Positions 1 through 64,000 of a DNA stretch of 64,000 bases are shown piece by piece. Under the pieces are notes generated by a model, which was not told where the DNA came from, searched no databases, and saw only the letters and a list, made by a program, of their open reading frames with translations. The position numbers were made by a program, and so were the translations under genes. Every line of letters starts with the position of its first letter. Positions within the stretch are counted from its first letter, which is position 1. This stretch comes from Vitis vinifera (taxonomy: Eukaryota; Streptophyta; Magnoliopsida; Vitales; Vitaceae), in contig NC_081813.1 of NCBI RefSeq assembly GCF_030704535.1, forward strand, positions 2,628,001 through 2,692,000, read 5' to 3'.

Positions 1-1121
1 TTCATATATTGGATTTCAATAACACAAAATTTATGTATTAAATAATTACTAACATCACCTTATTAAAAAGGGTTACTAATAAAATAAAATATATAAATTT
101 TAAAAATAAAGAATTAATTACCATTTTCACAAAAAAAAAAACTCAAAATATTATTTTTCTCTCCAAAATTTTGTAAAGCTATGGGTCTTTGATAAGAAAA
201 TATTTAGGCATTGAATAAGTATATGTCGAAATTTGAATTTAAGTCATTAGTAGTATAATTAAAATATATTCTTGAAAAACACCATATTTTTTAAACAATT
301 TTCAAAAACCCGGGATCAAATGACAATAATTTATATTTTCATATTTCTTTTTTTTTTTTTTAAAAAAAAAAAAAGAAAGAAATTGAGAATCGTTCCCAAA
401 CATAATGACTTTTGGTGTTATGATAAATCATTAATTTGAGTAAAAATATTATATCCATGTAATATTTGCGCTAAATCCTTCACACCTAATAACCATCTTC
501 TTCCACTGAATGGTTAAGCATGTGCAAATGGAATTATGACCAAAGAAAGAAAGTTTAATTTTTAATTTATTTTAAAATTCAAAATCCTCTTGGAATTAGA
601 AGTACAAATTACTCTAAAAATATATGGGATATTACCAAACAAAGAGAGTTCAATTTTTTATTTTTAAATTCAAAATCCTCTAGGAATTAGAAGTACAATT
701 ACTTGGAAAATATATGGCAATGACTACTGTGACTAAGGTGGTAAAGATAAACTATTAATTCTAGCCTTTAGCACAAGTCAATCATCAAGTCTTCTAACAT
801 TATTTATTAATTCAAAGAAGAACGCATATATACATCTCAGTATTTCGGGCTTTTGCTATCCTCAAAGTAGGGATTTAGAAAAAAAAAAACAAAAAATCTA
901 GCAATTTTAAGAGCATATCAAATATCTTATCTTATGATTTTCTAACTCCTTGCCATTCATTTTATCATACTCTTTATTTGTTGTCATAGGTTTGAATCCT
1001 ACCTAAGAGTCTTTCATCTATCCTAGGAGTTGAGGATTAAATAATTATAATATTTAAAAAAAACAAATTAACCATAAAAAATATATTTATCTATCAAAAC
1101 ATAGTTAATTAAATAATATAT

Positions 1122-1196
<75 letters not shown>

Positions 1197-1837
1197 GATA
1201 AAATAAATGGTTTTAATATATTGGTAATAATAATTTAACATATAAATAATACAACATATATATTACAATTATCATATAAAATAATTTCTTTATCAAATCT
1301 GTTAATACGTTATCTTAAATTGATGTGTGATTCCATCTATTCATATATAAAGTAATATTCTGATTTAAAAAATAAAACCTCAACAAAAGTAAATGAAATT
1401 AAATCTAAAATAGATCATGCAATTAAAAAATGTTTTTAAAAATTTTATAATTTCAAAACAAAATTTAAATTTATGATATTTTTTATACATTAAATCAAAG
1501 TTATTTTTCTAAAATATAATTTTAATTTAAATATTAAAATCGTATTTTTGAAAAGTCATATAATTTAAAAATAATTTTTGAATTAATATATTTAAAAAAT
1601 AAAATTTTAAAAGCATAAATTTTACTTATTTTTCTTTGGTTTCATGTTAAATATACTTAATAATCCATTATAATTTAATCAAATATCTCTTTTTTAAAAT
1701 TAAATAGGAGGTGAATGAAAATTATAAAAATTACAAATGAGAATGAGAAGATATTTATACAATTTAAAATTTTTATTTATTTTTTAAAATTTAAGGTTGA
1801 GATAAATGTTTTTTTTTTTTTAATTTCATTCATTGTT
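1..1837. other. AT-rich intergenic DNA
   Basis: Very AT-rich sequence with many short A and T runs and one TA microsatellite. Both strands are closed by frequent stops, and I see no exon with credible codon use or splice signals. No element ends or duplications stand out apart from the microsatellite. Confidence 0.6.
1131..1194. repeat. (TA)n microsatellite, about 32 units
   Basis: An uninterrupted TA dinucleotide run of 64 bases, preceded by an imperfect TA/CA stretch. Length polymorphism and collapse in assemblies are expected. Confidence 0.95.
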
Positions 1838-2026
1838 TCAAAATTCCAACGGTTGCCCACAACGGCGAGATAGGGCATTGGCAGTGCACCTCAGTTCGGC
1901 AACAACAGAGGGAGAGAGGTGGGCAGATGCCTCCGCACGCCCACACAATGACACCACAAGGATCAGAAGTAGAGAGCTGAGAAGCCAGCACGCAGCGATT
2001 TTGTCAATATAGGTCTCTTCTTTCAA
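1838..2026 (-). CDS. Possible small secreted-protein exon, unrecognised
   Basis: A 62-residue minus-strand reading frame starts with ATG at 2026. It has a charged N-terminus, then a hydrophobic stretch (WLLSSLLLILVVSL, about residues 14-27) that would serve as a signal peptide, then a short Cys-containing tail. A possible splice donor (CTGAG followed by GTGCAC) lies within it, so it could instead be a first exon. GC content is higher than the surrounding DNA. I do not recognise the family and see no convincing downstream exon in the AT-rich DNA to its left. It may be spurious. Confidence 0.2.
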   Translation of the reverse strand: MKEETYIDKIAACWLLSSLLLILVVSLCGRAEASAHLSPSVVAELRCTANALSRRCGQPLEF

Positions 2027-2788
2027 GAAGGGGGAAATTCAGAAATTAGACATTGAGAAATCAGAAAAATCAAAAGAAAAAAAAATCCGAAAGAGAAAAT
2101 TCAGAGGCGACTCTGTACGAGAAAAAGAACTTCATAACAAAAAAAAAAAATCTTTATCAAATCTCCCTTCAAGTTAGATAAATGGAAAAAGAACGGTTAC
2201 ACACGTTTTTCGTCATTAAACGAATTTATTTAAAAATAAGCCACTTATTACCCTCGATTGATATTTGAAATCAAAAAAACGTTATTGACGTTCTTCAAGT
2301 TGTGATCAAAATTAAGGAATCATATAGAAAATATTCTTTTGTAAATAATATCATATTTGAGATTGAACTCCAATATTTTTAATTTTGATAAATATTTTAT
2401 TCGTATTATTTTTGTTATTATTTTACTTATATTATAGGACTTTTTATGAAATTTGTGCTTAAAATTTGAAAGGGATAAAATGATTTCTCTTGGTAACTCG
2501 AACGATTCAATCAAGTTTAATGTATTCCTAACCGAGTCGGACTCGGTTAAGTGTTACCAGAGTCAGCCAATAGTTTGAACCAGTGGACATACCTACATTC
2601 TTTAGTAATATCTCTAAGTTGGGCGAATTGTCGCTTGTTTTAGTTTGCAGTTTGATACTGTCTTTGCAATATTTATATATATAGAGTAATTTCAGAAACT
2701 TGATTTCTAATTAAAAATCTTCTAATAACTAAGTAGTTTCTCGTGATTAAGACACCCAACGCGTTGTCGTGGACAGGTATCTGCAAGT
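2027..2788. other. Intergenic DNA, no gene seen
   Basis: A purine-rich stretch (about 2030-2160) is followed by AT-rich DNA. One short minus-strand open frame at 2320-2514 has composition matching the AT-rich background and is not credible as a gene. Confidence 0.5.
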
Positions 2789-2877
2789 GGAAATGGGTGA
2801 GTAATGGAGATATAGACTTGTATTGACTCTTGAGAATTGGGTTGGAAATGTGAGCAATGGAGATATAGACTTGTATT
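2789..2877 (+). repeat. About 54-bp tandem repeats upstream of RLK-A, left part
   Basis: One and a half copies of a unit of about 54 bp containing GACTCTTGAGAA, then TTGGAAATG, then ATATAGACTTGTAT. The array resumes at 4560 after the inserted LTR, so roughly three and a half units originally lay just 5' of the RLK-A start codon. Confidence 0.75.
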
Positions 2878-4559
2878 TGAAAGGTTATAAAATAAATTTA
2901 TAACATATACAGCAGAAAATTGATCTATTTTGCATTCAAAATATATACTGCAGCTATCAAAAATTTAAAATAATAACCTGGATGTCAGTTCTTCAAGCAT
3001 AAAATTTTCTCCAATTGTATGAAGACTCTACGTGTATCCACACCGAAATTAATCTTTGCTATCAACCCTTTGATATGCGGAACTTTAAAAAAAATAGAAC
3101 AACACTTTGTATTTCTTTGGCGTAAAAACAAGGAGGATAAAGATAGATCGATCTTTATTCAGATTGTGTATATATGCTATATAGCATATCCGATACAACT
3201 TCTGTTTTAAGTGATAAGATAACTCAACTAATTTGATTTTTTTGATTTTATCACTTAATCTATCTCTATCGTGTCCTCCTTTTTTGGGCTACTAAGAGAT
3301 TCTATTGGTCCATTTGTTTTTCTTTTGCTATTTTCAATAGCATTTGAAAAACACTTTGACTAAGTCTTGTAAGTTAAAAACAAAACCCACATCCCTCCTG
3401 TAAGTTGCTGCATGTACCCATATATTTGCAAATGTTTAGCAAACATTCTCGTGGACTAACTTCCACGTCCAAAGAAAAATATATATATATATTTTTTATC
3501 TATATATTAATTATATTCTTGGTGCTAGCAAAGAATATAATAATATTCCACATAGAACATATTTATTTATTTGATTAAAATTAAATTCTCTAATTTAATT
3601 ATCAAATAATAATAAATAGCTCTTTGCAAAGATTAAAACACTCGTTTGTGTGTGACCCCGTAGGTTCATTACTAAGCTGGTAGTAAATTAATAAAATCAA
3701 TTTACTAATTAAGGTAGGCGTCTAGCAACACTCCTTAACGTCCAGATAGTATGAAGTAATATCTTTTACTTTCAAGAACCGGTAGAAGAATAATGTAATA
3801 TTTCCTTCCATCATTTACAGCTCTGGGCTAACTCTAGAGTATGGTATTACTGTCAAACTCTAATAAGTCAACACATTATTTATTTAGTGAATGACTTAAG
3901 AAACTCATTTCTTCATTCATTCAATTGCCCTTGGCCAAGGTCTTATTTTTATCATAGAGCTCAAACTCATTACCAAGAGTTGATGGATTCCTTCTTGATT
4001 AATCATTAATTCTACAAGTATTTAATTATATCCAATATCCATTCAACTAGTGCCCTAAGGCATTAGGTGTCCGGGATTAAAATATAATAAATAACTTGTT
4101 AATTACTTTGATAATCTCATGTCAAAGAAAACTATTATATTTCTTCTTGAGAAATTCCTATTGACAATTTAAGGTAAAGATAACCATTAGAAATTCTCAG
4201 TTGAGTCAGTTCAATGATCACATCTACATGTGCATCATCTATATATGTAATTTAACAAATGAGATATATCAATCTTTATCCAATAAAGACCATCACATAT
4301 ATATTGATCTATCTGGATTATTGATGTCCTGTTGACAATAATCCTATGATCAAGAACAGTTTAGATTAAAATTATTAAAAGAATTGCTTCTCATTATCAT
4401 AATCTCTATCATGATAACAATTTTCAAATTTTAATCAAGGACCTTATCATATAAACTATTTTAAACAGATATGATAATGAAATAAAGAATTAATACCTTA
4501 TTAAAACTAAAGTTGATTACATGATAGATTGGATCTTGGGCATACATTTATCCCCAACA
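2878..4559. mobile_element. Solo LTR or LTR-retrotransposon remnant (1.68 kb)
   Basis: The block begins TGAAAGG and ends ATCCCCAACA, giving the TG...CA termini of an LTR. It is flanked on both sides by GTATT (2873-2877 and 4560-4564), a 5-bp target-site duplication. The flanking 54-bp repeat array reads continuously once the block is removed. No gag or pol coding is seen; the interior is AT-rich. This fits a solo LTR left by recombination or a non-autonomous remnant. Family is not assigned. Confidence 0.6.
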
Positions 4560-4650
4560 GTATTGACTCTTGAGAACTGGGTTGGAAATGGGTGATCGAT
4601 GGACATATAGACTTGTATCGACTCTTGAGAACTGGGTGATCGAGGCTCCC
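4560..4650 (+). repeat. About 54-bp tandem repeats upstream of RLK-A, right part
   Basis: Continuation of the array interrupted by the LTR block. It holds one full and one partial unit with the same GACTCTTGAGAACTGGG core, ending about 30 bp before the RLK-A ATG. It probably lies in the promoter or 5' leader. Confidence 0.75.
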
Positions 4651-4682
4651 CTTCATTGCTGAGGAGGCAAACAAGGAGACCG

Positions 4683-7600
4683 ATGGAATTGTTAATTGTT
4701 CTTTCTGGATATTTAGCTTTTACTGCTATGGTTCGTGGCCAGGATCAATCCGGTACGCATATCTCTCTCACATCTCATGATTTCTTGCCCTCTCCCTCCC
4801 CTGGATCTCTCATATGCACTCTGTATCTCCAGGACTAGCTCCGAGGAACTTTCCTTTAAAGAGACGCTCACCTGTTTGATAACTGTTTTAAAAAACAGTT
4901 TTTAAGAAATGTTTTCAAAAATTATGAAACATGTTTTCCTTATTTTTTTTATTCTGAAAAACAAAATACTATTTTTAAAAACAATTGTCGAACAAACTGT
5001 TATTTTCTTTCTTGTTTCTGTTAATAGATTTTCCATGTTTTCATTTTTAAATGTTTTAGCCGATATTTATAGATGCTGAATTTTTAAATGATTTTCTCTT
5101 TAGTGCGTGAGAGAATAGAAATACATTGCTTGGTTGGGAGTTTTGTGGAGACTCCCAACTCTGTTCCAGAGTTGGTTGAGTTGAGACGCTGGGCGTGTCG
5201 TGTGTGGTCTCTGAAAAGGGGTTGATTTTGAGGATAGGTACGAGGCTGAGAGGGTGTTGGCAAGGAGAACGTTTTGCATTTGGAGAGGTGGAAACCTGAG
5301 GTAGGGTGCTGTCGTAATGGTGTGGCACCTAAGGAAGCTTGGGTGCGAATTCTGGGACTCCCGCTGCACTTATGGGCGGGATTGTTAGAAGTAGTAGTGG
5401 GCTCTTCCACTTTTTCTATTCCGAAAGGTGATGGAAGTGGTTGCAGGGATGGCTGGAGAAGACGATGAGGGAACCTCACGCGCCATTGTGAGAGTGTCTC
5501 TGGAGAAGCCGATGGAGCAGCTGGGAAGGGGTTGCGTGTCGCTCCCCGAAGGCAGGAGGAACAGGGTAAGTAAGGGCAGAGTAACTGGCCCTACTACGAG
5601 CTCTGCTGAGGTGTCAGAGTTAGGAGGCGGTGTAGTGGGAGAATTTGGAGAAGTGGGCTTCTCCGTTTGGGCCGAGTCAGTTTTCGTTCTGGCAAAGAGG
5701 ACTTAGAGGCTGATGGGCCTAGTGATGCAGGGGAGTTGTGGCCCAATTGGACATGGGCCGTTCTACTAAGGAGAGGAGAGCCCTTTAGTAATTAAAAGGG
5801 GGGGAGCCCAAGAGGGACTTGGTATTCTCGTTCTGACGAGGGGAGGTGGAGGAATCGTTAGGCCTTCTGAAGGGGATGAGGCTGGTACGGAAAGCTCCGG
5901 CTTTCGAGCCTCCGCTTGCTCCTCCGCAGTAGAGAGCGATCGTGACAAGTGGAGAGATGAAGAAGATTTTGTCCCCGTGGCTAAGAGTCATCCGATGGAA
6001 TTAGGGGTTTCTACAGTGTCGCGCCGTCAGAGGCCACAGACGAGGCTCTCTTGGCGGAGGTGACCAGTTATTCTGACTCACCCCTCTTCTCCTTGTCCTT
6101 GGGACTTTTTGGGGTTGCGGGTTTCCTCTTCTTCTTTTCCTTCTGCTTTGGGTCGAGGATTTGATGGGGAAGAGGCTGCGGTGTGTTGTGGCGACTCGAT
6201 GGAGAAGAAAGGAGTGGATTTTCAGCACCCCTGAGGAAGATTTCGGCAGATAGGAGGATAATGGAGTCTCGGTCTGTTGAAGAAGAGGAACAGGATGTAA
6301 CAGGGACCTGGGACGAAAGGGCTTTGACTTTGATTAGTGATCATATCGAGGGGGAGGGGGAGTCATCAGAGTGTTGGTCCATGAGTTGTCTTGCACAGTT
6401 CAGAAAATTATTGGGTATGCCAACAACAGGTTTTGAGAAGGAAATTTTGGCTTTGCTTAAAAAGCTGAACCAAAAAAGGAGCAGACTGGAAAAAGAGGAT
6501 CAAGTCTAGGTTCGAAAGGGAGTTGAGGAAGTTAGAATGTTCTGACAATTATAACAGAACAGGTTGGGGGAATAGTCGATCTAAAGAGGGGGGGATTCTG
6601 GTTGTAGTGGATAAATGAAGCTAAAAGTTCTCTCTTGGGATGTGAGGGGGGTTAATGACAGTGATAAAAGGGAAGTTATTAAGGCCTTAATCAAGTCCCA
6701 GAGAGTGGATTTGGTTTATCTTTAAGAAACCAAGATTCAAGACATGTCTATGGGTACTGTGCGAAGTCCTGGAGTGGGAAGAGTTTTAGAGTGGGGTGCT
6801 TTGAATTCTCGGGCTGCAGCAGGGGAGTTTTGGTTTTTTGGGACAGTAGGGTGCTTGAGTAGGTGGGTATGGAAAAAGGATAATTTTCGATATCCTGCTG
6901 TTTCAAAAATTGTGAGGATGGATTTACTTGGATTTTTACTGGGGTGTATGGCCCTACGGTAAGGAGGTTTAGAGAAGACTTTTGGGGAGAATTGGGGGCA
7001 TCAGGGGGTTTTGGGGTGACTCTTGGTGTATTGGTGGGGACTTTAACTTTAGTGAGATTCCCAAGGGAGAAAAGCAGAGGCAGTCAGTCGTGGGGGAAAT
7101 GAGAAGATTTTCAAAGGTCATTGATGACCTAGAAATGAAAGATCTGCCTCTACAGGGGGGTTCGTTCAATTGGAGGGGAGGGTTAAATAATCAATCCCAG
7201 TCTGGATTGGATCGATTCTTGGTGTCAGAGGTGTGGATTACCTATTTCAGTGGGGTGGTCCAAAGCATCTTGCTTAGACCTGTTTCTGACCACTTTCCTA
7301 TTCTGCTAGATGGGGGAGATTTGAGAAGTGGCCCTTCCTCGTTTAGGTTTGAGATCATGTGGTTGAAGGTGGAAGGTTTCAAAGATTTATTGCAGTCTTG
7401 GTGGTCGGGTTTCAGTTTCAGCGGTTCTTACAGCTACATTCTGACAGAAAAATTGAAAGCTTTGAAGGCTAAGTTGAAGGTTTGGAACAAAGAGGTTGTA
7501 GGACCTCAACAGAGGTCTTTGGCAATGTCTCGTCTGGTAAGGACAGGACTCTAAATTAGGAGGCTTTGTGGGATTCTGAGGAAGCATCCAGAGTGTTGAC

Positions 7601-10600
7601 TGGGGAGGAGCAGAATGCTAGGAATCTGGCAAGGGAAGAGTACAAGAACTGGTCCCTTCACGAGGAAACCTTGTGGAGGCAGAAGTCAAGAGAGTTGTGG
7701 CTGAAGGAAGGAGATAGAAACACTAGCTTTTTCCATAAAATGGCTAATGTTCACAGGAGAAGGAATCAGTTAGCAAAGATTACAATTAATGGGAGTTGGG
7801 CTACAGAGGAGAGAGAGATTAAGGAGGGGGTGGTTCAGGCTTTTCAGGTTCTTTTGTCTTAGACACATGGAGGCCTATTGTCAATGGGCTTTCTTTTGAG
7901 GTGTTAGGGAATCAAGATGCAGCATATCTGGAGGTCCTTTTCTCTGAGGAGGAGGTGTTCACAGCCCTTTCAGATCAAAGCACCAGGTCCTGATGGCTTT
8001 CCTATGACTTTTAGGCAGCTCAGTTGGGATTTTGTGAAGGAAGAGGTGATGGGGATTCTAATGAAAGGGGCTGTTTCATGAAGAGTTTGAATGCTACTTT
8101 TTTGGTCTTATTCCCTAAGAAAGGGGGCGCTGAAGACCTTAAGGGCTTTAGGCCTATCAGTTTGGTGGGTGGCCTCTTCAAGCTGTTTGCTCAAAAAGGC
8201 TAAGGATGGTGGTTTTTTGCCAGGTTGGAGGGTGAATGGAAGATGTGGAGATGGAGTGGTTATTTTCCACCTTTTGTTTGTCGATGATACGTTAGTGTTG
8301 TCCAAACCGAATCAAGACCAGTTGACTTACCTTGGTTATTTATGTGGTTTGAGGCCATCTCGGGGCATAGCATTAACTTGGAAAAAAGCGAGTTAATTCC
8401 GATGGGAAGAGTGGAGAATGTAGAAGAGGTAGCCCTTGAGTTTGGATGCAAGGTGGGAATACTTCCATCGTCTTATGTGGGTTTTCGCCTTGGGGCCCCT
8501 TTGAAGTCTATGGTAGTATGGGATGAGGTGGAGGAGAGGTTTCGAAGGAAGCAGGCCATTTGGAGAAGATGGTACTTATCCAAGGGTGGGAGGTGTTCCT
8601 TTATTTGAAACACTCTTTCTAGCATGCCGATATACTCATGTCCTTGTTCTATATTCCAAGGACAGTTATGATGAGGTTGGAATAGATTCAAAGGAATTGC
8701 CTTTGGAGAGGAGGAGCACTAGAGCAAAAGCCGCACTTAGTAGGGTGGTCTGTTGTTTGTACAGATAAGAGTAGGGGTGGATTGGGGGTAAAGAATCTTG
8801 CTAAGCTTAACAAAGCCCTTCTAAGTAAATGGAGCTGGCAGTTTGCAGAGGATAAGGGAGATTTGCGGAAGCAAATTATAAGTGGCAAGTATGGGGTGGA
8901 AGAGGGAGGGTGGCGATCTAAGGTGGTGAGAGGAAGTTACATGGTAGGATTATGAAAAACCATTAGAAAGGAATGGGAGCTAATATCTAATAGAGTTGTC
9001 TTCTCGGTTGGTAGTGGGTGGAGGGTGAAATTTTGGAAGGATAAGTAGTATGGTGATGTGGCATTGTGTACTTTGCTTTTTATGCTATTGCTAATCTTAA
9101 GGAGGATTAGGTGGTGGATGTTTGGCACTCAACAGTTGAACGGGGTGTTGGGCCCCTCGCTTTATTAGGGCTCTTAATGATTGGGAATTGGATTTGGTGG
9201 AACATTTTCTCTTGAGTTTGCAAAGGAGGAGGACGTGTAAGGATTAAGAAGATAAAGTGATTTGGTCAAGATCGAAATATGGGAAGTTTTCTGCTAAAGC
9301 CTTATATTTGACCTTGGAGACTGAAAGTTCTGTGCCCTTTCCTGCTAGTGTGATTTGGAATTTGTGGGTACCCTCCAAGGTTAGTTTCTTTGCTTGAGAG
9401 GCTTCTTGGGCGAAGGTGTTAACTTTGGATTGTTTAAAGAGGAGAGGGTGGCCTTTAGCAAATAGATGTTTTCGTTGTCTTGAAGAGGAAGGGACCATTG
9501 GAATCTAGTGTTCTTTTTTGGCGTGCTTTGGACACTTCCTTCTTCTATTAGAGACACACTTCTAGGATGGCATGGCTCTTTTGTCAGTCAAAGGCGGAAA
9601 AAGGTGTGGTGGGCTGCTCCTTGGAAGGAAAGAAATAGAAGAGCTTTCGAGAATGAGGAACAATCTGTTCAAGGACTAGAACTTGCTTTCCTTTGTAATC
9701 TATAGGATTGGTCTTGGTTATTTTTATTTTCTGGCCCTTCTTCAGTTGTAGATTTTGTGGATTGGGTGGGTTCTTGTTGAGGAGGATGTAGTTTTTGTTT
9801 GTCCTCGTCCTTTTTTTGTGCTTTTAAGCATTTGTTGTATACCTCCTGTGTACTTTGGAATGCTATTTTGTCCTTTTTTTGTTTATAATATACTTTTGCT
9901 TTACTCAATAAAAAAAAAAAGGAATTTCAGTCAAGAAAGTATGTTAAATACGGATAATGAAGGAAATGAGAAGTTATACCAAAGGATGATGCTGACTTTG
10001 CCAGCTGAACCCCTCACAGCAATCTTGTTCTCCTCAAACCCTCTTCGCTTGCTTAATCCTCTGTTCTCTTTACTTTCATCACCAACACATGTAAGAGAAT
10101 AACTTGAGCTTAATCCATGTGTTCCTTTACAATCCCGTGGTACAACTGAAGAAGATCCTAGAAAAACTTGTAGTTGAGAGGAAGAATTGCATGAAACATG
10201 TGGAATTCTAGGACAAATCAAAATTTTGATTTCTATTTCCTGGTATCAATTTCGAAATGACTGATGACTGATATTAAAATTTTGATAAGGGACCTCAGAA
10301 ATTGCATTTGGTATTGGCTTGGGTGCTATCTAGTAGCTGATGTCAAAGTTTAGATATGGATTTTGGTAGTGTGTCTCACTATTTGACACCGTCAAATTTT
10401 GCATGTTGCATGGGAATCCCTGAGCCAATCTTTACACACTAAATAGTACACATTTTGGATGTGTGGAAGCTCTTGAAAAACATGACCAATACTCATCAAA
10501 ACAAATGCATGAGATATGAGCACATATGGTATATGCGTGTTATGCTACCAATGACAAAATTAGGGGTCAACAATTTTTTTTTTCTTGTTCTTCCTCATTT

Positions 10601-13600
10601 TATCATCAATTTGTGCCCTTTCATATATTTGGTTGGCCCTGTTAATAATAGTTTTGTTTCCCTATAAAAAAAATTCAAAATTATTATATCAGTAGGATCT
10701 TATTTTTGTATTTCTTACTAGAAAATTTAAGTGAATTAGTTATATTAACATTGGGTATGATATTTTAGTTAACATTCAATACAAGCTAGATTTTACATTG
10801 ATCTGCCGCTCTCATGTACTCATATCTCACATGAGCATACTACTTATTGACTTGACAAGGAGAGTTTGAAATTTTGTAGGCTTCATAAGCATCGATTGTG
10901 GGATAAATCCGGGTTCCAGCTATTTTGGTGCCGCAACTGAAATATATTACATGTCAGACTCAGAATTCATAGACACTGGGATAAATTATGATGTTTCCAT
11001 AGAACACAGATCCAGGTTTGGAACTCCAGATCAGCAGCTTATGACTGTGAGAAGCTTTCCAGAAGGAACCAAGAATTGTTACACTCTTCAACCACAACAA
11101 GGCAAAGATAATAAGTACTTGATCAGAGCTTCCTTCATGTATGGGAACTATGACTCCAAGAATCAACTTCCAGAGTTCAAACTATATCTGGGTGTTAATG
11201 AATGGGATGCTGTGAAATTCAACCATTCATATGATATTGTCAGGAAGGAAATTATACATGTCCCAAGAACAGGTCACATAGATGTCTGCCTAGTGAACAC
11301 TGGTTCTGGGTCACCTTTCATATCGGCATTAGAGTTGAGACAACTGAATAATTCCATTTATTCAACTCAATCTGGATCATTGATACTCTTTAAGAGGCTT
11401 GATATTGGTTCAACACGTCAGACAGTCAGGTGAGGCATGCTGTGAGTAGGTCACTAACATTATCACCTATCACCCAATATTCACTACTTAATTTCCTTAA
11501 TTTCTTTCACCTTAAGCTTGTGTATTTCTAAATGACTTAAACTAACAAATTATATAATTCTCACCAGATACAAAGATGACGCTTTTGATCGCATTTGGGA
11601 ACCATTCAGCCGGCCTTATTGGAAATCAGTGAGCGCATCCTATAGTAGTGATACTTTAAGTGATAACCACTTTAAACCTCCATCCAAGGTCATGGCAACT
11701 GCTGTAACCCCTGCTGATGAAAGATATCCCTTGGAATTCCACTGGAATCTGGACAATTCTACTCGACAGTTCTATGTATACACGCACTTTGCTGAGGTTG
11801 AGGAGCTCCAATCCAACCAGTTGAGAGAATTGTATGTATCACTTAATGGTTGGTTCTGGAGTCCTGAACCTATTGTTCCTGGAAGATTGGTTCCACATAC
11901 TGGATTTAGCGCACATTCCATAAGTGCATCATCTGAGCTATCGCTTTCAATTTTTAAGACACACAGATCCACTCTTCCACCAATTCTCAATGCTTTGGAG
12001 ATTTATGAGATAAAACAGTTGTTTCAATCATCAACTGTCCAGAGCAATGGTATGTGTCCTTGTCCTCATATTTCTTAAGGACTTAAAGAGAATAGGATCT
12101 TTGTCTAGATCACCCTCCAGTGCCTATGAATAAGATTATTTAAATTGTGGGAGGCAACAGATAAACCTCCTCTTGACAGATTGGATTTGTTCTGGGACTG
12201 TTTATATCTCTGTCTGATTCCATGAGAATGTACTAGATTTAGGATTGGAATTTGTTGATTTGATTTCTTACTTCCAAATTTGCCATACTAAATAATTCTT
12301 CCTGATTCTTTATCTGTATTTTTCTTTTCTTTGTGGTTTGTAACATTTGAAAAGCCCACACATGATCCACTTACATCTTTGTCTATTCTTGGAAATCAAA
12401 ACTAGTTGATGCTATCAAGAAAATCAAGGCAGTTTACAAGGTGAAGAAAAACTGGCAAGGAGATCCATGTCTTCCCATTGAGTTCTCATGGAATGGCCTG
12501 AGCTGCAGTGACAACAGTCCCCTTTCCCCTAGCACCGTCTCTTTGTGAGTTTATGCAGCAAAAAAAAAAAAAAAAAAAAAAAAACAGATTTGAAGAAACA
12601 TAATTTCAATTAATTATTACTGTAACTGTTATTACATTTTGCTTCTCTTCAGTAAATAGAAAAGATGTCCAGATACTAATGTCACTCTAACTGGTAAGCA
12701 GGAACCTTTCTTGGAGCAAGTTAACTGGGAAGATAGATTCTTCATTCTCCAATCTCACATCATTAAAATCTTTGTAAGTACTATATATACATATATGAAG
12801 TGGTGGCACTTGGTATGTAGCTAAGAAAAGCTCATGGTAATGGGCTAGAATTTCACCTATTCTTTTGCTTTAGAGGCAATGCTGTCAAGGATTGACCACT
12901 TGCATGCACGTTCCCATGGCATATTGAATAAGTACAGCTACTTACTAAAGCAACCCTTTCATTACAGAGATTTATCTTACAATAGTTTGACTGGAGAAGT
13001 GCCAAACTTTCTATCTAAACTGCCTTCCTTGAAGACCCTGTAAGTTTTTAAAATCTTTTCTTTGCAAAGCTTTATCTTAATTAATCAGCAAAAGGAACTG
13101 ATGCCCAAATTCTGTGTTCTTTTGCAGGAACTTGTCAGGGAATAATCTCACAGGATCAGTTCCATTGGCTCTCATTGAAAAATCTAGAAATGGATCCCTG
13201 TCTTTGAGGTCTGGTTGCTCAAAATTAACCTTTATTTCAAGTTTTCTTGGTGGTTATTCATTTTATTCTTAGTAGCTGTCCTCGGTTCCAACTTTTCTTT
13301 CAGAATCCTGGACATATTTTTATTTCCTTTATTTTGAAATAAAATATGTTTTTCCTGCCACTCTGACATATATTAGCTTTGTTGATGGTAGATTGGATGG
13401 AAATCTGAATCTTTGTAAGAAAAACTCTTGTGAGGAAGAGGAGGACAAAGAGAAGTCCAGTAATAATGTTATTGTTCCATTAGTTGCATCCATTATTTCA
13501 GTTCTAGTCCTCTTATTAGGTGAAGTAGCAGCCTTGTGGATATTTAAAAGGAGACAACAACATGGTATTCTTCTTTGTCTTCTCGGGTATTTTAAGAAAA

Positions 13601-16119
13601 AACTTGTGACAATGCTGATTGCATTTACAATGCTCTAACTAGCTGTGATATTGTTGTAAATCAACCTAATTAATGAAGGTGGTATGGCATTGGACTCAAT
13701 GAACCCCCGCCTTAGTTACTCTGAGGTCAATAGAATCACTGGCAACTTCAAAAAGCTGCTTGACCAAGGAGAATCAGCAGAAGTTTACCTTGGCCATTTA
13801 AGTGATGGCACTGAAGTTGCAGTCAAGATGCTGACACCTTCATCAGTTCTAGTGTTTAAGCAATTCAAGACTGAGGCAAGCTTCTCTGTACTTGCATTCA
13901 AGTGATTCTAATTTTGAACTGGCTATAGCTAGTGTTCAGCTACGTAGCTAGACACAAGCAAAAAGAAAAGTCAATTTCAATGTCGTTGGTTGTGTTGATT
14001 TGAATGACAGGCTCGGCTGTTGACAAGAATTCATCATAAAAACTTGGTTTCTCTAATTGGATACTGTGATGAAGGTTCAAGGATGGTGCTCATTTACGAG
14101 CATATGGCTAAGGGGAACTTAAAAGAGTATTTATCAGGTACCTAGTTGTATTGTAGCACCGAATGAGATTTCTGGTTAATGTGGTTATTTTAATTCCTTC
14201 CATACCCCGTTAAAATTTGGTTTGTTAGAAATAGATTGAGTTTCAGCATTCATGTCCAAAAGCCATGCATTTTGACAAAACTGCAGAATCGTTCTAAGAT
14301 AGTACCAAAATAACGGCTAAATTCAATATTTGAAACTATTATTATGCTACATTTTGATTATTTCTGTGGTATTTTCAAGTAAATGCAGAAGTCTAATAAA
14401 GATTTAACTTATCATGCATGCATGCAGGCAAAAAAGAAACTGTCTTGAGTTGGGAACAAAGGCTTCGAATAGCAATTAACACGGCACAAGGTTCACTAAT
14501 TAATGAGCAGATTAACTTAAAAAAAAAATTCTTATGCCTGTCTAGTTCCTTTTTCTACTATTTTTTCCTGAACTAAGTGAATTGGAATTTGAATTGTAGC
14601 TTTGGAATATTTACACGATGGTTGCAATCCGCCCATAATCCATAGAGATGTTAAAACTGAAAATATCTTATTGAATGAAAAAATTCAAGCCAAAGTTGCA
14701 GCTTTTGGGTGGTCTAGAAGTATGCCCTCTGAAGGTGGAAGCTATGTATCAACTGCAATTGTTGGCACACCGGGGTACATCGACCCCGAGTAAGTACCCT
14801 TTGTTATTTCACTGAAAGCCAATGCTATTAAATTGATGAGTATTGTAGAAAATCAATGAAGTGAAACTTATAACAGAATTTGTGTCATCTCAATTTGATT
14901 GGGCTTTAAGTCATCGTGGCTCTTAAGTATGAGTTGCTCTTTAAGAATTGATTGTTACTTCTTTTAACATACAAACAGCTAAGCAATCGAAAATTTTATC
15001 AGTACCTTTTCTTTTAGGACAAACTGAATTTCAGTTTTTTTATTTTTTAGTTTAAATCAACTGAGGTTGTTAGCATGTTTTTCATGTAGGTACGACAAAA
15101 CCTCAGTACCAAGTAAGAAAACTGATATTTATAGCTTTGGGATTGTTTTATTGGAGCTTATTTCGGGTCGACCTGCAATCATAAAGATCACAAAAGAGAG
15201 CCCATGTAACATAGCAGATTGGGTTCACCTAGTCACTGCAAAAGGTGATATAAAAATGATCGTAGATCCAAGGTTACAAGGAGAATTTGACCCCAATTCT
15301 GCCCAGAGAGCTGTAGAGACAGCAATGTATTGTGTCCCAGTCAGCTCCATAGATAGGCCAACCATGAGTTATGTAGTAGTGGAATTGAAAGAATGTCTGA
15401 AAATAGCCATCGCCCATGAAAGAACTGACAACGCAGAAGAGGACCAGGGTCCTGTTAGTATTGAAACTGTCCAGGCAAGAACTGACAATGTGGAAGAGGA
15501 TCATGATCCTTTTGGTAGTGAAACTGCCCATGAAAGAACTGATGATGCAGAAGAGGACCATGGTCCTCTTGCTGTTGAAGCTGTCCATGAAGTAACTGAC
15601 AATGCTAAAGAGGACCAGGGTCCTGTTGGTATCGAAGCTGCACATGAAAGAACTGTCAATGTGGAAGAGAACCATGGTCCTGTTGGTATTGAAGCTGCCT
15701 ATAAAAGAACTGATGATGCAGAAGAGGACCATGGTCCTGCTGCTATTCAAGCCACCCAAGAAAGAACCGACAATGTGGAAGAGAACCATGGTCCTGTTGG
15801 TATTGAAGCTGCCCATGAACGGATTGATGATGCAGAAGAGGACCGTGGTCCTGTTGCTATTGAAGCTACCCAAGAAAGAACTGACAATGTGGAAGAGAAC
15901 CATGATCCTGTTGGTATTGAAGCTGCCCATGAAAGAACTGAAAATGTGGAAGAGGACCAAGGTCCTCTTGGTATTAAATCTGCAATGGCTATCCAAGAAA
16001 GGTGGAGATATTTGCCAAAAAATTGGTGCATATATATTGTTGAGGACTGCTCAATTCATAGTGCCTTTATTTGGAAAAACACACATTTTTTTAAATTACA
16101 TGATTTTATAGAGTTCTGA
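4683..16119 (+). CDS. RLK-A: malectin-like/LRR receptor-like kinase, predicted pseudokinase with repeat tail
   Basis: Predicted plasma-membrane receptor of plant LRR-RLK subfamily I (the IOS1/FRK1-like group). Exons by splice signals and phase: 4683-4752, 10880-11429, 11568-12049, 12406-12544, 12702-12773, 12968-13039, 13128-13208, 13392-13564, 13679-13875, 14011-14137, 14428-14490, 14600-14789, 15090-16119. The sum is 3246 nt (1081 residues), open throughout. Order: signal peptide (1-23), malectin-like ectodomain (24-367), a segment with NWQGDPC (368-413), two 24-residue LRR exons plus a cap (414-488), a membrane span (about 515-540, containing one Glu), kinase (about 570-846), repeat tail (847-1036). 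The glycine loop is degraded (GESAEV). The VAVK lysine and HRD are kept, but DFG reads AFG (codon 14701-14703), so phosphotransfer is doubtful. The exon 9 donor is GC (13876). A LINE sits in intron 1. The family is secure; function as a kinase-dead receptor is inferred. Confidence 0.85.
5095..9920 (+). mobile_element. Decayed L1-type LINE inside RLK-A intron 1
   Basis: A plus-strand non-LTR element with many stops and frameshifts. Order of recognisable pieces: ORF1 with the plant-LINE motif [12 protein letters not shown] (about 5335-5375); endonuclease start ([12 protein letters not shown], about 6620) and later endonuclease part ([10 protein letters not shown], about 7030); the region before RT (about 7570-7860); RT with the catalytic-type motif [10 protein letters not shown] (about 8277-8306), its core shortened by deletion; and a C-terminal zinc-binding RT-associated region (about 9250-9640). 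It ends in a poly(A) run at 9909-9920. I could not define a target-site duplication, so the 5' limit is approximate. It is GC-richer than its surroundings. Confidence 0.85.
9921..10879 (+). other. Remaining 3' part of RLK-A intron 1
   Basis: Intron sequence between the LINE poly(A) and the exon 2 acceptor (TTTTGTAG ending at 10879). A minus-strand open frame at 9931-10221 has no recognised similarity and no splice context. Otherwise nothing is seen. Confidence 0.5.
15412..15981 (+). repeat. 57-bp coding minisatellite, ten units, in the RLK-A C-terminal tail
   Basis: Exactly 570 bp, ten 57-bp units each encoding 19 residues on the pattern AHERTDNxEEDxGPxGIEA. The array is in frame from just after the kinase C-lobe to the last 45 residues. 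Odd and even units alternate in the middle of the array ([13 protein letters not shown] versus [12 protein letters not shown]), indicating a 114-bp higher-order unit. Cassette 2 carries only one unit (18415-18471), so the array is an expansion specific to this copy. The peptide is acidic and probably disordered. Confidence 0.95.
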
Positions 16120-16433
16120 TTATCTACAGGATAACCTCACACCATCTCGTATGGTACAATCCTCTTCCTTTCAATTTTTTTAAATTAGTATGAAAAATTT
16201 TAGAAAATTGATTGTTTGCAAGAAGGCATTTGTTGTGTTTAAAGCGACAGGAAGTGCTTGTTTTCTTCATTTTGATTTATTTTTTCTTTTTCCTAGGAAG
16301 GTCTATCCAACAAGAATGAAGTCAAAACAGCCAGTAAATTATAAAAGTTCAAGGAGTATTTGATAACAAATAACAATGATTTTTCAATAGTTCTTGTTCC
16401 CACTTTTACATATATTATCTGTTTTGACATTAG

Positions 16434-18497
16434 TTTGGAGTTTCAATGGGAATCTGGATTTTTGTAGTACAAACTCATATGAGGAGGCCAAGGAAAAGGA
16501 GGAGAAGAATATTGTTGTTCCAGCAGTTGCATCAATTACTTCATTTGTAGTCCCATCAGGTGAGTTAGTTAACTTAGAAAATTCTGAAATGAGATGGCAA
16601 CATAGTTTACTCCTATTTGTTTTATGGGGCAATTTTAAGAGAAATCTTGATATACAGAAATGCTGATTACATGTACCATGATTTTACTCTGTAGACATTG
16701 TTGTCAAACCTAACGAGGATGATAAAACATTTGAGCCAAAGAACCAACACCTTACTTATTTTGAGGTTGAAAGAATCACTGACAATTTCCAAAAGGAGCT
16801 TGGAAGAGGAGCATCATCAATAGTTTATCATGGTCATTTAAGTAATGGCACTGAAGTTGCAGTCAAGAAGCTGTCACCTTCATCAATTCTAGGGTCAAAG
16901 CAATTCAAAACTGAGGTAAAACTTCTCTATACTTGCATTCAAGTTATTATGGATTTGAACTTGCTATAGTGCGGTTACTCATTACCAGACAAACAAAAAG
17001 GAAAATCAATTTGAATGTTGTGGGTGTTGATTTGAGTGACAGGCTCAGCTTTTGACACGAGTTCATCATAAAAACTTGGTTTCTCTATTTGGATACTGTG
17101 ATGAAGGTTCAAACATGGTGCTCATTTATGAGTATATGGCAAAGGGGAATGTAAAAGCATATTTATCAGGTAGGTAGTTGATTGTACCCCTGAATGAGAT
17201 TTGCTGTTAATGTGCCTTATTGAAATTTGATTAATCAGAATAGAATCAATTTAGACATTCATGTCTAAAAATCCCATATTTTGACTGAACCATGGAGTAG
17301 TTCTAAAGATAGTGCCAAAACTATGGATGAAATTATGATTTGAAACTACTATTCTGCTAAATTTTGATTATTTCTGTTATATTTTCAAGTAATTGCAAAA
17401 GTGCATGCAAAAAAAAAATGATTTATTATGTCATGCGTGCAGGTAAAACAGAAGCTGTCCTGAGTTGGGAACAAAGACTTCAAATAGCAATTGATGCAGC
17501 ACAAGGTTTGCCAATGAGCAGATAAAATAAAAATTTTCTTATAGTTGTGTGGTTCCTTTTTATGCCACTTTTCCTAAACTAAGTTAAAGTGGAATTTGAA
17601 TTGTAGCACTGGAATATTTACACAATGGTTGCAACCCACCCATAATCCATAGAGATATCAAAACTGAAAACATCCTATTGAATGAAAAATTGCAAGCGAA
17701 AGTGGCAGATTTTGGTTGGTCTAAAAGTATGCCTGCTGAAGGTGGAAGCTATGTATTAACTGCAATTGTTGGCACACCTGGCTACCTCGACCCTGAGTAA
17801 GTGCCCTTTATTACTTAAATGGATTGCTATGAGACTGATGGATGTCTTAGTAAATGAATAAAAGAATATTAATGCAACTGAAAACAGAGTCTCTATTGCC
17901 ATTTGAGTTCTGATTGACATTTTTGTTGGCTAGCATGCATTGATCCTTAAGAACTGACTGTCACTTCTTCCTACAAACAAGTACCTAAGGCTAATCAAAA
18001 TTTTATCATAAACTTCTCTTTCAGAACAAACTCAAGTTCTTTTCTTTATTCATTATCAAAATCAACTGAGGTTGTTAGTGTGTTTTTCATGTAGATATCA
18101 CAGAAGCTCAGTGCCAAATGAGAAAACCGATGTTTATAGCTTTGGGATTGTTTTGTTGGAGCTTATTTCAGGTAGGCCTGCAATCATAAAGATAACAAAA
18201 GAGAACCTATGTAACATAACAAATTGGGTCCACCACATCATTGCAAAAGGGGATATAAGAATGATTGTAGATCCAAGGTTACAAGGAGAATTTGAGACCA
18301 ATTCTGCCAGGAGAACTATAGAGACAGCAATGTCCTGTGTATCATTCAGCTCCACTGAGAGGCCTACTATGAGCGACATAGTAGTAGAATTAAGAGAATG
18401 TCTAAAAATAGCGATGGCCCATGAAAGAACTAACAATTTGGAAGAGGACCATGATTCTGCTGGTATTGAAGCTGCAATGACTGCTGAAGAAAGGTAG
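16434..18497 (+). CDS. Kinase cassette 2: receptor-kinase exons without ectodomain, kinase intact
   Basis: A second copy of RLK-A exons 8-13, with no signal peptide, malectin or LRR exons. The membrane-span exon equivalent (from 16434) is damaged: the frame is shifted against the ancestral splice phase and the hydrophobic run is broken. A strong donor (CAG, then GTGAGT) ends it at 16559. Kinase exons are clean: 16695-16915, 17043-17169, 17443-17505, 17607-17796, 18095-18497, totalling 1004 nt without a stop. Glycine loop [25 protein letters not shown] and DPE are all present. The exon equivalent to RLK-A exon 9 ends in an ordinary GT donor. The tail has a single 19-residue repeat and ends AEER. 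No in-frame ATG precedes the kinase, so it needs an upstream exon. RLK-A exon 8 fits in phase and would give 880 residues. Either a spliced alternative cassette or a decaying duplicate. Confidence 0.7.
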
Positions 18498-18820
18498 AAT
18501 AATATTTGTCAAAAATGGGTACATATAGTTTAGACTGCTCAATTCATGGTGCAAATCCTTCTTTCTTTGGTGCACTTTATTTGGAAAAACACTCTTTTGA
18601 AATTATATGATTTTGTAGAATTGTGATTATTTGTAGGATGACCTCTTTGTTTATCTCATGGTACAATCCTCTGCAAATATTTTGAAATATGAGGATTTTC
18701 AGAAACGAAGATTATTTGAAAAAATTTGAGATGTTTAAGTTTTGATTCAATTCTTCTTCTTCTTCTTATCCAATATGAATATGTGTTGGGACAGTAAGTA
18801 ATTATCTGCTTTCATGTTAG

Positions 18821-20621
18821 TTTGGACGGAAATCCGGATTTCCATAAGACAGACTCGTATGAGAAGGCTAAGGAGAAGGAGGAGGAGAAAAAGAATTTTG
18901 TTGGTCCAGCAGGTAGATCAATTACTTCAGTTTTAGACCCCTCTGGTGCATTAAACAACTTGGGAAGATCTAAAAAGAAATTGCCACATGGTATTTTCTT
19001 ATCTGTCTTGTGGAATTACTTTAAGAACAACTTGTGATACTGAAGTGCTGATTACATTTACTATGATCTTATCAGCTAAAGATATGAATAACTCCAAGGT
19101 TGCAAGAATCACTTATGAAATTGGATATGGAGCATCTGTGCCCGGTTTACCTTGGTCATTTTCGCAATCGTATTGAGTTGGCTGTCAAGAAGCTTTCAGC
19201 TTTAAATAGAGGATTCAGGAAATTTCAGACAGAGGCAAGCTTCTCTATAGTAGCATTCAAGTTATTCTGATTTTGAACTAGCTATTGTGCAGTTATACAT
19301 TGCTAGACGCAAACAAAAATTGAAACTTAATTTGAATATTGCTGGGTGTTGGTTTGGGTGACAGGCTGAGCTGTTGACAAGAGTTCACCATAAAAACTTG
19401 GTTTCTCCGCTTGGATACCATTTTGAAAGTTCAAGCATGACACTCATTTATGAGTATATGGGGCCGGGGAGCTTAAGAAAGTATTTATCAGGTATCCATT
19501 TCTCTAATACTCAATACAATCTGTAATTGTATATGTGAAACCAATTAATAACAAAGCTATGGCTTATATGAAGATGTGAAACCACTCTTCTGCTAATTCT
19601 GATTATTTTTGCAATATTTTTAATTACAGATATTATCAGGGTTTCCCTTTATAGCCCAAAACTGCAAAAACACAAAAAAGAAAAAAAAAATAATTCTCTT
19701 ATGCCATGAGTGCAGATGAAAATGAAGCTGTTTTGAGCTGGAAACAAAGAATTGGAATAGCACTTGATGTAGCGCAAGGTTAGATTGTGCTCTCAGATGA
19801 ATGGAGAAGTTTTCTTCTATACCTCTAGTTGTGTTTCATAAATTCTTTTCCTATACTAATTACCAGGGAATTTGAATTGTAGGACTGGAATATTTACATA
19901 ATGGTTGCAAGACACCCATAATCCAGAGAGACATTAAATCTGCAAACATCTTACTAAATGAAAAGAACGAAAAATTGCAAGCTAAAGTGGCAGATTTTGG
20001 GTTGTCTAGAAGTGTGCCTAATGAAGATCCTGCTTATTTATCAACTGTGGTCGTTGGCACATGCCATTACCTTGACCCCAAGTAAGTTTTCAAGGTTTAC
20101 TTCATTGGAATGCAATGTCGACTAACTGATGGATATAGAAATTCGATCAGTCACTAAACTAAAAATATTCTAATTGACTTTTAAAAATCAAATGAAATTC
20201 TAATTTTGGGAACTGAATTCAAGTTTACTTTTCAATAGTTCTTCACTTTTTTTTTTCTTCTTCCCATAGGTATTTCTTAACGGCAGGGTTGAGTGAGGAA
20301 AATGATGTCTATGGCTTTGGGATTGTTCTATTGGAGCTTATTTCAGGCCAACCTGCAGTGGCAAAGAGCAGCGTGGGCACAGTTCACCTACTCCAATGTG
20401 TTCCTCTCCTGCTTCTTGATACGGGGGAAATCACGGCTATTGTGGATCCAAGGTTAAATATTGAACGCTTTGACATCTATTCTGCCCGGAAGCTTGTAGG
20501 AACAGCAATGGCTTGTGTAAAATGTAACTCCCCGAAAAGGCCAATCATGAGTGATGTAGCAGACAAATTAAAACAGTGTATGAACTATTTAGCAAGAACA
20601 ATTGGGGATGCGGAAGAGTAG
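18821..20621 (+). pseudogene. Kinase cassette 3: degenerate receptor-kinase exons
   Basis: A third copy of exons 8-13. Pieces: membrane exon 18821-18990 with the hydrophobic segment lost; glycine-loop exon about 19076-19234, shortened and frameshifted by one base (open frame ends at 19176, homology resumes as VYLGHF one frame over); 19365-19491; 19716-19778; 19883-20091, where HRD reads QRD and an activation-segment insertion is present; and 20270-20621 ending in TAG. DFG is retained and DPE reads DPK. The glycine-loop exon ends with a GC donor at 19235. There is no repeat tail. The frameshift plus the altered HRD make it a likely pseudogene, though a spliced transcript is not excluded. Confidence 0.75.
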
Positions 20622-22700
20622 TATCTGCCTCAGCCTTTTTCACGCCGAGTCCGACATTCAATACCATCTTAAACAAGGATTCGATCAAGAACTCGGACAA
20701 GATTCTAAGCTAAGATGCTGAAACCGATGTGTCTCGAAACCCTTTGAGTCGATGATTGAGACTGCGACTTTCAACCATGTCTTAGAGTACTAATGATATA
20801 TGCCTTTAGTACTCCTTTTAGTTGTTTTCATATGAAAGGGAATTTGTCTTACATTTTTGGAATTGTAGTTGAAGCTATCAGGAACGTAAAGTCAGTGTAT
20901 GGAGTGAAGAGGAACTGGCAAGGTGATCCTTGTGCTCCAAAAAAGCACTTGTGGGATGGCCTTGAGTGCAGCTACAATGGTTACAATTCCCCCAGGATCA
21001 TCTCTCTGTGAGTTTTCTGCCCAGGAAAAACAAGCTAATGTGAATTATTGAATTTTCTTCTTAATGAATATCATTCTAATCTGTGTCTAGGGACCTGTCT
21101 TCAAGTGGGTTGTCCGGGAAAATAGACTCTTCACTGTCCAATCTCGAATCCTTACAGTACTTGTAAGTATAAAGTAATACAATGAAAATCAAATATAACA
21201 TCTGTGAACTCCATTTTTCAACACTTTAATTCTCTAACTGTACTAGTTATTTCATTATAGAGATTTATCAAACAACAGTCTAACTGGAGAAGTGCCAGAT
21301 TTTCTCAGCCAACTGCCTCTATTGAAGACCCTGTAAGTTAATGGTATTCATTTTTTCAACATAATGTAAGTATTTTTTTGGCAAACATATAAAGAAGGGG
21401 ACTGAATCCTATGTGGCTTTGCAGAAACTTATCAGGAAATGAATTCACAGGTTCAGTTCCATCACTTCTTATCCAAAGATCCAAAAATGGATCCCTCTCT
21501 TTGAGGTTTGCTTGACAAACCGACCAAATTCAAGTTTTAGACCATCTTGATTCAGTTGAATGTTGCTAAAATTTTCCATTTGGTGCTAGCGTGGATGGCA
21601 ATCCAAATCTTTGTGTAATGGCCTCATGCAACAACAAGAAGAGTGTCGTTATACCTGTAATTGCATCTATTGCTGTAGTTTTAGTGCTTCTGATCGCATT
21701 CCTCATCTTGTGGGGCTTAAAAAGAAGACGACAACAACGGCAAGGTATTGATATCTATTTAAGAAATGATTTTGGAATGATCATAAAAAAATGCTTGTTT
21801 AGTTATATAACAATTGTTTCATCTCTGTGCATAGCCCTTGAATCCAAAGCCAATTATGAAGAAGATGGAAGATTGGAGTCAAAGAATCTGCAATTTACAT
21901 ATTCTGAACTTGTAAACATAACCAACAACTTCCAAAAAGTACTTGGGAAAGGAGGATTTGGATCAGTTTATGGTGGCTACTTCAATGATGGCACTCAAGT
22001 TGCTGTGAAGATGCTATCAGAACAATCAGCTCAAGGGTTTAAGGAGTTCCGCTCAGAGGCAAGCGCATATCTTCATCATCTATGAAAAATTATAGGAAAT
22101 TTTCTAATTTGGCTTGGATCTGAGTAAACCCATTTGCATTACAGGCTCAGCTGTTGACAAAAGTTCATCATCGGAACTTGGCTCCCCTAATTGGATACTG
22201 TAATGAAGGACGATGCAAGGGGCTTGTATACTCAGGCTTGTATATGAGTATATGGCTAATGGAAACTTGCGAGAACATATATATCTATATATATATATGG
22301 ACTCTTACGAACCTTATAGACACGTTGCATCAATTCTGATTTTGTGATTTTGTATGTAATTATTCTGTTATAGGTGCAGGAAAGGACACTCCGGTCTTGA
22401 GTTGGGAACAAAGGCTTCAAATAGCAGTTGATATCAAGCATGAAACTTCTTTCTGAACATGGATTTTTCCTCATCTAAATAACTAACAGCAGTGGAAGAT
22501 GGAATTGCAGCATTTGAATATTTACATGAAGGTTGCAAGCCACCAATAATCCACAGAGATGTTAAGACTTCCAACATTTGCTTGGATGGAAAATTGCAAG
22601 CAAAAGTGGCTGATTTTGGGCTGTCCAGATTCATGCCATCAGAGAGTAGAACTATTGTATCAACTAAAGTTGCTGGCACACCCGGCTACCTCGATCCTGA

Positions 22701-23183
22701 GTAAGTCTTCTACAACAGTAACAATCTGGGTGTTGGATTGTGAAGTCTAAATTAATGTTTTTATGCTACACGAAGGCATTGAGAGTTGAGCTCCTACCAA
22801 GCTCGCAGGAATCAAGCTCCTTGTTGAGCTCGTGGGAATCGAGATCCTTACTAAGCTCACAGGAATTGAACTATCTGCTTAGCTTGTGGAGTTTAAGGGA
22901 GTGCATCCTTCGAATAATTTTTTTTATTTATTGAGTGATGAGTTTGCCCCTACAACTCCCTCAAGCCTGGAGCAGGCCCGAGCCTACCACTCCATTCTCA
23001 ATCAGTAGGCACCAAGAGCCTTGCCCGCCACGTGCCTCATGCACAAGCGGGGTGGCTCATAGCAGCCTGGCTCACAACGGCCCTCTTGAACAAACAATGA
23101 ACCCTAACGTGGAACGTGTCAAGGAACTATATTTAACCCTTTTATGAATTAGGGTTTTGTTTTAAAGAGAAAAATTGTGTGCA
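22701..23183. mobile_element. Insertion replacing intron 12 and part of exon 13 of RLK-B
   Basis: Sequence with no counterpart in the other receptor-kinase copies. It contains about four imperfect 27-bp units (22790-22890) built on AAGCTC/GAGCTC words and a GC-richer segment (22930-23120). A TGTTGGATTGTG stretch at 22730 could be an LTR start, but I find no matching end or target-site duplication. The origin as a transposon fragment is inferred. Confidence 0.4.
22787..22893 (+). repeat. About 27-bp imperfect tandem repeats
   Basis: Roughly four units each ending in a GAGCTC- or AAGCTC-like word followed by nnnnGGAAT, within the RLK-B insertion. Confidence 0.55.
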
Positions 23184-23554
23184 GGCCGTTGTAATTGAGA
23201 GAAGTGAGAGATTTCATACCAGGCCATGAGAACACACACTTTGTTGACTGGCTCAGTCCCAGGCTTGCAGGAGGGGAAATAAGAAGCATTGTAGACTCTA
23301 CGCTAAATGGAGATTTCAACCCAAACTCGGCCTGGAAACTTGTAGAGACAGCAATGGCATGTGTGCCCAGAAGCTCCATACAAAGGCCAACAATGAGTCA
23401 AGTGGTTGCGGACCTGAAGGAGTGTCTGCAGATGGAAATGCACCGCAACAAAAGTGCTTCACAGTCTAGAAAATATCAAGATACAGCATCAAGTGCTAAT
23501 TCCATTGATCTGTTTGCTGTTGACCTCGACGTCTCAATGCCTCATGCAAGATAG

Positions 23555-24368
23555 TGAAGTATATATGGACATTGGTCTCTGGAAAATTAAGATTGTTGAA
23601 AATTTTTCTGAAACATTTCTTGGGTTCTATCAATATTTGTACTTTTATTAAAATAGAAAATAGATTATTTTTAAAAACATCTTATTTTCGGTAATTTTTA
23701 CTTGTTTTCAATCAACTATTTTATAAAATAATTATATAAATATAGAAAATAATTAAAAATAAAATAATATAAATAAAATTTATTTAAAAATATATTTAAA
23801 AATTTTAAAAATTTTAAGTTTTCAAACAAACTTTTATTATATAAAATATCACATAATAGTTTTTAAAAACTTAAAAACTATTTTTAAAAACATTTCCCTC
23901 AAAAAATAAATTCAAATTTTTAGAATTGCAATTAGTAGAGGCCTCTAAAGTTGAATAAATAAATAATTTTTAAGGTAAATTAAAAAAAGCGCTCGCGTAT
24001 TTTTTTAAGATTAAGTTTTTTTAATTTCTTTTCATTAAAAAAAATAATAGAAAAGCTGACGTGGCAAGTTCGTAGATAGATGCGACATTTTCAAACATAT
24101 CACCTAAAAGTCAATACAAATGTATGCGTAATTATCAAATGTATTTTTCGGTCAACGAGAATAAAAGGTCAAAATTCTTATACAATTCTCAAAATTTTCT
24201 AGAAGTTTCTTTTTATTATTATTTTTTATTACTTTTTTTTTTTTTCAGTTTTTAACATTTTATTTTAACTTCAGATAAAATAATAATAATAATAATAATA
24301 AACAAACATATTTAAAGCCATCTGAAACCCGTTTCTCAACGGAGGTACTCGCAGACAAGAAGAACGAA
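23555..24368. other. RLK-B to MED6 intergenic region
   Basis: AT-rich DNA to about 24000, then a short stretch including CTGACGTGGCA (24056-24066) and an AATAAT repeat (24280-24300). The MED6 leader lies immediately before 24369. No gene is seen. The two genes are co-directional. Confidence 0.5.
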
Positions 24369-27300
24369 ATGGCGTCGACGCCGATGGCGCCGCCGAACCC
24401 GGCGGCGGGAAACCCTAACTTCGACGGGAATCCGCCGGCGGTCCCAACTCCGCCGGGAACAGACATGACGGGCATCTGTTTCAGAGATCAGCTATGGTTA
24501 AACTCCTACCCTCTGGATCGAAACCTCGTGTTTGATTACTTTGCTTTGTCTCCTTTCTACGATTGGACCTGCAATAACGAACAGCTTCGTCTACGATCAA
24601 TTCATCCTCTCGACACCTCGCATCTGTCGTAAGATTTCTCGTTATTTTGATTATTTTGGTTGGTTTAGTTTCTGAAAAAATGGAGGAGAAAGAGGAGATG
24701 AAAGGAAAATTTTTAAATTTTATATCTTGAGTTGTTTGCATAAATTCTTGTACTCCACCAAGCCGATAAGAAATTTTGAGTGGTTTTGTAGCTTATGTGG
24801 TTGCTTTAGTTTGCTAAAAATGTTTAATTTCAACTCAATTGTTCGTGGTAACTGAATGGAAATAGGTTTATTCGAAGTTCCCCAGTATTTTTTTAGGTGC
24901 ATTTTAATTTTTTCTTAGTCTTTGTTTGATTGCTGAGAAAACGGAGGGAAGAAAAAAGAAAAAAGAAATGTGAATGATATTTTATGTTATTTATGTTTTT
25001 TTTTAAAAGAAATTGAAATTCAACTAAATTAAGCTAAGTGTGTGGAAGAATTAGGGAAGTGGAATGGGCGCGATAGTCTTCTCAAGTTCAATGAAAAAAT
25101 CTAAGCTTAAATTTTTGGTTTCTTTTCTTCGCTTACCTTTTCTCAGCCACGAAACTTTGTTATTTACTATGTTTTTCAATCAGCTAGGGTTTCTGGAAGT
25201 ATTTGGAGTCTATTTCTTTTTTGGAACTTTGAAACATTCTTGATATCCTCTGTGGATCAAGATATTGATATCACGACTTTAAATTACTGCTAAATTTGAG
25301 AATCGTGATTTACAGTGATAATGAATTGAAGAAAACCAGGAACAAGAAAATTTTTGGGGATTCCATCAAAGTTGAATTAAGTGGCCATTCCCTTGTGTAA
25401 TTCTTCATTTCAAATTCAAAACACAATTCTTGGAACACGTGAATCTGCTCAAGCTCAGTACCAGATGTAGAAATGTACTCTGAGCCTTCTAGGTTGCAAA
25501 AACTAATTAAAGATTGCGGACCGCCTTCCTTGGCTCACGAAACACTTGAATTGTTCTATTTAAGTAGTTGTTAATATCTCATGTGTTAATTAAAGAGATC
25601 ATATGAGGCAACAAAGTATCTACTAGGCATCATGTTGACAACCCCATATGATTTTGGCGGGCGGCACTGTAAAGGATGATGGTTATTTTGATCTACAGGA
25701 AAATGACTGGTACCGAATACATGCTGAATGAAGTTATGGAGCCCCACCTCTTTGTCATCCGGAAGCAAAAGAGAGATGGCCCTGAGAAAGTTACACCAAT
25801 GCTTACTTATTATATTTTGGATGGTTCAATCTACCAAGCTCCACAACTCTGCAATGTCTTTACAGCTCGAATTGTAAGTTCTGTTATCTTTGTTGTCCTC
25901 TTGTTCCCATATAGCTCATTTGTACTGGCATATTAATCCAATTTAAGAAGTTCAAAATTATTATACATTCATATGATTCAGTTGATGAAGCCATTTGAAT
26001 CATTATACAAGTTTATTTGGGTCTGAATATGCATCATGGAACTACTTGAGGTGCTGACAATGATTTTCTGAAAGATTGTTAGGTGCTTAGTCCATTAAAC
26101 ATGAAATTTGAAACCATTTCTTGTTTTCCGAATATGGAAGCTTTAGTTGTATGGCAATTGTTTGATATATGCACCATACATAATAGAAACATGGGAACAC
26201 CGGATTGAATAATTAAGATCATCTAATATATTTGTTTCTGTGAACTTGATCTCAATCTTTTCTTGTTTGCGGACCTGTGTGGCAGGGCCGGGCTCTGTAT
26301 CATATATCAAAGGCTTTTACTACTGCTGCCTCAAAGCTGGAGAAGATTGGATATGGTATTTGAATGCTGTCTCATTTTTCTCCTCTTTTTAATGAAAGAG
26401 AAGCCATCATTATTTTCAAATTAAAGAATGTGGCATACATTTGAAGGACTACAGTTATCATATTGCTTACTAGAATAATGTGTTTATGTTTGTCGATCTG
26501 TCTTTGGAATTAGTTGATGGTAGGTGTTGGGAACATAACACCCTCTAAATTTTGCTGCCTTTGAATCCAAGAATTTTGGTCCAGAAGTTTCAAATAGTTG
26601 GCATAATCAACTTGATTTTATACTGTGATGTTATTATCATGGAAGTGTAGGCAGAAGTATGGCATGACAGAATATCGGTGGCAGCCGCATAAATATCTCC
26701 TTTTCATTATTAGCCGCACACGTATCAATTCAATTCTTGTTTCCTTCTGATGCAGTGGATGCTGAAAATGAAAATCCGGCACTTGAATCAAAGGTTGGTA
26801 AAGAGACAATCGACTTTAAGGAAGTCATGCGAGTGGACCAGATTCTTGCATCTTTACAGCGCAAGGTAACCTTAACCCATCCAAAGGGAGTTCCTTTTAT
26901 GCTAATATATTGAAGAGAATTAATTACGTAGGAAATTATAAAAACATTATAGAAAATCATCCCTTGGGAACAATAACAAACATCTGATGGAATGCATGAT
27001 TAATTGATTTTTACAGTTTATTTATCTTTAGATTGGATGACAGACAAATGCTATATGAAGGATGAAGTACAGTCTTGCATTCTTGTACTCATACATGACT
27101 TGTTCCTTTTACAAAGGTTTTTCCTCCTCTCGCAAACTGAAATCCAACTCCAGTCACATCTGGAAGCCCTAGTGAGTAAGCCACCTTAAGGGCATGGAAG
27201 TTAATATCACTGCTCCCTTACAACAAAAACATCGAAAAAAAAGCATTAAACCCAACTATTTGGCTTAGCTACATGAATATGGATGCCTCCCTTTCTTGGC

Positions 27301-27765
27301 TTAGATTATCTTTTATCATGATTACATTTTAGTTTTTGTTTCCCAAATCTCTGAAGCTTTAACAGAAGTCATGGAGCACCTGTTCATTTTTTTTATATGA
27401 ATATAATATTAGGACATTAGAAGATTTAAACCCTAACCCATCCCAACCCTTTACAGCCCTGAGCCACAGCATACAGGTGTAGAAGCTGGTGGATGGATGA
27501 AGGAATTAATGGGATTTGATCTCTTATTACTTAAAATAGATTTGAGTTCATTGTTTCATGGAGTTGATTCTTTATAGTGGATGTTCTTTTTCTTTTCATG
27601 CAGCTACCTCCAGCCCCTCCACCACCACAATTCCCAGAAGGCTATGCTCCCCCTCCAACAGCGGAAGGAGAGAAAGGCCCCGAAACCCAGCAAGCAGCCG
27701 AGCCACAGCTTCCGGCTCTTGATCCCATCATCGACCAAGGCCCATCTAAAAGAATGAAATTTTGA
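24369..27765 (+). CDS. MED6: Mediator complex subunit 6 (MED6)
   Basis: MED6 is a head-module subunit of Mediator, the nuclear coactivator linking transcription factors to RNA polymerase II. Five exons: 24369-24628, 25699-25873, 26286-26355, 26756-26865, 27604-27765, summing to 777 nt (258 residues), which is normal for plant MED6. Residues 1-35 are a Pro/Gly/Ala-rich lead. The conserved core follows, with [13 protein letters not shown] and the diagnostic [14 protein letters not shown] near residues 50-78. Then come [18 protein letters not shown] and the [12 protein letters not shown] segment (exon 2), a helical exon 3, a short acidic/basic exon 4, and a Pro-rich exon 5 ending in KRMKF. All introns are GT-AG with matching phase. 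The ATG at 24369 is the first in frame and follows a short leader. Apparently intact and single-copy here. Confidence 0.95.
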
Positions 27766-29182
27766 TCCCCGTCTCATCCGAGATCATCCACATTGCTCTA
27801 ACCGAATTCTCTGCTAATTTCTCACTTCCATCATAACTCATTTTCCCGGGTTTGTGTACTTATCTAGTTCAGAATGTAGTTTTCATCTGAACCAAACAGA
27901 AGGAGATTGGTAGGAAAAAATGTACTTAATTTCTCGGCTCTGCTCTATTTTGTCATGAACTCGTTAATTTCAATGCACAGAGACTGTCCATTCGGTGGAA
28001 AAATGTCTGAATCGAATGGTCCAAATCTGCTGAGAAAAGGTGGCTGAGCTTGCAGGACCTATTTAACTCAGTGGGACATCAAGCAGCAGATAGTTGTTCC
28101 TTTCCCTCACTACCAAACGTGGAGCAGGTAGCCATGCTTTGTTTATCATTAATCGAAGATATTTTTACACCGACAGCCCAAAAAATTAATAAACATGTGG
28201 TGGATTTTCTCACTGTCACTAACCAACTTTCCACTACTTTAATGTAGCCGCTGTTGACGTGGCCCATTCTAGGTCGCAGGTGAAGTGTTGCCAGCTGGCT
28301 AAATCATTAGATATTAGTGACAGTGACTTCCATTCCCGCACATAACTTTTTTATGTTTTACGTATCGATCCGGGTGTGACATTTCCACCAACCCGAACTG
28401 ATATCTTTCACACGTGCGAGGCACCGCCATCCCTGCTGTTTCAAAAAAAAAAAATGGTGTCACGTGTTGAATGTGCATGCATGAAATTTTTAATAAAATT
28501 AAAAAGAATTTTTTTTAATAACGTTCATTTTATTTACTATTTTAAAATTATTAGGATAACTCGGTGAATGAAAGATGAAAATTGAATTTTTTTTTGCTAG
28601 GATTATGATTCTTGAAATAAAAATAAAATTAAAAATTTTAATTTTAATAAAATATCTCATTTTTATTATGATTTTGATTTCTTTATTCAATCGAAATAAT
28701 ATATTTTTTTTTTACCATACAAGTTATTTTTCTTATTTAAATTTCAAAATAAAATTTTGTTTTCATTTGTATTGTATTCATATTATTATGATTTTATAAT
28801 TATTAAATGTAGAAAATTAGGAAAAAATAATTTTAAATGTACTTAATTTTTAGTATCATCAAACACAAAGATTAATTGAAAAAAAACATTTTCTATTTTT
28901 ATTTTTTGTACTAAAAATAAAAAATTAAGTGAGCGATAATTGTATTTACTAACCACTGGAAGATTAAATAAATGCTTGTCAATATTTGGAATAAAGATTT
29001 TTGTCTTTCTCTATCCTCTTATCTGATGAAGATTATTGACGTACATACAAGATCGATAAAAAGAGATATTTTCCATTTACAAAATATGACAGATAAAAAA
29101 TTAAAATATATTTACTAATAAACCCTTAAAGCTTTTTACCCTTTGCAGTCCTCACTCTAAATTATGAATTTTTAAATTTTTT
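27766..29182. other. MED6 3' flank and AT-rich intergenic DNA
   Basis: The MED6 3' untranslated region probably extends to about 27990. A GC-balanced segment with CACGTG-type words lies near 28410-28470, then very AT-rich DNA. Short open frames here match base composition only. No gene is recognised. Confidence 0.5.
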
Positions 29183-29782
29183 GATAATTGTGTTTTGAAC
29201 CTGATTAGGCTTAAAAATTAAGATTTAACCCATAAAAATTGCATAATTGATGAAAATTATATAAAATGTGAAAATGCCAATATACCATTCAAAATTATTT
29301 TGAATATTTTCTACCATAATATTTGATAAACTTTTTGATCTTTTTTATTTTAAATAATTATTCTGAAAATTTATTATTTTTAGAAAACTATTTTTTTAAA
29401 AAATATATTCTAAAAATATTTCATTTAAAAAAAATAATTTTGACATATTTTTAATTATTTTTTATAAACACAATTTTAAAAATATATATTTTTCAAGATG
29501 TTTGATTTTTAAATAATAATAATAATAATTTATTTTTATTTTTTGGAAAATGGTATATTTTTTTAAATCATTAAATAAAATTAAATTTTATTGAGGTTTA
29601 CAAAAGAAATAAAATTTAAATTAATATATATATATATATATAGTCAATAAAGATCATTTTTGAAAAGATAAAAAATTTATTTATTTCTTCTCAATTTTCA
29701 CATTTTTTCTAAGTTTTTGATTTAAATGATGAACTTTTATGGACCAAAACTTAGACCCAATTAGGTTCAAAACACAATTATC
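29183..29782. mobile_element. Terminal-inverted-repeat element (MITE-like), copy 1
   Basis: A 600-bp AT-rich block beginning GATAATTGTGTTTTGAACC and ending with its inverse (GGTTCAAAACACAATTATC). The inverted match continues imperfectly inward through ATTAGG/CCTAAT and AAAATTAAG/CTTAG words. The interior is non-coding. A related copy lies at 59014-59640. The target-site duplication is masked by T-rich flanks, so the superfamily is not assigned. Confidence 0.75.
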
Positions 29783-30838
29783 CCTTTTATTAATCAATCA
29801 TTTTAGGTAATTAAGGCATACGAGACGTAGGCGAATCAACCCATCTAATTTTTCCTTTTAGATGATATTTATTTCCATTTAAAAATTTTGGATAATACTA
29901 AAATTCCATATATTAATTTACTATTAATTTTAAAATATTCTATAAATTTATTTTAATTAATAAATATATGTTTAGTTCCATTTATAATATTTTTTTGACA
30001 ATTTTTTATTTCTAGAAAATTATAAATTTAAAAATATTTCCTGGCATTTTCTTATCATATATGAAAAATCAGGGAATATTTTAATGTTATCCTTAGGATT
30101 GATTCAGTGACACATCATATGGTTGTCAGAATTTAATTACCAAAAATTTTAATTGTTCAGATACCTGAAAATCAGGCGCAATAATAAAATAAGTTAAAAT
30201 ATCTCCTAATAATAATTTGAAATGACGTGGCAGTGATGAAAACCTGATCATTTAGGAAAATTGACCCAAACATGGTGGTCCATCGTGGACACGGTCAAAA
30301 TTTAGTATGCGGATCGGACGGTCAAGATCGGTATCCACGTGTCATGATGTTATTGGATTTTACAAAGAAAGTCAAAACCTGAAGAACAACATCAAACTCG
30401 AAAAGCCTCACCTCCACGCAACACACCCCAGGTCCACGCGCTAAGATGAGGGCGGCACGATAGAGCAGGCAGAGACAGGAGGGCGACACGTAGGCAGCGC
30501 GTGGACATAAGAGAAAATGTTGGGTGGAAGGAACAAGAGGCTAATACTCCAAAGAAGGAAACGTACAAAAGTTACAGTATTTGACTAGATAACACGTCAG
30601 AATGGGCCCACCACTAGCGAAAAATCCTGACTGGATAGGAGTGGTGACAAGAGGGTGGAGCCTCGAGTGACAGGTGGACACGTCAGCGGGAAGGTCTGCA
30701 TGAGAGGTTGCCAACTTGCATGGGGAGAGGACGTCTCTCTAAAATCATCAATCTTAATAAACTTGTTTGCAAAACTATAAAACATTTTCATGCAAGGACT
30801 CCATTCCCCCGAATTCTCAGGGAAGGACTTCCGGCTGA
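29783..30838 (+). other. Upstream region of MIOX
   Basis: AT-rich to about 30170, then more balanced DNA with many ACGT-core words (ATGACGTGGCA at 30221, CCACGTGTC at 30335, CACGTC near 30595 and 30680). No exon is recognised. It probably contains the MIOX promoter. Confidence 0.5.
30335..30343 (+). promoter_or_regulatory. G-box/ABRE-like CCACGTGTC
   Basis: Perfect CACGTG core about 500 bp upstream of the MIOX TATA box, in a region with several other ACGT-core words. Such sites bind bZIP and bHLH factors in plants; use here is inferred. Confidence 0.4.
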
Positions 30839-30846
30839 TATAAATA
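30839..30846 (+). promoter_or_regulatory. TATA box of MIOX
   Basis: TATAAATA located 106 bp upstream of the MIOX ATG, at a plausible distance for a short leader. Confidence 0.6.
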
Positions 30847-30951
30847 CCTCCCCAAACCCATAATGTCTCCACCATCAAATCAGCTTTCTCTTTTTTATTT
30901 CTCTGATTCAGTTCTTGTGGGTTTTCCTGGGTTTCCTCCTACACATCCGGG

Positions 30952-33742
30952 ATGACCATCCTCATTGATCAGCCTGATTTTGGTAATTTTTAAACATTTT
31001 TTTTTAAAAAAAATTGCTATATTTTTTTGGGGTTTTGGGGTTTTAGATCTGATCTTGAATTTACAGTCTTTTTTTTTTTTTTGTGTGGGTTTTGATGTTG
31101 AATTATTTTTGGCAGTCGAGGTGGTGGAGAAGAAGGTGGATGTTGAACAGGAGAATGAACTGGTGTTGGACGGTGGGTTTGTGGTGCCGGAGAGCAACGC
31201 CTTTGGGCATACCTTTAGGTAAATCCCGGAAAAGGAATTAACCCTGGACTAATTAACCCGGTGGATTTCTTCCCCTTTGTTTTTTTTCATAAAGGGGAGG
31301 GAGAAAAAAAGGTGTTTTACCAGTTTAAGTGTTTTTTCCCTGTTTGATTATATGTGCTGCAGTGTTTTCTTTTTTTCCCTTTATGTTTGTTTCTCGGGAA
31401 ATCATAGGAAAGGGTCATCGGTTATTCGGGCGGTTGTCGGCAGATTCCAGGATCTTATGACTTTCATGTTTCAGGGTTGGGCCATTTGGGCCTTGTCTTT
31501 TCTGTCAGAAAGTTGGATCTTGGGTTTGGGCTTGAAATTGACCCATGCAGGGATCTATTCCTATTGGGCTGTATGGGCCTGCAACTAGATCTCTGGTTCT
31601 GGGCTTCAGTTTTAGACATGTGTCTGCAAGATATGTAGCATATGATATGATTCGATGTTTCATCTTCTGTTCTCAGGGATTATGATGCTGAAAGCGATAG
31701 AAAAGATGGGGTAGAAAATTTCTACAGGATCAATCACATTAACCAGACATATGACTTTGTGAGAAGATCGCCTCAACCTCAAAATTCATCAGACTCTGAG
31801 CAATTCTTTTCATTTTGTCAGAGAAATGAATCAATCCTTGGCCTTTGATTTTTATGTACTAGGTGAAGAAAATGAGAGAGGAGTACAGCAGGCTGAACAG
31901 GGTGCAAATGAGCATATGGGAATGCTGTGAACTTCTCAATGATGTTGTTGATGAAAGTGATCCTGACTTGGATGAGCCTCAGATCGAGCACTTGCTGCAG
32001 ACAGCTGAGGCCATCCGAAAAGACTATCCTAACGAGGATTGGATGCACCTCACTGCTCTTATCCATGGTAAATTCTCTGCTTCATCTCCTTAAATCCTAT
32101 GAATAGTATTAGGTAGAGGCCAGAGGACCTGTGTAAGGAACACTCCCAACCTCATTGATATTGTACGGGCCTTAGGGGCCTTCACTGACAATATTTGCTC
32201 GACTGGGGGTGACTCGTTAAAAATGATATCAAACCTAATTCCTAGCCCTGATGTAAAGCTTTGTTTGGCCTGGTAAAAATGGTATGTCTTACCTATTTGG
32301 CCTCGGTGTGACACAGTAAGGATAGTCACGTTGTACTTTTCCATGAAATGGGCAGACTCTAAAGGACTCACTATTTACTATGCTTTAGAAATGTAGGGTC
32401 ACATCGAATCTGGTTTGTAAGAGGGTGAAGTTCCTTGAACAAGGTAAGTAGGGGAAACAATTACTTGACATGGTTTCTTTATGGACTACAGATCTGGGAA
32501 AGGTCCTCCTCCTTCCTTCCTTTGGAGAACTGCCTCAGTGGGCTGTTGTTGGTGAGTGTCTTGTTTCATTTATTGCAGTTAATATCATCAAACATATTGA
32601 AAATTTTTGTAATCTCATCATGTTGTTGTATTGCAGGGGACACATTCCCTGTTGGGTGTGCTTTTGATGAGTCCATTGTTCATCACAAGGTTGGCCTTCT
32701 TTCAAGTTCATATTACTGAAGAAACATATCCAATTACTATTTTAATCATATTTATGGTTTTTATGATGCTCTGCAGCATTTCAAGGAGAGCCCTGACTAC
32801 TATAATCCTGCTTACAACACTAAGTATGGGGTTTACTCAGAGGGCTGTGGGCTTGAGAATGTGATGATGTCGTGGGGGCATGATGACTACATGTACCTGG
32901 TACATGTTTCAAACTCTGCTCACATTATCTGCTCTACCTTCTACATAACATTTTTTCATTGTTTTCAAGGTTAAGAGTGACAAAATTCTAACTTCCCATC
33001 TCTCATTTTTAGGTGGCCAAGGAGAACAAGACAACTTTACCTTCAGCAGGGCTTTTTGTTATCAGATACCATTCCTTTTATGGTAAGTACAAAAAAATCA
33101 GAGAAATTTCTTGAACCCCATTTAGCATCAAGGCTTTATTTTGTTATTGAGTTGAGGGAATGAGGAAATTTCTCTAAATATATGTATCCAATTATACAGA
33201 ACATGGTGATTTCTTGATGAATTGGTCTTAATGGAAGTGTTTCATGTGGCAGCTTTGCACAGGTCTGATGCATATAAATATCTGATGAATGAGGAAGACA
33301 TTGAGAATCTGAAGTGGCTCAAGATATTCAAGTAAGATTACCATTTTTTTCTTTTACTTTTTGGTCCTAACTATACTTTGCCTAATAAATTCTAATGTTT
33401 ATTTTCCAATGCCTTCCTATATATGCAGCAAATATGACCTTTACAGCAAGAGCAAAGTCCGAATCGATGTTGAGAAGGTCAAGCCGTACTATCTTTCCCT
33501 CATTGAAAAGGTTAGAACTGCTCTATTTTGTTAGAACCCATTTGACATTGAATATAAGGAGTGTTTCTAAGTTTTCTAACACTTCAAATTTTTTTATCAA
33601 AATAGTTGTTTTGAAACGTTTCCTAAAATCATTGTCGGACAAGCTCTTACATTTTTTCTAATCCCCTATGATTTGTGTGATTTGTCATTAACACAAAGAA
33701 CAATTGTGGTTGCAGTACTTCCCTGCTAAGCTAAACTGGTGA
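30952..33742 (+). CDS. MIOX: myo-Inositol oxygenase
   Basis: MIOX is a cytosolic di-iron enzyme that cleaves myo-inositol with O2 to D-glucuronate, feeding UDP-glucuronate and cell-wall sugars or ascorbate-related routes. Eleven exons: 30952-30982, 31116-31218, 31677-31758, 31863-32067, 32492-32551, 32637-32689, 32777-32899, 33013-33082, 33253-33331, 33429-33510, 33716-33742, summing to 915 nt (304 residues), close to plant MIOX length. Visible signatures: FYRINHINQTYDFV, DWMHLTALIHDLGK (the HD metal-ligand motif, split by intron 4), FPVGCAFDESIVHHK, YNTKYGVYSEGCG, MMSWGHDDYMY and IRYHSFY (further metal-binding histidines), and the C-terminal KYFPAKLNW. The first exon is only ten codons. No disabling change is seen. 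Its 3' part is duplicated downstream as a pseudogene. Confidence 0.95.
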
Positions 33743-33917
33743 AAGTCGGAGCTCTGAAGTTTGCTGGAGTAATTCATAGCTTGGTCTTAGTCTGCTAGAG
33801 GGGCAGGGCATGATGTAATATAGATGGTTTTCCTTTCTATGATGTTTGGGACCAGGGAAATAATAGCGTACTCGTGAGAAGAGAATCTCACAATATTGTA
33901 GCTTGTGGCTCTTCTGA

Positions 33918-33923
33918 AATAAA
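33918..33923 (+). terminator. Putative MIOX poly(A) signal AATAAA
   Basis: AATAAA about 175 bp after the MIOX stop codon, in a T-rich context. It is conserved in copy B at 43937-43942. Confidence 0.5.
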
Positions 33924-34546
33924 TTCTCTGCATTGCCCTTCTGTAATTGCTCTTCCCTTGTTATTTTGAACATAATGGTTTAGTTGTGAAGAATCAAAGA
34001 GGTTACCTCCCATCTTCCATCTAATTAAGCCAAACAAAAGACCTATTATGATCCATAAATTAAGTTCTCAGTCCATGAATCAAATATTATGTATAAGGTA
34101 AATTACAAGAACTATGTGGTTGAGCTCGGGGAATTGGTAACAGGTGGCAATTCTATTGGTTGACCTAAAATTTATCTATTTTTTAAATGGGTTACATAGG
34201 TGGATAAGAATTTGTCCTAAGCCCAATTATACTCAACCCAAACCCGTCAAAAGTGTGTAGGGTTCAATCATATAAAACTTTGCCACAATATTTAGAAAAA
34301 TGTAGGCCTTGTGTGGTAATTGTTTTAAAAAATAGTTATGAAAAACAATGTGATGATAATTTTTAAAAACTATTTTATGATGATTTGTAAAACAAAAGTC
34401 TGTTTGAAAACTTGAAATATTTTTAACTTATTTTTAATATTTTTAAACATGTTTTAATAATAATTTTTATATAAAATAGTTTTTTTTTCAATCGTTTGTA
34501 TAATCACTTTTTTAAATAGTCTTCAAAAACAAAAAATAGACTAATA

Positions 34547-34712
34547 TCTTAAATAGTATGAGATAAAATTAAGATTGTCCAAATGGTGTGAGATGAAATC
34601 AAGATTGTCCGGCTAGAGTCTTTACCTAATCTTAAATAGTATGAGATAAAATTAAGATTGTCCAAATGGTGTGAGATGAAATCAAGATTGTCCGGCTAGA
34701 GTCTTTACCAAA
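34547..34712 (+). repeat. 83-bp direct tandem repeat, two units
   Basis: Two nearly identical units starting TCTTAAATAGTATGAG at 34547 and 34630. Within each unit an AAGATTGTCC word occurs twice. The corresponding part of copy B (about 44690-44740) has only a partial single unit, so this doubling arose, or was lost, after the segmental duplication. Confidence 0.9.
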
Positions 34713-35039
34713 TCTTACAGCAGCTCATCGTAACTCTCTTGTTTCTTTGATGAAAGCCGTAGATTTTGAACCATTATGGTTGCTTGAGTTGAAATATAGT
34801 AGCTTGAGTTGAAATTTGAACCATTATAGTTACAAGGCATTGACTCAAACTTCATTCAATCCACAATCCCACCTAAGAGATGATGAGAAAAAGGCTGTTG
34901 TGAAAAGGAGAAAAGTTTGAAAATGGCGAAAGTCTAATTAATAAGGTGGAAACTTGGACAAACTGGTGCCCAAAACACTACGAATTCTACATTTTCCATT
35001 CATAGCAAAGTAACTTCCATGACTAAGTCCTTCACAATC

Positions 35040-35047
35040 TATATAAG
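35040..35047 (+). promoter_or_regulatory. TATA box of peptide gene 1
   Basis: TATATAAG 44 bp upstream of the ATG, after CTTCACAATC. The same arrangement occurs before the second peptide gene (TATATAAG at about 45095). Confidence 0.55.
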
Positions 35048-35083
35048 TATGGTTCTCCGGTATCAGATTTTATCATAGCAGAA

Positions 35084-35395
35084 ATGGCAGCAACCAACTC
35101 CCCAAGGTCCATTCTGCTCACCATTTTCATCTTTGCCATGGTTTTATCTCCAATGGTATCATCATGTGATGCAGCTCGATTCACCCAACGAGGTAAACCC
35201 AATCAATTATCGATCACTGGTACTGAATATTTTGTTTCCATGATGAGATTAATTCAGTCTTTTCTTTTTTCTCATGCAGAGCTTCTTCAAGAAGACGAAG
35301 GACCCATATGCCCTGCTTGTGTTTGCTGCTCACCTGCACCTCCAGGCGGTTGCTGCCCATGCTGTACTTCTCCTGCAGAACCAGTGTCACCCTGA
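35084..35395 (+). CDS. Small secreted Cys-rich, Pro-rich peptide 1
   Basis: Two exons, 35084-35192 and 35280-35395, give 74 residues. Residues 1-30 are a signal peptide with a hydrophobic core (ILLTIFIFAMVLSP). The mature part has a short charged linker (DAARFTQRGELLQEDEG), then a compact domain CPACVCCSPAPPGGCCPCC with eight cysteines in 19 residues, ending PAEPVSP. The spacing is unlike defensins or other standard plant Cys-rich peptides I can name. The intron is GT-AG, and the second exon continues the Arg-Gly-Glu frame. A near-identical paralogue lies at 45143 within copy B. Probably exported; function unknown (metal binding, wall or signalling peptide are only guesses). Confidence 0.75.
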   Translation: MAATNSPRSILLTIFIFAMVLSPMVSSCDAARFTQRGKPNQLSITGTEYFVSMMRLIQSFLFSHAELLQEDEGPICPACVCCSPAPPGGCCPCCTSPAEPVSP

Positions 35396-36408
35396 AACGC
35401 CAGCTTTGTCCCCTAATCGTATATTTATGAATAAAACAGAAGCCGAAGGATATGGCAGTGTCTGCCTGCTTCATATGACTTTGTTCTGAAAATAAATTTG
35501 CATAAAGTTCATGCTGTATCGTGAACTTCCCCACCTTATGTTATGTTCATGTTTGTTTGGTTTAATCAAAATATGGAAAATATATTGAAGTCTTTGTAAT
35601 GTTTTACAAATGGGGTTGATATTATCAGCAGAAATCTGAATGATTAATTCTACATTGAGGGTCCACCTAAACATACATATTTTCAGAAGCATTCAACCAT
35701 ATTAACTGATGGTGGTCACCAACTTTATAAACCAAACATCACAAAAAGTCCTATGACGTTAAAGCTTGTGCCCTTATCCATGGTAAATTCCTGCTTCATC
35801 TCCGTAAATCCTATGAATAATATTAAGTAGAGGCAAAAGGACCCTTGTAAGGAACGCTCCTAGCCTTACAGATATCGTATGGGCTTTGAGGATCCTCAGG
35901 GACAATATTTGCATAGTTGGGAGTGACTCGTTATAAATGATATCAATCTTAATTCCTAATCTTGATGTGGGAGTTTATTTGACCTAATACAAGGGGTCTC
36001 ACCTATTTCACTCTGCAATCCCATGTGATATAATGAAGATATTGTGTCTCCATCGGGTGTATTTGTAATAACCTATATCAGATTGATGACGTGATATGTG
36101 TATGACCTCTTCTTGAACCTTGTAGACGAGTCTTAAAACCGTAAGGACTGTTTGGGTTCAAAGTAGACGATATCCATAAAGTTGATGGAGTTGTATCTTT
36201 ACGACTCTTGAGTCACATTGAACTTTTCCATGAAATGGGCAGACTCTAAAGGACTCACTATCCACTGTGCTGTAGAAATGTAGGGTCACATCAAATCTGG
36301 TTTGTAAGTAGGGAAACAATTGCTTGACTTGTCTCTCGATGTACTGCAGATCTGGTAAAGGTCCTCTTTCCTTCCTTTGGAGGACTGCTTCAGTGGGCTG
36401 TTGTTGGT

Positions 36409-36698
36409 TGTTGGTATTTGGATTTAACACTTATACAAAATATATATTTTTGGGCTGCCGGAGCTCTAATTTTATTGATGAAGAGTGCTGAATTTATACA
36501 TGAACTTGTAACTTAAATGACATTAGAATAGCAGAAAATCAAGCTACTAGATGATGAACAACTACTTCCTATAAAATAGAAACCAAATCTTGACCAAATA
36601 AAAAGAAGAAAATATCTAGATGTTGCAGATTTTGTGCAAGACTCCAGCTGCAATATTCAAAATTCAAATTCCAGCAAATACTAAGTCAAAATTCAACA
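36409..36698 (-). repeat. 3' LTR of the young Copia-type element
   Basis: 290 bp; matches 38547-38836 base for base as far as I can read. It contains the stop codon of the element's open frame at 36693. Confidence 0.95.
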
Positions 36699-38468
36699 CT
36701 CCTCCTTGACTTCGTAGATGCAAACTCCAAGTCTTGCACGTAGACACTCAAACCAAACTTCGAAAGGGGTCTGCTTCTTTAACACTTTTGTTGGCAATAT
36801 GTTCAGAAAATATACTGCTCTACTTGCAGTTTTAGCCCAAAATTGTTTGCATTCCATTTCAAGGATGGCATTTTTTGAGATCCACCAAACATTGTTTGCA
36901 TTCCATTTCAAGGATGGCATTTTTTGAGATCCACCAACATCAGTATGCACCAGTTGCAGTTTTTGGGTTGCTCTCCAGGATATTTTCTTTGGAAAGGGAA
37001 GTTTAGTTTGCTTCCCATATTGACAAGTAGCACATATAGGAAGATCTTTTTCTAAGTCAGGAAGTCCTTTAGCTATTTGATTTTTCTTCATGTAGAGCAC
37101 ATCATCATGATGAAAGTGCTCGACCCTTCTGTCCCAAAACATTGTTGTGCTATCCTGTTGTAAAATAGCAGTATGCTCATCTTCCAGTAAATTCAAGGCA
37201 AAACTCTTGCCCTTCATTTTTATGTTGAACACCTCTTTGCCTTCAGCATCCTTGATAATGCAATTCCTATCTTCAAAATAAACTTTAAATTCTTTCTCAA
37301 CGAGCTGTCCAACACTGAGTAAGTTTTGGTCAATGTCAGGCACAAACAAAACATCATAAATGAGTTTCAAACCTGTTTGGCTTTCGATAGCAACCGTTCC
37401 TTTGCCCTTCACTGGAATATACTCACCATTTCCAATTTTGACTTTGGAAATAATTGTTCTATCAAGTTCTCTAAAGAGATCTTGATTATTTGTCATGTGG
37501 TTTGTACAACCACTATCCACAAGCCAGCTTTTAGAGGTGCTTTTATTAGCAAAACACGTTGCTGCAAACAATTGCTCCTCCTGACAATAGTCAACTACTG
37601 CATTAGTTTCTTCCTGCTGTTGATTTTTGCAAATCCTCTCCACATGTCCTTGTTTACCACACTTGTTGCATTTCACATCTGGTCTCCACCAACATTTTTG
37701 TGGAGAATGATTTGTCTTCTTGCAATGAGGACAAGGTGGAAAAACTCCATTTTTCTGGTTGTTGCCACACGACTTGTTGTTGTTCACCTTTCCATTTTTA
37801 TGGCCTGCATTTTTCTGCATTCTTGCTTGAAATGCTCCTTCTGCAGTATCTCCTTGTCTCATGAGTCTTCTTTGTTCCACAGCCTCCAAGGAATGTAATA
37901 ATTCTGTCAAGATAATAGTTGACAGATCTTTTGAATTCTCCAAAGAGGAAATTGTAGCTTCATATTTCTCAGGAAGTGTAACCAATATCTTTTGAACAAT
38001 CTTCTCATTGGAAAATTCTTTTCCAAGCAGCCTAACTTTGTCTGCTATTGAAAGAAGTTGTGCAGCATAGTCTTTAACAGCATCAGACTCCCTCATTTTC
38101 TTCATTTCAAATTCTCGAATCAAGTTCATCACCTGCATGTTCTTGATTCTTTCATCTCCTTTGTATTCCTCCTTGAGATACTCCCAAATTTCTGCAGCTA
38201 AATCAATTTTCATGATTTTGATGAAAATTGATGGTGAAACTGCAGCAAACAAGCAAGCTTTCGCTTTAGCCTTTCTTGTCCTTCTTTCTTTATGCAACTT
38301 CATTTGAGCCACAGTTGGATTGGCTCCTAGGGGAGGAACTTCATAATTTTCTTCCACTGCTTCCCAAACATCAAGTGCTTGTAGATGAACTGTCATTCTA
38401 ACAGCCCAAGTTTCATAATTGTCTCCATCAAGAACTGATGGTGCAACTGTGAGACTTGACTCTTCCAT
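36693..38468 (-). CDS. Gag-protease-truncated integrase polyprotein of the Copia element
   Basis: 591 residues, uninterrupted. Order: gag of the UBN2 type (about 1-215, starting MEESSLTVAPSVLDGDNYETW), a basic linker, zinc knuckle CNKCGKQGHVERIC (about 267-280), protease active-site region WLVDSGCTNHM (about 315), GAG-pre-integrase region with CATCQYGKQ (about 475), the first integrase strand (HTDVGG), then a junction made of a 49-bp tandem duplication read in two frames, then the late integrase piece SRAVYFLNILPTKVLKKQTPFEVW. The integrase core and all of RT/RNase H are missing. The frame runs a few codons into the 3' LTR. The intact frame suits a recently active element supplying its own particle proteins. 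Confidence 0.9.
   Translation of the reverse strand: MEESSLTVAPSVLDGDNYETWAVRMTVHLQALDVWEAVEENYEVPPLGANPTVAQMKLHKERRTRKAKAKACLFAAVSPSIFIKIMKIDLAAEIWEYLKEEYKGDERIKNMQVMNLIREFEMKKMRESDAVKDYAAQLLSIADKVRLLGKEFSNEKIVQKILVTLPEKYEATISSLENSKDLSTIILTELLHSLEAVEQRRLMRQGDTAEGAFQARMQKNAGHKNGKVNNNKSCGNNQKNGVFPPCPHCKKTNHSPQKCWWRPDVKCNKCGKQGHVERICKNQQQEETNAVVDYCQEEQLFAATCFANKSTSKSWLVDSGCTNHMTNNQDLFRELDRTIISKVKIGNGEYIPVKGKGTVAIESQTGLKLIYDVLFVPDIDQNLLSVGQLVEKEFKVYFEDRNCIIKDAEGKEVFNIKMKGKSFALNLLEDEHTAILQQDSTTMFWDRRVEHFHHDDVLYMKKNQIAKGLPDLEKDLPICATCQYGKQTKLPFPKKISWRATQKLQLVHTDVGGSQKMPSLKWNANNVWWISKNAILEMECKQFWAKTASRAVYFLNILPTKVLKKQTPFEVWFECLRARLGVCIYEVKEEC
36842..36939 (-). repeat. 49-bp tandem duplication inside the Copia open frame
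   Basis: Two copies of a 49-bp unit starting ATTGTTTGCATTCC at 36842 and 36891. Because 49 is not a multiple of three, the two copies encode different peptides (QKMPSLKWNANN and SKNAILEMECKQ on the minus strand) yet leave the frame open. It marks the site of the integrase deletion. Confidence 0.9.
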
Positions 38469-38529
38469 TGCTAAATGATTTTAGAAGGTGTTTGGGTTCA
38501 CTCACCTCACTGGCCCCTCAAGATAACTA

Positions 38530-38543
38530 TGGCTCTGATACCA
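38530..38543 (-). other. Primer-binding site of the Copia element
   Basis: Reading the minus strand, TGGTATCAGAGCCA lies three bases inside the 5' LTR. This is the usual complement of initiator methionine tRNA in plant Copia elements. Confidence 0.85.
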
Positions 38544-38546
38544 CTT

Positions 38547-38836
38547 TGTTGGTATTTGGATTTAACACTTATACAAAATATATATTTTTGGGCTGCCGGA
38601 GCTCTAATTTTATTGATGAAGAGTGCTGAATTTATACATGAACTTGTAACTTAAATGACATTAGAATAGCAGAAAATCAAGCTACTAGATGATGAACAAC
38701 TACTTCCTATAAAATAGAAACCAAATCTTGACCAAATAAAAAGAAGAAAATATCTAGATGTTGCAGATTTTGTGCAAGACTCCAGCTGCAATATTCAAAA
38801 TTCAAATTCCAGCAAATACTAAGTCAAAATTCAACA
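38547..38836 (-). repeat. 5' LTR of the young Copia-type element
   Basis: 290 bp, identical by eye to 36409-36698. Followed by the second TTGGT target copy at 38837-38841. Confidence 0.95.
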
Positions 38837-40772
38837 TTGGTGAGTGTCTTATTTCATATGTTGCAGTTCATATCATCAAACATATTAAAAAATTTTGTAA
38901 TCTCATCATTTTGTTGTATTGCAGGGGACACATTCCCTGGTGGGTGTGCTTTTGATGAGTCCATTGTTCACCACAAGGTTGGTCTTCTTTCAAATCCATA
39001 TTACTAAAGAAACATATCCAGTTACTCTAATTATTTTAATTATTTGAATCAGACTTATGGTTTTTATGATGCTCTGCAGTATCTCAAGGAAAACCCTGAC
39101 GACCATAATCCTGCTTACAACACTAAGTATGGGGTTTACTCAGAGGGCTGTGGGCTTGAGAATGTGATGATGTCATGGGGGCATGATGACTACATGTACC
39201 TGGTACATGTTTCAAACTCTGCCCACATTACCTACTCTACCTATATCAAATTTTTTAATTGTTTTTGAGGTTAAGAGTGACAAAATTCTAACTTCTCATC
39301 TCTCATTTTTAGGTGGCCAAGGAGAAGAAGACAACTTTACCTGCAGCAGGGCTTTCTGTTATCAAATACCATTCCCTTTTGTGGTTAGTACAAAAAAATC
39401 AGAGAAATTTCTTGAACCCCATTCAGCATCAAGGCTTTATTTTGTTATTGAGTCGAGGGAACGAGGAAATTTCTCTAAACATATATCCAATTATACACAA
39501 AAATGGTGATTTCTTGATGAATCGGTCTTAATTAAAGTGTTTAATGTGGCTCAAGATATTGAGGATCTGAAGTGGCTCAAGATATTCAAGTAAGATTACC
39601 ATTTTTTTCTTTTACTTCTAAGTCCTAACTATACCTTGCCTAATAAATTCTGATGTTTATTTTCCAATTCCTTTCCTGTATATGCAGCAAATATGACCTT
39701 TACAGCAAGAGCAAAGTCCGAATCGATGTTGAGAAGGTTAAGCCATACTTTCCCGCAATGAAAAGGGTAGAACTACTCAATTTTGTTAGAACCCGTTTGA
39801 CAATGTGTGGACCCCGCATTTTCAGCTCAATGTGTTTCCCACTCGAATGGCGAGCTCGATTCTTATTTGAAAAAATTGATTTTATTTATTGTTTGAAAAA
39901 ATGACTTGGAGTCGCCACTTATTTTTGTTTTATTTTTAAAGGGTAAACAAAATAAGAAAGAAAAACCCTAAGTGTGACTCCTTATTTTGGAAAAGGCGGT
40001 CTGTGAAAAACCGGATCACGTTCGGGGGTCAGGTTACTTATCGGAAAGGTACGGTAAAGACCGTAGCACCCTTCTAAGTCCCTAAAATCGGGTCTCTACT
40101 AATAGAATGAAGCTGACGTGGCAGTCAACAAGAAAATCGATGAATAGTCAAATCAAATCATGCACAATATGAGAAGCAAAACATGTATAAAGAATGAGCA
40201 AAATACGAATAGATGCGTACTTGGGCAGTAATCTCAAATGCGCTATCATGAAACAGGGTTAGTGAGCAATGAACAAGATATAATTAAGCGCATATCAAAT
40301 AACAGAATAAATCAATCATACATGGCAAATAAATCAGTCAAACAATCAATTAGTCGTGAAGTCACGTATGTAGGGCCCCCACCAAAGCCCAATTCATTTT
40401 TGCATGAATTAATTCCATAAATTCCCTTGCTTGGAATTACGGAATTTTATTCTAGCTTATTTTAAAACATTTTGAAAAGAAGGAGATATGGAAATTATTT
40501 GCCAGAAGGAAAGATGACAACAAAATTTTATTGGAAATGAGATTTTTGAGTGATCCTAAAAATTCTAAAGATGAAAATTTGAAAAATAAATAAATAAATA
40601 AGAATAAAATAAAATTATTTGAAAATCTAGAAATTGGAAACTATTTGAAAACGGGAAATTTGGAAATTATTTTAAAATTGAAGATAAAGAAATAATGAGG
40701 AAAATGAAGAAAGATGTGGCCTAAAGGTGGCTTATCAAAGGTGGCCACGCATGGTTGGTTTGGTCTCTTCCA

Positions 40773-41195
40773 TTATCGGTGAGTTGACTGGCAGAAAACT
40801 TCGAGTTCAGTGTCATTGGGTTGGCATCTGGACATAGAAAATGGGTGCTTGCCCACAGCATTAGGGGTTAGCTGCTCTGTATTAGAGAACTCTCCTTTGT
40901 GCTCCAACGACATATCATTCCTGTGGGAATCCTGTATTTTTGAAGACTGGGTAGCATTTTCTTCATGATGATGGTCAAGCTTGATATTCAAGAGAAACGA
41001 ATCGGCACTACAGTCCTTCATTTCAGCATGAGATGCCTCTTCCTGTCTGTTCTTAGAAATGGAAATCCTTGTTTCAAGGAGAGAAACCAATGAACTAAGC
41101 CGCTGATCCCAAACATGTAGACCAATGAGGAGAGAACGTCTCGAGCAGTTGAGTTCCAGAATGTCTACTGCCACTTGACCCACCATAATCGCCAA
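40773..41195 (-). pseudogene. Captured fragment of a FAB1/PIKfyve-like phosphatidylinositol 3-phosphate 5-kinase gene
   Basis: A 140-residue minus-strand frame. The first part, [21 protein letters not shown], then SSLVSLLETR, resembles the central region of plant FAB1 lipid kinases (LELNxLRRxLLFQSYVWDxRL type), followed by a Ser/His/Glu-rich low-complexity segment also typical of that region. No kinase domain is present. The assignment is from memory of family motifs. Confidence 0.6.
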
Positions 41196-41309
41196 GCTTA
41201 GTCAATACCTCCAAGTGCTCGGTAAGAAACAGGTCCAAAACACTAAGATATGTCACAGTGTTAAAAAAAAAGACGTTGAAGAGATCCTTGATCAAGCCAC
41301 TCCACCAGA

Positions 41310-41465
41310 TTCTATGGCGATAGATTTCACCGAAGACATGAAGAGCGATGACGAAGCCAATAAAGCAAAGGCTCGTCACAAAAACCACCATCGGAGTAAT
41401 TTTCAAGCCCGGAGCGTCATCGGTGTAGAACCGGAGCAAGTTGCTCCCGCTGCTGCCACTGTCGA
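41310..41465 (-). pseudogene. Captured fragment of a Sec61 beta gene
   Basis: The minus-strand frame reads [20 protein letters not shown], followed by a hydrophobic tail anchor ([20 protein letters not shown]) and [16 protein letters not shown] and the anchor are diagnostic of Sec61 beta, the small translocon subunit of the ER. The N-terminal part and the real stop are missing; downstream the frame runs into other DNA. An exon fragment, not a working gene. Confidence 0.85.
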
Positions 41466-41618
41466 ACCCGTCAGAACCATCACCAGTATCCAGAGAATGT
41501 TAGAACCAGCACCAAGAGTGGCCCAGTTCAGTCGGAAGTCCTCATCTGTGGACAAGCTTCCACGGACGAGAAGGTTACTCACCTTTGTGCTCTCCTCGGC
41601 AGCATTTCTATGCTTTGT

Positions 41619-41790
41619 TCAGTATCTGCCAAATGATTTACATCCTTTTGGTTCTTCACCAAACTTCGGAATCAGAATACTTGATGTGGACGCAATCAAC
41701 AGAGCAATTGTAGCAAATGCCAGTTTTCCTGCATCGGGCTTGGCCAGAGACAACACTCTGCCATCATTCAAAGCGGTGGAAAAGAATGCA
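41619..41790 (-). pseudogene. Captured fragment of a half-size ABC transporter (ABCB/TAP-like) gene
   Basis: The minus-strand frame contains GRVLSLAKPDAGKLAFATIA, then LLIASTSSILIPKFG. This matches the start of the first membrane span of plant TAP-type ABCB transporters (ABCB27/ALS1-like, where LAKPxAGKL...IALLIxSTxxxLxPKFGG is typical). No nucleotide-binding domain is present. Confidence 0.65.
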
Positions 41791-42216
41791 CCGATCTGCT
41801 CGTGCCGTCTTCCAAGCCGTTCTCCACATATGAATATCCACGTTGACACCATGGCATTTTCTGGACCAAACCATCCCCTGGCAGCAATCAAGCGCACTTA
41901 ACGCATAGCATGTAGCTCCTATTGCGAACATCTGTCAAACAGCAAGGCATCATCTATTTCTTCTAAACGCGAGAAGTCAACTGATTTTGAATTTGATGGT
42001 TCATTTGCAGAAGTTTCCACTCGGGATAGTTCCCTGCTGCAATGGAGTTCTAGAGATCCTGAGTAGCATGGCTGTGGTTGCTTGGCGTTCCGGTGATGAC
42101 AGAGGCGCTTCGCCGCCGGCGTCGTTCGAGGACAGCTTTGCTTGCTCTTTCCATGAACCGGTTTCTGTGATTTTCAGGTATTGAAAGAATGATCCCTTGG
42201 GTGATGGTGGTGACTG

Positions 42217-42570
42217 CTAACACTTGCCATCAGGAGGCTGCTGAAACTGAACAGAAGCATGAACCCTCGCATTGCAACTGCATATCTCATGGATTGCATA
42301 TCCTTGAATTGTCCAAGTTCTCTTTGCAAAGCCCCAATACACCTTACTGAATTGCCCTATTGGAAGGGAGAGTAGAGGCCAGAGTATAACAATGATGATA
42401 GTAAAGCCAACACCCCATTTCATGAAACCAACTTTTACCTTCTCAAAAAAACTCAAACCATGTAAAACACTAAAGAAACAGTCAACATGAGACTGGAGTA
42501 TTTTCTTGAGCCAGAAAAAAAAACAAACAGTGAAAGAAGAAAACAGAGGACGAAGGAAAATTACTATCAT
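42217..42570 (-). pseudogene. Captured fragment of a membrane protein, possibly a urea/solute symporter
   Basis: A 117-residue minus-strand frame with two hydrophobic stretches. The part KVGFMKWGVGFTIIIVILWP, then LLSLPIGQFSKVYWGF, recalls the C-terminal region of DUR3-type urea/proton symporters, but the match is from memory and short. The remainder is unrecognised. Other membrane families are possible. Confidence 0.3.
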
Positions 42571-44169
42571 GAAAGATAAAAGCCCAATGAAAATGTATCA
42601 CAAGATTGACCTAAGGGCTCCAAACAGGTGGGGATGATCTGGAGATCCTCAATATTACAAGCTTAAAACCAAACTAGGCTCAAGGTAGATCCAGCCATTT
42701 ACAGAGGAGAATATCAAGAGTAACAGAGAGAAGCATAACAGAGCACCATATACAAATAAGCATGTTCAATCAAAACAATCCTGTGGCCCTTGACGTCCAC
42801 AGCAAACAATAAAACCCTGCTCACGGATCAACAGAGAATCAAACAGAGAATGATGCAAGACATAAAGAGACGGGAACATACCAAACTCAAGGTAGATTTA
42901 CCTGAAACTAGCAAAAGACTTCTTCACCAGCAAGCTTTTTCTCCCAAGCTAGCTCCACTCTCTGAATATTCCTCCAGTAGCAAAAACTTGACTCTCAAGC
43001 AAAAAAAAACGTCTCTGAATGTGAATCTCTCCCCTCTCCAGCCAAACTCCAGGAAGGAAACCACCCTCCTCACCGCTCCTTTTTCCTAAAAGCACTCTGG
43101 TTCTCTCAGCTTGCTTCTCTCTCTCAGTTTGCCTTTCTTCCCTCCAAGAGCTACTCTCTGTATAGCTTATAGAAAAAATCTCCTTGAAAACGGCAATGGA
43201 GACTTCCCCTTCATTCTGCTCTCAAGCTCTCCAGAATCTCTCCGTTTTTTTTTTTTTTTCTCTCCCTTCCCTGAATATCCAGCCTGCCCCCTTTGTCAAA
43301 CAAAGGATCCCCTCAAAATATCTCCAGGCAGCCTCGCCAAAAGCACCACCTCCTCTCTGCCAGACCACCTGCATAACGGAATACGCTCCTCATATATTCC
43401 TCTTCTAGAACCTTCCTCCACATGTCAAATTTCTATTGGTTCCTCAAATGCTCAGCTGATTCCCTAGCATCCATCCCTGAGCTGACACGTGGCCACCTAA
43501 GATGGTGACACCTGGCCAAATAATCTGCAGAAAATTCAAAGAGAAAATGTCTCCAAAATGGGGGTCAACACAATGATTCTAAGAAATGCTTCTAAACTTT
43601 CTAACACTTGAAATTTTTTTTTAGAATAGTTGTTTTGAAATGTTTCCTAAAATTACTGTTAAATAAGCTCTAACATTCTTTCTAGTCCCCTATGATTTGT
43701 CCTTAACACAAGGAACCATTGTTGTTGCAGTACTTCCCTGCTAAGCTCAACTGGTGAGAGTTGGAGCTCTGAAGTTTGCCGGAGGAGTTCAACACAGCTT
43801 GGTCTCAGTCTGCTGGAGGGGCAGGGCATGATGTAATATAGATGGTTTTCCTTACTATGATGTGTAATGACCAGGGAAACAATAGTGTACTTGTGAGAAG
43901 GGATTCTCACAATATTGTAGCCTGTGGCTCTTCTGAAATAAATTCTCTGCATTGCCCTTTTGTAATTGCCCTTCCCTTGTTTCCAAAGTTCAAACAAAAT
44001 GGTTTAGTTGTAAAGAATCAAAGAGGGTATTTTTCATCCCCCATCTAATTACGACAAACAAAAGATTTCATATGATTCATAAATTAAATTCTTAGTTGAT
44101 GAATCAAATATTTAGTACAAGGTAAAATACAAGAACTATGTTATTGAGCTGAGGGAATTGATAACAGGT

Positions 44170-44645
44170 GGCAATTCGTGTTGGTGGTTGTTTGTGTCAA
44201 AACCTGGATATTTTACTACATAGTTCAGCCTGAACTCGACATGAATAATAATCAAATCAAAAATATAAATTAAATACTATCTAATTATTAATTAGGTAAC
44301 ACATTTAACTCATTTAATAATCAAGTTTTTCTATTTGATAATTAAGTTGAGCTAGATCAATCTTATATAAATTTATATGATCAATGCCTACATGATTATA
44401 ACTTAATTAAGTTAAATATGAATTACATAGTTTAAACTTATATTTAAGTTAATTATTAAATGAGTCAATTTAGGTTAAATTTATATTATGCAAGTTGATC
44501 CAAAAACTTTCTATTTGTTAAATGGGATATACTGGTTAACATGAATATAATCCAAATCTGATTATACTCAAGCCAAACAAAAGTATGTTGGGTTCGAGTT
44601 CGTGTTGGAATCATCGTATCAAACTTTGTCACTGCCAAACATGGT
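44170..44645. mobile_element. Degraded repeat in copy B intergenic DNA
   Basis: An AT-rich block with words such as TTATACTCAAGCCAAAC and GTTGGGTTCGAGTTCGTGTTGG. A shorter relative lies in copy A (34150-34320) and a similar one in intron 1 of RLK-D (about 62020-62440, GTTGGATTCGAATC). This suggests a dispersed non-autonomous DNA element. Ends are not defined. Confidence 0.4.
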
Positions 44646-45142
44646 TATCTCAATATGATACTTGGAAAATTGTGGTGACTATTTCAAATAGTCCAAGATG
44701 AAATCAAGATTGGCCAGCTTGATTCTTACCTAATCTTACAGCAGCCCATCATAATTCTCATGTTTCCTTGATGAAAGCAATAGATTTTGAATCATTGTAG
44801 TTGCTTGAGTGAGTTGAGGATATCATGCTGACCTACGTAAGATGCTATTCAAATTGGTAACAACTACTAGTGATATAAGACATTGACGCAAAGCTCATTC
44901 AACCCACAATCCCACCTAAGATGATGAGAAAAAGGCTGTGAAAAAGGACAAAAAGTTTGAAAATGGTGAAAGCTCATCCAATAAGATGGAAACTTAGACA
45001 AACTGGAGCCCAAAACGCTGGGAATTCTACATTTTCCATTCATACTTTGCAGCATATACGCAAAGTAACTTCCATGACTATGTCCTTCACAGTGTATATA
45101 AGTATGCTTCTCCAGTACTAGATTTTATCATAACAAATTAAC

Positions 45143-45459
45143 ATGGCAGCAACCAACTCTCCAAGGTCTATTCTGCTCACCATTTTCATCTTTGCCATGG
45201 TTTTATCTCCAATGGTATCACCATGTGATGCAGCTCGATTCACCCAACGAGGTAAACCTGATTAATCATTGATTACTGGTACTAGATATTTTGTTACCAT
45301 GATGATATTAATTCAGTCTTTTTTTTTTTTTTCTTTTTTCATGCAGAGCTTCTTCAAGGAGGACCCCTCTGCCCTGCTTGTGTTTGTTGCTCACCTTTAC
45401 CTCCAAACGGTTGCTGCCAATGCTGTGCTTCTCCTGCAGAACAACCAGTGTCACCCTGA
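45143..45459 (+). CDS. Small secreted Cys-rich, Pro-rich peptide 2
   Basis: Paralogue of the gene at 35084, with the same two-exon structure (45143-45251, 45347-45459) and 73 residues. The signal peptide is identical except one Ser-to-Pro change near its end (SSCDA to SPCDA). The mature Cys pattern is kept (CPACVCC, then GCCQCC) with four changes in the loop, loss of an acidic EDE in the linker, and one added residue near the C-terminus (AEQPVSP). The reading frame, splice sites and TATA box are all kept although the neighbouring MIOX copy is wrecked, which suggests selection or youth. Function unknown. Confidence 0.75.
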
Positions 45460-46266
45460 AACGGCAGCTTTGTCCCCCAATCATATATTTATGAATAAAT
45501 TGAAGCCAAAGGATATGCCAGTGTCCTGCCTGCTTCATATTCCTTTGTTCTGAAAATAAATTTGAATGAAGTTCATGCTGTATTGTGAACTCCCCACCTT
45601 ATGTTATGTTCATGTTGGTTGGTTTAATCAAAATATGGAAAATATATTGAAGTGTTAGTAATTTTTCACAAATGGGGTTGATGATAGTATCTGCAGAAAT
45701 CTGAATGACTAATTCCACATTGAGGGTCCACCAAGCCACAGATATTTTCAGAAGCATTCAACCATATTAAATGGTGGTGGTCACCAACCTTATAGATCAA
45801 ACATCACAAAAGGTCCACATGATATTAAAGCTCGTGACAACCACATCTAACGGATATTGAGTTAATCTCAAAGATAGAAGACACATCATCTGTAATTAGA
45901 ATGACCCAAGATTGATCAGATGGTTCCAAGTTTCTTGTGATTTATAATTAGATGAGGCCAGCTACTTTTCACTGCAGGGTTCATAAATTTGAACTACTGA
46001 ACCTAGTAACTGCAACTAGTCAAGATGAGTATTCAAGTTAGAAAGAGCGGTTGGTGATGGTCACTTTCATGTTTGTAGGGAAGGTGCTCTTCATTCTTAA
46101 ATGCTTGAGAAGGTTTCTCAAGGCTCTCCATCAATGCAGCGGTCTTATCTTCTATACCCTGATTTTCAGCACAAAGATCAATCATGTTATAGTTCATAGT
46201 TTCATCTCAGATTTTCTCTTCATCTAAGCTGAATACAACATTTTTTAATCTATAGAGAAAAAAAAA
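45460..46266 (+). other. Peptide 2 3' flank and RLK-C upstream region
   Basis: Homology to copy A runs to about 45840, then unique sequence up to the RLK-C start. No exon or element is recognised in the unique part. Confidence 0.5.
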
Positions 46267-49200
46267 ATGTTTGTGGAGTGCAGAGGAACATATGCCTGGT
46301 CTTCAAAAGTATGCCTTATTTTCCTGCAAGTGTTTGCCCTCACCATTTCTATGGAAGAATCGGTAGCTCTGGCTTCTGATGGTGTTTTTGGTAATTCAGA
46401 AAGCGTCATCAATCGTAAACCTGCTCGAAGGAAGCTAGATGACATAGCTGGTAACGTGTTTTTTCATTGCGAAAATATAGATCAAGGTCCCAAGGGTTGA
46501 TTGGTTTAAATCAGTTCCCTCTTGGGATTTCACAGAGATTTTGGCCTCTTCATTTTACTTTTTGTGCTTTTTATATCACCATGTGCCTGTGCCACTAAAT
46601 ATGGAGGCAATTATCTTTTTGGGATATCAATCTGCAGATTTTTCCTGACTGAGTTCTTAGACATCCTTTCGTAGTTCAGATCATCCAGACCATAATTCTT
46701 GAACATCCTAATAGTAATATTAAGGAAGACCAGGCACAAGAATCAAATTAAAAATTTTCAGAGGAAAATTCATGCCCAAATTCATTTTTTTGTAAAGCAA
46801 GCTTTAAGAATTCCTAGGAATAATGTTTTCTGATTTAAGTATATTAACAAGTTTCAAGATGGGGTTTCAAATAAAGTGTAGAATTTTAGAAGGCTGAAGA
46901 AAAAGTGCTCTGTTTTTACTCACCAAACACTAAAAAACTTAGGCACCCTTTTCCCTCTGAAGTGATATCTGAGATATTTTTTGTTGCTTGTAGGAGTCAT
47001 TCTCCATTGAATTTGCTTCTAAACAGTACACAACTGAGCTAACACTTCATACCTCTAAGCTTATGGGAAAGAAGAAATGGGAATATAGAAGCAATGTATT
47101 CATCATTATCAGAGCCCTGTTTTTGCTGGACTCTGTTCATCTACCAATTCACACAGCTCTGTCCCAATCCCACAAATATCGATATTTTTAGGACAGAACC
47201 CAGCAACTAACTATTAAAAGTAGCACATATATTATTAGTGTAGCATATAGCATTGATTAATCTGGTTTACTTGATCAAAAAGGTTATTCTAATTTTTTAT
47301 TTTTTTGCTGGTTTCTTGTGAATTTCAAAGGCTCCATAAACATAGACTGCGGGCTACCTGAAGATTGCAAGTACATTGATGCCGAAACTGGGTTACAGTA
47401 CACTTCAGATGCAAGCTTCATCAGATCCGGAATAAATAAGAACATATCATCCAAGTTCAGCTCTACAACTCTTCATAAGTCTCTCACAAATGTTAGAAGC
47501 TTCCCTCAAGGGAAAAGGAATTGTTACACACTGAGACCTCCAGAAGGCCATGGCACTATGTATTTGATCAGAGCTTCCTTCATGTATGGAAACTATGATG
47601 AACTCAACCAGGTTCCACAGTTTGATCTTTATATTGGAGTTAACATGTGGGATTCTGTGAAGCTGGACAATGCATCTCATCTTGTGATGAAGGAGATTCT
47701 ACATGCTCCCTCAGATGATGATATCTATGTATGTCTTGTAAATATCGGTTATGGAGAACCATTTATATCATCACTGGAAGTAAGGCATTTTCATGATTCT
47801 AGTTATAAGACTGAGTCTGGATCACTAGCTTTATACAGGCGGCTCGATGCTGGTTCAACAACCAATGAGATAGTCAGGTGAGTTTACCAATGAATTGTGT
47901 TTGGTTTTCAAGAAACATGTTTTACAAGCATATGATATCTTTGGGAAACACCTCTCTCAGGTTCAAAGACGACGCTTATGATCGAATTTGGTTTCCTTAT
48001 AATTTGCCTGACTGTGAATCACTCAATACAACAGTGCCCATTGATTCCCATGCTGAAACTGAGTATAAACTGCCATCAAAGGTCATGACCACTGCCATTA
48101 GGCCAATGAATAGCAGTGCCTCATTGGACTTTGATTTCGATATCGGTGATTCCACTCTGGAGTTTTATGTGTACATGCACTTTGCAGAACTTGAGGGGCT
48201 GCAGGAAAACCAGACTAGAAATTTCAGCATTACCCTGAATGGTAACCCCTGGGGGGAAGCTAATATTGTTCCCAAGTACCTGCACTCAAGAACTGTAAAT
48301 AACAAACAGCCAGTGAGGGGATCCAAGCTGAAGTTTTCTATTTATAAGACATTGAATTCTTCCCTTCCTCCGATCCTAAATGCCATGGAGATTTACATGG
48401 TGAAAGGTCTCTTACAGGCGCCAACTTGCCAAGAAGATGGTGCGTCCCCTTGCTCAGTGTACTTACATTTTTTTTAAGCCAGGCATAATTTTTATATGAT
48501 CGCTTGTTTAATACTAGTAAATGGTATCTCGAGAATCAAATCATTCTATCTTGTTGAGAAGAACTGGCAAGGAGATCCATGTGCCCCAGTGCAACCTTGG
48601 GATGGCCTCACCTGCAGTAACAATGGTTATGAATCACCCAGAATCATCTCTCTGTGAGTATGAGCACTTGGAAGGATGTAAGGAAGAAAATAAAAAACTA
48701 TATATGTTATAGCTAATTACAGAGACTATCTCAATAAATATTGGATTACTTGCAGGAAACTGTCCTCAAGTGGATTGAGAGGCACGATATCTCCTTCACT
48801 GTTGAATCTCACAGCATTACAGTTCCTGTAAGTGTTACTGGACATCGTTAAAACATCCAAGTATTGGTTGATATATATGTCATAAGCCTTATCTTCCAAA
48901 TGACTTGTGAAGTATACTTCTTGGAAAATGAATACATGCAACAATACCCTCTACTGTAATAAGAAATCCTGTTAGTGACAGGAGTGAGTTTGAAAGTATT
49001 CTACGTACATTTCATTTCAGGGATTTGTCGAACAATAGCCTAACAGGAGAACTGCCTGAATTTTTGTCACGACTGTCATTCTTGACTGCCCTGTAAGTAA
49101 TGGAGTTTTGATGGTATAATAAAAAATTGTTGGAATGAAAAGCATCCAGTCTAATTCAACATCTTTGCAGGAATGTTACAGGAAACAAGCTCTCGGGTTC

Positions 49201-52021
49201 AGTTCCTCCAGATCTCATTGCAAGATCAGAGAAAGGGTCACTGTCATTGAGGTTCACCCTCTCAATTCGAAACCCCATCAATACTAATTCTATTTCTTGA
49301 ACACTACTTTGGTTTTCCAACTTCATTTTTCCCCTAAGAACAGCTAATTTAATGCTAGTGTGGCCAACAACCCGGATCTTTGTCCATCGGCTCAATGCAA
49401 AGAGAATAAGAACTCTGTCGGTCCAATAGTTGCAGCAGTAGTTTCATCACTTGTCATCATCTTCCTTGCATTGGTTATTATATGGAGCCTAAAAAGAAGG
49501 AAAAAAGGTGCATTTTTTGCAGTTCAAGAAGTTGGCCTTATGAATACTTGCGTCCTAATTCTAAGATGTCTTGATTTTTTTTTGTGGTCATATTAGCTAC
49601 AAAATCACTTGTCAGATCTCCTGAAGAAACATGGTCACTAAAGATGGAGAACCAACGATTCAGATACTTAGAGATTGTGAGTATTACCAATGACTTTCAA
49701 ACAGTCCTTGGGACGGGAGGATTTGGAACCGTTTACCATGGCTGCATGCTTAATGGCACACAAGTTGCTATCAAGATGCTCTCTCAATCATCAAAACAAG
49801 GAATGAAGGAGTTTCGCAATGAGGCATGCTTCTTGATACATAAATTCATTTTCTTTTGATCTTACAACAAATCTTGATTGTTAAAAGATTTTTGTGATGC
49901 CCACATTGGATAAAAAAAAAAAGGTTTTCACCATTATATATGTATGGAATCTTCTTAACCTTGTATATGTGTTTTAAAGCCATGAGGTCTCTTTGAATAT
50001 AAGGCACACAAGAGTTCATCCCCGATCAGGGATGTCTGCCTCATAATCCCATACGATATAATAAGTACACTATGTTTGTATGAGAGTGATTGTGATATCC
50101 CACATTAAATAGGGAAAAAGTTTTTTGAACTTATATATGTATGAGTCCTCTTTCTGGTGAAAATGTTTCTCATTTGACTTTGTTTTTGGTTTTTGAGTTG
50201 CAGGCTAGGCTCTTGATGAGAGTTCACCACAGAAACTTGGCTTCTCTGGTTGGGTACTGCCATGAAGGTACAAACATGGGGCTCATCTATGAGTACATGG
50301 CTGGTGGGAACTTACAAAATTATCTATCAGGTAAATTCCCATTTTCTTGTATGAATCTTACCTCACTAAGAAAACCATTTTGCTAAAAATAAAATCAAGA
50401 TGTAAAGATTGGCTTCTCATGTTGAAGGGGCAGATATAAGCACTAGTCCTTTGAGTTGGATAGAGAGACTTCAAATAGCAGTGGATGCAGCACAAGGTGA
50501 GAAGGCCAATTGATTGCAATTGATACTAATAAAGTTCAAATCCCTTGAATTAAACTAACATTTCTTCAAAATTTGAGGTGTAGGACTAGAATACATGCAC
50601 TGTGGTTGCAAGCCACCTATAATCCACAGAGATGTGAAAACTGCCAACATTTTGTTGAGTGAAAAACTGCAAGCTAAGATAGCTGATTTTGGGTTCTCAA
50701 GATTTTTCTCAATTGAGAGTGAAACTCATGCCACAACTGCAGTTGTTGGCACTATTGGTTACATTGATCCAGAGTAAGTCCATGTTACTTTACAGTTAAA
50801 TCAGTATATGACTCTATTTCTTTATAGGAGATTGGCCTATGAATTAGAACCCTATTTTCTACTTTAGGGATCATTCTATATTTTTGGTCAAAAAGAGTAG
50901 ACATGTGGATAGGGTTGCAAATTAGGTGAGTTGGTTGAGTTGATCCCTAAATCAAATCCAATTTGAATTAAGAAATAATCAACTTTAACCTAACCCAACT
51001 CATTTTCTAACTTGAGTTATTCAACCTAATCCTAACCCAACCCCATTTCTTTAAATTTTGGTTGAACTTGGGTTGGTTAGATCAAATTCAAGTTGGTCAT
51101 GTTGCATAATTCAAAATTCATCTATAATGTTTTTTTTAAAAAAACTTTTTCTGTACATTTATATGAAAATTTAAATAGTAAATAGGATAGAATTTTAAGA
51201 TAATAACAAAAAAGTGAAATAAATTTATATATCTTTCTACAAAAAAGAAAAGTATATGATATAATATAATTTGATATATTTTCTAAAAATCTAAAAAAAA
51301 TGAATATTGTTATATAAGATAATAGACATTACAAATATTAAAAAAAATATTAAATCGAGTTCGGGTTGAGATTGGGTGGTGCAAACCTTAGTTAAGTCCA
51401 ACCCAAATTGAGTTTAGGTTGAAAAAACCTAACCTAAACCCAATCCAAGTATTGAAAATTATTGTCTAAATTTGTCCAAAGGTTAGGTTGGGTTGGACAA
51501 ACTTGTCCAAGTTACACCCCTACATGTGGGTGTTATAAAAACTATAAAATAAAATAAGACACTATACATGATTTAGTCACCAAGTGCTTCTGTGCAGGTA
51601 CTACATATCTAATAGGTTGACCGAGAAAAGTGATGTTTATAGCTTTGGAATTGTTCTATTGGAGTTGATAACTGGAAAACCTGCAATCATTAAAGATGAA
51701 GACAATATTCATATAGTTCAATGGGTAAGGTCTTTTGTGGAGAGAGGGGACATTGGAAGCATTGTTGATCCCAGGCTACAAGGAAATTTGAACACAAATT
51801 CAGTTTGGAGAGTTTTGGAGACAGCAATGGCATGCCTACCACCAATTTCCATCCAAAGGGTGACTATGAGTCATGTAGTGATGCAACTAAAGGAGTGTTT
51901 GGAAGAAGAGAAAGCTCATGATCAAACTAGAAGGATGGAGGAACAGGCCACAAAATCAAGCAATTTGATTGACTTATATAGTTTGGATCTTGAACTTGAA
52001 ATGGGTCCAGAAGCAAGATAA
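46267..52021 (+). CDS. RLK-C: intact malectin-like/LRR receptor-like kinase
   Basis: Thirteen exons: 46267-46450, 47331-47877, 47961-48439, 48518-48653, 48756-48827, 49021-49092, 49171-49251, 49359-49507, 49597-49823, 50204-50330, 50428-50496, 50584-50773, 51598-52021. They sum to 2757 nt (918 residues) without interruption. Order: N-terminus with a hydrophobic segment ([14 protein letters not shown], about 15-28) and an unusual extra linker before the ectodomain (ending RRKLDDIAG), malectin-like domain (62-403, SINIDCGLP), NWQGDPC segment (404-448), two LRR exons and cap (449-523), membrane span (about 545-566) followed by KRRKK, kinase (about 595-870). Glycine loop [25 protein letters not shown] and DPE are all present, so it is a catalytically competent RD-type kinase. 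The exon 9 donor is GC (49824). A hAT-like MITE lies in intron 12. Likely plasma-membrane signalling; ligand unknown. Confidence 0.9.
50909..51521. mobile_element. hAT-like MITE in intron 12 of RLK-C
   Basis: A 613-bp non-coding block flanked by the 8-bp direct repeat ACATGTGG (50901-50908 and 51522-51529). The ends are short inverted repeats (ATAGGGTTGCAA at the left; TTACACCCCT, inverse AGGGGTGTAA, at the right). The interior has inverted runs of AACCCAA/TTGGGTT words. The 8-bp target duplication and AGGG-type termini fit the hAT superfamily. Confidence 0.8.
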
Positions 52022-52510
52022 TAGTTAGGCTCTATTTCATAAGTGTTTTCAAGTTTTAAAAAATAGTTTTTTGAAAATTGGTTTAAAAAATTGTTTTTCT
52101 CATATTTTGTAGAACTAGTAGTTGAATAGATGCGATGCACATGGATGATGTGGATGATGTTTGGGAATGTAACTTTCACAATTTAACATCTTATTCGAAT
52201 ATTACTTGGATTTTTTTTTTATAATTATATAAAATTTTAGTTTTTTCTTATTCATAGAATATCAATGGTTTAATATTTTAAAAAGTTTTTTTTTTGTCAT
52301 TTTATGTCTATTATGTTGGATAAAAGTTGAAACTCATTATATTTATTTTTATAGTCGTAAATTTTACTTTTTTCTTATTAACCATAACTTTCGAGATTAA
52401 ATTCATAGAATTTCAATGATTTAATATTTGAATGATTTAGTATTTTAATTTTAATTTAATTTATTTATTTTTAACTTTTGAGTTTATTATGTTGGATAAA
52501 AGTTGAAACT
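52022..52510 (+). other. RLK-C 3' flank
   Basis: AT-rich DNA with two imperfect copies of a roughly 150-180 bp stretch, each ending TATGTTGGATAAAAGTTGAAACT (the last words near 52314-52336 and 52488-52510). The Copia element inserted at the end of the second copy. No gene. Confidence 0.5.
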
Positions 52511-53292
52511 TGTTGGGAATGCATGTGACCTGTTAAATATTACAATAAGTAATATTTGGGTGACTTTGCCAATCCACAATAATTATCAAATAGTAATTAG
52601 GTGGCAATGCCAATCCACAGGAAATTAAATGAGCAAGTTGGGTGGCTATTCCAACTTTCATAAATTTAAATAAATAGTTGGGTAGCTATGCCAACCTTAA
52701 AAAAATGAGTAAATGGGTAGTAGTGCCAATCCATAGAAAATAAAATGACAAGAAAAAGAAACACCCAATTTACATGGTAAAACCTTCAAAATGAGGGAAA
52801 TCTATATGAGATAAAGCCAAACAAAGAATCCACTATGTAATAAAATTTGAACAAAATATTACTCAAGTATTGCCCTTACTTGAGTTTCACACACCCTAGG
52901 ATATGCTCACAATCCTCACAATTGTATCACTCAGTACTCTCTGTGTGGAGTACTAATTTTTTTCTCTCACACACTCTCCCTAGTGTGATACTCGCCACTC
53001 TTTTCTCACTTTTCTGCACAACTCTCTATGGTTGGAATTTTCTTTGTCTCTCCAAATGATCTTGAAAGCCTATTATTTATAGGAGATTTTTTAAGGTTGA
53101 AGATTGCTTCAATTGGTTGAAATAAAGATAGGTTTTTATTGTAGGAATAAACTGCAACAACTTATTACAACAAAAAGGGGTTGTGACGGTGACCATGGCA
53201 GCAACATGGAGCAAACAAAAAACCAAAGAGAAATTTTGGTTTCTCAAGAAGCAGAAAGATGGTTGCATGCCATAATGAGGATGGACCCCACC
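52511..53292 (-). repeat. 3' LTR of the old Copia element
   Basis: About 782 bp, beginning TGTTGGGAATGCATGTGACC. It contains several short units of the kind GGTGGCNATGCCAATCC, repeated three to four times, as in the other LTR. Confidence 0.85.
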
Positions 53293-53695
53293 TAATCTCC
53301 CCCTCCAGACCTATGCATCAACTGAAGGTGGGAAATATCTTGACTTATAATAAGAGCCCATGCCGACGTTTCTGACACATCGTGCAAGTTTTTCTTTTGT
53401 AATGATCTTCCTCATCATATCAACAGTATTCTTATATGTGTGGATCTTTCTTACTTGGAATAGTTTCTCTTCAAGTCTTCTTGATCTAGTGATATCTCAC
53501 ATCTATATGCTTCATCCTTGCATGATACATAATGTTTTTGCTTAAGTCAATAGTACTTTGACTGTTGCAATATACTATGTAGTCTTTCTATCTCAAACCC
53601 AGTTCTTGAAGAAATTGCTTCATCCAAAACATCTCTTTTCCAATTTTAGTAGCTGCTATGTACTTTGCTTTTGTAGAAGATAATGAAACACACTT

Positions 53696-56600
53696 TTATA
53701 ACTTTGATTGCCATGATATAACTCCCCTTGGAGCTGTAAATAAGTACCCAGAAGTAGATTTTCTACTATCTAGGTCTCCAGCCATATCAGAATCTATATA
53801 CCCTTCAAGAAATGGTTTTGATTCCCCAAAGCTTAGACATACCTTTAAGGTTCCCCTAAGATATCTGAAAATCCATTTCACCATTTCCCAATGTGTCTTA
53901 CCAAGATTTGTTATAAATCTGCTCACGACTCCTACTGCATGAGAAATATCTGGACGCGTACATACCATAACGTACATCAAACTTCCAACTGTTGATAAAT
54001 ACAGAATAACTGACATTTCATCTTTTTACTTCTTCATAGATGGACAAGATTTCTTGCTTAATTTGAAATGTCCAACAAGTGGAGTAGTGATTGCCTTCGA
54101 ATATTTCATATTGAACCTCTCTAGCATTCGTTCAATGTATCTCTCCTGTGATAGCCATTAGTTTGCTCGCATTTTTATCTTGTAGGATCTCCATTCTCAA
54201 GATATGTTTTGCAGTACCCAAATCCTTTATGTCAAATGTCTTTGACAATTCCTTTTTTATTTTTCGGATCATGTCTGCATCTTGTCTTACAATCAACATA
54301 TCATCAACATATAATAAAAAAATGATGAATTTACCATTAGGGAATCTTTGGACATATACACATCGATCTGCAACTGTTCTCTTGTACTTTTGACTCATCA
54401 TGAATGAGTCAAATTTCTTGTACCATTGTCATAACACCTATTTTAGTCCATACATGCTTTTCTTCAACTTGAAGACCATGTTCTCCTTCCCTTTAACCTT
54501 GAAGCCTTCTAGTTGCTCCATAAAGATCTCTTCATCAAGATTACCATGTAGAAAAAACAGTATTGATGTCGAGTTGCTCCAATTTGAGATTCATACTTGC
54601 TGCTAATCCTAATGTAACTCGAATTGAACATGCTCCCACAATAGGTGAAAATATTTTATCAAAGTCAATACCTTGTTTTTGACCAAATCCTTTCACCAGT
54701 AATCGAGCTTTGTATTTCAACAGTTTCTCATCATTTTTCTTTAGTTTAAACACCCATTTGTTCTTGAGTGATTTTCTCCATTTTGGTAGTTCTGTCAACT
54801 TGTATGTATCGTTCTTCCACAAGAAATTCATCTCTTTTTGCATGGCTTTGTCCAACAATCTTTGTCTTTGTAAGACTGCACTTCCTAGAAGCTCTCAGGC
54901 TCATTCTCATCAATAATTAAAATATACTCAGAATTGGGAGACCTTGTGGATGGTCAATGTTCTCTGGTAGTTCGTTTTAATTGAGTTCATTCTTCTGGTG
55001 GAGGGGTCTGCTCCCCCTAGTCCTCATCCTTGATGACTGGTTCTTCAATTTTTGTCCATTTTTTTTATCCTACCATATCTATTTCATCTATGACACCCTT
55101 TGATGAAGTTTGTCTTGTTGTTAAATCTACAACACCTTCATATGTGAGTTTTGCACTAACCACATTTTTCTCCATATCTTTAATGGTCTCATGTTCGTGA
55201 AACACAATGTCCCTGCTTTTGACTATCTTCTGCTTTTCTGGATCCCATAGCTTGTAGCCAAATTCCTCATTCCCATATCCGATCATAAAGATGCAAGAAT
55301 TGCTTTATCATCAAGCTTTGATCTTTGTTCCTTAGGTACATGCATAAATGTTTTGCATCCAAACACTTTCAAGTGAGAGTATGAAACATCTTTTCCAGTC
55401 CAAACTTTCTCAAGAATATCATACTCCAAAGGAATTGATGGTGATTTATTAATTAGGTAAATGAAGGTGTTGATAGCTTCACCCCAAAATGGCTTAGGAA
55501 GTTTAGCCATTTTCAAAATACACTGGATTTTTTCCATAATAGTTTGATTTATCCGTTCAGCAATGCCGTTGTGCTGTGGCATACCAAGACTTGTCTTTTC
55601 ATGCCTGATTACATGTTTTGAGCAAATATTCTTTAAATTCTCTAGAGATGTACTCTCCACCATCATATGTTCGAAGATGCTTTAGTGGATTTCCCGTTTC
55701 TCTCTCTATCATAGCATGAAATTGTTGAAAATATTGTAATACCTGATTTTTGTATGCATCAAGTATACCCATGTCTTTCGTGAAGTGTCATCAATAAAAG
55801 CAACAAAGTATTTGTTACCACCCAACAAGTGTACTTCCATGGGTCCGCAAATATTAGAATACACTAATTCCAATTTCTCTAACTTTTGATTGGAATTCTT
55901 TTGGAATGAAACTCTGTGATGTTTTCCAAATAGACAATAGTCATAAAGGTTTGATGATTTGACTTTGGCCATAGGAATGAGGGACTGTTTGGCCAAAAGT
56001 TGTAACCCTTTCTCACTCATATGTGTCGGCCGTTTATGCCATAAATCTAGAGAAGCATCATCCTCAACTGCATTTAGTTGACCTCCACACACCTTCATGT
56101 GTGTTTTGTATAACAAGCAACATAATTTTCCTCACGCCACCATCAAAGATCCCTTGGAAAGTTTCCAATTGTTGTTGCCAATAAAGTGACTATATTCGTC
56201 ATTGTCTAGCATATGTACAAAAATCAGGTTCAAACGCAAATCTAGAATGTGTCGCACATCTTTCAATGTTAATGTGCACCCCGTACTTGTCTGTATGCAG
56301 ATGTTGTCAATCCCCACGATATGAGAAACACTTGTGTTTCCCATTTTCACAACACCAAAGTTTCCTGCTTTGTATATGGAGAAATATTCATTTTTTGGGA
56401 CACAATGGTATGATGCCGCTGAGTCCACTATCCACTCGTCATCTTGATATGCTATATGACAACAATCTTCTTGGTTACAAAGTAAGGTCACCTCGTTGTC
56501 ACTGGTAGAGGTGGTAGTAGTGGTATTCCTATCATCTATCTGCTTCTGGTTCTTGTCTATTCCCTGTTTAAGGAATTTATAGTTTTGTTTTTTTTCATAT

Positions 56601-56968
56601 GGCTTAGTTTACCACAATGATAACATTTTATCTTCTCTCTAAACTTGGATTTGTTTCTTGATTTGTTTTGCCCATAAGGTCCTTTACTTTTAGTTCTACC
56701 CCTGTTTTCCGTGACAAGGGCATGTGTGTCATTGCCCACCAAATCCTTCATTTGAATTTCCTCATCGAATAGGCTATTTCTAACCATACCTAATCTGACT
56801 TTTCCTTTTGGGGCAAAAATTTCCCAAATATACCACTAAATTCTTACAATTGAGGAAATCCTCCATCATGGATTTCCATAATGAGTAGTTTGTAGCCGTC
56901 AATTTAATCATGGGACTCGAATAAATTTCGACCATGATTCCACCCGAACTTGAACTTTTGAGCCACAC
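53696..56968 (-). pseudogene. Broken Copia gag-pol
   Basis: Pieces in minus-strand order: gag start (56968-56780, PMIKLTATNYSLWKSMMEDF), zinc knuckle CYHCGKLSHMKKN (56787-56557), protease WIVDSAASYH (about 56430) and pre-integrase (56491-56132), integrase zinc/core (56116-55709, IDDTSRKTWVYLM; 55666-55283, GMPQHNGIAERINQTIMEK), integrase tail (55286-55065), RT start (54858-54541, KARLLVKGFGQKQGIDFDKIF), RT active site LLYVDDMLIV (54401-54132), then GSLMYVMVCTRPDISHAVG and the RNase H start (54016-53696). At least seven frame breaks are present. The TNT1/Tork-like lineage is inferred from the motifs. Confidence 0.9.
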
Positions 56969-56980
56969 TCTAATAGCGGT

Positions 56981-57788
56981 TATTAGAAATGTGTGTGACC
57001 TGTTAAATATTACAAGTAATATTTGGGTGGCTTTGCCAATCCATAATAATTATCAATTAATAATTTGGTGGCAATGCCAATCAATAGGAAATTAAATGAG
57101 CAAGTCGGGTGGCTATGCCAACCTTCAGAAATTTAAATAAATAGCATGCGTGGCTATGCCAACCTTCAGAAATTTGAATAAGCAATTGTGTGGCTATGCC
57201 AACCTTTAAAAATGAATAAATGGGTGACAGTGCCAATCCATATAAAATAAAATGGAAGGAAAAAGGAACACCCATTTTATATGGTAAAACCCTCAGAATG
57301 AGGGAAACCCCCATGAGGCAAAGTCGAGAAAATAATTCACTATGTGATAAAATTGAAACAAAATATTACTCAAGTATTGCCCTTATTTGAGTTTCACACA
57401 CCCTAGGAATCCTCACAATTTTATCACTTAGTACTCTCTATGTGGAGTACTATTCTTTTTCTCTCACACACTCTCCCTATGCGATACCATCATTCTTTTC
57501 TCACTTTTTTGCACAATTCTCTATGGTTGGAATTTTCTTTGTCTCTCCAAATGATCCCAAAAGCCTGTTATTTATGGGAGATTTTTTAAGGGTGAAGATC
57601 GCCTCAATTGGTTGAAATAAAGGCAGGTTTTTATTAGAGGAATAAACCGCAACAATTTATTGGAGGAAAAAGGGGTTGTGGCGGTGGCGGCAGCATGGAG
57701 CAAACAAAAAACTAAAGAGAAATTTTGGTTTCTCAAGAAGCAGAAAGATGGTTGCCTACCATCTTCATAATGGGGATGGACCCCACCA
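56981..57788 (-). repeat. 5' LTR of the old Copia element
   Basis: About 808 bp, clearly related to 52511-53292 but with many differences, including an extra GGTGGCTATGCC-type unit. Confidence 0.85.
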
Positions 57789-59013
57789 AAACTCACATAT
57801 GAGTTTTATTTTTTATTTTTTATTTTTTATTTTTTATTTATAGCAATTTACAATTTTCTACATATTATTATTTCAAATAAATCTTTTAACTCAAAATTTA
57901 TTAGGATAACTTTAACAATTCCTTAGAATTTTATTTAATGTTTGATTTTTTTTTCCCAATAATAACTGTTTTTTTTTCATTATATTTTATAAAATTCCAC
58001 ATGTGAATTTGTTGTTTCTACTTATCTTACTTTTATTAGTTTTTTTGTTAGTCAGTATTACAAAATTCAAATTTATTATGATAATTATAAATATCATATT
58101 TTTAAATATTAATAATCTAATATTTGAAAATTAATTTTAATTATTAATTATTAATAGTTAATAATGATTGGTATCATATCTTTAATGGTTGCCAATGAAA
58201 GGGCTTTTAAATAAGAATTTTGAATTCTTTTTTTATTTGTTATTAATAATTATTTGGAAAATTAAATTTATAGGTCATCCCCTGAATGAAAAGAGATAAA
58301 ATTTCTAAAGATAACTAATGAGTAACTTATCATTTTTAAAAAATAGTAGTTTAACGGTAAATTATTTGTTTTAAATAATTTATAAATAACTTAAAATTAA
58401 TTAAAATAATATATAAAATGGAAAATTTAAACTAAGATATTAAATTAATAAATAATATTTATAAATAGATAAATCAAATATATTATATTAATAGATAATA
58501 AATTATATTAATATAAGATTATCTTTTACGTTTCTTTAAATTATTTATAATTAATTTTTATACATTATTATATATATATATATATATATTAAATCATTTA
58601 AACTTTTAGTTTTATCACTATTCCATTTAAAGAATTTAAATAGAAATTATTATGATAATTCTAGAGATATAGAATATCATTAATTTAATTATGATAATTT
58701 TAAAAGAGAAAAATTATTTAAATCTATTTATCACCTTTTTCAGAGGAAAATTTATGTCATACGAAAATATTGTTTTTGTAATGAAATTATGATAATTTTT
58801 AAAAGAGAAAAATGATCTTAATCTGTCTTAACTATTTCCATTTTTAGAAAAAAAATTAATTATCCACTTTTTTTTTCCAAAAATGTCCATAATAATATTT
58901 AACTTTTCAAGTTAAAATTATTTTAATTACATTATGATAATTTCTTTAAGGAAATAGTATCTAAATTGATTTTTAGGTTCTCTTTTAAGAAAATATTAAT
59001 AAAATAAAATAAG
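57789..59013. other. AT-rich intergenic DNA
   Basis: Begins with a (TTTTTATTTTTTA)-like run at 57805-57840; the rest is extremely AT-rich with a short TA run at about 58571-58589. No gene or element is recognised. Confidence 0.6.
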
Positions 59014-59640
59014 GGACAATTGTGTTTTTGACACAGTTGGGTCCAAAAATTAAGATTTGGTTCATGAAAATTGCATAATTGATGAGAATGATATAAAATG
59101 TAAAGAGACTAATATATCATTTAAAACTATTTTGAGTATTTTCTATCACAATGTTTGACAAACTTTTTTATTTATTTTTTTTTTAATAATTATTCTGAAA
59201 ATTTATTATTTTTAGAAAACTAATTTTTTTATAAAATATATTCTAAAAATATATCATTTAAAAAAATAATTTTGACATATTTTTAGTTATTTTTTATATA
59301 CATAATTTAAAAATATATATTTTCCAAGATGTTTGATTTTTAAATAATAATAATAATAATTTATTTTTATTTTTATTTTTTTGGAAAATGGTGTATTTTT
59401 TTTCCAAATCATTAAATTAAATTAAAATTATTGAGGTTTACAAAAGGAATAAAATTTAAATTAATGTTTTTCTACCTTTTTTTTTTTTTATAGTCAATAA
59501 AGGTCATTTTTGGAAAGATAAAAAATTCATATCCTTCTTCTCAATTTCCACATTTTCTCCAGGTCTTAAGTTGAAATAGTGAACTTATATGGATTAAAAT
59601 TTAATTTTTGGGCCCAACTAGGTCCAAAACATAATTGTCC
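59014..59640. mobile_element. Terminal-inverted-repeat element (MITE-like), copy 2
   Basis: A 627-bp relative of the block at 29183-29782, colinear over its whole length (shared stretches include AAAATTGCATAATTGATGA and the GAGGTTTACAAAAG region). It begins GGACAATTGTGTTTTTGACAC and ends TAGGTCCAAAACATAATTGTCC, an imperfect inverted repeat. Flanks share ATAAAATA on both sides, a possible 8-bp target duplication made uncertain by low complexity. Confidence 0.7.
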
Positions 59641-61865
59641 TATAAAATAAAATATGAATATGAATATAAGTGAGATAATAGGAACATTTTAGGAAAAAAA
59701 AATTACAAACATTTCACTCTTTAGAAATAGAAAAAAAAATCATTTATATTTTTCATCTAGAAATTTCAGTAATAATGATTAAAATCATTTTAAATAAATT
59801 ATGATATTTTTTTTTTTAAAAAGGAAATATTATCTGTGTCTTTGAAAAGAGAAAAATGTTATTCAAATTAATTAAATAAAGTAATGAAATGATGTTAGCA
59901 CGTATAAGTGAGATGATTTGTATTTCAAGGGAAACAAAAAAGTTTTTGCTATTTTATATATAGTATAAATAAAGGTCGTTTGAAAACTTAAAATGTTTTT
60001 AATTTGTTTTGCATTTTTCAAAAAATATGTTTTATACTTTATTCTTAGTAATTCTCCATATTTATGTAGTTATTTTTTAAAACCATCCTCACAAAAATGA
60101 AAATACATAAAAACAACTCAAATTTTTTTAAAAAAAAATATCTTCTTCTTTTTTCAACAATTGAATTTTTTATTATTATTATAAAACATATTTTCTGGCT
60201 TTATTTTAAAAAACAGTTTTTAATATTGACTTGTATGATGTGTTTGGTACGTGAAAATATAGACAAAATTAAGATAAGAATGAAAATTAATTACAATTCC
60301 ATGTAGAAAACATCACTATGATTTGATAAATTGGATACATAATGGATCCATCTTCCTCATATTGGATTTGTCTTCATTTTGCAGTGATGATATGCAATTA
60401 CAATTGACTCCATTAATTCAAAGTCTTTTTGCCCCATTGAAAATTCAAAGTCTCTATGCTTCTTTTTCTTTATACCAAAATACAATTAATGAATTGACGC
60501 AGATTTCATATGATGCTAGTCTTTTTCCAACACAACATGGCCCACAACTCTTGGCATTTCCACTCATTTAGCCCAATGAATACGATGGGAAAGAACAACT
60601 TGGATCGGAAAACAACATCAATATTTTTTTTCTACACAAAAAATGCTAAGACATCGTAGTGATATCTATTGAAATTGAAATTTGGATCGTTCAATATATA
60701 CCGTGATATCTATTCAAATTGAAATTTGGATCGTTCAATATATACCGTGAAATCGAAGTCATTGAATAAAGATACAAATAAATAATATTAAAATATAAAG
60801 ATATAAATAAATAAAGTGTTGTTATTTCTAGCACCTTCCTCGACCGATTTTCCAATGGCAATAATCCCTTAATATCAACCACATGTGTTATTGGGCCCTC
60901 ACAGCTGTTAGTTTGATGCATTATTCAATTTTGTTGTTAGTGTGACATTGACAAGTCAATAAAATTCTAAAATTTTGTTAAAAAATTAAAATAAAAAAAT
61001 AAAAAATGAAGAGTTGGTTGATTTCTTCCTTTCGGTCCTTTCATAATTACAAAGAATCATAACACTTGGAGTGGGTGTTTGGTTTTTATCTAAAACTTGA
61101 ATATATAGGTTTGAATTTGTTTTACATATAAATAGTAATTAATATGAAATTTAAAATTTTAATTTTTTGCATTGACTTAAAAATTAAATAATTAATTTTT
61201 TTTGTCAAGTTACAATGGGTGAATGATACTACATGAAACCTTTCAAATTGACTTAATCAAGTCTTCATTGTCTTATTTCCTACGACAATTACTATTAATA
61301 ATTGAAAAATTATTGAAAGAAATTTTTCGATAAGTATAGAAAATCAAGTCGTCGGTATCTTAGTCAAACCCTAATTTCCACTATATCTTTCCTTCTCTTA
61401 TTTTCCACTGGATGGGAAATATCAAATCAATGATGTGGGCACTCATGAATTTCTAATGAGTTTCCGATGTCCATATTAGTTATGAAAAAATAATTCTGGA
61501 GGAAAAATCATTACCCACTAAGATTTATATCAAGAGGTACTTTGATTAAATCCATTAAGGGAGCCGTGGAACATTTTCTTCAATTTTCAATTACATATAT
61601 TATGAGGCTGTCAAGAATAATTGGGAGCTGGTCATAGCAACCCAAGACCTACGCTGTAAGTCAATACCCTTTCCCAACAAACACGTTGGAAGTCAACATC
61701 ATTCCTACTTCTTCCAAGCTTGGGAGGCTTAGTATACAAGGCTTTGCCTTTAAAGCTTGTTTCAGGCCCATCTTATCCAATACGTCTTCTCTTTTCCTTA
61801 AGCTTCACCACTTCAGTTTCATCCAGATTTCGTTGCCTCTTTGGTGTTTCAAACTGTCAAACAAC
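59641..61865. other. Intergenic region upstream of RLK-D
   Basis: AT-rich DNA with one 44-bp duplication (60661-60748). Short open frames at 60097-60571 and 61686 onward are not supported by recognised motifs. The last 250 bp are more balanced and probably contain the RLK-D promoter and leader. Confidence 0.5.
60661..60748 (+). repeat. 44-bp direct tandem repeat, two units
   Basis: Units start GATATCTATT at 60661 and 60705 and differ at one or two positions. Each ends ATATATACCGTG. Confidence 0.9.
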
Positions 61866-64000
61866 ATGGATGGTGGACTAATATTGACCTGGCTGATCGT
61901 TCTTCCGATGATTATTTCCTTGCATAACTCGGAATGGGTTTCAGCAAAGGAAGGTAGGTATTCATTTTTATGAGAGGTGTCAAGTTCATGTTAGTGGGTA
62001 GTTTTTGTATCATGTTAAATTCTAGGCATTCTATTAAATATATAGGTTATTAAAAATGTAAACTCAAATGTTATATAATTATGAAACATGTAACATATCG
62101 TGTATCAAGTTCTCATATTTAATAATTATGTTGAATTAGGTCTTGTATAAGTATATATGATTACTATTTCAATTAGATATGTTTGTAGTTCAATTAACTT
62201 ATTTATTCAAAAATAAATTTAAAATAAGTTAAATACTTTAATGTTATGATTAAGTTAATTAGCACCATTAGTAAATTGGCCAATTCAGGTAAAATTCGTG
62301 TTATGCAAATTGATTCAAAAACTACCTATATATTAAATGTATTATGGAAGTCAACACAAGTTTAACCTAACTATGATTATATTCAACCTATATCTATAAA
62401 AAGTATGTTGGATTCGAATCATATTGACAAATTGTATCGAACTTCGTCAAGCCAAGTTTTTATACAATTTAGCACCATCTTGCAACACCATGTTTTATTT
62501 TTTTTTCATAAAATAACGAGCATGTGCAGATAAGCATATTCATTATGAAGTCTGTTTAATTTGAATGAGTTTGAAACTTTGTAGGATTCATAAGCATTGA
62601 TTGTGGGATAGCTCCGGGCTCCGATTATATAGATGGTGAAACCGAGATATATTACACTTCGGATACAAGATTCATAGATACTGGAATCAATTATGATGTT
62701 TCCCCGGAATACATTTTTGAAGATACCGATCAACATCTCATAAACGTTAGAAGCTTCCCAGAAGGAGACAGAAATTGTTACACCCTACAACCAGCACAAG
62801 GCAAGAATCATAAGTATTTGATCAGGGCTTCGTTCATGTATGGGAATTATGATTCCAAGAATCAACCTCCAATCTTCAAGCTATATCTGGGTGTTGATGA
62901 ATGGGCCACGGTGAGGATAGAAAAGGCCATTGAAATTAGCATGGCAGAAATCATACACATACCAATTACAGATGACATAGATGTGTGTCTAGTAAACACC
63001 GGTTTGGGGACACCATTCATATCGGTGTTAGAGCTCAGACAGCTTAATGATTCGATTTATAGTCCACCTGAACCAGGGTCACTGCTTCTCCGTGGTAGGT
63101 TCGATTTTGGTACACAACAGGACTTGTATGCAATCAGGTGAGATACTAAAAGATGTTATTTGAAACCAACCTGTTTTCTTATTCTCAAAGCAAAAAACCA
63201 TTTTCCGTTTCCTGATTTTGTCAAACCAATTTTCCCTTAATTCTCTATGTATATGGAACTAACAAGTTATGTAAATATATATTGTGATCCTTTAGGGACA
63301 AAGATGATGTTTACGATCGGATTTGGGAACCAGCCAATTCGGAGTCCATTAGTTCACCACTTGTAAATTCTTCCTTTAGTACCTCTGACTATAAACTACC
63401 AGGGATTGTCATGGCAACTGCTGCAACACCTGCAGATGAAAATGAACCCTTGGGTTTCTCTTTTTTAATAGCTGGTCATCCTTCTCAAAAGTTGTACGTG
63501 TACATGCACTTTGCGGAGGTTGAGGATCTCAAGGGCCAAATCAGAGAATTTACCATCTCCGTGAATGATGATGAGTCATTTGGTGGGCCAGTGGCTCCTA
63601 GATACCTACTTTCGGACACGGTATATAGCAAATATTCCCTGAATGGAAGTATTAACCGATTGTCCTTTTCACTAAAAAGGACAAACAGATCCACGCTTCC
63701 ACCAATTATCAATGCTATGGAGGTTTACAGGTTAAAAGAATTCTCACAGTCATCAACCCAACAAAACGATGGTACGTTCTGTTCTGTTCTGCTCTGTTAC
63801 ATGTATGTTCTAATTTAGTTATTGAGCAGGCCTGAACATGATCCAGCTTTATTTAATTCTTTTTTTCTTTTTCTTGGAAAATAACTAGTTGATGCAATCA
63901 AGAGGATCAAATCAGGATACGCAGTGAGCAGCAACTGGCAAGGAGATCCATGTCTCCCCATGAAATACCAATGGGATGGCCTGACTTGCAGCCAAGATAC
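61866..64000 (+). CDS. RLK-D: malectin-like/LRR receptor-like kinase, 5' part (cut by window edge)
   Basis: Exons seen: 61866-61953 (signal peptide MDGGLILTWLIVLPMIISLH, ending KEG), 62585-63137 and 63296-63771 (malectin-like ectodomain, [20 protein letters not shown] to the Tyr-Val-Tyr-Met-His-Phe-Ala-Glu strand), and 63889 onward (NWQGDPC segment), which continues past the window. All phases match RLK-A and RLK-C, and no stop or frameshift is seen. The ATG at 61866 is chosen because a signal peptide follows directly; an upstream in-frame start at 61686 would add 60 residues without recognisable features. Ectodomain sequence is closest by eye to RLK-A ([38 protein letters not shown] in both). 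LRR and kinase lie outside the window. Confidence 0.85.
62020..62470. mobile_element. Degraded repeat in RLK-D intron 1
   Basis: AT-rich block with words similar to the block at 44170-44645 (GTTGGATTCGAATCATATTGAC, TTATATTCAACC). Likely a dispersed non-autonomous element; ends not defined. Confidence 0.35.

Follow-up and report, generated by a model that had tools for sequence, protein, structure and literature searches.

Which kinase domain does a receptor use when a single ectodomain is followed by three of them? The question is raised by a locus in the 64,000-nucleotide stretch of Vitis vinifera DNA analysed here (NC_081813.1, positions 2,628,001 to 2,692,000; hereafter the window, with all window features on the + strand), which is a malectin-like LRR receptor-kinase gene, a class that we take to be LRR-RLK subfamily I. 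Exon 1 (4683..4752; 70 nt, ending in phase 1) encodes a 23-residue signal-peptide-like stretch and is followed, after an intron of ~6.1 kb, by exons 2-3 for the malectin-like ectodomain (10880-11429 and 11568-12049), exons 4-7 for the LRR part (12406-12544, 12702-12773, 12968-13039 and 13128-13208), and exon 8 (13392..13564), which encodes the juxtamembrane region and, as judged by eye, the membrane span, and likewise ends in phase 1. The hydrophobic stretches in exons 1 and 8 were recognized with a simple hydropathy filter and inspection by eye. A Pfam scan of the ectodomain in a second copy of the unit (U1, described below), of which the window ectodomain is a close paralogue, returned PF12819 (6.5e-117) and LRR_8 (1.5e-10), and three open pieces of intron 1 resembling retroelement remains matched no Pfam family at E up to 0.01. 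The domain order and the order of the kinase exons (A-E) are those of other malectin-like LRR receptor kinases, such as 10 neighbors in the same cluster; however, these neighbors have one kinase cassette per ectodomain, while the present locus has three.

The products expected from the first two cassettes were reproduced as the first-pass annotation had described them. Exons 1-8 (70+550+482+139+72+72+81+173 nt) add up to 1639 nt and terminate in phase 1. Combined with the 1004 nt of cassette 2 (A 16695-16915, B 17043-17169, C 17443-17505, D 17607-17796, E 18095-18497), they give 2643 nt, an open protein of 880 residues with an intact kinase, and joined to the 1607 nt of cassette 1 (A 13679-13875, B 14011-14137, C 14428-14490, D 14600-14789, E 15090-16119; Pfam kinase match), they give 3246 nt, a receptor of 1081 residues with an AFG motif. 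The annotation had extended the shared splice phase to all three cassettes; in cassette 3 (A 19076-19234, B 19365-19491, C 19716-19778, D 19883-20081, E 20270-20621), a frameshift in exon A stops the product of the exon 8 join after residue 579, and exon D has QRD in place of HRD. Cassettes 2 and 3 do lack the rest of an ectodomain, as proposed, but each is preceded by a degenerate copy of the membrane-span exon 8 (c2T, 16434..16559, whose membrane span is eroded, and c3T, 18821..18990).

The cassettes differ in their catalytic motifs. Cassette 2 encodes a cytoplasmic kinase domain (PF00069, Pkinase, 7.1e-46) with VAVK, HRD, and DFG, its splice sites have canonical dinucleotides, and its nearest solved chains by sequence are FERONIA and SymRK; the third glycine of its glycine loop is S in the window and A in U1. 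In the window, cassette 1 has lost the glycine loop and has AFG replacing DFG, as well as having lost the original stop codon, leaving a 38-residue extension; its tail carries a 57-bp in-frame minisatellite of 10 copies (15412..15983) with omega about 1. Since cassette 1 of U1 retains the glycine loop and DFG, the pseudokinase state is confined, between the two units, to the window copy.

Entry into cassette 1 is also impaired in both units. The acceptor at 13679, from which the cassette had been taken to start, is not the ancestral site of the family, which places the exon start at 13643; there, an in-frame stop follows after five residues (AVILL-stop, 13643..13660), as TAA in the window and TGA in U1. 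The alternatives score low, with the two lowest scores among 58 acceptors belonging to the site at 13679 and the equivalent site in U1, although the window site is lowest by a narrow margin (-1.80 vs -1.70 for the next) and falls just marginally below some accepted acceptors.

The unit of one ectodomain and three cassettes occurs twice, as U2 in the window and as the paralogue U1, with the same layout, ~50 kb upstream (C9:2579166-2598355, with the exon 1 counterpart at C9:2579166-2579235). All three cassettes are open in U1, and its exon 8-cassette 2 join gives a product of 892 residues. Because the unit exists twice with introns and spacers that have diverged by 8.6% (a figure that omits the introns on either side of cassette 3 exon D), the layout is old, and the 3' half of the gene, from exon 8 to the kinase end, was copied downstream long ago. 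The matching phase of the cassettes results from their being copies of the same exons, and the shared splice phase is therefore set aside as evidence for joint use, being expected from homology. Synonymous divergence between the units (0.157) is well above the intron divergence (0.086), and the ectodomain exons differ by about 7%. Parts of the two units look homogenized by gene conversion.

Selection was examined with a GY94-type codon model in the author's own code, using F3x4 frequencies and one IQ-TREE topology, on trees without the truncated copy G6b and without the broken copy at C9:2704546, and with exon E limited to 111 codons. The branch-test P values that follow are nominal, with eight branch classes and two tests each. 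For cassette 2, omega was 0.264 on the tips after the unit duplication (vs 1: p=2.3e-6) and 0.266 on the stem before it (vs 1: p=2.6e-4); the pairwise NG86 estimate was 0.230 (bootstrap 0.131-0.396), and the nonsynonymous rate was lower than the intron rate (p=4e-7). These values are not significantly lower than the background omega of 0.395 on the other family branches (p=0.155 for the tips, 0.265 for the stem, and 0.073 together). The ectodomain tips of the two units gave 0.291 (vs 1: p=1.4e-6) in a test covering exons 2-4, with 34 of 47 exon-4 codons present in U1. Exon 8 gave 0.32 between U1 and U2, as against 0.96 for c2T and 1.96 for c3T, and the relic membrane exons look neutral. As c2T is open and in phase with exon 8 on one side and cassette 2 exon A on the other (126 nt in the window, 135 nt in U1), it was considered as a coding insert, a use left unsupported by its omega over 13 differences; c3T was likewise rejected as a membrane span for cassette 3 on its omega over 23 differences. 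Cassette 1 tips gave 0.62, which differs from cassette 2 (p=0.022), and window cassette 3 gave 1.14 on a set including 30 of its 74 exon-A codons. Judged by these rates, cassette 1 is relaxed and window cassette 3 neutral since the unit duplication, and the ectodomain, exon 8, and cassette 2 are retained by selection, while the relic membrane exons and window cassette 3 are not.

Cassette 1 is nonetheless not simply dead, because its frame has been kept and constraint is evident in exons B-D (omega 0.34, p=0.0013). The long frame is open in both units, with 0 stops vs 4.5 expected neutrally (P=0.011), where the frameshift expectation, drawn from intron indel rates, is an upper guess and the window tail was trimmed by 36 codons (the exact value being 38).

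The reading that accounts best for these patterns, and which we consider somewhat more probable than its alternatives combined, is that a working receptor is made through an exon 8-cassette 2 splice, with cassette 1 maybe a second output and window cassette 3 probably dead. Exon 8, ending at 13564, would skip cassette 1 and join the first exon of cassette 2 at 16695, giving in either unit a receptor of ordinary size with a kinase that is catalytically intact by its motifs; cassette 1 would then be a possible second, faster-evolving kinase end. The ectodomain is constrained to much the same degree as cassette 2 whereas cassette 1 is relaxed, so that the main partner appears to be cassette 2, with cassette 1 a doubtful one. 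Actual use of the junction we infer from these rates and frames. A search of the genome for a spliced retrocopy of the exon 8-cassette 2 junction found none, all 7 matches ending at the exon edge.

The first-pass annotation had suggested that one ectodomain may be combined with either a pseudokinase or an active kinase, which is plausible on the sequence. In its full form, this would be a receptor with two outputs, in which alternative splicing of one ectodomain to paralogous kinase ends would let different kinases read the same signal: perhaps two active kinases in U1, and a pseudokinase or an active kinase in the window. The balance among active, dead, and kinase-less receptors would be set by cassette 1 skipping and by the short form that the ancestral acceptor yields, ending at AVILL-stop. 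We regard this extension as tentative, with perhaps a third of our confidence behind it.

An unlikely competitor to the exon 8-cassette 2 receptor is a separate cytosolic kinase (RLCK-like) encoded by cassette 2 and driven by a promoter of its own within the spacer at 16.1-16.7 kb, which would account for the constraint on cassette 2 without skip-splicing. Cassette 2 had been described as having no in-frame ATG of its own; this is true of its kinase exons, whose earliest in-frame Met, in either unit, is residue 99, but a conserved ATG at 16589 lies upstream and needs one extra splice. It opens a candidate micro-exon within the relic exon (16589..16604), encoding the leader MRWQH and spliced from a weak donor (ATA|GTTTAC) to 16695. 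Eleven ATGs between 15990 and 16694 are conserved between the units, two of which (16589 and 16660) are followed by a conserved in-phase GT with the frame open in both units. However, the resulting leaders have only 5 or 4 residues, candidates this short would be expected by chance, and on inspection the first donor looks poor. A stand-alone kinase also leaves unexplained why a constrained ectodomain and exon 8 should sit beside a relaxed cassette 1.

Less probable still is a product that combines exons of cassette 1 with cassette 2, either as hybrids (cassette 1 A to cassette 2 B, or cassette 1 D to cassette 2 E) or as a tandem kinase. Several hybrids are allowed by the exon phases, and the constraint on cassette 1 exons B-D but not on A and E (omega 0.24 vs 0.98, p=0.012) would suit them; this contrast is post hoc, however, and a full N-lobe requires exon A, in both cassettes. 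Neither unit was found to encode an open polypeptide with two kinase domains, and straightforward read-through into cassette 2 is closed because cassette 1 has its own stop in both.

The proposal that the extra cassettes are a recent partial duplication, all neutral and not yet decayed, matches window cassette 3 (frameshift, QRD, and omega) and both exon-8 relics, but is rejected for cassette 2, which is common to units with diverged introns and departs from omega 1 on tips and stem alike. Both other headless kinase copies within 262 kb of the cluster have already been disrupted, one while still 96-98% identical to its parent across most of its length. Neutrality of cassette 2 would require gene conversion from a selected gene to maintain the cassette, and the cassette 2 pair of U1 and U2 forms its own clade with support of 100; as an account of all the extra cassettes, we give the proposal very little weight. 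Tandem families are prone to mis-assembly, but an assembly artefact is scarcely credible here, given that the units differ by ~8-9% throughout, carry different lesions, and lie in 262 kb with no N.

If the exon 8-cassette 2 junction is used, this would be a plant receptor whose signaling end is a replaceable cassette, showing how receptor families alter kinase output with ligand recognition unchanged, and gene predictions in which such an ectodomain is given its nearest kinase, cassette 1, would describe the wrong protein. Because cassette 1 appears catalytic in one of the two paralogous units and is a pseudokinase in the other, the question is directly testable.

No description of a receptor kinase that combines a single ectodomain with several kinase cassettes was found in the portions of the literature searched (including PMC2817689, PMC10199708, and PMC5296948), and related systems show both likenesses and differences. 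Poplar malectin-domain clusters (PMC7783096) resemble the grape locus in local duplication that leaves partial duplicates lacking some domains, with members without LRR in 7 of 16 clusters, but there the products are separate genes lacking a domain, while here a headless kinase adjoins a complete gene in matching phase. Cereal tandem kinase proteins (PMC10544919) also derive a kinase and a pseudokinase from one locus, but as one polypeptide, whereas here the cassette 1 stop precedes cassette 2. According to the same review, the wheat kinase-MCTP Pm4b has one shared part alternatively spliced to different C-terminal parts, with both variants needed (PMC10544919); the plan of a shared part with alternative ends is the same, although the splicing here is predicted. 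In Pm4b it is the kinase that is shared and the C-termini are unrelated in type, while at the grape locus the common part would be the ectodomain and the ends are kinases paralogous to one another. In wheat relatives, YrAS2388R (NLR4DS-1; PMC6731223) has a 3' end duplicated within one gene, as at the grape locus, by an inserted partial copy of its own 3' exons; five cDNA variants use either 3' end, and those with the first 3' end conferred no resistance. Duplicated 3' exons of this type, in compatible phase and with open frames, are present for cassettes 1-2 in the window and cassettes 1-3 in U1. YrAS2388R is an intracellular NLR with one insertion and cDNA-proven variants, whereas the grape gene is a membrane receptor with three cassettes in each of two units, known from genome sequence.

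Recomputation of the gene model, within 262 kb of contig C9 read around the window (bare positions refer to the window), reproduced the totals of the first-pass annotation to the base: the eight exons encoding the ectodomain and membrane span sum to 1639 nt, end in phase 1, and yield 1081 aa with an AFG motif when joined to cassette 1 (the kinase exons at 13679-16119) and 880 aa when joined to cassette 2 (16695-18497). Exon 1 (4683-4752) lies ahead of a ~6.1 kb intron (4753-10879) that resembles broken retroelement sequence by eye and weakly matches the intron 1 region of a second unit (U1); three open pieces within it gave no Pfam match. Cassettes 2 and 3 (the latter at 19076-20621, with a frameshift within its first exon) had been described as lacking ectodomain exons, but each is nonetheless preceded by a degenerate exon 8 (16434-16559 and 18821-18990, respectively), indicating that the copied block extended from exon 8 (13392-13564) to the kinase end. 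The shared splice phase noted earlier is explained by this extent; the phases are compatible, as is expected from copying, and prove nothing alone.

In a tblastn survey of the 262 kb, 10 receptor genes had the usual single cassette, and in two units a lone ectodomain is accompanied by three kinase cassettes; U2 is the unit inside the window, and U1 lies at C9:2579166-2598355. The U1 ectodomain is in frame with each of its own cassettes (1065, 892, and 864 aa for cassettes 1, 2, and 3); U1 cassette 1 retains DFG and a glycine loop, and U1 cassette 3 carries HRDVT and DMG. When cassette 2 DNA was searched against the genome (495.6 Mb, 21 contigs, best candidates scored), at least 28 matches were obtained, 26 of them on C9 among the matches listed, with U1 and U2 far ahead. 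The alignment of the two units begins at 10079. Their introns and spacers, the two introns on either side of cassette 3 exon D being set aside, are 8.6% diverged and carry 39 indels over 3951 aligned bases. Divergence is low in the cassette 2 A-B intron (2.4%) and falls to 0.7% in intron 2, where near identity at 11373-11620 looks like a gene conversion tract. Elsewhere in the cluster, two exon-1-like signal-peptide exons (C9:2616891-2616960 and C9:2619857-2619929) lie upstream of one gene, at C9:2620027.

In an IQ-TREE analysis covering 16 kinase cassettes, the two copies of cassette 1 and the two of cassette 2 form sister clades (support 100); those of cassette 3 cluster with the neighboring receptor gene G5 (support 94). 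Cassettes 1 and 2 also fall near G5 (support 69), whereas in the ectodomain tree G5 joins the neighbors G3 and G4 (100), with the U units placed elsewhere (48), a conflict that gives a hint of domain exchange.

Branch codon models (our own code) returned an omega of 0.264 for the cassette 2 tips (versus 1, p=2.3e-6) and 0.266 for the cassette 2 stem (p=2.6e-4); these are not significantly below the background of 0.395 (p=0.155 for tips, 0.265 for stem, 0.073 together). The cassette 1 tips (U1 0.80, U2 0.51) do not differ from 1 at 0.05 and do differ from the cassette 2 tips (p=0.022), the cassette 3 tips stand at 0.70 (U1) and 1.14 (U2), and the ectodomain tips of the units at 0.291 (exons 2-4; versus 1, p=1.4e-6). 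Pairwise NG86 values are 0.264 for the ectodomain and 0.527, 0.230, and 0.773 for cassettes 1 to 3. With introns as the reference, the ectodomain (p=1e-6) and cassette 2 (p=4e-7) both have a lowered nonsynonymous rate; that of cassette 1 is not lowered (p=0.12), and that of cassette 3 is raised. On small counts, omega is 0.32 in the real exon 8 versus 0.96 and 1.96 in the relics before cassettes 2 and 3. Across these parts, constraint follows exons 1-8 and then cassette 2.

Most likely, exon 8 would be spliced onto cassette 2 exon A in both units, skipping over cassette 1, as judged from anatomy, conservation, and selection. The family acceptor position of cassette 2 exon A is intact by eye (ttactctgtag/ACATTG), and the exon A donor, GC in 11 of the 16 cassettes, is GT in both cassette 2 copies. 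At cassette 1 of both units, reading on from the family acceptor position (aactag/CTGTGATATTGTTG) gives AVILL followed by a stop (TAA in U2, TGA in U1). The entry at 13679 chosen in the first-pass annotation lies 36 nt downstream; a small matrix derived from splice sites of this cluster ranks this entry and the matching one in U1 lowest of 58 acceptors (the window's near the next), and the ancestral cassette 1 acceptor is also low, at 0.5 (U2) and 1.6 (U1). No spliced retrocopy of the exon 8-cassette 2 junction was present among the matches of a genome search for it. The main rival is that cassette 2 is a separate kinase starting at the conserved ATG at 16589; the low omega of cassette 2 could be read in this way too.

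As controls, the remaining two headless copies of the kinase within the 262 kb were each compared with their closest parent. One (20788-23656), a truncated copy of a neighboring receptor gene that lacks malectin exons, begins directly behind cassette 3 and matches C9:2621732-2625416 at 95-98% identity in the pieces that align; its kinase is broken, with the frame altered in exon B, the match to exon C shortened, and the start of exon E lost. The other (C9:2704546-2707109) carries stops in three exons, A, D, and E. Headless copies thus decay here, young ones included.

Cassette 1 cannot be written off as merely dead. Both units keep a frame of ~1.5 kb open in it, against 4.5 stops predicted from the intron rate (probability of none, 0.011), and omega is 0.34 in exons B-D (p=0.0013), 1.56 in A, and 0.70 in E. 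It may be used as a second kinase end or within hybrid kinases. A post hoc pairwise comparison gave 0.24 for exons B-D (14011-14789) versus 0.98 for A and E (Fisher p=0.012). The tail contains a 57-bp in-frame minisatellite (15412-15983, 10 copies, differing by one in U1) that encodes an acidic 19-residue repeat and evolves neutrally (omega 0.98, small counts).

Alternative splicing of Arabidopsis LRR-RLK genes has 34 confirmed cases (PMC2817689). The listings from a literature search contained nothing recognizable as a single ectodomain with several kinase cassettes. The closest precedents found are the wheat-relative NLR YrAS2388R, in which partial duplication of its 3' exons provides alternative transcript ends (PMC6731223), and Pm4b, which joins a common part to alternative C-termini (PMC10544919); for the present units, the splicing is what we infer.
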